From contig NZ_JACYOT010000005.1 of NCBI RefSeq assembly GCF_014858005.1, positions 186,001 to 250,000 on the forward strand: a stretch of 64,000 nucleotides of DNA, in the 5' to 3' direction. The notes under the pieces are model-generated. The model was given only the letters and a program-made list of their open reading frames with translations. It made no database searches and was not told where the DNA came from. The DNA comes from Propioniciclava soli. GTDB taxonomy: Bacteria; Actinomycetota; Actinomycetes; Propionibacteriales; Propionibacteriaceae. The position numbers were made by a program, and so were the translations under genes. Shown piece after piece: positions 1-64,000 of the stretch. Within the stretch, counting starts at the first letter, position 1. Each line of letters starts with the position of its first letter.

Positions 1-969
1 AATGCGGTCCAGGAGGCCCAGGAACGACGCGGGATCCCCGAAGCGGCGCATGCGACGGAGCACCGCGGGCGCCGCGTGCTGGAAGCTGAGGTCGAAATAG
101 GGCACGACCTTCTCCAGGCTGCACATCGTCTCGATCAGGCCCGGCCGGATCTCGGCCGGCTGCAGGTAGCTCACGCGGATCCACTCCAGGCCGTCGATGC
201 GGTCGAGCTCGCCCAGGAGTCGTTCCAGCGCGCCCAGCTCACCGAGATCCTTGCCGTAGGACGATGTGTTCTCGCTCACCAGGAACGCCTCGCGCACCCC
301 CTGCCCGACGAGCTGGCGCACCTCGGCCACCACGTCGTCCACGCCGCGGCTCAGGAACGAGCCGCGGAAGCCCGGGATGGCGCAGAACGCGCAGCGCCGG
401 TCGCAGCCGGAGGCGATCTTCACCGCCGCGGACGGCCCGCCGGTCAGGCGTCGCCGCACCGGCCGCGGGCCGGACGCGGGCGCGAGGCCGTCCGGCAACG
501 CGCCCAGCCCGGGCACGACCACCCCGGACGCGGCCGGGCGGCGCGCGGCCGGTGCCACCGGGAGGAGACGCCGCCGGTCCGACGGCGTGTGGGCCTCGAC
601 GTGCGCCCCGGCCATCACGAGGCGGATCCGCTCGTCGATGTCGGCGTAGGCATCGAAGCCGAGGACGGCGTCCGCCTCGGGCAGCGCCTCGGCCAGCTCG
701 CGTCCGTACCGTTCGGCCATGCATCCGACCGCGACGACGCGCTGCGTCGGGCCGGCACCCTTCAGGTCGGCGGCAGCCAGGAGGGTGTCGATCGAGTCCT
801 TCTTGGCCGATTCGATGAAGCCGCACGTGTTGACGACGATGGCCTCGGCGTCGCCGGGCTCCTCGACCAGGGTGAACCCACCGGTCTCCAGCCGCCCGGC
901 CAGCTCGTCGGAGTCGACCTCGTTGCGGGCGCAGCCGAGGGACACGATGTGGACGCGGGTGGAGGTCAC
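1..969 (-). CDS. rimO: Ribosomal protein S12 methylthiotransferase RimO (3' end cut by window)
   Basis: Radical SAM enzyme that methylthiolates the conserved aspartate of ribosomal protein S12 (established family function). The visible 323 codons hold the N-terminal UPF0004 cluster ligands Cys13, Cys49 and Cys83 and the radical-SAM CxxxCxxC motif at Cys189, Cys193 and Cys196 (context [15 protein letters not shown]). The C-terminal TRAM domain lies beyond the window edge. The GTG start at 969 is six bases after a TACCCT hexamer (976-981 on this strand), so the transcript may be leaderless. The distinction from MiaB rests on overall sequence feel and on proximity to ftsK, the usual rimO neighbourhood in actinobacteria. 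Confidence 0.93.
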
Positions 970-1034
970 GCCGCAAGGGTATCCGGGGTGAGGAGCAGGT
1001 CGTTGCGTGCCCGCTCCACCCCGAGCCGGACGCC

Positions 1035-1069
1035 GACGAGCGGGAAGCCCCCAGGGCCTCCCGCTCGTC
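1035..1069 (-). terminator. Hairpin terminator after the SVSYG-repeat gene
   Basis: GACGAGCGGGA (1035-1045) pairs perfectly with 1059-1069, extended inward by four more pairs around a 3-base loop. It lies 14 bases beyond the stop of the minus-strand gene ending at 1083. There is no T-run, which is common for actinobacterial terminators. It also separates that gene from rimO. Confidence 0.65.
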
Positions 1070-1082
1070 CGCGGCCAGTCAC

Positions 1083-1364
1083 TCAGTACGAGACCGACCC
1101 GTACGACACCGAGCTCGAGGGTGCGGCGCCGTAGGAGACCGAACCGTACGACACGGAACCATAGGAGACCGACCCGTAGGAGACCGACCCGTACGACACC
1201 GACCCATAGGACACCGAGCTGGAGGGGGCGGCGCCGTAGGAGACCGAGCCGTACGAGACCGAATCGGGGGCCGAGCCGCCCGGCAGGGCGTAGGACACAC
1301 TGCCCAGGGCCAGGGCTCCGGCGGCGAGGGTGCCGGTGGCGGCGAGCGCGAGACGCTTGATCAT
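1083..1364 (-). CDS. Small secreted SVSYG-pentapeptide repeat protein (unknown function)
   Basis: A 93-residue protein I do not recognise. The ATG at 1364 is chosen because it follows GGGGA with about six bases spacing; an in-frame GTG at 1379 is an alternative. Residues 1-20 form a signal-peptide-like stretch (KR then Ala/Leu-rich). The rest is nearly all pentapeptide: two SVSYG units, AAPSS, six SVSYG units, AAPSS, then two more, the last ending SVSY at the stop. One stray SVSY sits at 22-25. Units vary silently in Val, second Ser, Tyr and Gly codons (GTC/GTG, TCC/TCG, TAC/TAT, GGC/GGG/GGT), which argues for selection on the protein. The gene stands alone between two hairpin terminators. 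An extracellular, self-associating or wall-associated role is only inference. Confidence 0.75.
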
Positions 1365-1416
1365 TTTTTCCCCAATCACTCAGTGTTCTTTGCCCACACG
1401 ATCTGCGGCGGTCACC

Positions 1417-1435
1417 GGTGTGGGTGATTCACACC
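1417..1435. promoter_or_regulatory. Inverted repeat upstream of the SVSYG gene
   Basis: GGTGTG and CACACC flank a 7-base centre, about 55 bases upstream of the secreted-repeat gene and downstream of a minus-strand TTGACT (its complement lies just above 1435). It could be an operator or part of the promoter. No convincing -10 box was assigned. Confidence 0.25.
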
Positions 1436-1541
1436 CTAGTCAACAGCGATCCGCGGCGTGAAGTTGAACACGGCGGGGGAGGAAGAAATTCACCCATGCG
1501 CCCCCCCTGGGCCCACCCATGGGGCCATCAGGGGGCGAAAC

Positions 1542-1568
1542 CGCCCCGGCTCGGCACGAGCCGGGGCG
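1542..1568 (-). terminator. Hairpin terminator after the aldo/keto reductase gene
   Basis: A perfect 12-bp stem (CGCCCCGGCTCG at 1542-1553 with 1557-1568) and a 3-base loop, starting 16 bases beyond the stop codon of the minus-strand gene at 1585. There is no U-tract. The adjoining 1436-1541 holds no gene I can support. Confidence 0.7.
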
Positions 1569-1584
1569 TCCGAGAGGGGCTCGC

Positions 1585-2478
1585 TCAGCGCTGCAACACT
1601 GCGGCGCTGATGCGCTCCACCTCGTCCTGCGTCAGGTCCAGTTCCATGGCCAGGGCCGAGTCGGTGATCGAGGCCGGTCGGGACGCACCCGGGATCGGGA
1701 TGACGTGGTCACCCAAGGCCAGTTCCCAGGCGAGCGTGACCTGCTGCGGGCTGACGCCGTGGGCGTCCGCCACCTGGGCGATCGCGGCGAAACGCTCGCC
1801 GACCGCTGCCGCTCCCCCGCCGGTGCCACCCAGCGGCGACCAGGGCAGGAAGGCGATGCCGTGCTCACCGCAGTGCTCCAACTCCGACAACGAGGTGTGG
1901 TTGAACTTCGGGGAGAACTCGTTCTGCACCGCCGCGAGCCCACCCTCGCCAAGCACCTCGAGGGCGATGTCGATCTCCTCGACGTTCGCGTTGGAGATCC
2001 CGATCTCGGCGATGAGGCCGTCGGCCTTCAGCTGCGCCAGCGCCTCGATGGCGTCGGCGTACACGCGGGTGCGATCCGGCCGGTGGAGGTAGTAGAGGTC
2101 GATCGTGTCGACCCCCAGGCGGGTGGCGGACGCCTCGGCCGCCCGGCGGAGGTGTGCGGGGGAGGCGTCCCGGCCCCAGCCGTCGGGCTCGTGGCGGGTG
2201 ATGCCGCCCTTGGTGGCCACGACGACCTCGCTGCGGTCGCCCGACCAGGCGGCCAGCGCCTCGGCGACGATCTCCTCGTTGTGGCCCACCGCGTCCCAAC
2301 TCGGGGCGTAGATGTCGGCGGTGTCGATGAGGCGGACGCCGGCGTCAAGGGCGGCGTGCACCGTGGCGATCCCCTGCTCGCGGGGCGTCGTCGTGCCGTC
2401 GTTGTTCATGGAGAACGGCATGGCCCCCAGGCCGAGGGGGGACACGCGGAACTGTCCGAGAGTGCGCTGCTTGGTCAT
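1585..2478 (-). CDS. Aldo/keto reductase
   Basis: NAD(P)H-dependent oxidoreductase of the AKR TIM-barrel family; the substrate cannot be told. The catalytic tetrad is visible: Asp52 and Tyr57 in DTADIY, Lys90 in ATKGG and His132 in YYLHRPD. A typical cofactor-binding tail (IPIPGASRPASI) lies near residue 260. The length of 297 residues is normal. The ATG at 2478 is preferred over a start nine bases upstream because TAGGGT (2486-2491) lies exactly seven bases before it, giving a leaderless transcript. It is monocistronic, ended by its own hairpin. Confidence 0.9.
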   Translation of the reverse strand: MTKQRTLGQFRVSPLGLGAMPFSMNNDGTTTPREQGIATVHAALDAGVRLIDTADIYAPSWDAVGHNEEIVAEALAAWSGDRSEVVVATKGGITRHEPDGWGRDASPAHLRRAAEASATRLGVDTIDLYYLHRPDRTRVYADAIEALAQLKADGLIAEIGISNANVEEIDIALEVLGEGGLAAVQNEFSPKFNHTSLSELEHCGEHGIAFLPWSPLGGTGGGAAAVGERFAAIAQVADAHGVSPQQVTLAWELALGDHVIPIPGASRPASITDSALAMELDLTQDEVERISAAVLQR

Positions 2479-2485
2479 GCAGCTC

Positions 2486-2491
2486 ACCCTA
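2486..2491 (-). promoter_or_regulatory. -10 box of the aldo/keto reductase gene
   Basis: TAGGGT on the minus strand, seven bases before the ATG at 2478, with no room for a ribosome binding site. No recognisable -35. Confidence 0.5.
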
Positions 2492-2505
2492 GTGCGCGTC
2501 GGAGC

Positions 2506-4953
2506 TCAGGCCTCCGCCAGGTTGGCCAGCACCTCGTCCAAGTCGTCGGGCTTGACGAGCACTTCGCGGGGCTTGCTGCCCTCGGACGGGCCAACGATGC
2601 CGCGGGTCTCCAGGATGTCCATGAGGCGTCCGGCCTTCGCGAACCCCACGCGCAGCTTGCGCTGCAGCATGGATGTCGAACCCAGCTGCAGGTTCACCAC
2701 GAGCTGGGCGGCCTCGAGGACGAGCTCGAGGTCGTCGCCGATGTCCTCGGCCACCTTGGTCGACTCCGCCGGCGCCGCCACGTCCTCGCGGTACTGCGGT
2801 GCGAGCTGCTCGGTGACGTGCTTCACGACCTCGCGGATCTCCGCTTCGGTGACCCAGGCGCCCTGCACGCGGACGGGCTTGGACGCCCCCATCGGCAGGA
2901 ACAGGCCGTCGCCCTGCCCGACGAGCTTCTCGGCGCCCGGCTGGTCGAGGATGACGCGCGAGTCGGTCATCGACGAGGTGGCGAACGCCAGGCGCGAGGG
3001 CACATTGGCCTTGATGAGGCCGGTGACGACGTCGGTCGAGGGGCGCTGCGTGGCCAGCACCAGGTGGATGCCGGCGGCGCGCGCGAGCTGGGTGATGCGG
3101 ACGATGGAGTCCTCGACGTCGCGCGGGGCGACCATCATGAGGTCGGCCAGCTCGTCGACGATCACCAGCAGATACGGGTAGGGCGCGAGCACGCGCTCGG
3201 AGCCGGGCGGCACGGTGACGGCGCCGGAGCGGACCGCCTTGTTGAAGTCGTCGATGTGCCGGAACCCGAAGGCGGCGAGATCGTCGTAGCGGGCGTCCAT
3301 CTCGCGGCAGACCCACTGCAGCGCCTCGGCCGCCTTCTTCGGGTTCGTGATGATCGGCGTCACCAGGTGCGGGATGCCCTCGTAGTTGGTGAGCTCCACG
3401 CGCTTGGGGTCGACCAGCAGCAGGCGCACCTCGTCCGGCGTCGCCCGCATGAGCAGCGAGGTGATCATCGAGTTCACGAAGCTCGACTTGCCGGAGCCGG
3501 TGGCGCCCGCGACGAGCAGGTGCGGCATCTTGGCCATGTTGGCCACGACGTAGCCGCCCTCGACGTCCTTGCCCAGGCCGACGGTCATGGGGTGGTGGTC
3601 GTTGCGGGCGCGGTTGCTGCGCAGCACGTCGCCCAGGCTGACGATCTCCTTGTCAGTGTTCGGGATCTCGACGCCGATGGCCGACTTGCCGGGGATGGGG
3701 CTCAGGATGCGGACGTCTGCGGACGCCACGGCGTAGGCGATGTTGCGGCCGAGCGCGGTGACCTTCTCCACCTTGACGCCCTGGCCCAGCTCCACCTCGT
3801 AGCGCGTGACCGTCGGCCCCCGCGTGTAGCCGGTGACCTGGGCGTCGATGTCGAACTGGCTGAACACCTCGGCCAGGCGCCCCACGATGGCGTCGGACGC
3901 CTCCGTGCGGGCCTTGGGCGCCGTGCCGGCCTTGAGGCTGGTGGATTCCGGCAGCACGTACTGGACGTCGCCGGTGAGCACGAGCTGCTCCGCGCGCAGC
4001 GGTTCGTTGGAGTGTTCGGGCGGCTGCAGGTCCTTCGGCGGGTCGACCGTCACGGGCGCCTTGCCGGCCGTGACCGGCGGGGCCGCCACCGAGGCGATGC
4101 GCTCCTCGGGAACGACCTCGCCGTCGACCACGTCGGCGTCCGAGGCGTAGAGCTGGAGCCGATCCTCGACCAGCGGGCTGTCGTAGGCCTCGTCCACGCC
4201 GTAGGTGAGCTCGGGGCGCTCGGGACGCTGCGGCAGCCGGGCGCGCAGCGCCGCGAGGCGCTGCGGGAATTCCCGCAGCGGGATGCCGGTGATCACCAGC
4301 AGACCGAAGAGGCTGATCAGCACCAGCACGGGCACGGCGACCCACCGGGTGAGCAGGTCGGCGAGGAACGAGCTGGAGATGAAGCCGAGGATGCCGCCGG
4401 CGGCCTGCATCTGCTCGGCCTGGGACGGTGTGGGCAGCCCGCGGGCGATGCTGATGAGGCCGAGGACGCCGAGGGCGAGGGTCAGCCACCCCACCGGCTG
4501 GCGGCCGGCGGGGCCGTTGGCCTCGGGGTCGCGCAGCGTGCGCCACGCCAAGGCCCAGCAGGCGAGCGGGACGGCGACGGCGGCCGAGCCGACGATCGTG
4601 GCGATGCCGACGCGCAGCGCGTCCCCGACCGCACCGGGGAGCATGAACCAGAACGCCGCCGCGACGAGCGCGCCGAGCACCAGCAGAGCGAGGCCGGTGC
4701 CGTCGCGCCGCTTCTCGGGGTCGAGCTGGCGATCCGGCGAGCCCAGGCTGCGCACGAGGCGTCCGGTGGCGTGGGCCAGCGCCATCCAGACCGCGGCGAT
4801 GCCGCGTCCGAGCGCGGCCAGGACGGCCGTGAAGCCGCCCCCGCTGTTCGCGGGGGCGCGCTTGGAGGAGTTCGATGAGCTTCGGCCACGAGAAGACGAC
4901 GAACGGGGTGCGTTCGATCGGCTCCGCGTGGGGGAAGACGCGCGGGTCGCCAT
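2506..4953 (-). CDS. ftsK: DNA translocase FtsK/SpoIIIE
   Basis: Septal DNA pump that clears and resolves chromosome termini during division (known for the family). The 815-residue protein has a basic Ser/Arg-rich N-terminus, about four membrane helices in residues 70-250, a Pro-rich linker, and the motor domain with Walker A GATGSGKS near residue 482 and Walker B LLVIVDELADL. The C-terminal gamma winged helix (about residues 740-800, with FAKAGRLMD) would read KOPS-like sites. The start ATG at 4953 follows TAGGGT by seven bases. It is ten bases downstream of thiL, so it may be read both from the ddl-thiL operon and from its own leaderless promoter. Confidence 0.95.
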   Translation of the reverse strand: MATRASSPTRSRSNAPRSSSSRGRSSSNSSKRAPANSGGGFTAVLAALGRGIAAVWMALAHATGRLVRSLGSPDRQLDPEKRRDGTGLALLVLGALVAAAFWFMLPGAVGDALRVGIATIVGSAAVAVPLACWALAWRTLRDPEANGPAGRQPVGWLTLALGVLGLISIARGLPTPSQAEQMQAAGGILGFISSSFLADLLTRWVAVPVLVLISLFGLLVITGIPLREFPQRLAALRARLPQRPERPELTYGVDEAYDSPLVEDRLQLYASDADVVDGEVVPEERIASVAAPPVTAGKAPVTVDPPKDLQPPEHSNEPLRAEQLVLTGDVQYVLPESTSLKAGTAPKARTEASDAIVGRLAEVFSQFDIDAQVTGYTRGPTVTRYEVELGQGVKVEKVTALGRNIAYAVASADVRILSPIPGKSAIGVEIPNTDKEIVSLGDVLRSNRARNDHHPMTVGLGKDVEGGYVVANMAKMPHLLVAGATGSGKSSFVNSMITSLLMRATPDEVRLLLVDPKRVELTNYEGIPHLVTPIITNPKKAAEALQWVCREMDARYDDLAAFGFRHIDDFNKAVRSGAVTVPPGSERVLAPYPYLLVIVDELADLMMVAPRDVEDSIVRITQLARAAGIHLVLATQRPSTDVVTGLIKANVPSRLAFATSSMTDSRVILDQPGAEKLVGQGDGLFLPMGASKPVRVQGAWVTEAEIREVVKHVTEQLAPQYREDVAAPAESTKVAEDIGDDLELVLEAAQLVVNLQLGSTSMLQRKLRVGFAKAGRLMDILETRGIVGPSEGSKPREVLVKPDDLDEVLANLAEA

Positions 4954-4960
4954 GGCGACG

Positions 4961-4966
4961 ACCCTA
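4961..4966 (-). promoter_or_regulatory. Putative internal -10 box for ftsK, overlapping the thiL stop codon
   Basis: TAGGGT on the minus strand. Its first three bases are the TAG stop of thiL, except that the stop occupies 4966-4964; the ATG of ftsK follows seven bases later. The spacing matches other leaderless starts in the window. No clear -35. Confidence 0.4.
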
Positions 4967-6016
4967 ACAAGGCCCGGGACCCCGGTCGAGCGTCCACGCC
5001 GCCGGTCGCGGCGTCCGGCTACCAGGGTGGGCTCGGAAGTGCCGCCAGCCGCCGGAGCTGTCGTCACTGTCCCAGGGAGCGCCGTCCACGGTCACGGGGT
5101 GGGCCAGGTCGTCGGCGTCCGTGGCGTCCTCGGCGGGCAGGACGCGGCCCACGACGAACCAACCCGCGGGGACGGCGTCGGCGTCCGGGAAGGTCGCGAG
5201 CAACGCATGGTCGTCGCCGCCGGTGAGCACGTACCCGAGGGGGTCTCCCCCGCCGATCGCCGCCGCGACCGTCTGCTGGGCCTCCCCCACCTCGAAGGCG
5301 GAGCTGTCGAGGTCGATGCGGACGCCGGACGCGCGGGCCACGTGCCCGAGATCGGCCAGCGGCCCGTCGGAGCAGTCGATGAGGCTCGTGGCGCCGGCGT
5401 CCGCCGCCACGCGGCCCTGGCCGTAGGGCACCTCGGGCACGCGGTGGGCGCGGACGACCGCGCCCGGCGACCGGAACCCGCGGGCCAGCACCGCGAGGCC
5501 GGCGGCGGCCATGCCGAAGCGGCCGACGGCCGCCACCACGTCGCCCGGGCGGGCGCCGGAGCGCAGCAACGGGGGGCGTCCGCCGAGGTCGCCGAACACC
5601 GTGACGACCACCGCGATCGCGGCGCCCCGGGTCACGTCGCCGCCCATCAGGACGGCCCCGGCCAGGCCGCACTCCTCGGCGACGCCGCGGCCGAACTCCA
5701 GCACCCAGTCGGCTGGGGTGGCGGCGGGGCAGCTCAGCGCGACGACGATGCCCACCGGGCGAGCGGCCATGGCCTCCAGGTCGGCCACCGCCGAGCCGAC
5801 GGCCTTGCGCCCCACGTCGTGCGGGCCCGACCACACCTTCTTGAAGTGGACGTCCTCCACCATCGCGTCGGTGGAGACGACGACGTCGCCGTCCGGGGTG
5901 AACACGGCGGCGTCGTCCCCGGGGCCGACGCGGAGGGCGTCCGAGGTGGCCAGGCCGGCGGTGAGCGCCTCGATGAGCCCGAACTCGCCGAGCTCGTCGA
6001 CCGTGCGAGCCGCCAT
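4964..6016 (-). CDS. thiL: Thiamine-monophosphate kinase
   Basis: ATP-dependent kinase that makes thiamine diphosphate from thiamine monophosphate in the cytosol. The 350-residue AIR-synthase-related fold shows the Mg/ATP loop GPGDDAAVF (residues 31-39), STDAMVEDVHF, the GGDVTRG loop and SLIDCSDG. The ATG at 6016 overlaps the ddl stop as TGATG, indicating translational coupling. The C-terminal 30 residues are divergent and Arg/Pro-rich. The ddl-thiL pairing is common in actinobacteria. Confidence 0.93.
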   Translation of the reverse strand: MAARTVDELGEFGLIEALTAGLATSDALRVGPGDDAAVFTPDGDVVVSTDAMVEDVHFKKVWSGPHDVGRKAVGSAVADLEAMAARPVGIVVALSCPAATPADWVLEFGRGVAEECGLAGAVLMGGDVTRGAAIAVVVTVFGDLGGRPPLLRSGARPGDVVAAVGRFGMAAAGLAVLARGFRSPGAVVRAHRVPEVPYGQGRVAADAGATSLIDCSDGPLADLGHVARASGVRIDLDSSAFEVGEAQQTVAAAIGGGDPLGYVLTGGDDHALLATFPDADAVPAGWFVVGRVLPAEDATDADDLAHPVTVDGAPWDSDDSSGGWRHFRAHPGSRTPRPAAWTLDRGPGPC

Positions 6017-7134
6017 CAGCGCAGCCCCATGGGCCGGTGGAGGGCCAGCTCGATGAGTTCGGCGATGAGATCGGGGTACGCGAGGCCGGTCGCCTCCCAC
6101 AGCTTCGGGTACATCGAGAGGTAGGTGAAGCCGGGCATGGTGTTGAGCTCGTTGACGAAGATCTCCTCGTCGGGGGTCACAAAGAGGTCGACGCGGGAGA
6201 GCCCTTCGGCGCCCATGGCGGTGAAGGTGCGCGCGGCGATCCGCTGCACGCGGGCGAGCAGGGCGTCGGAGAGGTCGGCGGGGACGTCGAGGTCCACCTG
6301 CCCCTCGGGGGTGTACTTGGCCTCGTAGTCGTAGAACGCGTCGGCGGTGTGCATGCGGATCTCCCCGGCCAGCGAGACCCGCGGCGGGCCGTCGAGTGAG
6401 TCGAGCACGGCGAGCTCGATCTCGCGGGCCCCCACGAAGCCCTGCTCGACGACCACCTTGGGATCCCAGGTGAGCGCGTCCTCGACGCAGGCCGCGAGCT
6501 CGTCGATGCCGGCCGCCCGCGAGATGCCCACCGACGAGCCGCCGCGCGCGGGCTTCACGTAGACGGGGAAGGCCAGGTTGTCCTCGATGCGCCGGGTCAG
6601 GCGCGCGGAATCCTCCGCCCAGGCGTGGGCCGTGACCGTGACCCACGGGCAGGTGGGCAGCCCGGCCGAGACCAACCCGGCCTTCATCAGGTCCTTGTCC
6701 ATCGACATGGCGGACGCCGCCACCCCGGCCCCCACGTAGCGCAGCCCGTGCATCTCAAACAGCCCCTGCAGGGTGCCGTCCTCCCCGAAGGGCCCGTGCA
6801 GCAGGGCGAACACGACGTCGAAGTCGCGGGCGTCGACGAGCGTGTCGCCGTCCAGCGTCGCGATGCGCCCACCGCGGGCGGTGGGGACCAGGACGGCCGT
6901 CGGCCGGTCCTCGTCCAGGCGCGGCAGCCGGCCGTCCTCGACGGCGAGCGACGCCATCTCGTCGGTGGACACCTGCACCCACCGGCCCGAGGGCGTGATG
7001 CCGATGCCGACCACCTCGAACCGCTCGGCGTCGATCGCGCGCGTCACCCCGCCGGCGGTGAGGCAGGAGACGTCATGCTCGGAGCTCACGCCCCCGAAGA
7101 TGATCGCGACGCGTGTGCGGGAGACCTGCCGCAT
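6016..7134 (-). CDS. ddl: D-alanine--D-alanine ligase
   Basis: Makes the D-Ala-D-Ala dipeptide for peptidoglycan precursors. This ATP-grasp enzyme of 372 residues has the N-terminal GGVSSEHDVS signature, HGPFGEDGTLQG, the YVGAGV segment, VKPARGGSSVG in the ATP-grasp domain and the FVNELNTMPGFT metal-binding motif. The ATG at 7134 is preceded by GAAAGGA at a good distance, which is preferred over the open frame extending ten codons upstream. First gene of ddl-thiL(-ftsK), divergent from the small gene at 7221. Confidence 0.95.
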   Translation of the reverse strand: MRQVSRTRVAIIFGGVSSEHDVSCLTAGGVTRAIDAERFEVVGIGITPSGRWVQVSTDEMASLAVEDGRLPRLDEDRPTAVLVPTARGGRIATLDGDTLVDARDFDVVFALLHGPFGEDGTLQGLFEMHGLRYVGAGVAASAMSMDKDLMKAGLVSAGLPTCPWVTVTAHAWAEDSARLTRRIEDNLAFPVYVKPARGGSSVGISRAAGIDELAACVEDALTWDPKVVVEQGFVGAREIELAVLDSLDGPPRVSLAGEIRMHTADAFYDYEAKYTPEGQVDLDVPADLSDALLARVQRIAARTFTAMGAEGLSRVDLFVTPDEEIFVNELNTMPGFTYLSMYPKLWEATGLAYPDLIAELIELALHRPMGLR

Positions 7135-7220
7135 GTGGAGTTCCTTTCGGATGGCTGCCACCACACCCTAGCGAGCGCCGACGCGGCGTAGGCTCACGGC
7201 TCGTGGAGGAGACACGCGCT

Positions 7221-7391
7221 GTGACGGTGGGCCCGCCGGTGGAGGGGGGCTGGCGCGTCGTCGACGACGCCGGGCGCCCCTTGGTGCTGGCCCGCAGTGC
7301 CCTGGACGCCCGCCTGGTCAGCCTGAGGACCGGTCAGCGCCTGCTCGCCCGCATGCGAGCCGGTGCCATCGTGGCGGCGTCCCTCCCCTGA
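7221..7391 (+). CDS. Small hypothetical protein (56 aa)
   Basis: I do not recognise this family. The GTG at 7221 is chosen because GGAGGAG (7205-7211) lies nine bases upstream. A TAGGCT hexamer at 7189-7194 would start the message near 7201, leaving room for that site. The product has no signal peptide or membrane helix. It reads as a compact beta-rich domain (GGWRVVDDAGRPLVLARS) followed by a charged region ending RMRAGAIVAASLP. It is divergent from ddl. Codon usage is typical of the window, so it is likely real though unproven. Confidence 0.6.
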   Translation: MTVGPPVEGGWRVVDDAGRPLVLARSALDARLVSLRTGQRLLARMRAGAIVAASLP

Positions 7392-7416
7392 CCCTCGTGC
7401 GGCAATGCCATCTGTA

Positions 7417-7445
7417 TAGACACTGCGTATGGACGCGGGTAGTCT
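7417..7445 (+). promoter_or_regulatory. vapBC promoter (-35 TAGACA, -10 TAGTCT), leaderless
   Basis: TAGACA (7417-7422), a 17-base spacer and TAGTCT (7440-7445), with the vapB ATG seven bases further on. Both boxes match consensus well. The expected transcription start falls at or next to the A of the ATG. VapBC operons are often autoregulated at this position; a CTGTATAGACACTGCGTAT stretch here is a possible operator. Confidence 0.65.
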
Positions 7446-7452
7446 CACGCGC

Positions 7453-7707
7453 ATGGCGCTCAGCATTCGCAACCGGGAAACCGAGCAGGCCGTCCGCGCG
7501 TTGGCCTCGCGCACCGGTCTGACGCTCACCGAAGCGATCGACATGGCCGTCCGGGCACAACTTGACCTCACCGACGTTTCCGATGAGGCACGCGCAATCC
7601 GCGAGGCCCACCTGCATCGCGTGTTCGACGCGTGGCGGGAGGACCTCGACGTCACTGCGCTGCTGAGTGACGACGACCTGTATGACGAGGACGGGCTGCC
7701 GCGGTGA
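7453..7707 (+). CDS. vapB: VapB-type antitoxin
   Basis: Antitoxin and DNA-binding partner of the downstream PIN toxin. It has 84 residues with the MALSIRNRETEQAVRALASRTG opening typical of the Rv0623-like (PSK transcription factor) class, a ribbon-helix-helix-like N-terminus (MALS... TLTEAI) and an acidic C-terminal tail (LLSDDDLYDEDG) that would wrap the toxin. The ATG at 7453 rather than the upstream in-frame ATG at 7429 is set by family alignment and by the promoter, whose -10 ends seven bases before it. Its TGA overlaps the toxin GTG (GTGA). Confidence 0.88.
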   Translation: MALSIRNRETEQAVRALASRTGLTLTEAIDMAVRAQLDLTDVSDEARAIREAHLHRVFDAWREDLDVTALLSDDDLYDEDGLPR

Positions 7708-8084
7708 TCGTCGACACCTCGGCGCTCGTCGCCGTGCTTCGTGGAGAAGAGGCCGCAGCCTTGGTCCTGCGCGCCATGGCAGGCGAGGCGTCACACCAGA
7801 TGAGCGCGGCGACGCGCGTGGAACTGGGGTTGGTGCTGGGCGGGCAGCTCTCCGAGGACGACATCGATCGCCGTCTCGCCGAGCTTGGGATCGACGTGGT
7901 GGCCTTCACGCCGAAACAGGCACGGCTGGCGTCCGAGGGGCACCGCCGCTACGGCCGGGGTCACCACCGTGCCCGGTTGAACCTGGGCGACACCTTCTCG
8001 TACGCGCTCGCGCGCGACACCGGGTTCACCCTCCTCTGCGTGGGCGACGACTTCCGGCGCACCGACCTGCCGGTCGCCCCGTAA
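7704..8084 (+). CDS. vapC: VapC-type PIN-domain toxin ribonuclease
   Basis: Type II toxin, a Mg-dependent endoribonuclease whose RNA target cannot be predicted from sequence. The four acidic PIN residues are present: Asp4 (MIVDTSALV), Glu40 (TRVELGLV), Asp96 (NLGDTFSYALA) and Asp115 (CVGDDF). The length of 126 residues is normal, and nothing suggests inactivation. The GTG start overlaps vapB by four bases. It is convergent with leuD, with a 56-bp palindrome between them. Confidence 0.9.
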   Translation: MIVDTSALVAVLRGEEAAALVLRAMAGEASHQMSAATRVELGLVLGGQLSEDDIDRRLAELGIDVVAFTPKQARLASEGHRRYGRGHHRARLNLGDTFSYALARDTGFTLLCVGDDFRRTDLPVAP

Positions 8085-8116
8085 CGTCGTGACGACTCCA
8101 GCCCGCCCCGGTGATC

Positions 8117-8172
8117 GGCATTTGGACCCGAGGAAATGGCGCCATGGCGCCATTTCCTCGGGTCCAAATGCC
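8117..8172. repeat. Perfect 56-bp palindrome between vapC and leuD
   Basis: The two 28-base halves (8117-8144 and 8145-8172) are exact reverse complements with no spacer; the outer ends read GGCATTTGGACCCG and the centre is GGCGCCATGGCGCC. It sits 32 bases after the vapC stop and 19 bases beyond the leuD stop. It can serve as a bidirectional terminator on RNA and could extrude as a cruciform on DNA. It is much longer than the other hairpins in the window. Confidence 0.85.
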
Positions 8173-8191
8173 AACTACCCCCTGTGAGGGG

Positions 8192-8797
8192 TCAGTCGGC
8201 GACCTTGGCGGGGAGGGTGGCGACCTTCCAGCTCGGGCGCTCGGCCTCGTAGGCGTCGATCAGGTGGGCGCTCTGCAGGGTGACACCGATGTCGTCGAGC
8301 CCGTTCAGGAGGCGGTGGCGCGTGTAGTCGTCGATCTCGAACGGGTGCACGGCATCGCCCGCGGTGATCGTGGTGTCCTCCAGCGACACGGTGAGCTCGG
8401 CGCCCGGCTCGGCCTCGAGGTAGGCCCACAGCTCCTCGACGATCTCCTGGGGAACGCGCGCCACCAGGAGGCCGGCCTTGCCCGAGTTGCCCCGGAAGAT
8501 GTCGCCGAAGCGGCTGCCGATGACCACCTTGAACCCGTAGTTCTGCAATGCCCACACGGCGTGCTCGCGCGAGCTGCCGGTGCCGAAGTCCGGGCCCGCC
8601 ACCAGCACCGATCCGGCGCGGTAGGCGTCCGAGTTCAGCACGAAGTCGGGATCGCCGCGCCAGGCGGCGAACAGGCCGTCCTCGAACCCCGAGCGCGTCA
8701 CGCGCTTGAGGTAGACCGCCGGGATGATCTGGTCGGTGTCGACGTTGCTGCGCCGCAGCGGCACGCCAATGCCGGTGTGGGTGGTGAAGGCGTCCAT
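8192..8797 (-). CDS. leuD: 3-isopropylmalate dehydratase small subunit
   Basis: Swivelling subunit of isopropylmalate isomerase in leucine synthesis, and of the citramalate branch of isoleucine synthesis. It has 201 residues with the [14 protein letters not shown] opening, [13 protein letters not shown] and [11 protein letters not shown] motifs of the aconitase small domain. It begins one base after the leuC stop, so the two are co-translated. Full length and ordinary. Confidence 0.96.
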
Positions 8798-8798
8798 G

Positions 8799-10205
<1,407 letters not shown>

Positions 10206-10247
10206 CTGTTCGTTCCTTCCCTTGTACTGCAACAGGCAGCCTACGCC

Positions 10248-10280
10248 TTGCATGTCACGATCTGAGACGGCAGTATCAGA
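10248..10280 (+). promoter_or_regulatory. Promoter/operator of the IclR-type regulator in the leuC intergenic region
   Basis: TTGCAT (10248-10253), a 17-base spacer and CAGTAT (10271-10276), with the regulator's ATG six bases later, give a leaderless promoter. Overlapping it is the inverted repeat TCTGA-N10-TCAGA (10261-10265 and 10276-10280), a plausible site for the regulator itself. On the other strand TAGGCG/TAGGCT-like sequence near 10240 could serve leuC. Confidence 0.45.
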
Positions 10281-10282
10281 GT

Positions 10283-11008
10283 ATGGACAGTACTTCAGGG
10301 GTGGGCGTCCTCGACAAGGCGGCCCAGGTGCTCACGGCCCTCGAGCAGGGGCCGACCACGCTGGCCGGTCTCGTCACGGCCACCGGGCTGGCCCGGCCGA
10401 CCGCCCACCGGCTCGCCGTCGCGCTCGAACATCATCGGCTGGTGAGCCGCGATCTGCAAGGCCGCTTCGTCCTCGGCCCCCGCCTGACCGAGCTGGCCTC
10501 GGCCGCCGGCGAGGACCGGCTGCTCGCCACCGCCGGCCCGGTGCTGACGCGGCTGCGCGACATCACCGGGGAGTCGGCGCAGCTCTTCCGCCGTCAGGGC
10601 GAGTACCGCATCTGTGCCGCCGCCGCCGAGCGTCCGGCCGGTCTGCGGGACACCATCCCCGTGGGCACGCAGCTCACCATGAGCGCCGGCTCGGCCGCGC
10701 AGGTGCTGCTCGCCTGGGAGGATCCGGAACGCATCCAACGCGGTCTGACCCACGCGACGTTCTCCGCCGTGGCGCTCTCGACCGTGCGGCGCCGCGGCTG
10801 GGCGCAGTCCGTGGCCGAGCGGGAGCCAGGGGTGGCCTCGGTCTCCGCGCCGGTGCGCTCCCCCGCCGGCAAGGTGATCGCCGCCGTGAGCGTGTCCGGA
10901 CCCATCGAACGCCTGTCGCGCCAGCCCGGACGCCTCCACGCCCCGGCCGTGATGGCGGCCGCCGAGCGTCTGTCCGAGGTGCTGCGCCGCACCGGAGGCG
11001 AGGGCTGA
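10283..11008 (+). CDS. ndgR: IclR-family regulator, NdgR-like (probable leuCD regulator)
   Basis: Transcription factor of 241 residues with an N-terminal winged helix (about residues 8-68: [31 protein letters not shown]) and a C-terminal effector-binding IclR domain. In streptomycetes and corynebacteria the homologue next to leuCD (NdgR/LtbR) controls leucine synthesis; divergent placement here supports the same role by inference. The ATG at 10283 is six bases after a -10 box, overlapping its own palindrome, so autoregulation is likely. A 14-bp hairpin ends it. Confidence 0.85.
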
Positions 11009-11034
11009 GCCCCGCACACCCCTGGAACCAAGAA

Positions 11035-11065
11035 GACCCTCTCCGCCATGCGGAGAGGGTCTTGT
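11035..11065. terminator. Bidirectional hairpin terminator between the IclR gene and tRNA-Glu
   Basis: Perfect 14-bp stem, AAGACCCTCTCCGC (11035-11048) against 11052-11065, with loop CAT and an outer GGAAC/GTTCC pairing. It lies 26 bases after the IclR stop and six bases beyond the tRNA-Glu CCA end on the other strand. Confidence 0.8.
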
Positions 11066-11070
11066 TCCTG

Positions 11071-11146
11071 GTAGCCCCGACGGGATTCGAACCCGCGCTA
11101 CCGCCTTGAGAGGGCGGCGTGCTAGGCCGCTACACAACGGGGCCAG
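11071..11146 (-). tRNA. tRNA-Glu (anticodon CUC), CCA encoded
   Basis: A 73-base cloverleaf (11074-11146) plus encoded CCA at 11071-11073. The acceptor GGCCCCG pairs with CGGGGCT, including a first-pair G-U that is usual in actinobacterial tRNA-Glu. The anticodon arm is CCGCC-CTCTCAA-GGCGG, giving CUC, and the T-loop is TTCGAAT. It reads GAG. Confidence 0.96.
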
Positions 11147-11210
11147 GCGCGCTTTCAACGCTTGGAAGACGTTACCAGAACCTGCTCGGTGACTCGAAAT
11201 CGCCTCCCAG

Positions 11211-11282
11211 CAGGGGTACTAGGACTCGAACCTAGACTGACGGAATCAGAATCCGGCGGGCTGCCAATTACCCCATACCCCT
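11211..11282 (-). tRNA. tRNA-Gln (anticodon CUG), CCA not encoded
   Basis: A 72-base cloverleaf: acceptor AGGGGTA with TACCCCT, D-arm GGGTAATTGGCAGCCC, anticodon loop TTCTGAT (CUG, reads CAG) and T-arm CTAGG-TTCGAGT-CCTAG. The discriminator G is followed by CTGG, so CCA must be added. The first anticodon-stem pair (27-43) is a C-U mismatch, a small oddity. It lies 64 bases upstream of tRNA-Glu on the same strand, possibly in one transcript. Confidence 0.95.
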
Positions 11283-11394
11283 TCATCCCCCCGAGCGGCT
11301 GGCTGGCCGGTTGCCCGACCCTCCGTCCCCTTGAGGAAACGCCGACCCTGCCGGGCCAGCGAGAGAACACTCTAGTCCAGATGACCGGCCACGC

Positions 11395-12441
11395 TCAAAC
11401 CGGGCGACCCCCGGCGGGTCCCTTGCCCCCTCCGCTGCCCTGGCCCTGGCCCTTGCTCTGTCCCTCGCCCCGTCCCTTGCCCTGGCGCCGCGCCGCCCGA
11501 GCGGGGGCGGCCGCAGTCAACCGCGCCGGCCGGACGCGGCGCGCGACCAGCCAGACGACCAGGGTGAACAGCCCGAAGCGCGCCACGTCCCAGCCCGCCC
11601 CGACCCAGGTGACCTCGGTGACGGCGCGCACCTGGGCCATCGAGGACGTCAGCGCCCCCAGGGTGAACGACGTGACGTTGTTGACGACGTGCGCGGCGAT
11701 CGCCGCCTCCAGGCCACCCGTCCGCCACACCAGCCAGCCGGCCAGCAGGCCGAAGGCGAACCGGTCGAGCACCAGGGCCGCGTTCGTCGAGGAGTGGAAC
11801 ATCGTGAACACGGCCGCCGAGGTGACGATGCCGAACCACGGCGCCGCCACCAGCGACCCCAGCGCCTGCATGAGGTAACCGCGGAAGAAGTACTCCTCCG
11901 CGGCGGCCTGCAGGGGCGTGGTGAGGAGCATCACGAGCAGGAAGAGCCACCACCGCGGCTGCGGCGCCAGCTCCCAGCTCGGCCCGCCCGGGGCGGTGAG
12001 GTTCTGCGCGACCAGCACGGCGAGCAGCGTCACGACGGCGATGCCGAAGCAGAGGGCGAACCAGCCGGGGCGCAGGCGTCCGACCACCGACGACAGGAAG
12101 CGCGGGTGGCCGCGGTGGATCAACACCACGAGCAGCACGGCGATGGGGAGGAGCACGGCGAGCCCGAGATGGCTGACCACCAACCCGAACGGAACCTCGT
12201 AGGCGACGAGGAGCCGGTAGGTGGCCTCAAAGGTGTCCGGACGCCCGAGGGCCAACCAATACGCGGCGGCCAAGAGCTGCATCACCAGCGGCGCGGCCAC
12301 GACGAACGACAGCAGCCCGAGCGCGACGCCGAGGACGCCCTGCGCCAGACCGGCGGTGCCCGTCCGGAGCACGTGGGGGTAGTCGACGGACGGCGGCACC
12401 GGCTCGCGTGGCCACCGCTGCAGACCGGTGGCGCCGCTCAT
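11395..12441 (-). CDS. CPBP-family intramembrane metalloprotease
   Basis: Membrane protein of 348 residues with about eight helices. It carries the CPBP (Rce1/Abi) motifs: EEYFFRG around residue 185, FxxxH in VFTMFHSS, and HVVNN near residue 245. These predict a membrane-embedded prenyl-protease-like glutamyl peptidase; the substrate is unknown. The last 30 residues are a hydrophilic tail of Gly, Lys and Gln (GKGRGEGQSKGQGQG), unusual for the family. The ATG at 12441 overlaps the stop of the FAH gene as ATGA, so the two are coupled. Confidence 0.88.
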   Translation of the reverse strand: MSGATGLQRWPREPVPPSVDYPHVLRTGTAGLAQGVLGVALGLLSFVVAAPLVMQLLAAAYWLALGRPDTFEATYRLLVAYEVPFGLVVSHLGLAVLLPIAVLLVVLIHRGHPRFLSSVVGRLRPGWFALCFGIAVVTLLAVLVAQNLTAPGGPSWELAPQPRWWLFLLVMLLTTPLQAAAEEYFFRGYLMQALGSLVAAPWFGIVTSAAVFTMFHSSTNAALVLDRFAFGLLAGWLVWRTGGLEAAIAAHVVNNVTSFTLGALTSSMAQVRAVTEVTWVGAGWDVARFGLFTLVVWLVARRVRPARLTAAAPARAARRQGKGRGEGQSKGQGQGSGGGKGPAGGRPV

Positions 12442-13274
12442 GCCTCGCCGGCGGCGTCCGCGTCGGACTCGGCGGTGACCGGGTTGGAGAGGGTGCCGAT
12501 CTGCTCGATGGTGACGTGCACCGTGTCACCGGGCTCGATCCGGCCGACGCCCTCGGGCGTCCCGGTGAGGATCACGTCACCCGGCAACAGCGTCATCACC
12601 GAGGAGGCGAACGCGACGAGCTCGGCGATGCCGTGGACGAGGTTCGCGGTGGTGGACGCCTGCCGCTCGATGGTGCGACCGCCCCGGGTGAGGGTGGCGC
12701 CGAGCGCGAGGTCGGACGCCTCGTCGAGGCTGAGGTGCGTGACGATCCAGGGGCCGAGCGGGCAGAACGTGTCGAACCCCTTCGCGCGCCCCCACTGGCC
12801 GTCGGCGGACTGCAGGTCGCGGGCGCTGACGTCGTTGGCACAGGTGTAGCCGAAGATGACCTCGGCGGCGCGCTCGGCCGGGACGTCCTTGCAGATGCGT
12901 CCGATCACCACGGCGAGTTCGGCCTCGTGGTCGACCGCCTTCGTCTGGGTCGGGTAGACGATCGGTTCGCCCGGGCCCACGACCGACGTGTTCGGCTTGA
13001 GGAACATCTTCGGCGTGGCCGGCACGTCGTTGTCGAACTCCGCGGCGTGGGCGGCGTAGTTGCGGCCGATCGCCACCACCTTGCTGCGCGGGATCACCGG
13101 CGCCACGAGCCGCACGTCGTCCAGCAGCAGGCGCTCGCCGGTGTACTGCACGGCGGTCACGAGCGGGTCACCGTTCAGCACGGAGACGGTGTCGGGGTGT
13201 TCGCCCCCGTCCTCGGGGAGCTCGACGGTGCCGTAGTGAATGTCGTCGTCGTGGACGAAGCGGGCGATACGCAT
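12438..13274 (-). CDS. Fumarylacetoacetate hydrolase-family protein
   Basis: Probable C-C bond hydrolase or decarboxylase of the FAH fold (278 residues); the exact 2-oxoacid substrate is not evident. Visible are RNYAAHAAEF, FLKPNTSVVGPGEPI, the metal-binding VDHEAELAVVIGR, YTCANDVSARDLQ and the C-terminal LLPGDVILTGTPEGVG signature. The ATG at 13274 is six bases after TAACCT (13281-13286), suggesting a leaderless start inside the tail of the gene upstream. It sits between a NIPSNAP-like protein and the protease as a three-gene unit. Confidence 0.9.
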   Translation of the reverse strand: MRIARFVHDDDIHYGTVELPEDGGEHPDTVSVLNGDPLVTAVQYTGERLLLDDVRLVAPVIPRSKVVAIGRNYAAHAAEFDNDVPATPKMFLKPNTSVVGPGEPIVYPTQTKAVDHEAELAVVIGRICKDVPAERAAEVIFGYTCANDVSARDLQSADGQWGRAKGFDTFCPLGPWIVTHLSLDEASDLALGATLTRGGRTIERQASTTANLVHGIAELVAFASSVMTLLPGDVILTGTPEGVGRIEPGDTVHVTIEQIGTLSNPVTAESDADAAGEA

Positions 13275-13278
13275 GGGC

Positions 13279-13890
13279 TCAGGTTATCGGGGCCGGGAGG
13301 GGGAGCTGTTCGGCCGGGGTGATCTGGTAGTCGGCCATGTAGTCGAAGACGCCGCGCAGCTCGACCCGCGCGGGGTCGCGGTAGTAGGGCCGTTGGGCGG
13401 CGGGGAACTCCTCCCACGTGCCAGCGACGTCGAAGGCCCAGGTGAAGAGGTTGGCCGGCTCGTCGGCGACGGCGAACAGGCAACCGAAGCCGTGCTGCTC
13501 GCGGACGGCGACGATGCGGCGCCAGATCGCCAGAAACTCGGCCCACGACCCCGTGATGGCATAGCGCCGCATGATGGCGAGCCGGTCGGTGACGCCCTCG
13601 GTGAGGATTTCCGCGCGCACCGGCCGCACCAGCACGTTGCGGAACACGTGGGGGCGCAGGTGCTCGGCCAGCTCGACGTGCTCGGGGTCTGCGGCCAGGG
13701 ATGCCTCCCCCGCCGCCGGATCGTCGTGGGAGTACAGCCAGGTGACCTTGGGTTCGGCGTGGGTTTCGACGAACGCCCGGTGCCACACGAACCCGTGCCG
13801 CCGGCGCAGCGCGACCTCCTCGGGCCACGCGGCCCGCCAGGTGTCGAGGTGGTGGGGCTTCACCGAGAACCGGTGCAGGACGAGGGTCAC
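13279..13890 (-). CDS. Tandem NIPSNAP-like dimeric alpha/beta-barrel protein
   Basis: The protein (203 residues) appears to be two copies of a ferredoxin-like domain of about 95 residues. The first opens TLVLHRFSVKPHHLDTW and the second RRYAITGSWAEFLAIWRR; both carry the hydrophobic and aromatic pattern of NIPSNAP/EthD-type domains. The function is unknown; such folds bind small aromatic or lipid-like compounds in some relatives. The GTG at 13890 is chosen because GGGAGG lies nine bases upstream; an ATG at 13899 abuts that site. It ends four bases before the FAH gene. Confidence 0.65.
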   Translation of the reverse strand: MTLVLHRFSVKPHHLDTWRAAWPEEVALRRRHGFVWHRAFVETHAEPKVTWLYSHDDPAAGEASLAADPEHVELAEHLRPHVFRNVLVRPVRAEILTEGVTDRLAIMRRYAITGSWAEFLAIWRRIVAVREQHGFGCLFAVADEPANLFTWAFDVAGTWEEFPAAQRPYYRDPARVELRGVFDYMADYQITPAEQLPLPAPIT

Positions 13891-13989
13891 GACCGCCATC
13901 CTCCCAGCAGCCAGGCCGCGCACCGACGGTTTCTCGACAGTGAGTGGGCGCTCATTCGCGTGCTGAGCGTGGTTGCGCGACTGCTCGCG

Positions 13990-14015
13990 GATCGAGTGTC
14001 ACGTTTTCGTCGCGC
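13990..14015 (+). repeat. Dispersed 26-bp repeat, copy A
   Basis: The 26 bases beginning GATCGAGTGTCACGTTTTCG and ending TCGCGC recur exactly at 43541-43566. The copy lies in the intergenic region between the NIPSNAP-like gene and pxpA. Identity stops at both ends, so it is a defined unit rather than part of a gene. Confidence 0.8.
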
Positions 14016-14072
14016 GGCTCTCCCGAGACGCTGTCGGCTGATCGTCTAGCGTGGCCGCCGGGAGGAGAAGCG

Positions 14073-14828
14073 ATGCGCGTGGATCTGAATGCCGACTCCG
14101 GGGAGTCGTTCTCGAGCTGGGCGATGGGCGACGACGCCGCGATGATGGCGCTCGTCTCCAGCGCGTCGGTGGCCTGCGGGTTCCATGCCGGCGACCCCTC
14201 GGTGATGCGGGCGACGGCCGCCCTGGCTGCCCGGCACGGGGTCACCGTGGGCGCCCACGTCGCCTACCGCGATCTGGCCAACTTCGGCCGCGTCTTCGTC
14301 GACGTCGCACCCGGCGACCTCGTGAACGCGGTCATCTACCAGTTCGGCGCCCTGGACGCGCTGGCCCGCGCCGCCGGCACGCACCTCGCCTACTGCAAGC
14401 CGCACGGCGCGCTCTACAACGCCATCGTCCACCACGAGGTCCACGCCGAGGCCGTCGCAGTCGCCCTGGCCGAGGTGCGCCCCGGGCTGCCGGTGCTGTG
14501 CCTGCCGAACTCCGCGATCGCCCGCGCCGCCGAGGCCCACGGGCTGCGCCCGGTGTTCGAGGCGTTCGCCGACCGCGCCTACACCCCCACCGGCACCCTG
14601 GTCAGCCGCCGCGAGCCGGGCAGCGTTCTGCACGACCCCGCCGCCATCGCCGGCCGCGTCGTTCAGATGGTCACGCAGGGCACGGTCGAGGCCATCGACG
14701 GCTCGCTCGTCTCCCTGGCCCCCGAGAGCGTCTGCGTCCACGGCGACACCCCCGGAGCGGTCGCCATCGCCCGCGCGGTGCGCTCCGCCCTGGATGACGC
14801 CGGCGTGCAGGTCGCCGCCTTCGCATGA
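14073..14828 (+). CDS. pxpA: 5-oxoprolinase subunit A (LamB/YcsF family)
   Basis: Subunit of the ATP-dependent PxpABC 5-oxoprolinase, which reopens cyclised glutamate (5-oxoproline). It has 251 residues opening MRVDLNADSGES, with VACGFHAGDP, GAHVAYRD, KPHGALYN and VCVHGDTPGAV, all hallmarks of the family. The ATG at 14073 follows GGAGGAG by about five bases. Its TGA overlaps the next ATG as ATGA. The gene pair downstream completes the enzyme. Confidence 0.95.
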   Translation: MRVDLNADSGESFSSWAMGDDAAMMALVSSASVACGFHAGDPSVMRATAALAARHGVTVGAHVAYRDLANFGRVFVDVAPGDLVNAVIYQFGALDALARAAGTHLAYCKPHGALYNAIVHHEVHAEAVAVALAEVRPGLPVLCLPNSAIARAAEAHGLRPVFEAFADRAYTPTGTLVSRREPGSVLHDPAAIAGRVVQMVTQGTVEAIDGSLVSLAPESVCVHGDTPGAVAIARAVRSALDDAGVQVAAFA

Positions 14829-16375
14829 GGATTCGGCCCTGCGGCGACCGCGCCTTCCTCGCCGAGCTGGACTCGTTGGACGCGGTGCTCGCCCTCCACG
14901 CCGCGCTGGCGACCCGGCGCCCGGCCGGGGTGGTCGACCTCGTCCCGGCCGCGCGCACGCTGCTGGTCCGCGCCGCCGATCCGGACGCCGCCGCGGCGGC
15001 CCGCGCCCTCATCGCCACTCTGGACCTGACGGCCGCCCCCCAGCGCGACGACGCGCTCGTCGAGATCCGCGTGCACTACGACGGGGCCGATCTCGCCGAC
15101 GTGGCCCAGGCGACGGGCCTCAGCGTCGACGCCGTGGTCGCCGCGCACACCGGCCAGGTCTGGACCGCGGCGTTCGGGGGCTTCGCGCCCGGCTTCACCT
15201 ACTGCGTCGGCGAGAACGACTCCCTCACGGTGCCGCGCCGCGCCACGCCCCGCACCTCGGTTCCGGCGGGCGCGGTGGGCCTGGCCGGGGAGTTTTCGGC
15301 GGTCTACCCTCGCGCCACCCCGGGGGGCTGGCAGCTGATCGGCACCTCACCGGACGTGCTGTGGGACGCCGCCCGCACCCCGCCCGCGCTGGTCGCCCCG
15401 GGCAACCGCGTGCGCTACGTCGCGGCGCGCGAGGCGGTGACGCTGCGCCCCACCCCCGCCGAGAAGGCTGCGGCCCGTCCCGTGCCCGCAGACCAGGGCC
15501 TGGAGATCCTCACCACTGGGGCGCAGGCGCTGGTGCAGGATCGCGGCCGGCCCGGGTTCGCCGATCTGGGCGTCTCCGCCTCCGGCGCGGCCGACCGGGC
15601 GTCGGCGGCCGCCGCGAACACCCTCGTGGGCAACCCACCGGACGCCGCGCTCATCGAGTGCGTGGCCGACCCGTCGAGCGACGCGCTGGCCGTCCGTGCC
15701 CGGGAGACCCTGCTCGTCGCCGTGACCGGCGCGTCCGTCCGGCTCACCCTCACCGGGCCCGCCACCTGCGCGGAGCCGCCCGCCGACACCCCGCTGGTGC
15801 TGCTCGCCGGGCACACCCTCACCCTCGGGGAGGCGGATGCCGGCCTGCGCGCCTACCTGGCGGTGCGCGGCGGCCTCGCCGCCGGGCGGGTGCTCGGCTC
15901 GGCGGCCACCGATCTCCTCTCCGGGGAGGGTCCGGCACCCCTGCGCCCCGGCGACGTGCTCGCGACCGGCCGCACGACCGGCCTCGCCGCGGTCCCGCTG
16001 GCCCGGCACGCCACCCCATCCCTGCCCCGCCATCTCGACGCCCGCGTCCACCTCGGCCCGCGTGACGACTGGTTCACCCCCGACGCGCTCACCTCGTTCC
16101 TGGCCCAGCGCTGGACGGTCACGCCTCGCTCCAACCGCATCGGGATGCGGCTGGCGGGTGAACCCCTGACCCGGGTCGTCACCGGCGAACTCCGCTCCGA
16201 GGGCGTCGTCGCGGGCGCCGTCCAGGTACCCGCCGACGGCCAGCCCGTCGTCTTCGGCCCCGACCACCCCGTCACCGGCGGCTACCCCGTCATCGCGGTG
16301 GTGGCCGACGCCGATATCGACCGCCTCGCCCAGCTCCCACCCGGTTCGACGGTGCGGTTCGTCCGCGCCGACTGA
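14825..16375 (+). CDS. pxpBC: 5-oxoprolinase subunits B and C fused (PxpBC)
   Basis: One 516-residue chain combines what is usually two proteins. Residues 1-200 are the allophanate-hydrolase subunit-1 domain (PxpB; FAPGFTYCVGE, VPRRATPRTSVPAGAVG, TPGGWQLIGT). Residues 225-515 are the subunit-2 domain (PxpC; VQDRGRPGFADLGVSASGAAD, SNRIGMRL, EGVVAGAVQVP). With pxpA it forms a complete 5-oxoprolinase. The ATG overlaps the pxpA stop. The fusion is seen in several lineages and is not a frameshift artefact: the join is smooth. Confidence 0.94.
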   Translation: MRIRPCGDRAFLAELDSLDAVLALHAALATRRPAGVVDLVPAARTLLVRAADPDAAAAARALIATLDLTAAPQRDDALVEIRVHYDGADLADVAQATGLSVDAVVAAHTGQVWTAAFGGFAPGFTYCVGENDSLTVPRRATPRTSVPAGAVGLAGEFSAVYPRATPGGWQLIGTSPDVLWDAARTPPALVAPGNRVRYVAAREAVTLRPTPAEKAAARPVPADQGLEILTTGAQALVQDRGRPGFADLGVSASGAADRASAAAANTLVGNPPDAALIECVADPSSDALAVRARETLLVAVTGASVRLTLTGPATCAEPPADTPLVLLAGHTLTLGEADAGLRAYLAVRGGLAAGRVLGSAATDLLSGEGPAPLRPGDVLATGRTTGLAAVPLARHATPSLPRHLDARVHLGPRDDWFTPDALTSFLAQRWTVTPRSNRIGMRLAGEPLTRVVTGELRSEGVVAGAVQVPADGQPVVFGPDHPVTGGYPVIAVVADADIDRLAQLPPGSTVRFVRAD

Positions 16376-16403
16376 GCGGCGCGCGCCTGCCATACTCGCC
16401 TCC

Positions 16404-17687
16404 ATGAGCACCTTCGACGTCGTCGACCTGATCCGCACCAAACGCGACGGCGGCGTGCTGTCCGACGACGAGATCCGCTGGCTCATCGACGCCTACACCG
16501 CCGGAACCGTCGGTGATGAGCAGATGGCTGCGATGGCGATGGCGATCTTCTTCCACGGCCTGGACGCCCGCGAGCTGCCCACCTGGACGACGGCGATGAT
16601 CGAGACCGGCGAGCGCATGGATTTCAGCTCCCTGTCGCGCCCCACGGCCGACAAGCACTCCACCGGTGGCGTCGGCGACAAGATCACGCTCCCCCTCGCC
16701 CCGATCGTCGCCGCGTGCGGCGTCGCCGTGCCGCAGCTCTCGGGTCGGGGCCTGGGGCACACCGGCGGCACGCTCGACAAGCTCGAGGCGATCCCCGGCT
16801 GGCGCGCCGATCTCGACAACGCCGCGATGTTGCGGCAGCTCGAGGAGGTCGGCGCGGTGATCTGCGCGGCCGGCTCGGGCCTCGCGCCGGCCGACAAGAA
16901 GCTCTACGCGCTGCGCGACGTCACCGGCACCGTCGAGGCGATTCCGCTCATCGCGAGCTCCATCATGAGCAAGAAGATCGCCGAGGGCACGGGCGCGCTG
17001 GTGCTCGACGTGAAGACCGGCGCGGGTGCCTTCATGAAGACCCGCGAGCGCTCCGCCGAGCTGGCCCGCACGATGGTCGAGCTGGGCACCGCGGCGGGCG
17101 TCACGACCGTCGCCCTCGTCACGGCCATGGACGCCCCGCTCGGCCGCTCGGCCGGCAACGCCGTCGAGGTGGCGGAGTCGGTCGAGGTGCTGGCCGGCGG
17201 CGGCCCGGCCGACGTCGTCGAGCTCACGCTCGCGTTGGCCGCCGAGATGCTCGCGGCGGCGGGGGTGGACGCCGACCCGGCTGCGGCGCTGGCGTCCGGC
17301 CGCGCGATGGACACCTGGCGGGCGATGATCCGCGCCCAGGGCGGCGATCCGGACGCCCCGCTGCCCACCCCGAAGCACGTGGAGGTCGTCACCGCGCCCG
17401 CCTCGGGCGTCATCCAATCCTTGGACGCCCTTGCCGTCGGCGTCGCCGCCTGGCGCCTCGGTGCCGGACGGGCCCGCAAGGAGGATCCGGTGCAGGCCGC
17501 CGCCGGGGTCACCTGGACGGCCGGGGTTGGCGACACCGTCACGCGGGGGCAGCCGCTGTTCGAACTGCGCACCGACACCCCCGAGCGCATCGGCCGGGCC
17601 CGCGAGGCGCTGGCCGACGCGGTCGTGATCGGCGCGGACGCCGCAGAGCCAGGGCCGGTCGTGCTGGAGCGCATCGCCACGCCGTGA
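16404..17687 (+). CDS. deoA: Thymidine phosphorylase
   Basis: Cleaves thymidine to thymine and deoxyribose 1-phosphate for salvage and catabolism. The 427-residue protein has the family signature SGRGLGHTGGTLDKLEAIPG, the phosphate site KHSTGGVGDK and SIMSKKIAEG, and a C-terminal alpha/beta domain. It starts 28 bases after pxpBC. CATACT (16391-16396) lies seven bases before its ATG, so it may have its own leaderless promoter. Pyrimidine-nucleoside phosphorylase with wider specificity cannot be excluded. Confidence 0.94.
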   Translation: MSTFDVVDLIRTKRDGGVLSDDEIRWLIDAYTAGTVGDEQMAAMAMAIFFHGLDARELPTWTTAMIETGERMDFSSLSRPTADKHSTGGVGDKITLPLAPIVAACGVAVPQLSGRGLGHTGGTLDKLEAIPGWRADLDNAAMLRQLEEVGAVICAAGSGLAPADKKLYALRDVTGTVEAIPLIASSIMSKKIAEGTGALVLDVKTGAGAFMKTRERSAELARTMVELGTAAGVTTVALVTAMDAPLGRSAGNAVEVAESVEVLAGGGPADVVELTLALAAEMLAAAGVDADPAAALASGRAMDTWRAMIRAQGGDPDAPLPTPKHVEVVTAPASGVIQSLDALAVGVAAWRLGAGRARKEDPVQAAAGVTWTAGVGDTVTRGQPLFELRTDTPERIGRAREALADAVVIGADAAEPGPVVLERIATP

Positions 17688-17729
17688 GGCGGCGCGCGGA
17701 GGGCGCACGCGACCGGCACTCACCGCGCG

Positions 17730-18398
17730 TCAGTTCTTGGCGTAGATGCCGCCGCCCTTGTCCAGGCGACGCTGGCGCTGCCAGTCGTCGAAACGGTTCG
17801 GGTGGCGCACCTTGATGGTGCCCAGGGCACCCTTGCCGCGCACGACCAGGAGGGGTTCGCGTCCGACCGGCCGGGTGTCGACGACGCTCTTGATGGTCCC
17901 GAGGCCCTTCTCGGCCCGGCTCACGTCCGCGCCCCAGCCGTCGGGGACGATGAGGATCGCGTCGCCGGCGCCACCGTGCACCACCACGTCGACGATCTCG
18001 GAGGTCAGCCGCGCGTCCACGAAGTTGAGCTTCACGTTGGACGCCACCGGGTGCAGCTCCAGGAACGGCGGCACCTCCCACGGGCCGGCGCGCACCACGT
18101 CGTCCCACCGGGCCGTCAGCACCAGCGGATCCTGCCACGCCCAGCCCGGCTCACCGGCGCGCTGCCGGGCCTGCAGCGCCGCGGTGTTCACCACCAGCTC
18201 CACGTCGGTCGGCGGCAACAGATCGGCCAGCAGCGGGCGCAGGTCGTCGCGCGTGCGCGCGGCCAGGGCGCCCTCGATGCGGCCGTCCAACTCTTCCAGC
18301 GTGAGCCGGCCGTCGGCGGCGGCCTCGCGGAGCGTCTCGACCGCCTGCTCCCGCTCGGCGTGGCCGATGCGGATCGCGCCGGAGTCCGGGGTGCTCAT
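17730..18398 (-). CDS. DUF1707-domain protein with cell-wall-stress-type C-terminus
   Basis: The 222-residue cytosolic protein has an N-terminal DUF1707 domain (residues 10-62: IRIGHAEREQAVETLREAA, LTLEELDGRIEGAL). A beta-rich C-terminal half resembles the LiaF/'cell wall-active antibiotics response' fold (VDVVVHGGAGDAILIVPDGWG, KGALGTIKV). There are no membrane helices. Function is unknown; relatives are linked to envelope-stress sensing. TAGTCT (18405-18410) is six bases before the ATG, another leaderless candidate. It is convergent with deoA. Confidence 0.82.
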   Translation of the reverse strand: MSTPDSGAIRIGHAEREQAVETLREAAADGRLTLEELDGRIEGALAARTRDDLRPLLADLLPPTDVELVVNTAALQARQRAGEPGWAWQDPLVLTARWDDVVRAGPWEVPPFLELHPVASNVKLNFVDARLTSEIVDVVVHGGAGDAILIVPDGWGADVSRAEKGLGTIKSVVDTRPVGREPLLVVRGKGALGTIKVRHPNRFDDWQRQRRLDKGGGIYAKN

Positions 18399-18469
18399 GA
18401 CGCCAGACTACCCAGCGGGCCGGCGGCGTCCTGCCGGACCGATGTCATCAACTGCCCAATCGTTCCTGC

Positions 18470-20077
18470 TCAACGGACGCCGGCCGGCTCGGCCGCGTGG
18501 TGGGGCAGCAGCCCCCACAGGTAGGCGTCGTGCAGGGCCTCCCAGGACGCCTCCACGACGTTGGTGCCGACACCCACGGTCGTCCAGGTGCGGTCACCGT
18601 CGCTGGTGTCGATGAGGACGCGGACGATCGCGTCCGTGCCGTGCCCCATCTCGATGATGCGCACCTTGTAATCGATCAACTCGAACCCCTCGACGGCCTC
18701 GAACGCCGGCGTCAGCGCCTGCCGGAGCGCGATGTCGAGCGCGCTGAGCGGCCCGAACGCCTCACCCACGCGGCTCGTCACCCGGTCACCGACGGCCACC
18801 TTCACCGTTGCCTCCGAGTCGCCCTCGTCGGTGGGCTCGCTCGAGGTGAGCACCCGCCACTTCTGCACCGCGAACGGCGCCTCCAGCTCCCCCAGCTCGT
18901 CGCGCAGCAGCAGCTCGAAGCTCGCGTCGGCCGATTCGTAGCTGTACCCCGCCGCCTCACGCTGCTTGACGCGATCGGTGATGCGGGCGGCCACCTCGCG
19001 GTCGGAGAGGTCGAAGCCCAGCTCGTCGCCCTTGAGCTGGATGTTGGCGCGCCCCGCCATGTCCGACACCAGCATGCGCATGTCGTTGCCCACGAGCGTC
19101 GGGTCGGTGTGCTGGTAGAGGTTGGCGTCCACCTTGATGGCGGACGCGTGCAGCCCGGCCTTGTGCGCGAACGCGGAGTGACCGACGTAGGGCTGCCGCG
19201 CGTTGGGGGCGACGTGGGTGACGGCGGCCACCGCGTGCGAGATGGACGTCGCCTTGGCCAAGTTTTGGTGCGGCACCACGCTCCAGCCGTACTTGAGCTG
19301 CAGGTTGGCCATCACGGTGACGAGGTCCGCATTGCCGGTGCGCTCGCCGTGGCCGTTCATGGTGCCCTGCACGTGCATGGCGCCGGCGTCGACCGCGGCG
19401 AGGGTGTTCGCGACCGCGCAGCCGGTGTCGTTGTGGCAGTGGATGCCCAGGTCGACGCCCACGGCGCCGGCGGCGCTCACGATCTCACCCATCCAGGTGG
19501 GCAGCATGCCGCCGTTGGTGTCGCACAGCACGACGACCTCCGCGCCGGCGTCCGCCGAGGCCCGCACCACCTCGAGCGCGTAGGACGGGTTGGCGCGGTA
19601 GCCGTCGAAGAAGTGCTCGCAGTCCACGAACACCCGCCGGCCCTCGCCGGTGAGGAACTGCACGGTGTCGGTGATCATGGCCAGGTTCTCGGTGAGATCG
19701 GTCCGCAGCGCACGGAAGACGTGCTCGTCGTGACTCTTGGCCACCAGGCAGACGACCTCGGTCTGGGCGTCCACCAGGGCGCGGGTGAGCGGATCGCTCG
19801 ACGCCTTGCCGCCGACGCGGCGGGTGGCGCCGAACGCCGCCAGCTTCGCGTGCTCCAGCTCGAGCTCACCGGACGCGGCCGCAGCGAAGAAGGCGGTGTC
19901 GTTGGGGTTGGCGCCGGGCCAGCCGCCCTCGATGAAGTCGACCCCCAGCTCGTCCAACAGTCGGGCGATCTTGAGCTTGTCGGCGACCGTCAGCCGCAGG
20001 CCCTCCTGCTGGGCGCCGTCGCGCAACGTGGTGTCGTAGAGGTGGAACGCGTCGGGGGCGACGGGGAGGGTCGTCAT
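18470..20077 (-). CDS. cimA: Citramalate synthase
   Basis: Condenses pyruvate with acetyl-CoA to (R)-citramalate, giving a threonine-independent route to isoleucine. The 535-residue DRE-TIM metallolyase has YDTTLRDGAQQEG, the metal ligands in HCHNDTGCAVAN, NGHGERTGNAD and a C-terminal LeuA-type allosteric domain (FELIDYKVRI, TTVGVGTNVVEASWEAL). The FIEGGWPGANPND motif favours the CimA/TIGR00977 group over 2-isopropylmalate synthase. The ATG at 20077 follows GAAGGA. leuCD and leuB, which process its product, are in the same window. Confidence 0.9.
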   Translation of the reverse strand: MTTLPVAPDAFHLYDTTLRDGAQQEGLRLTVADKLKIARLLDELGVDFIEGGWPGANPNDTAFFAAAASGELELEHAKLAAFGATRRVGGKASSDPLTRALVDAQTEVVCLVAKSHDEHVFRALRTDLTENLAMITDTVQFLTGEGRRVFVDCEHFFDGYRANPSYALEVVRASADAGAEVVVLCDTNGGMLPTWMGEIVSAAGAVGVDLGIHCHNDTGCAVANTLAAVDAGAMHVQGTMNGHGERTGNADLVTVMANLQLKYGWSVVPHQNLAKATSISHAVAAVTHVAPNARQPYVGHSAFAHKAGLHASAIKVDANLYQHTDPTLVGNDMRMLVSDMAGRANIQLKGDELGFDLSDREVAARITDRVKQREAAGYSYESADASFELLLRDELGELEAPFAVQKWRVLTSSEPTDEGDSEATVKVAVGDRVTSRVGEAFGPLSALDIALRQALTPAFEAVEGFELIDYKVRIIEMGHGTDAIVRVLIDTSDGDRTWTTVGVGTNVVEASWEALHDAYLWGLLPHHAAEPAGVR

Positions 20078-20162
20078 CGTCCGTCCTTCGTGGGTCTCGC
20101 GGTGGTCCGGGCGGCGCCCGGTCAACCTGTCGATGATCGCCCATCGCGTCTTGCCCCTCGAC

Positions 20163-20213
20163 TTCGCGTCTCGCCGGGCGAGACGGGCGGGCCGCGCCGG
20201 GTTGTCACCCGGG
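20163..20213. promoter_or_regulatory. Two inverted repeats in the cimA-tpx intergenic region
   Basis: CGTCTCGCC-G-GGCGAGACG (20167-20185) is a 19-base near-perfect palindrome. CCGGGT-TGTC-ACCCGG follows at 20197-20212, just before tpx. A third, CCGGGC-GGC-GCCCGG, is at 20107-20121 nearer cimA. They may be operators or RNA hairpins in a divergent control region. Confidence 0.35.
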
Positions 20214-20230
20214 CGTGCTAGAACGGAGGC

Positions 20231-20728
20231 ATGGCTGAGACCAACCTCCGTGGAAACCCCGTGCACACCTCCGGCGAACTGCCCCCCGTGGGCAGCCCCG
20301 CCCCCGCCTTCACCCTCGCCGGCGCCGACCTGTCCGACGTGACGCTGGCCGACCACGCGGGGCGCCGCGTCGTGCTCAACATCTTCCCCAGCGTCGACAC
20401 CGGCGTGTGCGCCACCAGCGTGCGCCGCTTCAACGAGCTGGCCGCCGGGCTGCCCGACACGACCGTCCTGTGCGTGTCGGCCGACCTGCCCTTCGCCCTG
20501 GCCCGGTTCTGCGGCGCCGAGGGCATCGACAACGTGGTCACCGCGTCCACGTTCCGCTCCTCGTTCCCCCACGACTACGGCACCGCGCTGGTGGACGGCC
20601 CGATGGCCGGCCTCAACGCCCGCGCCGTCGTGGTGGTGGCCGCCGACGGCACCGTCGCCCACCGCGAGCTCGTGCCCGAGATCGGCCAGGAGCCCGACTA
20701 CGACGCGGCCATCTCCGCCCTGGGCTGA
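20231..20728 (+). CDS. tpx: Thiol peroxidase (atypical 2-Cys peroxiredoxin)
   Basis: Thioredoxin-dependent reduction of hydrogen peroxide and lipid peroxides in the cytosol. It has 165 residues with [19 protein letters not shown], the peroxidatic cysteine in [15 protein letters not shown] (about residue 60) and the resolving cysteine in LARFCGAEG (about residue 94), spaced as in Tpx. The ATG at 20231 follows GGAGG closely; TAGAAC six bases upstream could be a -10, so the start may be leaderless. It is divergent from cimA. Confidence 0.94.
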
Positions 20729-20764
20729 GCCCGTCTCCTGCCCCGGAGCCCCGCGGTCCCGCGT

Positions 20765-20781
20765 CGCGCCGCCGCGGCGCG
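20765..20781 (+). terminator. Hairpin after tpx
   Basis: CGCGCCG-CCG-CGGCGCG, a 7-bp all-GC stem 37 bases after the tpx stop. A TATGCT hexamer at 20794-20799 beyond it may begin the next transcript. No U-tract. Confidence 0.4.
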
Positions 20782-20829
20782 GGGCCACGTGGCTATGCTC
20801 GGGGGGCAGACCTGAAGGGAGCCCGCCCG

Positions 20830-21960
20830 ATGCCCGATCTCGCCGACCGGATCAGCCGCGGGGCCGTCGCGGCCCTCGACCTGGCCCCCTTCGACGACCG
20901 CTTCGCCCGCCTCTCGCGCCAGGTGCTCGCCGGCGGCGCCTCACGCTTCTCCCGCGTGGTCGCCGACGACGAGCCGGTGCAGTACGTGGTGCCCGTCGGC
21001 CTGCCGCACGAACGCATCGACTACGGCGCGCTCGTCATCCAGACCACCCGCGCCGGTGTCGTGTGGCGGGACGCGGGCGGCGTCGACCACCACCGCGTCG
21101 CCGACCTCGGCGGCCAGGACGCCCACTTCTCCGGGCTCACCCTCGGCGGGGAGCAGTGGGTGCGCTTCGACATCGGGGACGACTTCACCGTGCTCGTCCC
21201 CCCCGTGTCCCCCCCCGAGCTGCGCCGGACCGTCGCGCGGCTCCTCGACGCCCGCCCCGGGACGGCACGCACCGGCACCGTCCCCGAGCCGGAACGCGAG
21301 CCCGCCCCCGTGGTGGTGGCCACGCCCGAACCCCAGGAGCCCGTCGAACCTCAGGAGCCGGCCGTCGAGCCCGAACCGGAGTCCGTCTGGCAGCCCGACG
21401 AGGCCCCGGTGGACGCCGACGCCACGCAGGCGATGCCGGTTGCCGAGCCGGACGGCGACGGGGTGCCGCCGGAGCAGGCCGGCTCGGACGCCGACCAGAC
21501 CGTCGCGCTCGACCCGGACGCGCCGGACCCCGACCAGACCGTCGCGCTCGACACGGGCGCACCGGACCGGGATGTGCCGGCCCCGGATGTGCCGGACCCG
21601 GATGCCACCGTCGCGCTCCAGGCGGCACCCGTCGGCGCGGGCGCGACGGCCGCGATGCCCGCCCCGGCGCCGGAAGCCCCCCGTCCGGAGGATGACGAGG
21701 TGGAGCTCTACCGTGCCGAGGACCGCCAGCCCGGGGTGTCTCCCCTGCGTGCAGCCACGCGGGCTCCCCTGGGGGACGACCACGCCCAAGCCGTGGCGGC
21801 ACCCCCGGCCCACGACCGGCTCACCCCGACCCGCCCCGTCGCCGCACCGGCCTCGGCGTCGCCGGGCATGTCACTGACCCTGCGAGGCTTCTTCATCGGC
21901 CTGGCCGCCGCGCTGGTGGGGGGCGGGCTCGCGTTGGCGATCCGGCTCCTCGCCGGCTGA
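20830..21960 (+). CDS. Tail-anchored acidic Pro-rich protein with repeated Thr motifs (unknown)
   Basis: The 376-residue protein is not in a family I recognise. Residues 1-140 look globular (FDDRFARLSRQVLAGG, VQYVVPVGLPHERIDYG). Residues 140-345 are low-complexity, acidic and proline-rich. A single hydrophobic helix (about 352-374, GFFIGLAAALVGGGLALAI) ends the chain with almost nothing after it, so it should be a C-tail-anchored membrane protein facing the cytosol. Five Thr-x-Ala-Leu/Met motifs recur at Thr199, 224, 237, 260 and 273; three read D-[QA]-T-V-A-L. AAGGGAG lies upstream of the ATG. Its last 90 bases overlap the convergent amidase gene. Confidence 0.72.
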   Translation: MPDLADRISRGAVAALDLAPFDDRFARLSRQVLAGGASRFSRVVADDEPVQYVVPVGLPHERIDYGALVIQTTRAGVVWRDAGGVDHHRVADLGGQDAHFSGLTLGGEQWVRFDIGDDFTVLVPPVSPPELRRTVARLLDARPGTARTGTVPEPEREPAPVVVATPEPQEPVEPQEPAVEPEPESVWQPDEAPVDADATQAMPVAEPDGDGVPPEQAGSDADQTVALDPDAPDPDQTVALDTGAPDRDVPAPDVPDPDATVALQAAPVGAGATAAMPAPAPEAPRPEDDEVELYRAEDRQPGVSPLRAATRAPLGDDHAQAVAAPPAHDRLTPTRPVAAPASASPGMSLTLRGFFIGLAAALVGGGLALAIRLLAG

Positions 21961-22941
21961 CCCGGTCGTCGTCGCAGAGCCCCCGGAACTCCCCCGCCCC
22001 AGGCGACGCCGCTGGCTGGCCCTGACGGCCAGGGCGCCCACCGCAGTGACCCCCAGCCCGGTGCCGACCCACAGCGCGCGCTCATCATGGCCCCCGCCGG
22101 CGGCCGGCGTCGCGGCGGCGGGATCCATGGCGCCCGCCGTGGGTGAAACCGCTGAGGTGGCGGGTGTGGTGGACGCGGTGGAGCTGACAGCGCCGCCAGC
22201 CGGCGCCGAGGTCGGTGTCGGGGTCGGAGTCGGTGTTGGGGCCGGGGCGGGCGCCAGGAGCGCAGCGGCCGCGGGAGCCAGCTCGGTACGCACCAGGGGG
22301 TACAGGGCGTCGCCGGGGCAGGCGGTCAGGGACATGTCGCGATGGGCGGCGACGGCGTCCGTGGTGACGTCGACGCCGCGGGCCCAGCGGTTCGACCCGC
22401 GGGAGGTGAACGTGACCGGCGCGCCCAGGTCGATGCCGTCGCGCTGGGCGAGCCAGGCCAGCAGCGCGGCCATGGCGTCCATCGCCGCGGGCGGCGGGGG
22501 CGCGGCGGCGAAGTCGCCGAGGAAGCAGCAGAGCTGCGCAAAGCCCTGCGAGCCCCCGGACGCGTCCCCACGCACCGGGCCGGCGAGGCTGCCCTGCCGG
22601 CCCTCCCAGATCCCACCGAACCGGTCGACGATGAAGTTGTACGCCACGTCCGGCCACGCGCGCTCCGGCCCGGTGTGGAAGGCGAACACCGACTGCAGCT
22701 GCCGCGCTACCCCCTCGGCGTCATACGTGTTCGACGTCGCGGTGTGGTGCACCAGGAGGAACCGCGGGGCCTCCTCGATGGCGAGCGCCCCGCGTGGCGC
22801 CCGGCCGTTCGCCCAGGCTTCACGGGGTGCGATGTCGGGCCGCGATCCGGGCCGCAGCGGTGCCGCGGCGGCGGCGTCCGCCCCGACGACGAGCGGGGTC
22901 AGCGCCATCCCGGCGAGGACGCGGCGGCGGGAGAGCTGCAC
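21871..22941 (-). CDS. Tat-exported N-acetylmuramoyl-L-alanine amidase / PGRP-type protein
   Basis: Cell-wall amidase-like protein of 356 residues. It opens with a twin-arginine signal (SRRRVLAG, residues 4-11, then a hydrophobic core). The amidase-2/PGRP domain spans about residues 35-230, with zinc ligands likely among His65/66 (LVHHTATS), His200 and Cys208 (AAHRDMSLTACPGD). A Pro/Thr-rich linker and one C-terminal membrane helix (about 289-308) followed by Arg residues would anchor it on the outer face. The GTG at 22941 begins three bases after the upstream gene. The last 23 codons lie inside the antisense gene end. Confidence 0.87.
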   Translation of the reverse strand: MQLSRRRVLAGMALTPLVVGADAAAAAPLRPGSRPDIAPREAWANGRAPRGALAIEEAPRFLLVHHTATSNTYDAEGVARQLQSVFAFHTGPERAWPDVAYNFIVDRFGGIWEGRQGSLAGPVRGDASGGSQGFAQLCCFLGDFAAAPPPPAAMDAMAALLAWLAQRDGIDLGAPVTFTSRGSNRWARGVDVTTDAVAAHRDMSLTACPGDALYPLVRTELAPAAAALLAPAPAPTPTPTPTPTSAPAGGAVSSTASTTPATSAVSPTAGAMDPAAATPAAGGGHDERALWVGTGLGVTAVGALAVRASQRRRLGRGSSGGSATTTGSAGEEPDRQREPAPHQRGGQADEEASQGQ

Positions 22942-22944
22942 GCC

Positions 22945-23529
22945 TCAGTCGCCGACCCTGCGCGGGTAGCACTGGTTGCGGTCACTGATGCCGAGGTCGT
23001 CGCACACGGCGACGGCGGCCTGGGAGCTCGCGGCACCCGGAACGGCGACGACCCAGTAGTTGGGGGTGAAGCCGAACGCGTTGCTGTCCAGGACGACCGG
23101 GCGGTGCTGCTCGTTGCCCATGCCGGCCGCCTGGGCCATCGCCTCCTCAGCCGAGACCGAGGCCTGCGGCAGCGACCGCAGCACGGTCACGAACGTCCCG
23201 GCGGGCAGCTCCGTGACGACGCCCGCAGGGGGCGCGGACGCGCTCGGCGTCGCCTCCGGGGTGGGCGTCGGCGAGGCGGTGGGCGTGGGTGAGGGCGTGG
23301 TCGCGCTCGGCTCGGGGGCCGGCGAGGTGGCGTCCGGTGTGGTGGCGACCGGTGTGGTGGCGTCCGGCGTGGTCGCCACCGTCGGGGAGGTGACGGGGTC
23401 GGGCGCGGGCTCGGCGGTGCGCGGCACGAGCTGGAGCCACGCGAACACCACCACGAGGATGCCGACCACGGCACCCAACGCGACGCCGAGCGCGAGGTTG
23501 CCGCGTGGGGCGGGAGCGTTACTGGTCAT
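22945..23529 (-). CDS. Membrane-anchored SPOR-like domain protein
   Basis: The 194-residue protein has one N-terminal membrane helix (residues 12-33), a Thr/Pro/Ala-rich extracytoplasmic linker (about 38-100) and a C-terminal domain with the SPOR-like pattern (TFVTVLRSLPQ ... YWVVAVPGAASSQAAVAVCDDLGI). SPOR domains bind denuded peptidoglycan, so with the amidase downstream it may act in septal wall processing; this is inference. Two cysteines near the C-terminus (CDDLG, QCYPR) could form a disulfide. AGGAGGG precedes the ATG by five bases. Confidence 0.7.
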   Translation of the reverse strand: MTSNAPAPRGNLALGVALGAVVGILVVVFAWLQLVPRTAEPAPDPVTSPTVATTPDATTPVATTPDATSPAPEPSATTPSPTPTASPTPTPEATPSASAPPAGVVTELPAGTFVTVLRSLPQASVSAEEAMAQAAGMGNEQHRPVVLDSNAFGFTPNYWVVAVPGAASSQAAVAVCDDLGISDRNQCYPRRVGD

Positions 23530-23542
23530 CGTGCCCTCCTGT

Positions 23543-24631
23543 TCAGACGACGCGGCGGAGCCACCCGTGCCGGTCCTCCGACCGACCGTACTGGATGTCC
23601 AGGATCGCGTCGCGGAGGCCGAGCGTGCGGGTGAACGACTGCTCGGCCAGGCGCCACTCGCCGTGGTGGCTCTTGAAGCCCGCGATGGGGCTGATGACGG
23701 CGGCGGTGCCGCAGCAGAACGCCTCGGTGAAACGGCCGGACGCGATGCCGCCCAGCACCTCGCTGGCGCTGAGCCGCTCCTCGCGGGGCGTGAGACCGAG
23801 ATCCGCGGCAACGGTGAGAATCGAGTCGCGGGTGACGCCGTCCAGAATCGTGCCGGTCAGCTCGGGGGTGATGAGGTCGCCGTCGGCGCTGATGAGGAAG
23901 ATGTTCATGCCGCCGAGTTCCTCCACCCGGTCCTTGCCCGCCGGCTCGATGAACATCACCTGCGTGCAGCCGTGCTCATAGCCCTCATACTGGGCGACCA
24001 GGCTGGCGGCGTAGTTGCCCCCGCACTTGGCTGCTCCGGTGCCGCCGATGCCGGCGCGGGCCCACTCGTCGGTGACCCAGATGTCGATGCCTGCCACCCC
24101 GGCGGCGCCGAAGTACCGGCCAGCGGGCGAGGCGATGACGTAGAACGTGACGCCCTCGGCCGCGCGGATCCCGAGGAACGGTTCCGAGGCGATCATGAAG
24201 GGGCGGATGTAGAGGCTCTGTTCTCCGTTCGCCTCCGGCACCCACGCGGCGTCGACGGTCACGAGCTGGCGGACGGCCTCGATGAAGTCGTCGGCCGGCA
24301 GGTGGGGCAGCATGAGCCGGTCGGCCGAGGTCTGCAGCCGGGCGGCGTTCTTCTCGGGGCGGAAGAGCCAGATCGACCCGTCGGCGTGCCGGTAGGCCTT
24401 GAGTCCCTCGAAGATCTCCTGCGCGTAGTGGAAGACGGCGGCCGACGGGTCCAGCGTGATCGGGCCGTAGGGCAGCACCGCGGCGTCGTGCCAGCCGCGC
24501 TCCTTCGTCCAGGAGATGCGCACCATGTGGTCGGTGAAGTGCACCCCGAAGCCGGGGTCGGCCAGGACGGCGGCGCGCTCCGCGTCCGTCCGGGCGGCGG
24601 TGCTGCGCTGGATCTCGAAGGAGAGGGACAT
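23543..24631 (-). CDS. ilvE: Branched-chain amino acid aminotransferase
   Basis: PLP enzyme for the last step of Leu, Ile and Val synthesis. It has 362 residues of fold type IV. The PLP lysine is Lys202 in [34 protein letters not shown] and the C-terminal [14 protein letters not shown] support the assignment. The ATG at 24631 follows TATTCT (24639-24644) by seven bases, so it is probably leaderless. It is divergent from leuB, the two starts being 83 bases apart, and 13 bases upstream of the SPOR-like gene, which may be co-transcribed. Confidence 0.95.
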
Positions 24632-24638
24632 GGGCGTC

Positions 24639-24706
24639 AGAATACCGCTGCGCGGGCGTCACCCCTGAGACGCCCACGCCGCCACGGACGCGGCCACCGG
24701 TAGGCT
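24639..24706. promoter_or_regulatory. Divergent leaderless promoters of ilvE (-) and leuB (+)
   Basis: TATTCT on the minus strand (24639-24644) is seven bases before the ilvE ATG. TAGGCT on the plus strand (24701-24706) is eight bases before the leuB GTG. The intervening 56 bases hold no strong -35 and no clear palindrome. Confidence 0.5.
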
Positions 24707-24714
24707 GGGCCGAC

Positions 24715-25788
24715 GTGACTGACCCCAAGCAGACCCTGGCCGCGAAGCAGACCCTGGCCGTGATCGGTGGAGACGGCATCGGCCCCGAGGTGGTGGCCGA
24801 GGGCCTCAAGGTGCTCACCGCCACCGTCGGCGACGCGGCGTTCGACCTCGTGCCCTACGACCTGGGCGCCCAGCGTTGGCAGCGCACCGGCGAGGTGCTG
24901 CCCGACTCGGTGCTCGAGGAGTTGCGGGGCGTGGACGCCATCGTCCTCGGCGCCGTCGGCGCGGCGCCCGGCTCGACGGCGATCCCGTCCGGCCTGTTGG
25001 AGCGCGGGCTGTTGCTGAAGCTGCGTTTCGCGTTCGACCAGTACGTGAACCTGCGCCCATCCAAGCTGTACCCCGGCGTCGTCACCCCGCTCTCGGACGC
25101 CGTCGTCGGCCGGGGGCCCATCGACTTCGTGGTCGTGCGCGAGGGCGTCGAGGGCCTGTACGCCGGCGTCGGTGGCTCGATGGCCACCGGGACCGCCTTC
25201 GAGGTCGCCAACGAGGTGTCGGTCAACACCGCGCGCGGCGTCGAGCGCGTGGTGCGGGACGCCTTCGAGCGCGCCCTGCGCCGCCGCAAGAAGGTGACGC
25301 TCGTCCACAAGCACAACGTGCTGGTGAATGCCGGCGGGCTGTGGAACCGGCTGTTCACCGCCGTGGCGCAGGAGTACCCCGATGTCACCACCGACTACCT
25401 GCACGTGGACGCCACGATGATCATGCTGGTGCAGGATCCGCAGCGCTTCGACGTCATCGTCACCGACAACCTGTTCGGCGACATCATCACCGACCTCGCG
25501 GGCGCCGTCACCGGCGGCATCGGGCTGTCCCCCTCGGCGTGCATCAACCCCGAGGGGACGAACCCGTCGATGTTCGAGCCCGTGCACGGCTCCGCGCCCG
25601 ACATCGCCGGGCAGGGCGTCGCCGACCCGACCGCCACGATCAGCTCCATGGCCCTGCTGCTCGACCACCTCGGACGCCCCGAGGACGCCGCCCGCATCGA
25701 GACGGCCGTGGACGCCGACGTGGCCGAGCGCGAGGCGTCCCGCCGCTCGACGAGCGCGATCGGGGACGCCATCGCGGCGCGCGTCTGA
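24715..25788 (+). CDS. leuB: 3-isopropylmalate dehydrogenase
   Basis: NAD-dependent oxidative decarboxylation in leucine synthesis, and the matching step on methylmalate after CimA. It has 357 residues with [46 protein letters not shown] and the signature [22 protein letters not shown]. The GTG at 24715 is set by the -10 eight bases upstream; there is no ribosome binding site. It is convergent with the P-type ATPase gene six bases away. Confidence 0.95.
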
Positions 25789-25794
25789 CGCCGT

Positions 25795-28227
25795 TCAGGC
25801 CGCGCGCGCGTCCTCGTCCCGGCGGGGATTCGGCGCGGGGGCGTCCGGCTCGCGCGTCCTCCAGAATGTGTGCCGCTCGCCGAACACCCAGCCGCGGACC
25901 CACCAAGTGAGCTCCACCAGCGCGGCACCCACCAGCCCGCACAGCAGCCCGACGGCCATCATCGGCCGATTGGACGTGTCGAGCAGGAAGAGGTGCTGGG
26001 TGGTCGCGTTGAGGAAGATGAGCGCGTACGCCCCGAACGAGGCCGCCACCAGCGCCACGCGCCACCACTCGTAGGGCCGCGCCACGACGGCGAGCACCCA
26101 CGTGGCCGCGATGATGAGACAGGACAGCGTGGCCGCGGCCACCTGCTCGCGGACGAGTTCGTCCGCGGTGCCCGTGGGGGGCAGCACCAGCAGGTAGGTG
26201 GTGAAGGTGGCCGCCGCGACGATGGTGCCGGCGGGCAGCCCGAGCCGCATGACCCGCTGGACGAATCCCGGTCGTGCGCGCTCGTGGTTCGGCGCCAGGG
26301 AGAGCAGGAAGGCCGGGATGCCGATCGTGAACCAGCCGGTGATCGTGACGTGGATCGGCTGGAAGGGGAACGGCAGCCGCCACAGCACGACGAGCAGCGC
26401 GAGCACCGCCGAGTAGACCGTCTTGGTGAGGAAGAGGTTGGCGACCCGCTCGATGTTCCCGATGACGCGGCGCCCCTCGGCCACGACGTGCGGCAGGGTG
26501 GCGAACCGGTCGTCCAGCAGCACGATCTTGGCGACCGAGCGGGTGGCGGAGGACCCAGAACCCATGGCGACGCCCAGGTCGGCGTCCTTGAGGGCGAGCA
26601 CGTCGTTGACGCCGTCCCCCGTCATCGCCACCGTGTGCCCCTCGGCCTGCAGGGCGTGCACCATGCCGCGTTTCTGCTGCGGGCTCACCCGGCCGAAGAC
26701 GCTGTGGGTGGTAACCGCCTCGCCGAGCCGCTCGGGCGAGGTGAGACCCCGCGCGTCGACGGGCGGCCCGGCATCGAGACCCAGCGCACCGGTCACCGCT
26801 GCGACCGAACCCGCGTTGTCACCTGAGATGACCTTCACGTCGACGCCCTGCTCGGCGAAGTAGGCCAGGGTCTGCGCGGCGTCCGGGCGGACGCGCTGTT
26901 CCAGGACGACCAGCGCCACCGCGTCCACGGCGCCGGGGGCGTCCCCGGCGTCGACCGGAACCGCGGTGCGCCCCAGCAGCAGCACCCGCAGGCCGGTGAC
27001 CGCGATCTGCTCGGCGCGCGCCGCGGCGGCGGCGTCCCCCAGCACGTCCGGCGCGCCGAGCACCCAGGAGCCCTGCTCGGCGAAGGTGACGCCCGACCAC
27101 TTCTTCGCCGACGTGAAGGGGGCACGGGCCTGCGGCGTCCACAGGCTGGCCGGCTCCCCCACCTCCTCGGCGATGGCCTGCAGGGAGGCGTTGGGGTGCG
27201 GGTCGGCGGCGGCGAGCTGGGCGAGGGCGGCCCGGATGCGGGGGGCGTCCACGTCGGCCAGGGCGACGATGTCGCCGCAGCGCATGCCGTTCTCGGTCAG
27301 CGTGCCGGTCTTGTCGGCGCAGACCACGTCCACGCGGGCGAGCCCCTCCAGGGCGGGCAGCTCCTGGACGAGGCACTGTCGCTTGCCGAGGCGGACGACG
27401 CCGAGAGCGAACGCCATCGAGGTGAGGAGGATCAACCCCTCGGGCACCATCGGCACCAGGGCGCCGGCCATGCGCAGCACGGCCTGGCGCCAGTCGGAGC
27501 CGGTGTAGAGGAGCTGGACGATCACCGTGGCGATCCCGACCGGGATGAGCAGCCAGGTGATGAATCTGAGGATCCGGTTGATGCCGCCCTGCAACTCCGA
27601 GCGCACCAACGTGAAGCGGGACGCCTCGGCGACCAGCTGGGCGGCGTAGGCGTCCGCCCCCACCTTGGTCGCGCGGTAGACGCCGGCCCCCGACACCGCG
27701 AAACTGCCCGAGAGGACGGCCTCGCCGGCGCCCTTGGGCTCCGGGTCGGACTCGCCGGTGAGCAGCGACTCATCCACCTCCAGGTAGTCGGCCTCGACGA
27801 TCTCCCCGTCCACCACCACCTGGTCCCCCGGGGTGAGCACGATGAGGTCGTCGAGCACGATCTCGTCGCGCGCGACGCGCGCCTCGCCCGTGCTGCGTCG
27901 CACCAGCGGCCGGGCCTCACCCAGCACCGCGAGACTGTCCAGCGTCCGCTTGGCACGCAGCTCCTGGATGATGCCGATCGCCGAATTCGCGATGATGAGC
28001 AGCCCGAAGGCGCCGTTGATCCACGAGCCGGTGGCGAGCACGATGACGAGCAGCACCGCAAGAATGGCGTTGATCCGCGTGAACACGTTGGCGCGCACGA
28101 TCTCGCCGACGGTGCGGCCGCTGCGGGGCGGCAGCGTGTTCACCTCCCCGCGGGCCACGCGGGCGGCGACGTCCTCCGGGCTCAGGCCGGCGCTGGCGGC
28201 CGTGGTGCTGGTCACGCGGGCCAGCAT
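25795..28227 (-). CDS. ctpE: CtpE-like cation-transporting P-type ATPase
   Basis: Inner-membrane ATP-driven cation pump of 810 residues. The phosphorylation site is [12 protein letters not shown], the actuator loop is [13 protein letters not shown], the hinge is [18 protein letters not shown], and the membrane site contains MVPEGL. About ten helices are present, with a C-terminal block of four to six. The segment [27 protein letters not shown] closely resembles mycobacterial CtpE, which is associated with calcium uptake; the ion is inferred. The ATG at 28227 has no clear binding site, and a GTG at 28215 is an alternative. Confidence 0.87.
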
Positions 28228-28358
28228 GCCAGAGGGGCGCCGCGCGGCCCACGATCTGGGGCAGGCGACACCAGGCGCCGCTCCGATTCCGACCTGGAGT
28301 CGCGACCCAGCTCCTCCTGGGGACGGAGCCGGCACGCCGCCCCACCCGCCACGCTTCT

Positions 28359-29083
<725 letters not shown>

Positions 29084-29144
29084 GGCCCTCAGGAGCCCCT
29101 CGGTGCCGGCTCCCCCATGGCCGGCGCCGACGGCCCGGAACGAA

Positions 29145-29176
29145 CCAGGGCACCCCGCCGCAGCGGGGTGCCCTGG
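29145..29176. terminator. Bidirectional terminator between the Rpf gene and ilvC
   Basis: CCAGGGCACCCCGC (29145-29158) pairs perfectly with 29163-29176 around loop CGCA. It lies midway between two convergent genes. Confidence 0.8.
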
Positions 29177-29210
29177 CCTGCTGTCCGGGTGGTCGGACGT
29201 GGGTGCGGCG

Positions 29211-30854
<1,644 letters not shown>

Positions 30855-30858
<4 letters not shown>

Positions 30859-32600
30859 AGGATTTCGTCCTCCCAGTCCGGCGCCAGATCCCTGGCGATC
30901 ATGATGTCGTCGTTGCTCGTGCCGGCGGGCACCATCGGCCACACCATGGCGTCCTTGTGGACGACGAACTCGACGACGACGGGCCGGTCGTTGATCGCGA
31001 GCGCCTTCGTGATGACCTCGTCGACCTCCTCGGGCGTCTCGGCCCTGAGGCCGACCGCCCCCATGGCCTCGGCCAGCAACGGGAAGTCCGGCACGCGCCG
31101 GCTCTCGAGGTTGGTGTTGGAGTAGCGCCCGCCGTAGAACAGCGTCTGCCACTGCCGCACCATGCCCAGCGACTCGTTGTTGATGACCGCGATCTTGACC
31201 GGGATGCCGTTGAGGGCGCAGGTGACGAGCTCCTGGTTCGTCATCTGGAAGCAGCCGTCGCCGTCGATGCCCCACACCACCTGGTCGGGAGCACCCACCT
31301 GGGCGCCCATGGCCGCGGGGACGCAGTAGCCCATCGTGCCGGCCCCCCCGGAGTTGAGCCAGCGGCCGGGCTTCTCGAAGGGCAGCAGGTGGGCCGACCA
31401 CATCTGGTGCTGCCCCACCCCGGACGCGTAGATGGCGTCGCCGGAGAGCTCCCCGAGGCGCTTGATGCAGTACTCGGGGCTGAGCAGACCGTCCTTCGTG
31501 GGCTCGGGGTCGAGCGCGTACTTGGCCTTCAGGTGGGTGAGGTAGGTCGTCCAGGCCGAATGGTTCGGCAGGTCGGCGCCGCGCAACACCTCGTTCAGCT
31601 CGCGGATGACGTTCTTGACGTCGCCCACGATCGGGACGTCCACCGGCTTGTTCTTGCCGATCTCGGCCGGGTCGATGTCGGCGTGGATGATCTTGGCGTT
31701 CGGGGCGAAGCTGTCCAGCTTGCCGGTGACGCGGTCGTCGAACCGGGTGCCGAGCGCGATGAGCAGGTCTGCGCGCTGCAGGGCGCCGACGGCCGCCACC
31801 GTGCCGTGCATGCCGGGCATGCCCAGGGCGAGCGGATGGCTGTCCGGCACCGCGCCGCGGGCCATGAGCGTGGTCACGACCGGGATCTGCGTGATCTCCA
31901 CCAGCTCCGCCAGGTCCTCGAACGCCTGCGCCTTCACCACCCCGCCGCCGATGTAGAGCACCGGACGCTGGGCCTGGGCGATCTGCGCCGCTGCGGCCCG
32001 GATCTGCCGCGCGTGGGGCGTCGTGTTCGGGCGGTACCCGGGCAGGTCGACCTCACTCGGCCACGTGAAGGGCGCCGTGGACGCGAGGGCGTCCTTGCTG
32101 ATGTCGACGAGCACGGGGCCGGGGCGGCCGGTGCCCGCAATGTGGAAGGCGGCCTTGACCGCGGCCGGGATGTCCTCGGCCCGCGTGACGAGGAAGCTGT
32201 GCTTGGTGATCGGGAACGTGATGCCCCGGATGTCGGCCTCCTGGAAGGCGTCGGTGCCGATGGCCGTGGAGTTGACTTGGCCGGTGATGGCAACGATCGG
32301 GACGGAGTCCATGTAGGCGTCCGCCAGGCCGGTGACGAGGTTGGTGGCGCCGGGTCCGGACGTCGCGATGCAGACGCCGACCTTGCCGGTGACCATGGCG
32401 TAGCCCTCGGCCGCGTGGGCCGCGCCCTGCTCGTGGCGCACCAGGATGTGGCGGACGAGCTTGCTCTGGCCGAGCGGGTCATAGGCCGGCAGGATGGCGC
32501 CGCCGGGGATGCCGAAGACCACGTCTACACCGATCCGCTCCAGCGACTCGACGAGCGCTTGTGCTCCGGTGAGTTCTGTGGCCTGGATGGTGTCGGTCAT
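30855..32600 (-). CDS. ilvB: Acetolactate synthase large (catalytic) subunit
   Basis: ThDP- and FAD-dependent enzyme that condenses pyruvate with pyruvate or 2-oxobutyrate. It has 581 residues with [26 protein letters not shown] carrying the ThDP glutamate, TSGPGATN and the ThDP motif [14 protein letters not shown]. The ATG at 32600 is preferred over one nine bases upstream because AAGGAG lies nine bases before it. It is preceded by a leader peptide and attenuator, so expression should depend on branched-chain aminoacyl-tRNA supply. Confidence 0.96.
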
Positions 32601-32648
32601 GGTGATCATCTCCTTCGATCGGGGGGTGCAGGTCGGTGTCCTCGCAAG

Positions 32649-32683
32649 AAAAAACCCCCGACGCCGGTGCTGGCGTGCGAGGG
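32649..32683 (-). terminator. ilvBNC attenuator terminator with U6 tract
   Basis: On the minus strand CCCTCG-C-ACGCC (32683-32672), loop AGCACC, then GGCGT-CGGGGG, followed directly by TTTTTT (32654-32649). There are eleven pairs with one bulged C. It is the only hairpin in the window with a full U-tract and lies 49 bases before ilvB, so it must be conditional. Confidence 0.88.
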
Positions 32684-32684
32684 A

Positions 32685-32718
32685 GCGCGTCGCGGCTGAC
32701 GGCCGTCAGGCGACGCGC
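32685..32718 (-). promoter_or_regulatory. ilvB leader pause hairpin and alternative antiterminator
   Basis: GCGCGTCGC (32718-32710) pairs with GCGACGCGC (32693-32685), enclosing the perfect palindrome CTGACGGCCGTCAG (32709-32696). The left arm covers the end of the leader-peptide frame. The right arm contains CGACGC (32692-32687), which can instead pair with GCGTCG (32664-32659) inside the terminator, giving a mutually exclusive antiterminator. Confidence 0.75.
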
Positions 32719-32747
32719 GGTACGACTACGAGGGCGGTGAACTGCAC
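32706..32747 (-). CDS. ilvBNC leader peptide (MQFTALVVVPRVA)
   Basis: A 13-codon frame starting GTG at 32747 and ending TGA at 32706. It encodes a Leu-Val-Val-Val run then one more Val, as expected of a branched-chain attenuator peptide. No ribosome binding site precedes it; TATAGT (32755-32760) is seven bases upstream, so the leader itself would be translated from a leaderless message. Its stop falls inside the pause hairpin, so stalling on the Val codons would free the antiterminator pairing. Confidence 0.8.
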   Translation of the reverse strand: MQFTALVVVPRVA

Positions 32748-32754
32748 GAGCCCC

Positions 32755-32760
32755 ACTATA
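32755..32760 (-). promoter_or_regulatory. -10 box of the ilvBNC operon
   Basis: TATAGT on the minus strand, the best -10 match in the window, seven bases before the leader-peptide GTG. A TTGCGG lies 19 bases further upstream as a possible -35. Confidence 0.6.
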
Positions 32761-32837
32761 GGGGCGGGCCACGCCGACTCCGCAATGTGGACGCGCCGCG
32801 TCCCGGATGGCGGACGGATCGGGCCACCCGGGAGGGA

Positions 32838-33236
32838 TCAGTGCGTCAACGCCGCGTGCACCGCGTCGAGGTCGGTGTCGCCCGTCTTCTCGAGCAGCGC
32901 AGCCAGGCCGGGGTCGTCGGCGTAGCGCGGAATGAGGTGGACGTGCAGGTGGAACACCGACTGCCCCGCGTCCGCGCCGACGTTGGCCATGATGTTCATG
33001 CCCGAGGCGCCGAGCCGCTCGGTGAGCAGCCTGCCCGTGGCGGTGATCGCCGGGGCGAGCGAGGCGAGGACGTCGGCGTCGGCGAGCGCGTCACCCACAT
33101 GGACGCGGGGGACGACCAGGGTGTGGCCCCGCTTGAAGGGCTCCAGGTCGAGGAACGCGATCGCGTGCGCGTCGGCGTACACCTGCTTGGCCGGGATCTC
33201 ACCGGCGACGATGCGACAGAAGAGGCACTCGGCCAT
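32838..33236 (-). CDS. HIT-family nucleotide hydrolase
   Basis: Histidine-triad protein of 132 residues, probably hydrolysing purine nucleoside phosphoramidates or dinucleotides. ECLFCRIVAGEIPA near the N-terminus (CxxC, possible zinc site) and the catalytic QSVFHLHVHLIPRY near residue 100 define the family. GAAAGGA precedes the ATG at 33236. It lies 39 bases downstream of hisF, which suggests co-transcription. Confidence 0.92.
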   Translation of the reverse strand: MAECLFCRIVAGEIPAKQVYADAHAIAFLDLEPFKRGHTLVVPRVHVGDALADADVLASLAPAITATGRLLTERLGASGMNIMANVGADAGQSVFHLHVHLIPRYADDPGLAALLEKTGDTDLDAVHAALTH

Positions 33237-33275
33237 GGGGGCGTCCTTTCCGTGGGATGGGCTCGGGGCGGCGGG

Positions 33276-34049
33276 TCAGGCCACCGAGGTGCGGACCTCG
33301 AAGCCCGCTTCGGCGAGGCCCGCCTTCACCTCGGCGATGCCCAGCGTGCCGTAGTGGAAGACGGACGCGGCGAGCACCGCGTCCGCGCCGGCGCGGGCGG
33401 CGGCCACGAAGTGCGCGACGGTGCCGGCGCCGCCGGAGGCGATGACGGGGACGTCCACGACGCGCCGGACGGCCTCGATCATGGTCAGGTCGAAGCCGTC
33501 GGTGGTGCCGTCGGCGTCCATCGAGTTGAGCAGGATCTCCCCCGCCCCCCGGTCGACGGCCTCGCGGCACCACTCGAGCGCGTCGAGGCCGGCCGGCTTC
33601 CGGCCGCCGTGGGTGGTGACGCCGAAGCCGGACGGCTGCCCCGCCTCGCGGCGGGCGTCGAGGCTGAGCACGCACACCTGGTTGCCGAAACGCGTGGCGA
33701 TCTCGTCGATCGTCTGCGGCCGGGCGATGGCCCCGGTGTTGATGCCGACCTTGTCTGCCCCCGTGCGCAGCAGGCGGTCGACGTCCTCGACGCTGCGGAC
33801 GCCACCCCCCACGCACAGCGGGATGAACACGGTCTCGGCGGTGCGGGTCACGACCTCGTACGTGGTGGCGCGGGCGTCGGAGGAGGCGGAGATGTCGAGG
33901 AACGTCAGCTCGTCGGCGCCCGCCTCGCCGTAGGCCCGGGCCAGCTCGACCGGGTCGCCGGCGTCGCGGAGGTTCAGGAAGTTCACACCCTTCACCACGC
34001 GCCCGTCGTGGACGTCGAGGCACGGGATGACCCTGATCGCGACCGCCAT
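33276..34049 (-). CDS. hisF: Imidazole glycerol phosphate synthase cyclase subunit
   Basis: Cyclase half of the HisFH enzyme in histidine synthesis, also releasing AICAR. The TIM barrel of 257 residues has catalytic Asp12 (IPCLDV) and Asp131 (LSLDARR), and the phosphate-binding loops VGGGVRS and ASGGAGT. TAAGCT (34057-34062) is seven bases before the ATG at 34049, suggesting a leaderless start only a few bases after the upstream gene's stop. No other his gene is in the window. Confidence 0.95.
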
Positions 34050-34064
34050 GGGCGTCAGCTTAGG

Positions 34065-36386
34065 TCAGGCGAGCGGGACGTCCACGATCACGGGGACGGA
34101 GTCCAGCCGGTTCGTGACGTACATCAGCAGGTGCAGGGTGTCGCCCTCGATGAGGGCGGTCTGCACACCGGCCTCGACCCCGTCGGCGGCGTTCGGGACG
34201 GTGACGGGCTCCGCCGTCCACGCCACGCCGTCGGCTGAACGCCACACCGTGGGGACACCCCCGTCCCAAGCGCCCACCGTCACCACGAAACCGTGGTCAG
34301 GCGATGAGGTGAGCAGCGTGGCCCCGGAGCGGCCCTGGTCACCCAAGGTTCCCTGGGAGAACGTGGCCCCACCGTCGTGGGAGGTCCAGACGATCGGAGC
34401 CCAATCCGTGCTGCCTGTGGACCGGGCGTAGCCGATCACCACCACCCGGTCGCCCTCGACCCGAACGGAGTGGGCAGTGGCCGCCGCGGCTCCCTCGCTG
34501 GGCAGCGTCGTGAGCGTCCACGTCGCCTTGTCGTCGGAGCGCCACAGCGCAGGGCGGTCTCCGTCGACGCTGGTCGTGTGGCCCACCGCGAGCAACCCGC
34601 TCGGGGTGGTGGCGACCGCGCCGATGCTGCGCCCCATGTTCTCCAACCCCTCCAGGTCGGTGGCAACGTCGTCCTCGCTGAACGAGTCTCCCCGGGCCAG
34701 GACGGAGGTGCCCGCACCAGGGGTCCACGAGGCTCCTCGCGCACTGCTGCTGATCAGGGCGTGCTGACGCACATCACCGTTCGTGGAGCGCGTCCCCACG
34801 ACGATCCAGCGGTCCCCCGCCCATGTCGCGTCACTGACCTCGGAGGAGTGGTACTGGGCGACGCGGTTGAACGTGCCCGGCCCCGACTCCTCCCACGTCT
34901 CGCCGTCGGCGGAGAACAGCACCTGGGCCTCACCCGCCCGCGACCCGAGCATCAGCAACCCGGGTTCGCCGGCGTGGATGCCCCCGAACACCTCCCGCGG
35001 TTCGTCGCGCACGATGCGCGGCTCGCCGAAGGTGCCGTCCTCACCCCGGGTCCACACCCCCGTGGCCCCCTGGACGTTGCCCCAGGCCGTGAGCACGCCG
35101 TCGCGCAGCAGCAGCGCGGCCGGCTCGGTACGGGCCCCCGAGGCCTCGGGGACGGGAATGCGGAACTGCGTCCACGCCGTGGCCGCCAGGTCGTCGGTGC
35201 GCCAGAGCACCTCGTCGACGATTCGATCGGACACCCCCACGCTGAGCAGGAGCGCGCCACCCACGCCGAGCGTGTCGTTCACCCACCGTTCCCCCACCAC
35301 CTCGGGCGTGACCCGCCGCTCCCACACGCCCGGCGCGCTGCGGCTGAACAACTGGATCTGGGTGGTGTTCTGCTGCACGCCGGTGGCGACCAGGAACGTT
35401 CCGCTCTCCGTCTGGGCGAGGCCCACCACCCCTTGGTCGCTCGTCAGTTCCGGCACGTCGCCCGGGGACCACGACACGGCGTCCGCACTCTCCAAGGTCC
35501 ACGCCCGGTAGCTGCCACGCTCCCCCGAGAAGAGCTGTCCACCGGCAACGTAGCCGTCCGGAGTCCAGATGACGTGCGTCAACGAGGTCACGAACTCGCC
35601 GGAGTAGGCGGGCTCGGGCACGGCCTGCCGCGCCCAGGTGCCGCCGGCGTCGGTCGAGACGAACAGCAACGGCTCGCGCACGCGGCCTTCCGCAGTCATG
35701 GCGTCGAACCCGTGCGAGCCGACCGCCACCATGGTTCCGTCATGGACCGCGATGTCGGCCAGCCACCCCTCGCCCTCCAGGAGCTGGGCCTCCCACGTGA
35801 TCCCGTCCGCAGAACGCCACACCGCCGGGGCGGTCGTCTGCTCCACTTCGTTCCACAGCGAGCCCACGGCCAGGAAGCCGTCGGGGGTGCCGACCACCTC
35901 GCCCACGGACGCCCGCCGGGGGTCGAGGCCGGTCATCAGCTGCCGGTCCCAGGTCTGCCCGTCCGTGCTCGTCCAGGCGATGCGGTCGTCGCCCTTCGCA
36001 CCGAGGCCGAGCCACAGGCGTCCGGCCTCGCGCACCGAGACGGCGGCGAACCCCCACACCGATTCGCCGATCTGCGTCGCGTCCGCCGCTTCGTCGGAGA
36101 GCCGACCCTCCTGCCACGTGACCCCCGCGTCGGACGACCACCAGAACGAGGCGAGGTCGACCCGGCCGTTCACCTGCGCGATCGCCACCACGTCCGAGCC
36201 GTCGGCGGCGAGGGATTCCACGCTCGTGTGGACGTCGGGCTCCCGGTCGGCGAGCGCAGGGAACTGCTCGGCGGGCAGCGTGGGTGCATTGCGGGGCGGC
36301 CCCCACGGGCCGAGCAGCGAGCAGCCCGAGACGAGAGCCACCAGCACCGCAGCGAGGATGAGACGCGTCAGGCGAACACCAGGCAT
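34065..36386 (-). CDS. Lipoprotein with about ten Asp-box (BNR) beta-propeller repeats
   Basis: Exported lipoprotein of 773 residues with lipobox VSGC at residues 19-22. The mature part repeats S-x-D-x-G-x-x-W Asp-box motifs about ten times (for example STDGQTW, SADGITW, SADGETW, SADGVAW, SSDAGVTW), predicting one or two sialidase-like beta-propellers. I see no sialidase catalytic RIP motif, so a binding or scaffold role is more likely than hydrolysis. The ATG at 36386 is chosen because CAGGGT lies six bases upstream; two further ATGs lie upstream in frame. It sits between hisF and helY. Confidence 0.8.
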   Translation of the reverse strand: MPGVRLTRLILAAVLVALVSGCSLLGPWGPPRNAPTLPAEQFPALADREPDVHTSVESLAADGSDVVAIAQVNGRVDLASFWWSSDAGVTWQEGRLSDEAADATQIGESVWGFAAVSVREAGRLWLGLGAKGDDRIAWTSTDGQTWDRQLMTGLDPRRASVGEVVGTPDGFLAVGSLWNEVEQTTAPAVWRSADGITWEAQLLEGEGWLADIAVHDGTMVAVGSHGFDAMTAEGRVREPLLFVSTDAGGTWARQAVPEPAYSGEFVTSLTHVIWTPDGYVAGGQLFSGERGSYRAWTLESADAVSWSPGDVPELTSDQGVVGLAQTESGTFLVATGVQQNTTQIQLFSRSAPGVWERRVTPEVVGERWVNDTLGVGGALLLSVGVSDRIVDEVLWRTDDLAATAWTQFRIPVPEASGARTEPAALLLRDGVLTAWGNVQGATGVWTRGEDGTFGEPRIVRDEPREVFGGIHAGEPGLLMLGSRAGEAQVLFSADGETWEESGPGTFNRVAQYHSSEVSDATWAGDRWIVVGTRSTNGDVRQHALISSSARGASWTPGAGTSVLARGDSFSEDDVATDLEGLENMGRSIGAVATTPSGLLAVGHTTSVDGDRPALWRSDDKATWTLTTLPSEGAAAATAHSVRVEGDRVVVIGYARSTGSTDWAPIVWTSHDGGATFSQGTLGDQGRSGATLLTSSPDHGFVVTVGAWDGGVPTVWRSADGVAWTAEPVTVPNAADGVEAGVQTALIEGDTLHLLMYVTNRLDSVPVIVDVPLA

Positions 36387-36473
36387 GCCCTCACCCTGCC
36401 GCATCACGCCGTCAGAACGCAGCACTCCAGGGGTGATCTGTGGACAACGCACCCACCGGGCACACGCCCCGCG

Positions 36474-39272
36474 TCAGTCGTCCTCGTTCCAGGCCGCGTC
36501 CACCACGCCGCGGCGCAGCATGCGGATGGCCTCACGGGCGCGGTCCCGCACCGGGCCGGGGCCGGCGGCGTCCGCCACCTGACCCACCAGGTCGATCACC
36601 ATGCGCATCCAGCGCACGAAGTCGCCCGCGGTCAGCTCGGTGGCCTCCAGCAGGTCGCCGAGCGCCGCGCCGCCCGCCCACAGGTACGTCGCCTCGGCGA
36701 AGCCGATGTCGGGCTCCCGCCCGTTGTCCAGGCGGTGATCGCGTTCCATCAGCGACACCTCGCGCCAGATGCGGCGCACCATCGTCTGGGCGATCTCGGC
36801 CGAGCGGGTGGGCATGCGTGCCGGACGCCGCTGGTCACCGCCGCGCGCCTCGTAGGTGAGCGCGCTGATCACGGCCGCGAGCTCGGGGGCAGTGAGCTCG
36901 TCGAAGACCCCGGCGCGGATGCACTCGGCCGCCACGAGATCCAGCTCCGAGTAGATGCGGGCCAGCAGGCGGCCCGCATCGGTGACCGTCTCGGCGTCCT
37001 CGCTCAGGTACCCCAGCGCGGCGAGCACCGTGCAGATCTTGTCGAAGCGGGTGGCGATCGTGTTCGTGCGGCGCTCGGACTGCCGCCGCAGGTCGGCGAT
37101 GTCGCGCTCGGTGCGCAGCGCCTTCTCCGCGGTGCGCGCGTGCGCCTCGCGGTCGGGGCAGTCGTGGCACGGGTGGTCGCGCATCGTGTCGCGCAGCCGG
37201 GCCACCTCGGCCGAGACCTGCGCATCGCGGGCGGCCGGCTGGTAGCGCTCCACGGAGGTGTCGATCGTGGCCAGGCGGGAGTGGAAGGCCGCGGCGAGGT
37301 TGCGGCGGTCCTTCGCCTGCCGGGCGTCGAAGTGCTTGGGCACCCGCATGCGGGCGGCGACCACCGGCGGGGAGGGGAAATCGGTCAGCGAGAGCTTCTT
37401 CACCTGACGCTGCTCGGTCATCACCACGGGCGCGGGCTGGTTGCGATCGCGGCCCACGCCCGGATCGATGACCACGGCCCAGCCCTCATGGCGACCGGCC
37501 GGCACGCTGATGATGTCGCCGGGCTGCACCGCGAGCAGGGCGCTGATCGCCTCCGCGCGCCGATCGGACTTCCGACTCCGCGCCGCGGCCGCTTCCAGCG
37601 CCGCGATCTCGGCCCGAATACGAGCGTATTCCTCAAAATCACCCTGCTCGCAGGCGGCATCGGCCCACAGCGCACCGACCGCCTCCGTCTTGCGCGCGAT
37701 GGCCCGCGCCAACCCCACCACCCCGGCGTCGGACTGGAACTGCGCGAAGCTCTGCTCGAGCAGACCGCGCGCCTTTTGCCGGCCCACGCGGGCGACCATG
37801 TTCACGGCCATGTTGTAGGTCGGCGAGAACGACGAGCGCAGCGGGTAGGTGCGCCGTGAGGCCAGTCCCGCCACCTGCCGGGGGTCCATGTTGCGGTGCC
37901 ACAGCACCACCGCGTGCCCCTCGACGTCGATACCGCGGCGTCCGGCCCGGCCGGTCAGCTGCGTGTACTCACCGGGGGTGATGTCGACGTGCGCCTCGCC
38001 GTTGAACTTGACCAGCTTCTCCAGCACCACCGAGCGGGCGGGCATGTTGATGCCCAACGCCAACGTCTCGGTGGCGAACACCACCTTCACCAGGCCGCGG
38101 ACGAACCCCTCCTCGACGCACTCCTTGAACGCGGGCAGCATGCCCGCGTGGTGGGCGGCCACCCCCCGCTGCAGCGCCTCCTTGAAGGTCGAGAAGCCCA
38201 GGGCTGCGAGGTCGTCGCGGCCCAGGCCCTCGGCGGCGGCGTCCGCCAGGGCGGTCAACTGGGCCCGCTCCTGACCGGAGGTCAGGCGTATTCCAGAGCG
38301 CAGCAGCTGTTCGACGGCCTGGTCGCAGCCCGCACGGCTGAAGATGAAGTAGATCGCCGGGAGCAGACCTTCGGCCTCCAGCTTCTCCACCGCACCGTCG
38401 CGTCGCGGCACCAGCTGCGGGCCACGCTGGCCGCGACCGGCGGCGTTGCGCTCGATCCGGTCCCGCTGCCCACGCCCGCGCTGGCGGCGGGAGTCGTCGC
38501 GCACGAACCGGGACTCCTCCTTGGCGAGCCGGGTCAGCTCGGGGTTCACGTCGGCGCGCAGGGTTGCGGCGCTCCCCTCGCCGGTGAAGGCCGTGGGGGC
38601 CTCGTCGGCGAACAGGTCGTGGATGCGGCGTCCGGCCATCACGTGCTGGAACAACGGCACCGGACGCCGCTCGCTGACCACGATCGCGACGCCCCCGCGC
38701 ACCTCGTCGAGCCAGGCGCCGAACTCCTCGGCGTTGCTCACGGTCGCCGAAAGAGACACCACCTGGACGCTGGGCGCGAGCCCGATGATGACCTCCTCCC
38801 ACACCGCGCCGCGGAAGCGGTCGGCAAGGTAGTGCACCTCGTCCATCACCACGTAGCCGAGGTTCGCCAGCGTGGCGGAGCCCGCGTAGATCATGTTGCG
38901 CAGCACCTCGGTCGTCATCACGACGACCGGCGCCTCGGAGTTGATCGAGGTGTCGCCGGTGAGCAGTCCGACCCGGTCGGTGCCGTGGCGCTCGGCCAGG
39001 TCGTGGTACTTCTGGTTGCTCAGCGCCTTGATGGGGGTGGTGTAGAAGCACTTGCGCCCCGTGGCCAGCGCGCAGAACACCGCGAACTCCCCCACCACCG
39101 TCTTGCCTGCCCCGGTCGGCGCCGCCACCAGGACGCCTTGCCCCGCCTCGACGTGGGCGCAGGCGTCCCGCTGGTAGGGGTCGAGCCCGAACGGGTAGGC
39201 CGACGCGAAGGTGGCGAACAGCGGGCCCGGCTCCACCGGGCTCTCCTGCGGGGGACGCTCTGGGGCCGTCAT
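36474..39272 (-). CDS. helY: HelY/Mtr4-like superfamily 2 RNA helicase
   Basis: ATP-dependent helicase of 932 residues related to Ski2/Mtr4, probably acting in RNA processing. Motifs in order: VAAPTGAGKT (I), TTPIKALSNQK (Ia), VMDEVHYLAD (II, DEVH), SLSATVSN (III), FATETLALGINMPAR and TQLTGRAGRRG (VI). A basic low-complexity insert (DDSRRQRGRGQRDR) lies near residue 270 and the C-terminal Ski2-type helical domain follows. The ATG at 39272 overlaps the lipid-kinase stop as ATGA. Downstream position after tatAC is conserved in actinobacteria. Confidence 0.92.
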   Translation of the reverse strand: MTAPERPPQESPVEPGPLFATFASAYPFGLDPYQRDACAHVEAGQGVLVAAPTGAGKTVVGEFAVFCALATGRKCFYTTPIKALSNQKYHDLAERHGTDRVGLLTGDTSINSEAPVVVMTTEVLRNMIYAGSATLANLGYVVMDEVHYLADRFRGAVWEEVIIGLAPSVQVVSLSATVSNAEEFGAWLDEVRGGVAIVVSERRPVPLFQHVMAGRRIHDLFADEAPTAFTGEGSAATLRADVNPELTRLAKEESRFVRDDSRRQRGRGQRDRIERNAAGRGQRGPQLVPRRDGAVEKLEAEGLLPAIYFIFSRAGCDQAVEQLLRSGIRLTSGQERAQLTALADAAAEGLGRDDLAALGFSTFKEALQRGVAAHHAGMLPAFKECVEEGFVRGLVKVVFATETLALGINMPARSVVLEKLVKFNGEAHVDITPGEYTQLTGRAGRRGIDVEGHAVVLWHRNMDPRQVAGLASRRTYPLRSSFSPTYNMAVNMVARVGRQKARGLLEQSFAQFQSDAGVVGLARAIARKTEAVGALWADAACEQGDFEEYARIRAEIAALEAAAARSRKSDRRAEAISALLAVQPGDIISVPAGRHEGWAVVIDPGVGRDRNQPAPVVMTEQRQVKKLSLTDFPSPPVVAARMRVPKHFDARQAKDRRNLAAAFHSRLATIDTSVERYQPAARDAQVSAEVARLRDTMRDHPCHDCPDREAHARTAEKALRTERDIADLRRQSERRTNTIATRFDKICTVLAALGYLSEDAETVTDAGRLLARIYSELDLVAAECIRAGVFDELTAPELAAVISALTYEARGGDQRRPARMPTRSAEIAQTMVRRIWREVSLMERDHRLDNGREPDIGFAEATYLWAGGAALGDLLEATELTAGDFVRWMRMVIDLVGQVADAAGPGPVRDRAREAIRMLRRGVVDAAWNEDD

Positions 39273-40174
39273 GCGGCGCTCCTCTCGGGGACGATGAGCT
39301 GCAACGCTCCCGGCGCGGCCGCACAGGCGAGCGGAACCCGGCCGAGCGGCTCACCGTCGGCGGAGCCAAACAGGTCGGTGCCGTCGACGGTGACGGCGGG
39401 CGTCCGGAACCGCTCGATCGCCGGGTGATGGACGAAGCTGCCCGTGTACAGGCGCGGGAAGAGACGCAGCAGCGTCCCGGTCCGTACCGGGTGGACGATG
39501 GTCACATCGAGCAATCCGTCGGTGAGATCGAAATCGGGGGCGATGCGGATGCCGCCGCCGATCGTGCCCGCGTTGGCGACCGCGACGAGCATGGCCTCCA
39601 GCTCGCGCACCTGCCCATCCACGGTCAATCGGTAATGGAACGGACGGAACCGCCGCAGCTCGGCGAACACCGCGTAGGCGTAGGACGGCCCGGCCAGGTG
39701 CAGCGGCAGGGACGCCGCCCGCGCGGCCACCACCTCGTCGAACCCCGTCGACAGCGCGGAGCCGACCAGCGCGCTGTTGCCCTCGTTCAGATCGCCCTCC
39801 ACGGTCATGAGGTCGACACGTCGCGTGTGGCCCGCGGCGATCGCGTCCACCGCCGGCCGCCAACGCCCCGGGATGCCCGCCGAGCGGGCGAAGTCGTTGC
39901 CCGTCCCGGCCGGAACGATGCCGAGCGGCACGTCGGTCCACGCGCGGGCCGACAGCCCGGCGTGAACCATGCCGTCGCCACCCAGCACGGCGAGGGCGTC
40001 GACCCCGCCCCGCACCGCGTCGCGGCACAGCCGGAAGGCGTGGTCGTAGTCGGTGGACGCCTCGACGGTGAGCCGGACGCCGGCGTCGCGCAGCCGTGCG
40101 GCGACCGGACCGACGAGCCGCCCGGCGCGCCCGTGCCCGGCGGCGGGGTTGACCACGAGGGTCACTCCCGTCAT
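39269..40174 (-). CDS. Diacylglycerol/lipid kinase family protein (YegS/DagK-like)
   Basis: Predicted ATP-dependent lipid kinase of 301 residues. The DAGK catalytic domain has LVVNPAAGHGRAG at the N-terminus, the glycine loop VLGGDGMVHAG and PAGTGNDFARSAGIP; the second beta-sandwich domain follows. The substrate could be diacylglycerol or another lipid. The ATG overlaps the tatC stop and its own stop overlaps helY, so tatC, this gene and helY form a tightly coupled chain. Confidence 0.9.
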   Translation of the reverse strand: MTGVTLVVNPAAGHGRAGRLVGPVAARLRDAGVRLTVEASTDYDHAFRLCRDAVRGGVDALAVLGGDGMVHAGLSARAWTDVPLGIVPAGTGNDFARSAGIPGRWRPAVDAIAAGHTRRVDLMTVEGDLNEGNSALVGSALSTGFDEVVAARAASLPLHLAGPSYAYAVFAELRRFRPFHYRLTVDGQVRELEAMLVAVANAGTIGGGIRIAPDFDLTDGLLDVTIVHPVRTGTLLRLFPRLYTGSFVHHPAIERFRTPAVTVDGTDLFGSADGEPLGRVPLACAAAPGALQLIVPERSAA

Positions 40175-40989
40175 ACCGGGACCACGTCTCCCCGTCTGGC
40201 CTTGCGCTTGTCGTTGACGCTGCAGATCCACTCCGCCGCGAGGAACAGCAGGGCCATGGGAATGGCCAGCGCGACCATCGAGAACGGATCGCCCCCGGGG
40301 GTCGCCGCCGCGGCGAAGACGAAGCAGCCGAAGAAGACGTAGCGCCGGGACTTCTTGAGCGCCGAGGTGGGGAGGATGCCGATCATGTTCAGCGCCACCA
40401 CGAACACCGGCACCAGGAAGCCCACGCCGAACACGAGCATGAGCTGGATGAGGAGGTTCAGGAAGTTGCCGAGGTTGAGCATGTTGGTCACCTCGGTGCT
40501 GGTGGGGGTGAACCCCAGGAGCACGACGATGGCCTGGGGCACCACCCAGTACGCCAGCGCCACCCCGGCCAAGAACAAGGGAATGGCGGCCGACAGGAAG
40601 GCCAGCGCCAGCCGCTTCTCCTTGGCCAGCAGCGCGGGCACCACGTAGGCCCACACCTGGTAGATCCAGATCGGCGAGGTCAACACGAGCCCGCCGACGG
40701 CGATGATCTTGAGCGCGAGCAGGAGCGGCTCGGTGATGTCGTTCAACGTCGTGAGCACGGTCAGCTCGGGGTTGGACGCCGCCAACGCCACGCGGGCTGA
40801 ATCCAACGGCGTGCTCAGCAAGTTGAACAGCGCGTTGTAGAAGAACGCACAGACCACCATGCCGATCACCACCACCACCAGCGAGAAGAGCAGCCGGTAG
40901 CGCAGCTCTCGCAGGTGGTCCGCCAGGGACATGACGCCGTCCTTGGGGACCTCCGGTGGTCTGAGCCAGGAGAGGTTCAGACGGGCCAC
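40171..40989 (-). CDS. tatC: Sec-independent protein translocase TatC
   Basis: Core receptor of the twin-arginine translocase, with six membrane helices. The conserved SLADHLRELRYR cytosolic start, the FLLGFTPTST-like loop and the helix-5/6 region are present. The GTG at 40989 (272 residues) is preferred because the N-terminal extension RPPEVPKDG matches the equivalent stretch of other actinobacterial TatC proteins. An ATG at 40932 with AAGGA seven bases upstream is a reasonable alternative. It starts seven bases after tatA. The Tat-signal amidase in this window would be a substrate. Confidence 0.93.
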   Translation of the reverse strand: MARLNLSWLRPPEVPKDGVMSLADHLRELRYRLLFSLVVVVIGMVVCAFFYNALFNLLSTPLDSARVALAASNPELTVLTTLNDITEPLLLALKIIAVGGLVLTSPIWIYQVWAYVVPALLAKEKRLALAFLSAAIPLFLAGVALAYWVVPQAIVVLLGFTPTSTEVTNMLNLGNFLNLLIQLMLVFGVGFLVPVFVVALNMIGILPTSALKKSRRYVFFGCFVFAAAATPGGDPFSMVALAIPMALLFLAAEWICSVNDKRKARRGDVVPV

Positions 40990-40996
40990 GACGGCG

Positions 40997-41284
40997 TCAG
41001 ATCTGATCCGGACGACGCTCGGCCTGCGGATCGACGACCTCGGCCTCGTACACCTCGGTGGTCTCGGCCTCCACGGCGGTGGCACCGGTGCTGGGGGTGC
41101 CACGCACCTCCGACTCGGCGCGGGCGCGCTCCTCGTCGGCCTTGATCTGGCGCGTCTCGTCCTTGAACTCACGCAGAGCGCGTCCGGCGTTCTTGCCAGC
41201 GCCCGCAAGACGGCTGCCGCCGAAGATGAGGAGCGCGAGCACGATGAGGATGACCCATTCCCAGCCCTGCATGTTGATCGGCAT
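40997..41284 (-). CDS. tatA: Sec-independent protein translocase TatA
   Basis: Pore-forming subunit of the Tat system, 95 residues. One membrane helix (WEWVILIVLALLIFGG, about 8-23), the FGGSRLAGAGKNAGRALREFK amphipathic helix and an acidic tail follow the TatA/E pattern. AAGGGA precedes the ATG at 41284. It is followed directly by tatC. Confidence 0.94.
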   Translation of the reverse strand: MPINMQGWEWVILIVLALLIFGGSRLAGAGKNAGRALREFKDETRQIKADEERARAESEVRGTPSTGATAVEAETTEVYEAEVVDPQAERRPDQI

Positions 41285-41317
41285 GACGATTCCCTTCCCT
41301 GGAAGTCTCGGACCAGT

Positions 41318-41473
41318 CTAGGCGGAGCACCGCTGCACGCTGCGGTGCGGAGTCGGTGCCGCGCCGACGCTCTCCACGATCTGGAACAGCGCTGCCGCCC
41401 GGTCACCCCGCGTCCCGAGCTCGGTGACGAGTTTGCCCACGGCAGCGCCCACCACCACCCCCACCCAGACCAT
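41318..41473 (-). CDS. Possible small membrane protein (51 aa) between pafC and tatA
   Basis: Unrecognised reading frame starting ATG at 41473 and ending TAG at 41318. Residues 1-16 are hydrophobic (MVWVGVVVGAAVGKLV), followed by TELGTRGDRAAALFQIV, recalling the short YtxH-like proteins found at this spot in some actinobacteria. TAGGGT lies seven bases before the ATG, the leaderless arrangement seen elsewhere here. Too short for firm proof. Confidence 0.45.
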   Translation of the reverse strand: MVWVGVVVGAAVGKLVTELGTRGDRAAALFQIVESVGAAPTPHRSVQRCSA

Positions 41474-41536
41474 GCGCCGAACCCTACTGCACGGCCACGA
41501 ACGGCAGATGAACGCGCGACCCGTCAGGGTCAGGGG

Positions 41537-42478
41537 TCACGCGCGCAACAGCGCGAGGGCTTCGCGGGCGGCGTCCACCGCCGATGTCGCCGCCTCGGGC
41601 GGATCCACCCGCACGACGGCCGGGCCGAGCCGCAGCAGCAGCCGACGCAGCCACGCCGGATCGGCGACCAGCAGCTCCACCCGCCACACCTGACCCGGCA
41701 GCCGCTCCACCGACACCGTCGGGTGATACTCCACGATCCAGCGGCCCGCGGCCGTCAGGTCGAGGGTGACGCGCGCGGCGTCCGGCCGCTCGTCAAGCCA
41801 GCCGGACGCCAGCGCCGGGGCCTCGCCGTGCTCACCCACCGGCTGGTCGGTCACCCGGACGCCGCCGATGCGGTCGAGCCGGTAGGTGCGCCAGCCGTCC
41901 CGCTCGGGGGCCCAGGCGACGAGGTAGCCGTAGCCGTCCCGGGTGGCGAGCTGGACGGGATCGACCACCGGCTGGGTGACCGATCCACGCGAGGCGCCGT
42001 GGTACATCAGCTCGACCGCCACCCCGGCCTCAATGGCCTCGGCGAGCCGGCCGCGGACGTTCTCCTCCCCTGCCGACACGCTCACGTCGATCCGCTCGGC
42101 ACCCCCGAACAGGCTCTCCAGCTTGGCGCGGGCGCTGCGAACCGAACCGGCCAGCTCGGCGTCCGCCATCTCCTCCAGGGCACGCAGGGCCACGGCGAGG
42201 CTGGTGGCCTCCTCCATCGTGAAGCGCAGCGGGCGGGCGAGGAACTCGGCGTTGGAGAGCCGGATGCGTCCGGCGTCGAGGGCGTCCATGTCGACCTCGA
42301 TGAGATCCCCGGGCAGGCCGCCGGGCAGCCCGCAGAACCAGAGCACGTTCAGGTCCGCGACGAGCTGGCGCGTCGAGACGCCGAACGTGGCGGCCGTGGC
42401 GGCGAGGTCGGCGTCCGGGTGCGCCTGCAGGTACGGCACCAGCGCCAGCAGGCGGGTGACCTGGGCCGCGCTCGTCAT
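41537..42478 (-). CDS. pafC: WYL-domain regulator PafC
   Basis: Second half of the PafBC heterodimer, which in mycobacteria activates RecA-independent DNA-damage genes. It has 313 residues: a divergent N-terminal winged helix (AATAATFGVSTRQLVADLNVL), a WYL domain (VELMYHGASRGSVTQPVVDPVQLATRDGYGYLVAWAP, where WYL is altered) and a WCX-type C-terminus. The ATG at 42478 overlaps the pafB stop as ATGA; an ATG six bases upstream is less likely. Confidence 0.88.
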   Translation of the reverse strand: MTSAAQVTRLLALVPYLQAHPDADLAATAATFGVSTRQLVADLNVLWFCGLPGGLPGDLIEVDMDALDAGRIRLSNAEFLARPLRFTMEEATSLAVALRALEEMADAELAGSVRSARAKLESLFGGAERIDVSVSAGEENVRGRLAEAIEAGVAVELMYHGASRGSVTQPVVDPVQLATRDGYGYLVAWAPERDGWRTYRLDRIGGVRVTDQPVGEHGEAPALASGWLDERPDAARVTLDLTAAGRWIVEYHPTVSVERLPGQVWRVELLVADPAWLRRLLLRLGPAVVRVDPPEAATSAVDAAREALALLRA

Positions 42479-43410
42479 GCCCATGCGGCCACCGCCTCGA
42501 GGTGGGCCCGGACGGCGGCCACCAGCTCGGGCGGATCCAGGGGCAGGACGTCGGCGCCGTACCAGGCGAGGTCACCGGCGGCGTCGCGACCCAGCTCGAC
42601 GCGCCACGCGCGGTAGCCCTCGGGCACGCGGGCGTCCGCGGGCTCGGCGAACCGGATCAGGTCGCCGGCCGCGCCCTCCCGGACGGCCACCAGCGCGGGG
42701 GCGTCGCGGCGGGCCTCCAGGGAGGCCAGGTGGGCGGCCACCACGTCGGGATCGGGCAGGGCGATGGTGCCGGGGTCGCCGGCGAACCGGGCCTCGCTCT
42801 CCAGGCGGGAGAGTTTGAACGAACGCCCCTCGCCCCGGGTGCGGTCGAGGCCGATGAGATACCAGGCCCCGGTGCGGGAGGTGAGCCGCCAGGGCTCGAC
42901 CACCCGGGGCCGGCTGCGGTAGCGGAAGGCGACCGGACGCTGTTCCAGCGTGGCCTGCCAGAGCACCTCGAAGCCGGGTTCGTGCGCGGCGACGCTGGGT
43001 GCGAAGGCGGCCACGCGGCTGGCGTCCGGGTCGAGCCCCGAGGCGCGGAGCTTGGCGACCGCCTGCGTGGCGCGCTCGGCCAAGCGGGCCGAATCCCACA
43101 CCCCGGAGGCCACGCCCAGGGCCGCCAGCTCGCCGGCGTCGAATTCCAGGGGAGGCAGCTCGAAGTCGCGCCGGCGGATGCGGTAACCCACCTCGTCGGG
43201 GAAGAGCGGGTTGTTGCTGCCGGTCTCCACGGGGACGCCGAGGGCGCGCAGTTCGTCCTTGTCGCGCTCGAAGGTGCGCTCAAACGTGGCCTGGCTCAGC
43301 CCCTGGTACCCCTCGACCAGGGTGCGGATCTGCTCGCGCTCCACGAACCGGCGCGCCATGAGCAGACAGATCGTGAGATTCAGGATCCGCTCCGACTTGC
43401 GCGCTGACAC
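42475..43410 (-). CDS. pafB: WYL-domain regulator PafB
   Basis: DNA-damage-response regulator partner of PafC. It has 311 residues with an N-terminal HTH (RILNLTICLLMARRFVEREQI, FERTFERDKDELRALGVPV), a WYL core (VAFRYRSRPRVVEPWRLTSRTGAWYLIGLD) and a WCX extension. The GTG at 43410 is chosen over the long upstream frame because TAGCCT (43418-43423) lies seven bases before it and the family begins here. The ligand of the WYL domain, proposed to be single-stranded DNA in relatives, cannot be told. Confidence 0.9.
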   Translation of the reverse strand: MSARKSERILNLTICLLMARRFVEREQIRTLVEGYQGLSQATFERTFERDKDELRALGVPVETGSNNPLFPDEVGYRIRRRDFELPPLEFDAGELAALGVASGVWDSARLAERATQAVAKLRASGLDPDASRVAAFAPSVAAHEPGFEVLWQATLEQRPVAFRYRSRPRVVEPWRLTSRTGAWYLIGLDRTRGEGRSFKLSRLESEARFAGDPGTIALPDPDVVAAHLASLEARRDAPALVAVREGAAGDLIRFAEPADARVPEGYRAWRVELGRDAAGDLAWYGADVLPLDPPELVAAVRAHLEAVAAWA

Positions 43411-43472
43411 GCCCCCGAGGCTACCGGGGGTGGTGCCGCGCACCCGTCCGGCCCGCCGGTGGTGCGCCTTCT

Positions 43473-43496
43473 GCGACGAAAAGGCCGCACTCGATC
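43473..43496 (-). repeat. Variant copy of the dispersed repeat, inverted relative to copy B
   Basis: Read on the minus strand it is GATCGAGTG, five differing bases, then TTTTCGTCGC, matching copies A and B in 19 of 24 positions. With copy B, 44 bases away, it makes an imperfect inverted repeat in the pafB-gluQRS gap. Confidence 0.65.
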
Positions 43497-43540
43497 GGAA
43501 GGTCGGTGGTCCGCTGAGCGTGCCGCGGGCGATTGACGTC

Positions 43541-43566
43541 GATCGAGTGTCACGTTTTCGTCGCGC
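43541..43566 (+). repeat. Dispersed 26-bp repeat, copy B
   Basis: Exact match over 26 bases to 13990-14015, again intergenic and again upstream of a plus-strand gene. See copy A. Confidence 0.8.
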
Positions 43567-43634
43567 CGGCTTTGCTGCGCCGTCGCGAGGCACCGCGTTC
43601 GTCGCGTTCGGCCGGACGTGCTTGAGTGGAGACC

Positions 43635-44522
43635 GTGACCGGCCGCTTCGCTCCCAGCCCCACCTCCGATCTCCACCTCGGCAACCTGCGCACCGCGCTG
43701 CTCGCGTGGTTGATGGCGCGGCACGCCGGGGTCGACCATCTGGTGCGCATCGAAGATCTGGACGCCACCCGCGTCGCCGCAGCCCCCGAGGTCGCCGCCC
43801 GCCAGCTCGCCGACCTGGCCGCGCTCGGGCTGGACCACGACGGGGCGGTCGTGTGGCAGTCCGAGCGCGTCGCGCTGTACGCCGAGGCCGCCGCGTCGCT
43901 GCCCACCTACGAGTGCTACTGCACGCGGCGCGAAATCGCCGAGGCGGCGTCCGCGCCCCACGACGACGGGTACCGCCCCTACCCCGGCACGTGTCGCGAG
44001 CTGAGTGAGGCCGAGCGGGCCCGCCGGCGCGCGGAGCGACCGCCGGCGCTGCGGGTGGCGAGCGATCACCGCGCAGTGACCGTGCACGACCGCTGGGCCG
44101 GCGTGGTGACCGGGGTCGTGGACGACGTGGTGATCCGTCGCAACGACGGGGCCTGGGCCTACAACCTCGCGGTGGTGGTGGACGACCTCGCCCAGGGGGT
44201 GACCCAGGTGGTCCGCGGGGATGACCTGCTCTCCAGCTCGCCCCGCCAGGCCTGGCTGGCCCGGGCGCTGGGCGGGGTGGAGCCCACCTACGCGCACGTG
44301 GGTCTGGTGGTGAACGCCGAGGGCCAACGGCTGGCCAAGCGCGACGGCGCGGTCACCTTGGCCGACCTGGCCGCCGCCGGGTGGGACGCCGGCGCCGTCC
44401 TGGCCCTGCTGGGCGCCTCGCTGGGGTTGTGCGACGCGGCGGAGAGGGTCAGCGCCCGCGACCTGCTCGACCGGTTCGACCCGGACACGGTCGATCACGG
44501 CTCCTGGACCTGGCGCGGCTGA
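43635..44522 (+). CDS. gluQ: Glutamyl-Q tRNA(Asp) synthetase
   Basis: Truncated GluRS paralogue that attaches glutamate to queuosine of tRNA-Asp. It has 295 residues opening TGRFAPSPTSDLHLGNLR (HIGH region HLGN), a CxC plus C zinc site in YECYCTRRE ... PGTC, and the KMSKS-like LAKRDG near residue 237; there is no anticodon-binding domain. The GTG at 43635 gives the usual N-terminus; a GTG nine bases upstream is possible. A TTGAGT hexamer seven bases before may be its -10. Confidence 0.92.
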   Translation: MTGRFAPSPTSDLHLGNLRTALLAWLMARHAGVDHLVRIEDLDATRVAAAPEVAARQLADLAALGLDHDGAVVWQSERVALYAEAAASLPTYECYCTRREIAEAASAPHDDGYRPYPGTCRELSEAERARRRAERPPALRVASDHRAVTVHDRWAGVVTGVVDDVVIRRNDGAWAYNLAVVVDDLAQGVTQVVRGDDLLSSSPRQAWLARALGGVEPTYAHVGLVVNAEGQRLAKRDGAVTLADLAAAGWDAGAVLALLGASLGLCDAAERVSARDLLDRFDPDTVDHGSWTWRG

Positions 44523-44551
44523 GGCCCCGTCCAGCAGGCCGCCCCCCCTGC

Positions 44552-44820
44552 CGTTGACGTCACCGCCCTGCCGCTGCGAGCGCCTCCCTGCCCGAAGCCC
44601 ACCACCCCAGCGTTGCAACAGCAGGGCGGTGCAGGTCGGGCAGGGCGGCGGCGCCAAGGACAGGGTGGCAGCGCCAAGGACAGGGTGGCAGCGCCAAGGA
44701 CAGGGTGGCAGCGTCAAGGACAGGGCGGCGGCGCCAAGGACAGGGTGGCAGCGTCAAGGGCAGGGTGGCAGCGTCAAGGGCAGGGTGGCGGCGCCAGCGG
44801 CAGGGCGGCGGCGCCGCCAG
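44552..44820. repeat. 20-bp minisatellite between gluQRS and photolyase
   Basis: Nine head-to-tail 20-base units from 44641 to 44820 follow CAGGGYGGCRGCGYCAAGGR, the last two decayed, with a weak further unit at 44622-44640. An inverted, diverged unit lies at 44552-44571. This fills the 306-base gap between the convergent genes and reaches to within nine bases of the photolyase stop. The 20-base period is not a multiple of three, so all frames stay open without implying a gene. Confidence 0.85.
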
Positions 44821-44828
44821 CGGCAGGA

Positions 44829-46220
44829 TCAGCGGGCCTTCACGACGGCGTAGGCGTCCAGGGCGGCCCGGCGGGACTCGGCGAGGTCGACGATCGGATC
44901 CGGGTACTCCGGGGTGCCGAACTCCGGCACCCACCGGCGGACGTAGCCGTCGTCGGGGTCGAACTTCTGCCGCTGCGTCTCGGGGTTGAACACCCGGAAG
45001 TACGGTGCGGCGTCGGCGCCGCTACCGGCCACCCACTGCCACGACACCGGGTTGTTGGCCTCGTCGGCGTCGACCAGGGTGTCCCAGAACCACTGCTCCC
45101 CCGACTGCCAGGGCTGCAGCAGGTTCTTGGAGAGGAACGACGCCACCACCATGCGCACCCGGTTGTGCACCCAGCCCGACTCCCAGAGCTGGCGCATGCC
45201 CGCGTCCACCAGCGGGATCCCCGTGCGCCCCCGCTGCCATGCTCGGGCCGACTCCTCGTCCGGCGCCCACGGGAAGTCGGCGAACTGTGCGCGCAGCGGC
45301 TCGGTGTCCAGGCGCGGCACGTGGTGGGTCAGGTGCCAGCAGAACTCCCGCCAGTACAGCTGCCGCACCCAGGCGGAGCGGTCGACGTCCGGCACCTCGG
45401 ACGCCTCGGCCGCGGCCAGCGCCTGCCGCGGCGAGACCTCACCGAACCGCAGGCGCGGTGAGAGGCGCGAGGTCGACTCGCGATCGGGGCGGTCGCGGCC
45501 CGTCCGGTACCCCACGATGCGCTCGGGGACCTCCGCCAGCGCGGCCTCCGCCGCCACGCAACCGGGCTCCCAGTGCCGCGCCACCGTGTCCGCCCACCAC
45601 TGCGGCGTCGCCGCCGACAGCGCGGCGTCGGTGCCGTCCAACAACCCCAGTTCGTCCAGCCCACAGGTGGCCGCCGACGACACCGCCGGGGCGGGCGGCG
45701 GGGCCGGGGGCGGCGGCAGGGGCGTCCCAACCGGGATCTCACCGGCGGCCCGCTGGAACGGCGTGAACACCTGGTAGTGGCTGCGCCCGGCCGGAGCGAT
45801 GTCGGCCGGCTCCACGAGCAGGAACCCCGGGTGGCTGTGCACCGCCAGCCCCGCCCCGCGCAGGCTCTCCTTCAACGAGGCGTCCAACGCGACGGAGGCC
45901 GGCGCGTACCGTCGCGTCCACCGCACCGCCGTGGCGCCCAGATCGCGCGCCACCTGCGGCACCACCTCGCCCGCCCGTCCGGCGGCGAACAGCAGCGGAA
46001 TGCCGAGCGCCTCCAGTTCCCCGGCCAACACCTCCAGGCTCCGGTGCGCCCACCAGCGGCTCGCCCCGCCCAGCGGACGCGGGCCGGCCCCGTCGGCATC
46101 GCGTTCCTCGCGCACCCACAGGCCGATGACGGGCCCCTCGGCGCACGCCGCGCTCAGCGCCGGATGGTCGGCGACGCGCAGGTCGTCGCGGAACCACACC
46201 AGGGTCAGCGGCTCACCCAT
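44829..46220 (-). CDS. phr: Deoxyribodipyrimidine photolyase / cryptochrome
   Basis: Light-driven repair of cyclobutane pyrimidine dimers, class I type, 463 residues. An N-terminal photolyase alpha/beta domain ([16 protein letters not shown]) is followed by a Pro-rich linker near residue 170 and the FAD-binding domain with [46 protein letters not shown] and FRVFNPETQ. These intact signatures favour an active photolyase over a sensor. It begins nine bases after the FKBP gene, so the two probably share a transcript. Confidence 0.95.
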
Positions 46221-46229
46221 GGGCCGGGC

Positions 46230-47258
46230 TCAGCCGACGGCCGAGGACGCGAACAGGATGTCGATGACGTAGACCACCGAGTCGCCCGCCTCGATCGCGG
46301 GGGCGGCATTGCCGGCCGGGTACGGGTCGGGCGCGATGAGCACGACGCGCGAGCCGATCGGCTGCCCGACCAGGCCCTCACTCCAATCGGGGATCGTCTG
46401 GGAGAGCTGACCCGAATCCGGCTCGGCGAACTTGTCCTCCAGCAGCGCGCCGGTGCGCCAGCTGTAGGCGCGGTAGTGCACCAGGATCAGGTCGGACGCC
46501 TCCAGCCCGCGCTGCGTGCCCCGGATCACCGGCTCGACGATCCGCTCCGTGGGCTGGGCCGCACCGGCGGGGATGGCCACGGTGGGCAGCCCCGCCTCGT
46601 CGGTGCCGAGTTCGACCGGCAGGGCCGGGGTGAGTGTCTCGCCGGTGGGGGTCTCCACCGACACGGCCAGCAGGTCCACGACGAAGATGAGCGAGTCGCC
46701 GATCTCGATGCCGGCCTGGGCGTTGCCCCCGCTGGCGTCGTAACCCTCCGAACCCGGCATCACGATGAGGACGCGATCCCCCACCTTCTTGCCGGTCATG
46801 CCCTCGACGAAGCCCGGCACGAGCTGGGAGAGACTCATGACCGACGGCGCGCCGCGGTCATAGGAGCTGTCGAACTTGTCCCCCGTGCGCGCGTTGTAGG
46901 CCTCGTACTGCACCTCGATGATGGCGTCGGTGCCGACCGTGGCCGCCGCGTCCGAGCCGGGAATGACGACGCGGCTGCGCGTCTGGTCGATCGCGAACGG
47001 CGGCACGAACCCCAGCACGGGCACGGCCCCGAACTCACCGGTGACGCTGATGCCGTCGATGGAATCCGACACCGGCACGGGGGTCGGCGTGGGGGTCTCG
47101 GTCGGGGTGGGCTCCGCGCTGGCGGTCTCGGTCGGCTCGGCGCTGGCGGTCGCGTCCGGGGTCGACGCCGCGTCGGGCGAGCAGGCGGACAGCGTCAGGG
47201 CGAGCCCGGCGGCCACCACAGCGGCGGCCGCGCGCAGGCGGCGGGGAGAGCTAGGCAC
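46230..47258 (-). CDS. Lipoprotein with two FKBP-type peptidyl-prolyl isomerase domains
   Basis: Exported folding factor of 342 residues. Signal peptide with lipobox LSAC (Cys26), then a Thr/Pro/Glu-rich linker to about residue 65. The first FKBP domain spans about 105-200 (VQYEAYNARTGDKFDSSYDRG, LVPGFVEGMTGKKVGDRVLIV) and the second about 235-340 (VHYRAYSWRTGALLEDKF, WSEGLVGQPIGSRVVLI). The GTG at 47258 is six bases after TAGCAT (47265-47270). FKBP genes sit between pafA and pafBC in streptomycetes, matching this order. Confidence 0.92.
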   Translation of the reverse strand: MPSSPRRLRAAAAVVAAGLALTLSACSPDAASTPDATASAEPTETASAEPTPTETPTPTPVPVSDSIDGISVTGEFGAVPVLGFVPPFAIDQTRSRVVIPGSDAAATVGTDAIIEVQYEAYNARTGDKFDSSYDRGAPSVMSLSQLVPGFVEGMTGKKVGDRVLIVMPGSEGYDASGGNAQAGIEIGDSLIFVVDLLAVSVETPTGETLTPALPVELGTDEAGLPTVAIPAGAAQPTERIVEPVIRGTQRGLEASDLILVHYRAYSWRTGALLEDKFAEPDSGQLSQTIPDWSEGLVGQPIGSRVVLIAPDPYPAGNAAPAIEAGDSVVYVIDILFASSAVG

Positions 47259-47318
47259 CCCGTCATGCTACCCAGTGCCCGGCCGCGCCCCTGCGCGCGT
47301 GCCGCGCGTGGCGGCGCG

Positions 47319-48734
47319 TCACGCGGGCGGTACGAAGCCGCCGAGGCGGCCCACCCGGGGCGCGGACGCCATCCGCGCGGCCAGCGCGTCGGCGCGGGGG
47401 TCGCTGTCGGCGAACGGGTCGTCGAGGGCCAGGGCGACGTCGTCCGCACGCGCGGCGTCCGCCCCACCCGCCAGGTCGTGCACCGCGAACCGCGCCCAGT
47501 CGACGGTCACGTCCCGCCCCGCGGCGCGGGCCGCGTCCACCAACGCCCCGCGGACGCGGGCCCGCGTGGGCGAGGGGGCCGTGCGCACCGCGGCCTCGAC
47601 CTCGGCGTCCGTGGTCAACCGTGGCACCTGACCCCGTGCCTCGGCCAGCCGCGCCAGCCCGCGCGGCCGGCCCTCGGCGTCGCGGCCCAGCTCGTGCCAG
47701 CGCAGGTCGAGCGCGTCGAGGCGCGGGTCGTCGGCGGACGCCCCGCGCGCCGCCGCCCACGCGGTGAGCAGCCGGCGTTTGGTGTCCCACTCCGCGCCGC
47801 TGGGCCGGCCGGCGGCCACCGCGTCCAACACTCGCCCCCACGCGGCGTGCCCGGCCCGGGTCTCGTCGTCGTCCACCTGCGCCTCGGCCGCCTCCCAGCA
47901 CGCACGCTGCACGGTCGGGGCGCTCACCGCACCCGAGCCCGAGGCCCGGACGCCGGCGTCCGGATCGGTGTTCCACGCCCGCAGCGCAGCCAGCGGCTCG
48001 GCGGGCCCCCGCGGCGGCGCGACGCCCGACTCCGCCACCCGGAGCACCAGTTCCGTGCACACGGCCGCCAGCCACGCCGGCTCCTCCAGGGTGAGCGTGT
48101 CACCGGCCAGCAGGTGCAGCCGCCGGTGCCGGGCCGGATCGGCGTGCGGTTCGTCGCGGGTGTTGATGAGCGGACGCGCCCGCGTCGTCTGGTTCGACAC
48201 CACGTCGCCGAGCACGTCCCCGCGCTGGGAGAGCGTGAACCGGCCCCGCCGCCACCGCCCCGCCCCGCTGACCACCATCCGGCTCACCAGGAAGGGCACC
48301 AGCCAGGCACTCAGCGCCGCCGGATCGGCGTCCCGGGAGACGAGGTGGTTGCTGTGGAGGCCCCAGGTGTTGCCGAAGCTGTCGACGTTGTTGCGGAACA
48401 GCCGGAACGTTACCGGCTCCCCCGCCGCCGCAGCCTCCGCTGAGGCCTGTGCGGCCAGCCGCTCCAGCACCGCGTCGCCGGCCCGCTGCGCCACCACCAG
48501 CGACCGCGCGTCCCGGCACTCCGGCGTCGCGTACTCCGGGTGGCCGCCCACGTCGAGATACAGCCGTCCCCCGTTGCCGAGGAAGACGTTGGTGCTCGCC
48601 CGGCTGCGCGCCAGCGGCGCGAACAGCCGCTCGGCCGCCTCGTCCGAGGTCACCCGCCGGCCCGCGTGCGCCGCGGTGAGGCCGTACTCGGTCTCGATGC
48701 CGTGCACCCGGCCTGGCCGTCCCTGGGCGCCCAT
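47319..48734 (-). CDS. pafA: Pup-protein ligase PafA homologue
   Basis: Carboxylate-amine ligase of the PafA/Dop family, which in PafA joins the C-terminal Glu of Pup to substrate lysines. The 471 residues keep the Mg-ATP glutamates in HGIETEYG (Glu14, Glu16), the catalytic-type Asp61 in RLYLDVGGHPEYATPE, NNVDSFGNTWGLHSNHLV and INTRDEPHAD, as well as the PafA C-terminal domain (EAAVRTAPSPTRARVRG). It therefore looks active, and closer to PafA than Dop. No pup, dop, mpa or prcBA lies in the window. The ATG at 48734 is seven bases after rluB. Confidence 0.88.
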   Translation of the reverse strand: MGAQGRPGRVHGIETEYGLTAAHAGRRVTSDEAAERLFAPLARSRASTNVFLGNGGRLYLDVGGHPEYATPECRDARSLVVAQRAGDAVLERLAAQASAEAAAAGEPVTFRLFRNNVDSFGNTWGLHSNHLVSRDADPAALSAWLVPFLVSRMVVSGAGRWRRGRFTLSQRGDVLGDVVSNQTTRARPLINTRDEPHADPARHRRLHLLAGDTLTLEEPAWLAAVCTELVLRVAESGVAPPRGPAEPLAALRAWNTDPDAGVRASGSGAVSAPTVQRACWEAAEAQVDDDETRAGHAAWGRVLDAVAAGRPSGAEWDTKRRLLTAWAAARGASADDPRLDALDLRWHELGRDAEGRPRGLARLAEARGQVPRLTTDAEVEAAVRTAPSPTRARVRGALVDAARAAGRDVTVDWARFAVHDLAGGADAARADDVALALDDPFADSDPRADALAARMASAPRVGRLGGFVPPA

Positions 48735-48741
48735 GCCGGGC

Positions 48742-49488
48742 TCAGAGTTGCACGGCGTCCAGCAGCGCGCCGAGCTCGTCGCGGGTGAGTTCGCGCAGCT
48801 CGCCACTGCGCAGCTGCCCCATGCGCACCGGGCCGATCTGCGTCCGCGAGAGCCGCCGCACCGGGTAACCCACCGCGGCCAGCAGCCGCCGGACGATCCG
48901 GTTGCGCCCCTCGTGCAGCACGACCGTCAGCATGCTGCGGTCGGATGTCTGGGAGTCGAGGCGGACCGCGTCCGGGTTGACCCAGCCGTCCTCCAGCCGG
49001 ACGCCCTTGCGCAGGCGGGCGACGACCGCGTCGGACACCTCGCCGTCCACCTCGGCCACGTACGTCTTGGTGAGCTCGTAGCTGGGGTGCATCATCCGCT
49101 GGGCGAAGTCGCCGTCGTTGGTGAGCAACAGCATGCCCTCGGTGTCGGTGTCGAGCCGCCCGACGTGGAACAACCGGTCGGCCCGCTGCGCCGCGTCCAG
49201 ATGGTCGGTGATCGTGGGTCGGCCCTGCGGGTCGTCCATGGTGCACACCACGCCGCGCGGCTTGTGGAACACCAGGTAGGTGTGGCGGCGCGGCGGCGGG
49301 ATGCGCGCGCCGTCCACCCGGATGACGTCGCGCTCGGGGTCGACGCGCCGGCCCTGCGCGGTCACGATCTCACCGTTGACCTCGATCCGGCCCTCGTCCA
49401 CCATGATCTCGGCGGTGCGCCGCGACGCGATGCCGGCCCGCGCCAGCACCTTCTGGATCCGGATGCCCTCGTCGTTCGGGTCCGCCAT
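48742..49488 (-). CDS. rluB: Ribosomal large-subunit pseudouridine synthase (RluB/RsuA family)
   Basis: Isomerises a uridine in 23S rRNA (RsuA/RluB group). It has 248 residues: an N-terminal S4 RNA-binding domain (IRIQKVLARAGIASRRTAEIMV) and the catalytic domain with HVGRLDTDTEGMLLLTNDG, whose aspartate is the nucleophile, and EGRNRIVRRLLAAVG. The ATG at 49488 overlaps the scpB stop as TGATG. The scpA-scpB-rluB order is standard. Confidence 0.93.
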   Translation of the reverse strand: MADPNDEGIRIQKVLARAGIASRRTAEIMVDEGRIEVNGEIVTAQGRRVDPERDVIRVDGARIPPPRRHTYLVFHKPRGVVCTMDDPQGRPTITDHLDAAQRADRLFHVGRLDTDTEGMLLLTNDGDFAQRMMHPSYELTKTYVAEVDGEVSDAVVARLRKGVRLEDGWVNPDAVRLDSQTSDRSMLTVVLHEGRNRIVRRLLAAVGYPVRRLSRTQIGPVRMGQLRSGELRELTRDELGALLDAVQL

Positions 49489-50288
49489 CACCGCGGGTCG
49501 CTCAGGCGGTCGAGCACCTCATCCTCCGGCACGTCGTCCGCGCGCTGGCCCGCCTCATCGGCCCGGTCGTGCTCGGCCGCCTGGGCGTCGGCCCAATCAC
49601 GCGCCTGACCGGCCGTCGGGATCTCCGCGTTCTCACTCGCCTGCTCGCTCATGGCTCCATCCTCCCCTCCGGACGCCTCGGGCGCCACCTGCTCGGCCAG
49701 CCCCGCCAGCTCGGCCTCCAGTGCGGACGCCTCCGGCAGGTGGGGCGCCAGCGGCGGGAGGTCGTCCACCGAGGTGTAACCCAGCCGTTCCAGGAACAGG
49801 TTGGTGGTGCGGAACAGCATGGCCCCTGTCTCCTCGCTGGGGCCGGCCTCCTCGATCAGCTCGCGGGTGACCAGCGTGCGCATGACGCCGTCCACGTTGA
49901 CGCCCCGGATGCCCGACACCCGGGAGCGCGAGATCGGCTGCAGGTACGCCACCACGGCCAGGGTCTCCAGCGCCGCCTGCGAGAGCCGGGCGTGCTGCCC
50001 CTCCAGCACCCACGCGGCGATCAGCTCGTGGTGCTCGGCCCGCGTGTAGTAGCGCCACCCGGCACCCACCTCGCGCAGCTCGAAGCCACGGCCCGTCTCG
50101 TCGTAGAAGCGCTGCAACCGCTCCAGGGCCGCCCACACCACCGGCCGAGGCACGTCGATCGCCTGCGCCAGCTCGCCGGTGCCCATCGGCTCGGTCGCCA
50201 TCAACAACAGCGCCTCCAGCGGGCCGGTGATCGTGTCCAGGTCGTCATCGCTTACGTCGGCCGCGGGGGCGTCCTCGGGTGCGCTCAT
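49488..50288 (-). CDS. scpB: Segregation and condensation protein ScpB
   Basis: Winged-helix partner of the SMC-ScpA condensin complex. It has 266 residues; the core (residues 20-190) has LEALLLMATEPMGTGELAQAI, ELREVGAGWRYYTR and LSQAALETLAVVAYLQPISRSRVSGIRGVNVDGV. A long acidic C-terminal extension (about 190-266, rich in Glu, Ala and Asp) goes beyond the family core. The ATG at 50288 overlaps the scpA stop as TGATG, with GGAGGAG just before. Confidence 0.94.
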   Translation of the reverse strand: MSAPEDAPAADVSDDDLDTITGPLEALLLMATEPMGTGELAQAIDVPRPVVWAALERLQRFYDETGRGFELREVGAGWRYYTRAEHHELIAAWVLEGQHARLSQAALETLAVVAYLQPISRSRVSGIRGVNVDGVMRTLVTRELIEEAGPSEETGAMLFRTTNLFLERLGYTSVDDLPPLAPHLPEASALEAELAGLAEQVAPEASGGEDGAMSEQASENAEIPTAGQARDWADAQAAEHDRADEAGQRADDVPEDEVLDRLSDPR

Positions 50289-51142
50289 CACTCCTCCTGC
50301 CCGGACGCCGCGGGCTCGGCATCCTGTTCGTCGAATTCCGCCGAGATGGCCAGCTCGCGCAGCGACGCCCCCGTCCAGCGGATGGTGAGCTCGCCCAACG
50401 GGGTGAGCTGCTCGAAGGCCACCGCCTGCTCGCGCGCCAGCTCGAGCAGCGCCAGGAAGCGGGCGACCACGACGAGGCGGTCGTCGGCGTCCTGCACCAG
50501 GGCGCGAAAGGTCAGCGTCCCCGCCCCGCGCAGCCGCCCGACGATCACCTCCGCCTGCTCGCGCACGCTCACCGCCGGGGCGTGCAGGTGCGCCAGCGAG
50601 ATCGCCGGCTCCCCCGACGGGGTGAGGGCGCGGGCGGCGAGCCAGGCGAGCTGGTCCCCGTCCGCGGTGATCTCGACCTCCGGCAGCAGCCGGGCGAACT
50701 GCTCCTCCAGCCCGCCGGGGCGGGCATGGCGGCGCCCCTGGTCGTCCAGGCGGCCGGCGATGATCGCGGCCAGCTCTTTGAACGCGCGGTACTGCAGCAG
50801 CCGGGCGAACAGCAGGTCGCGGGCCTCGAGCAGCGCCAGGTCCTCCGGGTCCTCCACCTCGCCGCGCGGCAGCAGGCGGGCTGCCTTGAGGTCCAGCAGC
50901 GTCGCGGCGACCACGATGAAGGAGCTGGTCTGGTCGAGATCCCAGTCCGGGCCCATCGCCCTGATGTGGGCGATGAACTCGTCGGTCACCGTGCTGAGCG
51001 CCACCTCGGTGATGTCGAGCTTGTGCCGGCTGATCAGCTGCAACAGCAGGTCGAACGGGCCGCTGAAGTTGCTGAGCCGCACCGTGAACGGTGCCGCCGC
51101 ACCGGGCGCGGCCGGGGCGGCCACGCCGGGGTCGCCCGTCAC
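50288..51142 (-). CDS. scpA: Segregation and condensation protein ScpA
   Basis: Kleisin subunit of bacterial condensin, 284 residues. The N-terminal SMC-neck-binding helix region reads SGPFDLLLQLISRHKLDITEVAL, then DLDQTSSFIVVAATLLDLKAARLLP, and the C-terminal winged helix is near ALVQDADDRLVVVARFLALLELAREQ. The GTG at 51142 overlaps the upstream gene's stop as GTGA. Confidence 0.94.
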   Translation of the reverse strand: MTGDPGVAAPAAPGAAAPFTVRLSNFSGPFDLLLQLISRHKLDITEVALSTVTDEFIAHIRAMGPDWDLDQTSSFIVVAATLLDLKAARLLPRGEVEDPEDLALLEARDLLFARLLQYRAFKELAAIIAGRLDDQGRRHARPGGLEEQFARLLPEVEITADGDQLAWLAARALTPSGEPAISLAHLHAPAVSVREQAEVIVGRLRGAGTLTFRALVQDADDRLVVVARFLALLELAREQAVAFEQLTPLGELTIRWTGASLRELAISAEFDEQDAEPAASGQEE

Positions 51143-51456
51143 GGCTCGAGCAGCCGCTCGACGACGTCGGCCCCGGCACCGCGCCGGGAGACGTCGGCGA
51201 GCGCGGACGCGATCGCCGCGCGCACGATGCGGCCGCGGTCGACGGCGATGCCGTGCTCGGCGCGCAGCTCCAGGCGCAGGTGCTCCAGGGCGAGCAGCTC
51301 CTCGGAGCTGACGTACACGGTGATCTTCTCGTCGTGGCGCACCCGGCCGGAGTGGCTCACCGGGGCGCGCGCGGCGTCCGCCTCGCGGGCCACGCCCTCG
51401 GTGTCGGTCGGGCGGAACAGCTCGGACGCCCCCGGTAGGCCTACGCGTCGGGGCAT
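51139..51456 (-). CDS. Conserved actinobacterial protein between ParA and ScpA (unknown)
   Basis: A 105-residue protein with a variable N-terminal half and a conserved-looking C-terminal half: RHDEKITVYVSSEELLALEHLRLELR, then AVDRGRIVRAAIASALADV. The short beta-strand followed by two helices recalls a ribbon-helix-helix DNA-binding fold. Proteins of this type sit between ParA and ScpA in many actinobacteria (recollection, not searched). The ATG at 51456 lies 16 bases inside the ParA gene end, and its stop overlaps scpA, so it is tightly coupled to both. Confidence 0.75.
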   Translation of the reverse strand: MPRRVGLPGASELFRPTDTEGVAREADAARAPVSHSGRVRHDEKITVYVSSEELLALEHLRLELRAEHGIAVDRGRIVRAAIASALADVSRRGAGADVVERLLEP

Positions 51457-52331
51457 CGGGCGAGCACCTCCCGGGCGAGCATGCGGTAGGCGTCCGCGCC
51501 GGGTGAGCTGGGCGCGTAGCTGGTGATCGGCTCCCCCGCCACGGTGGTCTCGGGGAACTTCACCGTGCGCTTGATCACGGTGTGGAACACCGTGTCGCCG
51601 AACGCCTCGACGACCCGCTCGAGCACCTCGCGACTGTGCAGGGTGCGGCCGTCGTACATCGTGCCCACGATGCCGAGGATCTCCAGGTCGGGGTTCAGCC
51701 GGTCGGTCACCTTCGCGATGGTGTCGGTGAGCAGCGCCACGCCGCGCAGGGCGAAGAATTCGCACTCGAGCGGGATGACCACCTGGTCGGATGCCGTGAG
51801 CGCGTTCACGGTGAGCAGCCCCAGCGAGGGCGCGCAGTCGATCAGGATGACGTCGTACGCGCTGCGCAGCGGCTTCAGGACGCGGCGCAGCGTCTGCTCG
51901 CGCGCCACCTCGGAGACGAGCTGCACCTCGGCGGCCGACAGGTCGATGTTCGCGGGCAGCAGGTCGAGCCCCTCGACGCCGGAGTCGATGACCACATCGG
52001 CCGGGTTCAGGTCGCGGCCGAGCAGCAGATTGTAGATCGAGGCGTCCAGCGTGTGCGGGTTGACGCCCAACCCCACGGACGCCGACCCCTGCGGGTCGAA
52101 GTCGACGATGAGGACGCGGCGCCCGGTCTCGACGAGGGCCGCACCCAGGTTGATCGTGGTGGTCGTCTTGCCGACGCCGCCCTTCTGGTTGGTCATGGCG
52201 ATGACGACCGCCCGGCGCGGGCCCTCCTTCGGGCCGCGCGGCTCGGGAAGGTCGGGCCACGGCCGGCCGGTGGGGCCGAGCTCCTCGACGGGCTCGGCCT
52301 CGGCCTCGAACAGGGCGGGGTTCTCGCTCAC
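51441..52331 (-). CDS. ParA/Soj-family ATPase
   Basis: Deviant Walker-type partitioning ATPase of 296 residues: MTNQKGGVGKTTTTINLG near residue 46, the DFDPQGSASVGLG switch and VILIDCAPSLGLLTVNAL. About 40 acidic N-terminal residues precede the core. It is the paralogue linked to scpAB, not the origin-proximal parAB pair; no parB is next to it. The GTG at 52331 follows GGAAGGA by five bases. It heads the chain ParA-small protein-scpA-scpB-rluB-pafA. Confidence 0.92.
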   Translation of the reverse strand: MSENPALFEAEAEPVEELGPTGRPWPDLPEPRGPKEGPRRAVVIAMTNQKGGVGKTTTTINLGAALVETGRRVLIVDFDPQGSASVGLGVNPHTLDASIYNLLLGRDLNPADVVIDSGVEGLDLLPANIDLSAAEVQLVSEVAREQTLRRVLKPLRSAYDVILIDCAPSLGLLTVNALTASDQVVIPLECEFFALRGVALLTDTIAKVTDRLNPDLEILGIVGTMYDGRTLHSREVLERVVEAFGDTVFHTVIKRTVKFPETTVAGEPITSYAPSSPGADAYRMLAREVLARCPDA

Positions 52332-52471
52332 GACAGTCCTTCCGGGTGCTGGGACACCCCTACCCTAGGCGCGCCGGGTCGTGCACCGCACGCCGGGCGG
52401 GGGCGCGGCGGCGCAGGGTGCCGTGCCGCGCCGGTGGTCGTCACCACGCGTGAGCCCCTCCCGCAGGATTA

Positions 52472-52498
52472 GTTGAGGCATCAACCATCTGGTACCGT
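52472..52498 (+). promoter_or_regulatory. marR promoter with GTTGA-GGCA-TCAAC operator
   Basis: The inverted repeat GTTGA (52472-52476) and TCAAC (52481-52485) is typical of MarR-family sites and lies just upstream of TACCGT (52493-52498), which is seven bases before the ATG. Binding there would block the promoter, so autorepression is likely. Confidence 0.55.
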
Positions 52499-52505
52499 TG
52501 GACAC

Positions 52506-53009
52506 ATGACCGTGCCCTGGCTCTCCGACGACGAGATCGACACCTGGCTGAAGTTCCGCGCGCTCGTGGAGCTGTTCCCCAGCGTGATCGACGCACCCCT
52601 GCGGCGGGAGTCCGGGATCTCGTTCATGGAGTACCAGGTGCTCGCCATGCTGTCGGAGACCGAGGACCGCACGCTGCAGATCTCCTCGCTCGCGCAGCGG
52701 ACCACGTCCAAGCTCACGCGCATGTCCCACCTGCTCACCCGCCTCTCCGAGCGCGGGCTGGTGGAGCGCCAGGCCAGCACCCGGGACGCCCGCGTGACGT
52801 ACGCCCACCTCACCGACGCCGGGCTGGCCCTGCTGGAGTCGGCCGCCCCCGGCCACGTCCGGCAGGTCCGCGCGGCGTTCCTCGACGTGCTGAGCCCCGC
52901 GCAGCTCGCCCAACTCGACGACATCTGCGAGACCATCCTCGACCGCATCGACCCCGAGGGCGTCACCACCGCACGCCCCGCACCGGGCTCGCGCGGGCGT
53001 GACGACTGA
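52506..53009 (+). CDS. MarR-family transcriptional regulator
   Basis: Dimeric winged-helix regulator of 167 residues. The core reads ISFMEYQVLAMLSE, LQISSLAQRTTSKLTRMSHLLTRLSERGLVERQ and the wing TRDARVTYAHLTDAG. The ligand and targets are unknown; no efflux or catabolic gene lies next to it, which leaves only itself and perhaps distant targets. The ATG at 52506 is leaderless by spacing. It is convergent with xerD four bases away. Confidence 0.9.
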   Translation: MTVPWLSDDEIDTWLKFRALVELFPSVIDAPLRRESGISFMEYQVLAMLSETEDRTLQISSLAQRTTSKLTRMSHLLTRLSERGLVERQASTRDARVTYAHLTDAGLALLESAAPGHVRQVRAAFLDVLSPAQLAQLDDICETILDRIDPEGVTTARPAPGSRGRDD

Positions 53010-53013
53010 GCCC

Positions 53014-54006
53014 TCAGCGAGCCCGCGGATGGGCCGCGGCGAACACCTCGCGGAGGTGTTCGGCGGTCACCAACGTGTAGATCTGCGTGGTGGTCACCGA
53101 GGCGTGCCCCAACAGTTCCTGCACCACGCGGACGTCGGCCCCCCCGTCGAGCAGGTGGGTGGCGAACGAGTGGCGCAGCGTGTGCGGGCTGATCTCGACG
53201 CCGAGCCGGGCCCGCTCCGCATGGGTGCGCAGCACCGCGAACGCCGACTGCCGGCTCAACCTGTCCCCCCGCGTGTTCAGCAGCAGCGCCGGGCCGGGCC
53301 GTGTCGCCTTCGCGATGAGCCCCGGCCGCCCGCGCACGAGCCAGTCGCCGACCGCCGTGCGGGCATACGTGCCGAGGGGCACCACCCGCTCCTTGCGTCC
53401 CTTGCCGAACAGCCGCAGCCCGAGATCGGGGTCGTCGAGCTGGGCGGTGACGTCGTCGACGTCCAGCCCCACCACCTCCGACACGCGGGCGCCGGTGCCG
53501 TACAGCAGCTCGAGCAGGGCGGCGTCCCGCAGGCCGATGGGCGTGGTGCGGTCGGGGGCCGCCAGGAGCGCCTCCACGGCGTCCAGCGGCAGCGCCTTCG
53601 GCAGGCGCTGGCCCTGCCGGGGCGGCGCCACGCGGGCGGCCACGTTGTCGGGCGTCTCCCCGTCGCGGGCGCAGAACGCGTGGAACGAGCGGACCGCCGC
53701 CAGCGCCCGGGCCACGCTCGAGGCGGCCAGCGGACGCCTGCCGGGCCCCTCCCCGGTGGCCGGGCTGCCCGCGCTGAGGGCCGCGGCGAACGCGCTGACG
53801 TGCTCGGGGGTGACCTGCGCGGGCTCGGTGACCCCCAGCGCGGCCAGGTGCTCGGCGTACCGGGCCAGATCCCGCCGGTAACCGGCCACGGTGTGCTCGG
53901 ACGCCCCCACCTCGGCTGTCAGGTGGTCGAGGTAGGCGGCGACGGCCCGCGCGAGGCCGCCCCGGCGCTGCCCGGCCGGCCCAGCTCCCGCCCCCGCCAC
54001 CGTCAC
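53014..54006 (-). CDS. xerD: Tyrosine recombinase XerD
   Basis: Chromosome-dimer resolvase, 330 residues. An N-terminal SAM-like core-binding domain (VAAYLDHLTAEVGASEHTVAGYRRDL) is followed by the catalytic domain with Arg in GTGARVSEVVGL, HTLRHSFATHLLDGG and LGHASVTTTQIYTLVT, the last holding the tyrosine nucleophile. The nearby ScpAB and pyrG match the usual xerD neighbourhood, so this is housekeeping rather than a mobile integrase. The GTG at 54006 is used; a GTG at 54000 is better spaced from a weak TTGAGG. Confidence 0.92.
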   Translation of the reverse strand: MTVAGAGAGPAGQRRGGLARAVAAYLDHLTAEVGASEHTVAGYRRDLARYAEHLAALGVTEPAQVTPEHVSAFAAALSAGSPATGEGPGRRPLAASSVARALAAVRSFHAFCARDGETPDNVAARVAPPRQGQRLPKALPLDAVEALLAAPDRTTPIGLRDAALLELLYGTGARVSEVVGLDVDDVTAQLDDPDLGLRLFGKGRKERVVPLGTYARTAVGDWLVRGRPGLIAKATRPGPALLLNTRGDRLSRQSAFAVLRTHAERARLGVEISPHTLRHSFATHLLDGGADVRVVQELLGHASVTTTQIYTLVTAEHLREVFAAAHPRAR

Positions 54007-54010
54007 CGCC

Positions 54011-54714
54011 TCAACGCGGTCGGGTCTGCCCGCCGTGGGCACGGATCTGGGCGTCGCGGGACGCCTTGACGTCGCGCGCGGGCCAGGGCGCGTCGGCCGG
54101 GCGCAGCGCGTCCAGGCGCCCGCTCCGCAGGGCCACGTGGGTGGCCAGGACGCCGGCGACCAGCGTCGGGTTCTGGACGGCTCCGGCGAGCACGGCGTCG
54201 ACGAGGTCGTCCAGCGCGACGAGGCACACGTCCATGTCGGCCTCCTCGTCCTCCACCGTGAAACCGTCGGGCCGCTGCACCGGGGTGAGGTCACGGGCCA
54301 GGTAGATGCGCAGGGACTCCTGGCAGCACCCCGGCGAGTTGAACTGGTCGACCAGCACGCGCCAGTCCGCGGCGGCCAGCTCGACCTCCTCGGCCAGCTC
54401 GCGCTGCGCGGCCCCCACCCAGCTCGCGTCGTCGGCGTCCAGCAGCCCCGCCGGTGGCTCCACCAGGCGGAAGCCGACGGGCTGGCGGTACTGGCGGACG
54501 ACGACCACACGCTCGTCGGCGTCCAGGGCGATGATGCCGACCGCACCCGGGTGGAGCAAGTAGTCGCGCCGCATGGTCGACCCGGCCGGGGTCTCCACCG
54601 TGTCGCGGACGAAGTCGCTGACCAGGCCGCCGCCCAGGAGCTCGTGGCCCACGACCGGCCAGTCCAGCGGCTCGTCGCGGACCGCGTCGCGCGGCAGGAC
54701 CCGGGGGGTGTTCA

Positions 54715-54715
<1 letters not shown>
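54011..54715 (-). CDS. Nudix hydrolase, ADP-ribose pyrophosphatase type
   Basis: Probable cleavage of ADP-ribose to AMP and ribose 5-phosphate. It has 234 residues with a Nudix box around residues 93-115 (GLLDADD ... AAQRELAEEVEL), VVVVRQYRQPVGFRLVEPPAG preceding it, and NSPGCCQESLRIYLARDL after. The ATG at 54715 overlaps the pyrG stop as TGATG. The xerD gene begins four to ten bases after its stop. Confidence 0.9.
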
Positions 54716-56376
<1,661 letters not shown>

Positions 56377-56384
56377 GGGCTTCC

Positions 56385-56390
56385 ACCCTA
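56385..56390 (-). promoter_or_regulatory. -10 box of the pyrG operon
   Basis: TAGGGT on the minus strand, eight bases before the pyrG GTG; no ribosome binding site intervenes and no clear -35 is visible. Confidence 0.5.
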
Positions 56391-56478
56391 GCGTGCGCGG
56401 CCCGTGCGGCGCACCGTGGCTGACCATGTGGCGCGTTGCGACGTGGCTGGCAAGGGGTTCTCTGGCAGGATGCCCGCC

Positions 56479-57810
56479 ATGCCCGACTCCAGCCGCGCGC
56501 GCGGCAACGCGCCCCAGGTGAAGCAGTGGAATGCCTGGCAGCGGCTGTGGCGGCCGTTCTGGGCCGTGCCGGCGGCGTTCAGCGTGGCCGCCGTGGTGGT
56601 GGGGGTCGTCCTGCCGAACGCGGAGAACCAGCTGCGCCAATTCGCCTTCTTCATGTTCCCGGGTGACGACGAGGCCGCCCGCGGCATGCTGACGACGATC
56701 GCGAGCGCCATGATCTCGGTGACCGGCCTGGTGTTCTCGATCACCATGGTGGTGCTGCAACTGGCCAGCAGCCAGTTCACCCCGCGGGTGCTCGGCACCT
56801 TTCTCGACAGCCGCGTCGTGCAGGTCACGTTCGGGTTCTTCATCGCGACCTTCCTCTACGCGCTCACGGTGCTGCGGTCGGTGATGGGTGACGACGGACG
56901 CGGGGACGAGGCGTTCGTGCCCCGCGTCGCCGTGAGCTTCGGCTTCCTGCTCGTGCTCGCCTGCCTCGTCTGCTTCCTGGCGTTCATCCGGCACATCACG
57001 AGCACGATCCAGGTCAGCAAGGTGATCTCCCGGATCGGCGACGCCACGATGGACCTGGTTGACCGGGTGTATCCCGGCGCCGAGACCGGCGGCAGCGTGG
57101 ACGCCGGGCCCAGCTGGTCGCCGACGGCCGGCATGACGCGCATCGACATCGAGGTCGGCGACCGTCACGGGCACGTCGACGAGATCGACTTCCCGGGCCT
57201 GGTGTCGATCGCCACCGATGCCGGCGGCGTCCTGGTGCTGCACCCCCAACTCGGTGACTTCACCACCCACGGACACCCGCTGGCCACCCTGTGGGACGCC
57301 GACGACGAGCTCGCGGACGACGAGACGCGGGAGGACCGGGAGAAGAAGCAGGCCGAGCTGAGCAAGCGGGTCAACTCCGAGGTCCGGCTCGCCACGGAAC
57401 GGTCCATGCGCCAGGACCTGTCGTTCGGGTTCCGCCAGCTCGTCGACATCGGGGAGCGGGCGCTCTCACCCGGCGTGAACGACCCCACGACCGCCACCCA
57501 GGTCATCGACGAGCTGCACCACCTGCTGCGCGAGATCGTCCAGCGAAACCCCCCGAGCCCCTACATCGCCGAGGAGGGGGTCGTCCGCCTCGTGGTGCAC
57601 CCGCCGACGGGCGACCTACTGCTCCGCCTGTCCTTGGAGGAGCTCATCCACTACGGTGCGGGCGGGCTGCAGGTGCCCCGCAAGCTCCGGCTGGTGCTCA
57701 ACGACCTCGCCGCCGTCGCGCTCCCCCGGTACCGCTCCACCATCGCCGAGCTCAAGGACGACCTGACGGCCAAGGTCGAGGCCCAGCGGGGCGTCGACTC
57801 GCCGCAGTGA
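56479..57810 (+). CDS. DUF2254 membrane protein
   Basis: Predicted integral membrane protein of 443 residues with about four helices in residues 30-195 (for example [57 protein letters not shown]) and a soluble C-terminal half ([25 protein letters not shown] is a recognisable family block). The function is not established. The ATG at 56479 is chosen as it lies at a suitable distance from AGGA and seven bases after CAGGAT; an ATG at 56470 is possible. It is divergent from pyrG. Confidence 0.87.
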
Positions 57811-57831
57811 CGCTGGTGGGCGCCGTGCCGG

Positions 57832-58212
57832 TCAGACGAACAGGTCGGGCCGGCCGAACATTGCGGCGGTGGCCCGGGCGGTCGGCGTCCCCGCATCCGG
57901 GCTCGCGCCAGCTGCCCGCAGCACGTCGATGACGGCGTCCTCCCCCTTGAACACGGCGCCGGCCAGCGGGGACTGACCGCGTCCGTTGAGGGCGTCGACG
58001 TCCGCACCGCGCTCCACCAGGGCAGCCACCGTGGCGGCCTGCCCGTGGTAGGCCGCGAGCATCAGCAGCGTGTTGCCGTCGGCGTCGGTGAGGTCGACCG
58101 GCGCGCCGGCGTCGACGTAGGCGGCCAGGCGGGCGGCGTCACCGGCGCGGGCCAGGTCGAACAGCCAGTGGGCCAGCGCGGCCGGGTCGGAGCCGTCGGG
58201 AATCTCGGTCAT
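57832..58212 (-). CDS. Small ankyrin-repeat protein
   Basis: A 126-residue cytosolic protein with about three ankyrin repeats: DADGNTLLMLAAYHGQAATVAALVERG, NGRGQSPLAGAVFKGEDAVIDVLRAAG, and a cap. It probably mediates a protein contact; the partner is unknown. The ATG at 58212 overlaps the yggS stop as ATGA, so the two are translated together, which hints at a link with pyridoxal-phosphate homeostasis. Confidence 0.88.
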   Translation of the reverse strand: MTEIPDGSDPAALAHWLFDLARAGDAARLAAYVDAGAPVDLTDADGNTLLMLAAYHGQAATVAALVERGADVDALNGRGQSPLAGAVFKGEDAVIDVLRAAGASPDAGTPTARATAAMFGRPDLFV

Positions 58213-58910
58213 GGCCCCACCGGCGCGGGAGGGCGGGCGCCGAACAGCAACGTGCCGAGCCGGACGCAGGTCGAGCCGCACGCGATGGCCAGCTCGAAGT
58301 CGCCGGACATCCCCATGCTCAGCGTGTCGAAGCCGCCGCCGTGGGCGTCGCGCAGCCGGGCCTGCAGGTCGGTCATCGTCGCGAAGCACGCCCGGACGGC
58401 GGCCTCGTCGTCGCTGTGGACCGCCAGCGTCATCAGGCCGCGGACGTCCAGCGCGTCGCAGTGGGCGAGTTGGGCGACGGCGTCCGCCACCGCGTCGGGC
58501 GCGAAGCCGCCCTTGGCCGCCTCCCCGGAGCTGTTGACCTGGACGAGCACGGCCAGGCGCCGCCCGAGGGTCTGCAACCGCCGGTCGAGGGCCTCGGCGA
58601 GGGCCAACGAATCCAGCGCCTGGAACTCCTGGGCACGCTCGGCGACCAGCTTGGCCTTGTTGGTCTGCAGGTGGCCGATGGCGACCCAATCCACGTCCGC
58701 ACCGGCCAGCTCAACCGCCTTGTCGCGCAGTTCCTGGGGGCGGGACTCGCCGAAGCGGCAGCACCCGGCCGCCCGTGCCTCCCGGATCGCGGCCGCCGGG
58801 TGGGTCTTGCTCACCGCGAGGAGTTCCACCTCACCCGGGTCGCGTCCGGCCTGGGCACAGGCGGCGGCGATGCGGCTCCGGGCGGCGGCGATGTTGGCGG
58901 AGATGCTCAC
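58209..58910 (-). CDS. Pyridoxal-phosphate homeostasis protein YggS/PLPBP
   Basis: PLP-binding, non-catalytic homeostasis factor with an alanine-racemase-like TIM barrel, 233 residues. The PLP lysine is in ELLAVSKTHP (about residue 35). FGESRPQELRDKA, WVAIGHLQTNKAKLV, VQVNSSGEAAKGG, RGLMTLA and LSMGMSGDFELAIACGSTCVRLGTLLFG are all family blocks. The GTG at 58910 gives the normal N-terminus. Confidence 0.93.
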   Translation of the reverse strand: MSISANIAAARSRIAAACAQAGRDPGEVELLAVSKTHPAAAIREARAAGCCRFGESRPQELRDKAVELAGADVDWVAIGHLQTNKAKLVAERAQEFQALDSLALAEALDRRLQTLGRRLAVLVQVNSSGEAAKGGFAPDAVADAVAQLAHCDALDVRGLMTLAVHSDDEAAVRACFATMTDLQARLRDAHGGGFDTLSMGMSGDFELAIACGSTCVRLGTLLFGARPPAPVGP

Positions 58911-58959
58911 GGCCCCATCCCACCACACACCGGGCGGGTCGGACGCCCCACGCTGCGCG

Positions 58960-59694
58960 TCAGAAGCTGAGCACACCCAGCCACGGCGCCACGGGGGCCA
59001 GCAGCCCCACGCTCATCCAGAACATGCCCCCCAGCATCGCGGCGGCGGCCAGTTCCGACATCCGCTGCGTGAGCCCGCCGGCACGGTGGGGCGCGGTGCA
59101 ACCGACGGGGACGAGCGCGCCCACGCCCGGTTCGTCGGCCACGGCTGCGGAGTGGGGTGCCCGCCGCACGGGGGCCAGGGCACGCACCAGGGCCACGAGG
59201 GCTCCGACGGCGAGGTACGCCATGAACGGCACCCCCACCCAGGCGACCACCCCGAGGGGCTGCGATGCCATCGCGCCGCCGGCGTGGCCGGTGTGGGCGG
59301 CGTGGCCGTGGCCGGGCGCGCTGCCGCCCTGCATCGCCTGCCGCATGACCGCCATGCCTGCGAGGTGCCACGCCATGGCGGCGAACATCACGGCGTGTCC
59401 GGCGAAGTGCCAGCGGTGATCGGCTCCGCGCAGCGCGAGGGCGACGAACCAGGCGACCCCCAGGGCGAAGAAGCCGATCAGCACCGGGAAGCCCACGACA
59501 TCGCGCAACGGCGCCCAGGTCAGCGGGAGCACCATACCCGCCATGACGAGGGCCATCACCAGGTGCAGTCCGGAAGACACCCGCTGGGTCGCGGTCCGGC
59601 TCCGGGCGAGGGCGACCACCTCCCACACCGCGCAGAAGGTGAACAGCACCAGCAGCCCGACCACCATGACGGGCGTGTCGGCAACGTGGAACAT
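58960..59694 (-). CDS. DUF5134-like multi-spanning membrane protein
   Basis: Membrane protein of 244 residues with about seven helices and a His-rich loop (GHGHAAHTGHAGG, about residues 126-140), plus several membrane histidines (HRWHFAGHAVMFAAMAWHLAG). The pattern matches actinobacterial DUF5134. The histidines suggest metal or heme binding, but this is inference. GGGAGGA precedes the ATG at 59694 by eight bases. The gap 59695-59834 holds two hairpins (AGGGAAC/GTTCCCT at 59722-59740, GTGTCC/GGACAC at 59757-59770) and no gene. Confidence 0.72.
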   Translation of the reverse strand: MFHVADTPVMVVGLLVLFTFCAVWEVVALARSRTATQRVSSGLHLVMALVMAGMVLPLTWAPLRDVVGFPVLIGFFALGVAWFVALALRGADHRWHFAGHAVMFAAMAWHLAGMAVMRQAMQGGSAPGHGHAAHTGHAGGAMASQPLGVVAWVGVPFMAYLAVGALVALVRALAPVRRAPHSAAVADEPGVGALVPVGCTAPHRAGGLTQRMSELAAAAMLGGMFWMSVGLLAPVAPWLGVLSF

Positions 59695-59834
59695 GGGCGG
59701 ATCCTCCCGGGACGACGACGAAGGGAACGAGGGGTTCCCTCATCGGGTCGCCGGGTGTGTCCTCGGACACCGGACGCTGGGATGAGTGTCGGTGGACCTT
59801 TGCCGCGCTCGGCGAAGGTGCGGCTGAGCCTAGC

Positions 59835-60800
59835 TCACGGCCAGCGCGCGGCGAGCGACACTACGGCGAGCGAGGCCAGGAGCGCGAACCCGAGGGCGAT
59901 GCCCGCGTACAGCTCCGTGACCTCCTGGTCGACCTGCTCATAGCCGACCGACCGGGCGATCGAGGCGTAGACGCTGCGCAGCTCGTCGCTGCTACCGGCC
60001 CGGAAGGCCTCCCCGCCCGACTCCCGGGCCACGGTCGCGAGCTCCGCGGGGTTCACCGGCACCGGTTCGCGCCGGCCGTTGGTGACGACGAATCCGTTCG
60101 GGGTGCCGTAGGCGATCGTGTAGACGGGGAACCCGGCCTCCCGGGAGTCCCGCGCGGCCGTCGTCGAGCTGCGGCCGATGTTGGTGTAGCCGTCGGAGAG
60201 CAGGACGATGGCCCCCGGCGTCGGGGCCTCGGGGTCGTCGGGGTCAGGCGGGGCCAGCGCGAGGGCGTCCAGCGAGGCGTAGATGCCGTCGCCGATGGCC
60301 GTGGACGGCGCCAGCGCCAGGTTCTGGATGGACGCCTTCACCAGCGCCCGATCCTGCGTCGGCGGCACGATGACCGCGGCGGACCCGGCGAAGGCCACGA
60401 GCGAGGTGTTGAACCCCTGCGGCAGCAGGTCCACGAACCCCTGGGCGGCCGCCTTGGCGGCGTCCAGCCGGTTGGGCTCGACGTCGGTGGCCTCCATCGA
60501 GCGCGACACGTCGATGGCGATCACCACGGTGGCGCGCTCGCGGGGCACGTTCACCGAGTCCTTCGGCTGGGCGAACGCGACGGTCAGCGACGCGAGACTC
60601 AGCACCGCCGCCACCACCGCGACGTGACGCTTCCAGGCCGCCTGCTTCGGCAGGACGCGGCTGAGGTTCTCGATGCCGAAGGTCCGCGTCCGGGACGCCC
60701 GCCGGCGCGCGAGCGCCAGGTAGGTCAGCAGCAGCAGGGGCACCAGCAGCAGCAACCACAGCCGCTCGGGGTGGAAGAACGAGATCAACGGGGTCAGCAT
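59835..60800 (-). CDS. VWA-domain membrane protein (second of two)
   Basis: The 321-residue BatA/BatB-like protein has N-terminal helices (about residues 13-31 and 60-77), a von Willebrand A domain with MIDAS DVSRS (Asp97, Ser99, Ser101) and a C-terminal helix (AGIALGFALLASLAVVSLA). It is a paralogue of the gene just upstream; their C-termini both end in RWP. Its ATG at 60800 overlaps that gene's stop as TGATG. It is the last gene of the moxR operon. Confidence 0.88.
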   Translation of the reverse strand: MLTPLISFFHPERLWLLLLVPLLLLTYLALARRRASRTRTFGIENLSRVLPKQAAWKRHVAVVAAVLSLASLTVAFAQPKDSVNVPRERATVVIAIDVSRSMEATDVEPNRLDAAKAAAQGFVDLLPQGFNTSLVAFAGSAAVIVPPTQDRALVKASIQNLALAPSTAIGDGIYASLDALALAPPDPDDPEAPTPGAIVLLSDGYTNIGRSSTTAARDSREAGFPVYTIAYGTPNGFVVTNGRREPVPVNPAELATVARESGGEAFRAGSSDELRSVYASIARSVGYEQVDQEVTELYAGIALGFALLASLAVVSLAARWP

Positions 60801-61753
60801 CACGGCCACCTCGCTCCCAGGGACACCGCGGCCAGGGCGGCCACCACGGCGAAGGCGAGCCCGTACCCCGCCCACGTCGCGGTCGTCTCCGTCAGGACTT
60901 CCTCATACCCCACCGACGACCGGATGGAGTTGTACACCCGGCTGAGGTCGCCGGCGCTCTCGGCGCTCGCGTAGGTGCCGCCGGTCTCCTGCGCGATCTG
61001 CTGCATGAGCTCCCGGTCGGGGGGCACACGCTCGCGGACGCCGTCGAGGTCGACCGAGCCGTTGTCCGTGCCGTAGGCGATCGTGTGGATCGGCACGCCG
61101 TCCGCCTCCGCCTGCTGCGCCGCCTGGGCGGGGGCGCGCCCCGCGGTGTTCTGCCCGTCGCTGAGCAGCACGATGGCGCCCGGTGCCACCGAGCCGTCGT
61201 CGCTGCGCGGGGCCATCTGGATCGCGCTGAGCGCGACGTAGATGGCGTCCCCCACGGCCGTGGAGTCCTGCAGCGCGAGCGCGTCGATCGCGCGGCGTGC
61301 CAGCGTCCGGTCGGTCGTCGGGGGCAACCGGGTGGCCGGGCTGCCCGACATCGAGACGACGGCCACGTTGTACTGCTCGGGCAGCTCGTCGATGAAGTCG
61401 ATCGAGAGTTGCTGCGCGGCCTCCAGCCGGTTCGGCGCTATGTCGGTCGCCGCCATCGACCGGCTGACGTCGATGACGAGGACGACGGTGGCCCGCTCCC
61501 GGGGCACCCGGTCGACGCCGTTGGGGCGCGACCAGGCCAGCACCAGTGTGATCAGGCTGAGCAGGGACATGGCGACGGCGAGGTGGCGGCGCCACTGCGA
61601 CTGGCGGGGCACCACACGCCCCAGCACCGCGGTGTTGGTGAAGCGCATGCCGGTGCGGCTCTTGCGGCGCAACGCCCACACGTAGAGCAGCACGAGGAAC
61701 GGGATGACGGCCAGCACCCAGAGCCGCTCGGGGTTGAGGAAGGACAGGTCCAT
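60800..61753 (-). CDS. VWA-domain membrane protein (first of two)
   Basis: The 317-residue protein has the same plan as its downstream neighbour: NPERLWVLAVIPFLVLLYVW helix, a second helix near 60-75, a VWA domain with MIDAS DVSRS (Asp95, Ser97, Ser99) and a C-terminal helix. MoxR-linked VWA proteins are thought to be chaperone-like assembly factors for metal-dependent or envelope complexes. The ATG at 61753 overlaps the DUF58 stop (TGATG). Confidence 0.88.
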   Translation of the reverse strand: MDLSFLNPERLWVLAVIPFLVLLYVWALRRKSRTGMRFTNTAVLGRVVPRQSQWRRHLAVAMSLLSLITLVLAWSRPNGVDRVPRERATVVLVIDVSRSMAATDIAPNRLEAAQQLSIDFIDELPEQYNVAVVSMSGSPATRLPPTTDRTLARRAIDALALQDSTAVGDAIYVALSAIQMAPRSDDGSVAPGAIVLLSDGQNTAGRAPAQAAQQAEADGVPIHTIAYGTDNGSVDLDGVRERVPPDRELMQQIAQETGGTYASAESAGDLSRVYNSIRSSVGYEEVLTETTATWAGYGLAFAVVAALAAVSLGARWP

Positions 61754-62799
61754 CAGCGCTGCACCCCCTGCGGCGGCGCGTGGAGCGCCGAGGCCACCCG
61801 CCGGTAGGTGAGGACGAACCGGGCAATGTCGTGCACCCAGTCTCGGTCGGTGCGCAGCTGGATGTGCCCGGCACCCGCCCGGCGGATCGCGATGCGGATG
61901 CGCTCGCGCTGGGCGGCGGAGGCCGCGTCGAAACGGGCCCGGGCGGCGGCGTCCGACGTGTTGATGTAGCGCGCGAAGTCGGTCTCGGGGTCGCGGATCA
62001 GAATGTCACCCACGTCAGGGAACTCCACCTCCCGGCGGTCCACCACCTCCACGCAGATCACCTGGTTGCGGACGGTGAGGCGGCGCAGGGCGCGCTCCCA
62101 CTCGGGCTCGACGGCGGGGTCGAGCTCCGTGTCGCCAGGGGTGAGGAAGTCCGACACCACCACGCGGACGCCGCGGCGCCGCTGGACGCGCGCCAACTGG
62201 TCGATGCCACGCGCCAGCGAGTACGGCCCCTCGGCGCGGTCGTGGACGATCGGCTCGGTCAACATGCGGCGCAGCAGCGAGTAGAGCGCCATGCGCCCCG
62301 AACGGGCGGGAATGCGCACCAACGTCTCCGGGCGCATCACGAGGCCGCCGAAGCGGTCGCCCATCCGCTGGCTGAGGAAGCCGATGGTGGCGATGGCGGC
62401 GATGCCCAGGTCACGCTTGGTGACGCCTTCCGTCCCCCAGTTCATCGACGGGGTGACGTCGAGCATGGCCCACACCTCGAGCTCGCGATCGGCGATCGTG
62501 TCCCGCACGTGGGGCGTCCCGGTGCGGGCGGTGACGGCCCAGTCCATGCGGCGGACGTCGTCCTGGCCCGCCACGTACTCGCGGGCGTCGTTGGTCTCCG
62601 AACCCGGGCCGGGCAGCAATCCACGGTGATCGCCGTGGAGGAAGCCCTCCATGCGCCGCACGATGGCCAGCTCCAGGCGGCGCAACGCCTGCTCCGGGGC
62701 GAGCTTCGACAGCGGCAGGGTCGCCTGGGTGGGCTCGCGCAGCACCGACCCGACGGCCCCGAGGGCGTCCGAGGGTGGGGTGAACGAGACCTGCGCCAC
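61753..62799 (-). CDS. DUF58 protein of the MoxR operon
   Basis: Cytosolic DUF58 protein, 348 residues, with the family block GLLPGPGSETNDAREYVAGQDDVRRMDWAVTARTG and a degenerate VWA-like domain (MLDVTPSMNWGT). The function is unknown but it is always found with MoxR ATPases. The GTG at 62799 starts 11 bases after moxR; no strong binding site is visible, so coupling to moxR translation is likely. Confidence 0.87.
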   Translation of the reverse strand: MAQVSFTPPSDALGAVGSVLREPTQATLPLSKLAPEQALRRLELAIVRRMEGFLHGDHRGLLPGPGSETNDAREYVAGQDDVRRMDWAVTARTGTPHVRDTIADRELEVWAMLDVTPSMNWGTEGVTKRDLGIAAIATIGFLSQRMGDRFGGLVMRPETLVRIPARSGRMALYSLLRRMLTEPIVHDRAEGPYSLARGIDQLARVQRRRGVRVVVSDFLTPGDTELDPAVEPEWERALRRLTVRNQVICVEVVDRREVEFPDVGDILIRDPETDFARYINTSDAAARARFDAASAAQRERIRIAIRRAGAGHIQLRTDRDWVHDIARFVLTYRRVASALHAPPQGVQR

Positions 62800-62810
62800 G
62801 CCAGCGCCCG

Positions 62811-63854
62811 TCAGCCGGGCTGGGAGCCGCCGACGGCGGGCTGCGGCGTCCGAGAGCGCTGGTCGTTCCACACCGGCGTGGGCGCCGGCACCATCGCCAG
62901 GATGCGCTCGACGACCTGCACCTGCGACACGTTGTCGGCCACGGCGTCGAACCCGAGCACGACGCGGTGGCTCATCACGTCGGCCGCCACGGCCTGGACG
63001 TCGGTGGGCAGCACGTAGTCCCGACCGTGGATCAGCGCGAGCGCGCGCGCCGCGGCCGTCAGGCCCAGCGTGGCGCGCGACGAGGCGCCGATCTGGATGA
63101 CACCGTCGAGATCGGGCATGCCGAACTCGCCCGGGGTGCGCGTGGCGAGCACGAGCCGCACGATGTACTCCGCGACGAGGTTGTGCACGAACACGTTGGA
63201 CGCCAGGTCCTGCAGCTCGGCGACCCGCTCGGGGTGCAGCAGGTTGCGCGCGGTGGGCGGCGTCACACTCATGCGCCGCAGGATCTCGAACTCCTCGTTG
63301 CCCCGCGGGTACGGCACGTCGACCTTGAGCAGGAAACGGTCGCGCTGCGCCTCGGGCAGCGGGTACACACCCTCGGACTCGATGGGGTTCTGGGTCGCGA
63401 TGACGATGAACGGCTGCGGCACCGGGTAGGTGCGTCCGCCGAGGGAGACCTGCTTCTCGGCCATCAGCTCGAGCATGGCCGACTGCACCTTGGCCGGCGC
63501 ACGGTTGATCTCGTCAGCCAGCACGAAGTTGACGAACACCGGGCCGAGCGCGATGTCGAACTTCTCCTGCTGCGCCGAGTAGATGCGCGTGCCCACGATG
63601 TCGGACGGCACCAGATCGGGCGTGAACTGGATGCGCGCGAATTCACCACCGACCACCTGGGCGAACGTGCGGACCGCCAGCGTCTTCGCCGTGCCCGGCA
63701 CGCCCTCGAGCAACACGTGACCCTTGGCGAGCAGGCCGACCATGAGCTGCTCGACCATGTGCTCCTGCCCGACGATGACGCGCTGGACCTCGGCGATCGC
63801 CTCGCTGAGCTGCTGCGCGGCCTCGCGGACCTCTGCGGTCTGGCTGCTGGACAA
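62811..63854 (-). CDS. MoxR-family AAA+ ATPase
   Basis: AAA+ ATPase of 347 residues thought to remodel or activate partner complexes together with VWA proteins. Walker A GVPGTAKT (about 51-58), Walker B VLADEINRAPAKVQSAMLELM, sensor-1 IATQNPIE and arginine-finger region LPEAQRDRFLLKV are intact. The TTG at 63854 is chosen because AGGAGG lies five bases upstream; GTG codons at 63860 and 63872 are in frame but sit on or before that site. It is the first gene of moxR-DUF58-VWA-VWA. Confidence 0.92.
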   Translation of the reverse strand: MSSSQTAEVREAAQQLSEAIAEVQRVIVGQEHMVEQLMVGLLAKGHVLLEGVPGTAKTLAVRTFAQVVGGEFARIQFTPDLVPSDIVGTRIYSAQQEKFDIALGPVFVNFVLADEINRAPAKVQSAMLELMAEKQVSLGGRTYPVPQPFIVIATQNPIESEGVYPLPEAQRDRFLLKVDVPYPRGNEEFEILRRMSVTPPTARNLLHPERVAELQDLASNVFVHNLVAEYIVRLVLATRTPGEFGMPDLDGVIQIGASSRATLGLTAAARALALIHGRDYVLPTDVQAVAADVMSHRVVLGFDAVADNVSQVQVVERILAMVPAPTPVWNDQRSRTPQPAVGGSQPG

Positions 63855-63991
63855 CGCCACCTCCTGGAACACTGCTCCCTTGCGGGGCCGGGAACTCGAT
63901 GCGGGACACACCCTACCCGCTGGCCCCGACAGCCGAACTCGGCACGGCCCGGGGTGGGCACGCGTTGCCCCACCGGGCAGAATGGGCGGCG

Positions 63992-64000
63992 ATGAGCACT
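63992..64000 (+). CDS. Possible start of a plus-strand gene divergent from moxR (3 codons visible)
   Basis: ATGAGCACT at the window edge, eight bases after CAGAAT (63978-63983), the same -10-to-start spacing seen at many genes here. Only Met-Ser-Thr can be read. The rest of 63855-63991 shows no other feature. Confidence 0.3.

Follow-up and report, generated by a model that had tools for sequence, protein, structure and literature searches.

Insect resilin carries exon-1 repeats of the form GGRPSDSYGAPGGGN, and native resilin contains dityrosine cross-links, as described in PMC7794388. Here we analyze a small gene of Propioniciclava soli, found in a window of 64,000 nucleotides (the whole stretch of DNA that was analyzed), whose predicted product shares several of these properties. 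Like resilin, the protein consists of tandem repeats containing Ser, Gly and Tyr, and, judging from its sequence, it would likewise be exported and disordered. The order SYG followed by A and P in resilin also locally resembles the SYGAAPSS of the new protein. The new protein does have Tyr-containing Gly/Ser repeats, with only four Pro residues among 93. Resilin differs in coming from insects, in having 15-residue units rich in Gly and Pro, and in carrying a chitin-binding domain; the likeness carries no claim of homology.

LARKS have a Gly/Ser/aromatic composition. Aromatic residues embedded in Gly/Ser, the composition expected of LARKS and functional amyloids, are found in the SVSYG protein as well, and could in principle stack in inter-protein beta sheets as outlined for LARKS in PMC10477902; no homology is claimed. 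LARKS are irregular segments of intracellular eukaryotic RNA-binding proteins, whereas the SVSYG protein is bacterial, probably exported, and built from identical units that each contain a Val. The pentapeptide repeat families PF00805 and PF01469 have the same five-residue period. However, the only Pfam match of the SVSYG protein, to Pentapeptide_2 (PF01469; E 0.059), scores 13.7 bits where the cut-off is 26.4, PF00805 was not listed in that search, and single-sequence AlphaFold predicts no solenoid. YGQ-rich regions of longer actinobacterial proteins (for example loci L005, L010, L081 and L082) also place Tyr-Gly every five residues and are encoded by 15-base tandem arrays. In contrast to the SVSYG protein, they are rich in Gln and Pro, lie in longer frames, some of them beside hydrophobic membrane-like stretches, and are not simply a signal peptide plus repeats. 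In these four loci the top-phase share of differences is 0.46–0.61, so that the differences are spread more evenly over the codon phases than in the SVSYG array.

The SVSYG gene and its setting

The features discussed below are, in window coordinates:

1083..1364, minus strand: SVSYG-repeat open reading frame of 93 amino acids, with a signal-like N-terminus and an (SVSYG)n array with AAPSS spacers (sequence)
1365..1375, minus strand: Shine-Dalgarno-like stretch TTGGGGAAAAA before the ATG (sequence; putative role)
1287..1364, minus strand: signal-peptide-like residues 1–26 (sequence and Kyte-Doolittle profile)
1086..1262, minus strand: repeat array, residues 35–93 (sequence, TRF)
1218..1232, minus strand: first AAPSS spacer, residues 45–49 (sequence)
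1113..1127, minus strand: second AAPSS spacer, residues 80–84 (sequence)
1027..1077, minus strand: strong hairpin without a U-tract, between the SVSYG stop and rimO (folding of 73 nt)
1..969, minus strand: downstream neighbor, a rimO-like UPF0004 and radical-SAM protein cut by the window edge
1585..2475, minus strand: upstream neighbor, an aldo/keto reductase family protein
ending at 44522: class I tRNA-synthetase-domain gene, 298 amino acids
44829–46220, minus strand: DNA photolyase gene

The SVSYG gene begins with an ATG at 1364 and ends with a TGA stop at 1085–1083. An alternative GTG start at 1379 would yield 98 amino acids; the ATG is favored because a GGGGA Shine-Dalgarno-like stretch lies immediately 5′ of it. 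The N-terminus consists of an MIKR n-region followed by a hydrophobic core, as seen in the sequence and its Kyte-Doolittle hydropathy. An earlier reading of the sequence alone had described a secreted protein with a signal-like N-terminus, and sequence and hydropathy bear this out insofar as the segment is signal-like; the protein is probably exported. Two cleavage sites are possible, one after ALA (residue 19) and one after SYA (residue 26). Either would leave a mature chain, ~67–74 residues long and made of Ser, Tyr, Gly, Val and Ala, that lacks cysteine and has a single charged side chain, an Asp. Past residue 4, the protein has one acidic residue, this Asp, and no basic ones. The 93 residues include 27 Ser, 14 Gly, 13 Ala, 11 Tyr and 11 Val, and only two Thr. 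The protein sequence shows no sortase motif and no wall-binding domain, nor does it have a visible second transmembrane stretch.

The array, which TRF detected independently at 1086–1262 with a period of 15, comprises nine complete SVSYG units, a final C-terminal SVSY and two in-register AAPSS spacers in the order 2-6-2. The two spacers and the symmetrical layout had been correctly recognized in the sequence-only reading. Its count of ten SVSYG units holds for nine; the tenth lacks its Gly because the stop follows directly after ...SVSY. A further SVSY lies at residues 22–25, inside or just past the signal peptide (codons AGT GTG TCC TAC), and brings the total to 11, ten in the array and one in the signal region. 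Because each AAPSS spacer is itself five residues long, the register is held through twelve pentads, the last of them incomplete. The spacers differ from one another at two third positions only.

Downstream of the gene lies the UPF0004/radical-SAM gene, which we take to be rimO; an FtsK gene, in addition to the aldo/keto reductase gene, lies upstream. The hairpin 3′ of the SVSYG gene is probably the transcription end; the 73 nt folded have an energy of −52 kcal/mol, with a z of −5.5 and none of 200 shuffles as stable. The gene had been credited with its own ribosome binding site and terminator. A Shine-Dalgarno-like stretch and a strong hairpin are indeed in place, but the hairpin lacks a U-tract and is absent from the output of a simple terminator scan, the sole hit of which is on the plus strand at 1343–1359. 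A simple scan for a sigma-70-type promoter of the SVSYG gene found none, and no RNA family reached gathering scores in window positions 1–8000.

Three further elements were seen in the window. An imperfect inverted repeat, GGTGTGAATCACCCACACC, lies on the minus strand at 1417–1435, ~50 bases upstream of the SVSYG ATG, and is a possible regulator site for the gene. A TANNNT-like hexamer lies a few bases upstream of where rimO starts, as TACCCT in the window and as TAGCCT in four other loci (L043, L044, L048 and L050), suggesting that rimO has a promoter of its own and a leaderless transcript. At 44641–44815, ~9 tandem copies of the 20-base unit CAGGGTGGCAGCGCCAAGGA separate the class I tRNA-synthetase-domain gene, presumably of the glutamyl-Q type, from the DNA photolyase gene. 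The period of 20 is not a multiple of three, so this array is probably not coding.

Codon pattern within the array

The nine full units occur in seven DNA versions without a single amino-acid change. Only five of the 15 columns vary, and these are exactly the third codon positions; all ten columns at first and second positions are constant, and pairwise differences among the units number 0, 0 and 88 at codon positions 1, 2 and 3, respectively. The chance that five variable columns out of 15 all fall in one given phase is 1 in 3003. A larger 19-residue block, present twice, has five differences in 57 bases, all at third positions. The mean third-position mismatch in the array is 0.489, compared with 0.458 expected for independent draws within codon boxes, using the codons of four nearby genes. 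As the observed value is near that for independent draws, the synonymous sites look saturated on average, with the peptide unmoved. The mixing is uneven by column. The first Ser is less varied than expected (0.22 vs 0.55), Val (0.56 vs 0.52) and the second Ser (0.56 vs 0.55) lie close to expectation, and Tyr (0.39 vs 0.12) and Gly (0.72 vs 0.54) are more varied. Selection for codon diversity, stabilizing the array, could be an added source of this synonymous mixing. The GC3 of the gene, 0.89, is somewhat below, but near, the 0.93–0.96 of the four nearby genes.

Both serines of all ten array SVSY copies are encoded by TCN (20/20), unlike the AGT-starting copy at residues 22–25. Under independent codon choice, with AGY accounting for 25 of the 112 Ser codons of the four nearby genes, the chance of this outcome is 0.006, as would be expected if the array copies descend from a common ancestor. 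The array is thus a family of tandem duplicates, and the SVSY near the N-terminus does not appear to be a simple copy from it.

We compared the phase distribution with that of other fifteen-base arrays, 105 bases or longer, from the fetched loci, which are mostly hits to the SVSYG query and hence not a random sample. The top-phase share of differences in the SVSYG array, taken over 108 bases including the AAPSS edges, is 0.79, the highest of the 35 arrays listed; the 34 others range from 0.36 to 0.72. The next highest value in this list, 0.72 of differences in one phase, belongs to a 721-base array of fifteen-base period in another genome (G034, locus L019, 1317–2037), which reads as NSGTD repeats in one frame.

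The substitution pattern is consistent with purifying selection at every residue of the SVSYG unit. The earlier proposal that the amino-acid pattern is selected thereby gains support, from the third-position-only differences among units and from the array comparison. We rejected an origin of the array by chance or slippage, given that the differences fall only on third positions and that the phase share lies above that of the 34 other listed arrays. Another strand or frame as the real gene was also rejected: the plus-strand frame rich in ETEPYDTEP carries stops, and in the remaining open readings the variation would fall on residue-changing positions. The open reading frame is a real orphan gene that has probably been selected.

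Relatives and the syntenic site

Searching the genome itself with the SVSYG protein gave one match (E 1.4e-45), which served as a positive control. Among 57 genomes including this one, 44 gave some match at E ≤ 1, including nine of the 12 congeners (best E 3e-4). The only congeners passing E 1e-3 were G002 and G006, both with YGQ-type regions. From this search 29 loci besides the gene's own were inspected. Of the congener matches that had no locus there, those in G001, G009 and G010 were inspected separately (as L107, L108 and L105), but not the match in G005 (E 0.41) or that in G008 (E 0.35). The family search (198 genomes, 197 of them others) gave 11 other genomes with E ≤ 1e-3, the order sample (391 genomes) five others at E ≤ 1e-5, and the class sample (394 genomes) 15 others with a match. 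New loci were inspected where a match had a fetched locus, seven of nine from the family search and all 15 from the order and class samples. Judged by eye, the inspected loci are YGQ-rich regions, other five-residue arrays, other proteins and apparently out-of-frame readings; two at contig ends, L072 and L078, contain arrays of YGQ type and Ala/Arg/Glu type, respectively. Searched separately against the genus, the first 39 residues matched 16 places besides their own, at E 0.012 or worse, and the 15 inspected (all except L118) are other proteins. Among the inspected loci, therefore, no homologue of the SVSYG protein was recognized in the 12 congeners, the 197 other family genomes or the order and class samples.

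An exact triple-unit pattern with TCN serines was found in none of 84,980 species, represented by one genome each; AGY codons, units that have drifted and contigs shorter than 3,000 bases escape this pattern, and the result is firmer than that of the tblastn-based locus search. That related-locus search matched 201 stretches and confirmed none, which is weak evidence since its tblastn step may mask low complexity. Plasmids and phages gave no tblastn match to the protein, with the same possible masking of low complexity, and the double-unit pattern had no occurrence in viral contigs. The sequence-only reading knew of no named family with this repeat, and we agree, having found none above cut-off or convincing in Pfam, NCBIfam, PHROGs or the PDB. 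No NCBIfam family reached its cut-off, the best PHROGs match (E 0.98) was taken as chance, and so was a PDB sequence match to a major virion protein (E 0.17). Judging by titles and the beginnings of abstracts, none of the literature matches listed concerns such a protein, which is not proof. The sequence-only reading had named the lack of a homologue with conserved signal peptide and repeat in related strains as a result that would speak against it, and at the species level the comparison came out this way, no homologue being recognized. The lack of a recognized homologue makes a between-species test of selection impossible. The gene is lineage-restricted, so far in one actinobacterial genome.

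At the syntenic site, the reductase gene is followed by rimO in G001, G009 and G012, with about 25–111 bases between the two matches. Other genes stand between the two in G005 (a polysaccharide deacetylase gene) and G011 (an ABM-domain gene), and in G002, the nearest congener by rimO (89% identity), ftsK leads directly to rimO. In G003, G004, G008 and G010 rimO lies beside other genes, and in G006 and G007 the contig ends at the site. The SVSYG gene is thus absent from all six readable sites among the 12 congeners examined. The reductase–rimO spacer of G009 (L050) holds a short array of 22-base CGGGGCTCTCGGCGCGCAACAC-like units at the place that the SVSYG gene occupies in the window.

The third-position difference between the window's rimO and that of G002 is 0.378 over 312 codons, and the internal mismatch of the SVSYG array, 0.49, is higher. 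The array may therefore predate that split, unless codon diversity itself is selected. As a hint rather than a date, this suggests that the array may have been lost in the G002 lineage or have arrived from elsewhere.

Possible roles of the SVSYG protein

Beyond the open reading frame and its selection, we infer the properties of the protein (export, self-association, location and cross-linking) from its sequence. The surface fiber, amyloid-like coat and tyrosine cross-linking substrate that the sequence-only reading offered as ideas to test stay proposals, which a sequence alone does not establish. Tentatively, at a probability of about 0.42, we take it to be an exported, disordered, self-associating tyrosine-sticker polymer of the envelope or matrix. 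A Sec-type signal peptide would carry the chain over the membrane, where the mature part may lack a stable monomer fold; single-sequence AlphaFold predicts no structural elements (pLDDT 40), a result of little weight for a repeat modeled with no alignment. Tyrosines five residues apart would act as stickers, spaced by Gly and Ser and interrupted by the two AAPSS pentads. This would let chains associate side by side, in a cross-beta or gel-like state, in the cell envelope or extracellular matrix. An oxidase may also link some of the tyrosines covalently. Multicopper-oxidase domains were detected in four frames of the genome, which keeps tyrosine oxidation possible. A DyP peroxidase was not found in the genome by a search whose controls matched in three of 14 genomes, and a tyrosinase search, in which no control matched, was uninformative.

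In favor of the sticker polymer, the Ser/Gly/Tyr composition is the make-up of sticker-spacer chains, and we also count the synonymous-only differences among the nine full units and in the duplicated block, the top-phase share of the array, the ribosome-binding-site-like stretch, the downstream hairpin, the hydrophobic core of the N-terminus and the four multicopper-oxidase frames. Counted against it is that the searches above recognized no homologue, DyP peroxidase, predicted fold, sigma-70-type promoter, sortase motif or wall-binding domain, as is the uneven synonymous mixing by column. The exact identity of the units also exceeds the needs of a sticker-spacer polymer; such regions usually tolerate drift.

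Part of this evidence bears on other explanations. The array may have been selected in the past or elsewhere, with horizontal arrival, and have little present role in this strain. We consider such a former or marginal gene unlikely: the absence of a recognized relative in the congeners and of the gene from their readable syntenic sites, the excess of array mismatch (0.49) over the rimO difference from G002 (0.38), by which the array may be older than the split, and the lack of a promoter in the simple scan all speak for it, but the reading frame is intact, no unit has drifted in protein, the Shine-Dalgarno-like stretch and hairpin are in place and GC3 stays near that of the nearby genes. The strict identity of the units would suit a multi-copy precursor, in which an exported chain would be cut outside the cell by a protease into identical GSVSY or SVSYG signal or modified peptides. 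Such a precursor could also account for the 11 SVSY copies, one of them outside the array with different codons, and for a chain that terminates exactly in ...GSVSY. The Phr proteins of Bacillus are exported pentapeptide pro-signals, and the Sec-type leader of the SVSYG protein would be analogous to theirs. No obvious protease site separates the units, however, and the nearest genes (rimO-like, aldo/keto reductase and ftsK), to which the inspection for a Phr-like adjacent receptor gene was confined, include no receptor, transporter or modifying enzyme. We know of no actinobacterial cases of multi-copy peptide precursors of this type and regard the idea as improbable.

With Ser making up 27 of 93 residues, the protein might instead be mucin-like, a surface or secreted protein whose serines are O-mannosylated by an actinobacterial protein mannosyltransferase after Sec export, the serines and Ala-Pro-Ser-Ser spacers giving a stiff, hydrated glycopeptide. 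According to PMC12757957, proteins secreted by the Sec or TAT route receive mannose on Ser or Thr, and the actinobacterial mannosyltransferase has a proline-recognition region; both statements would suit this proposal. The genome contains a PMT-domain match (PF02366, E 1.4e-9, 38.4 bits, cut-off 22.7) in a 543-amino-acid frame, but PF02366 also matches eight of 14 control genomes, so its presence says little. Pro and Thr are scarce, and glycosylation alone gives no reason for every unit to keep its V, Y and G; we consider the mucin-like protein unlikely. A pentapeptide-repeat solenoid, in which the five-residue period would fold as a quadrilateral beta-helix with Tyr or Val inward, is the least probable of these explanations. 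The period is kept across the spacers and the Pentapeptide_2 match, weak as it is, points the same way, yet that match falls below cut-off and the single-sequence AlphaFold model contains no solenoid. The classic pentapeptide family has the residue pattern A(D/N)LXX, which is absent from the SVSYG units.

The SVSYG protein is a clean orphan case: its mature part is nearly all one pentapeptide, and its gene, for which no homologue was recognized, passes a test of selection internal to the array. The within-array codon test can help separate real repeat proteins from slippage arrays among orphans. Should the protein prove to self-assemble, it would offer a minimal tyrosine-sticker polymer in a bacterium, accessible to genetics.
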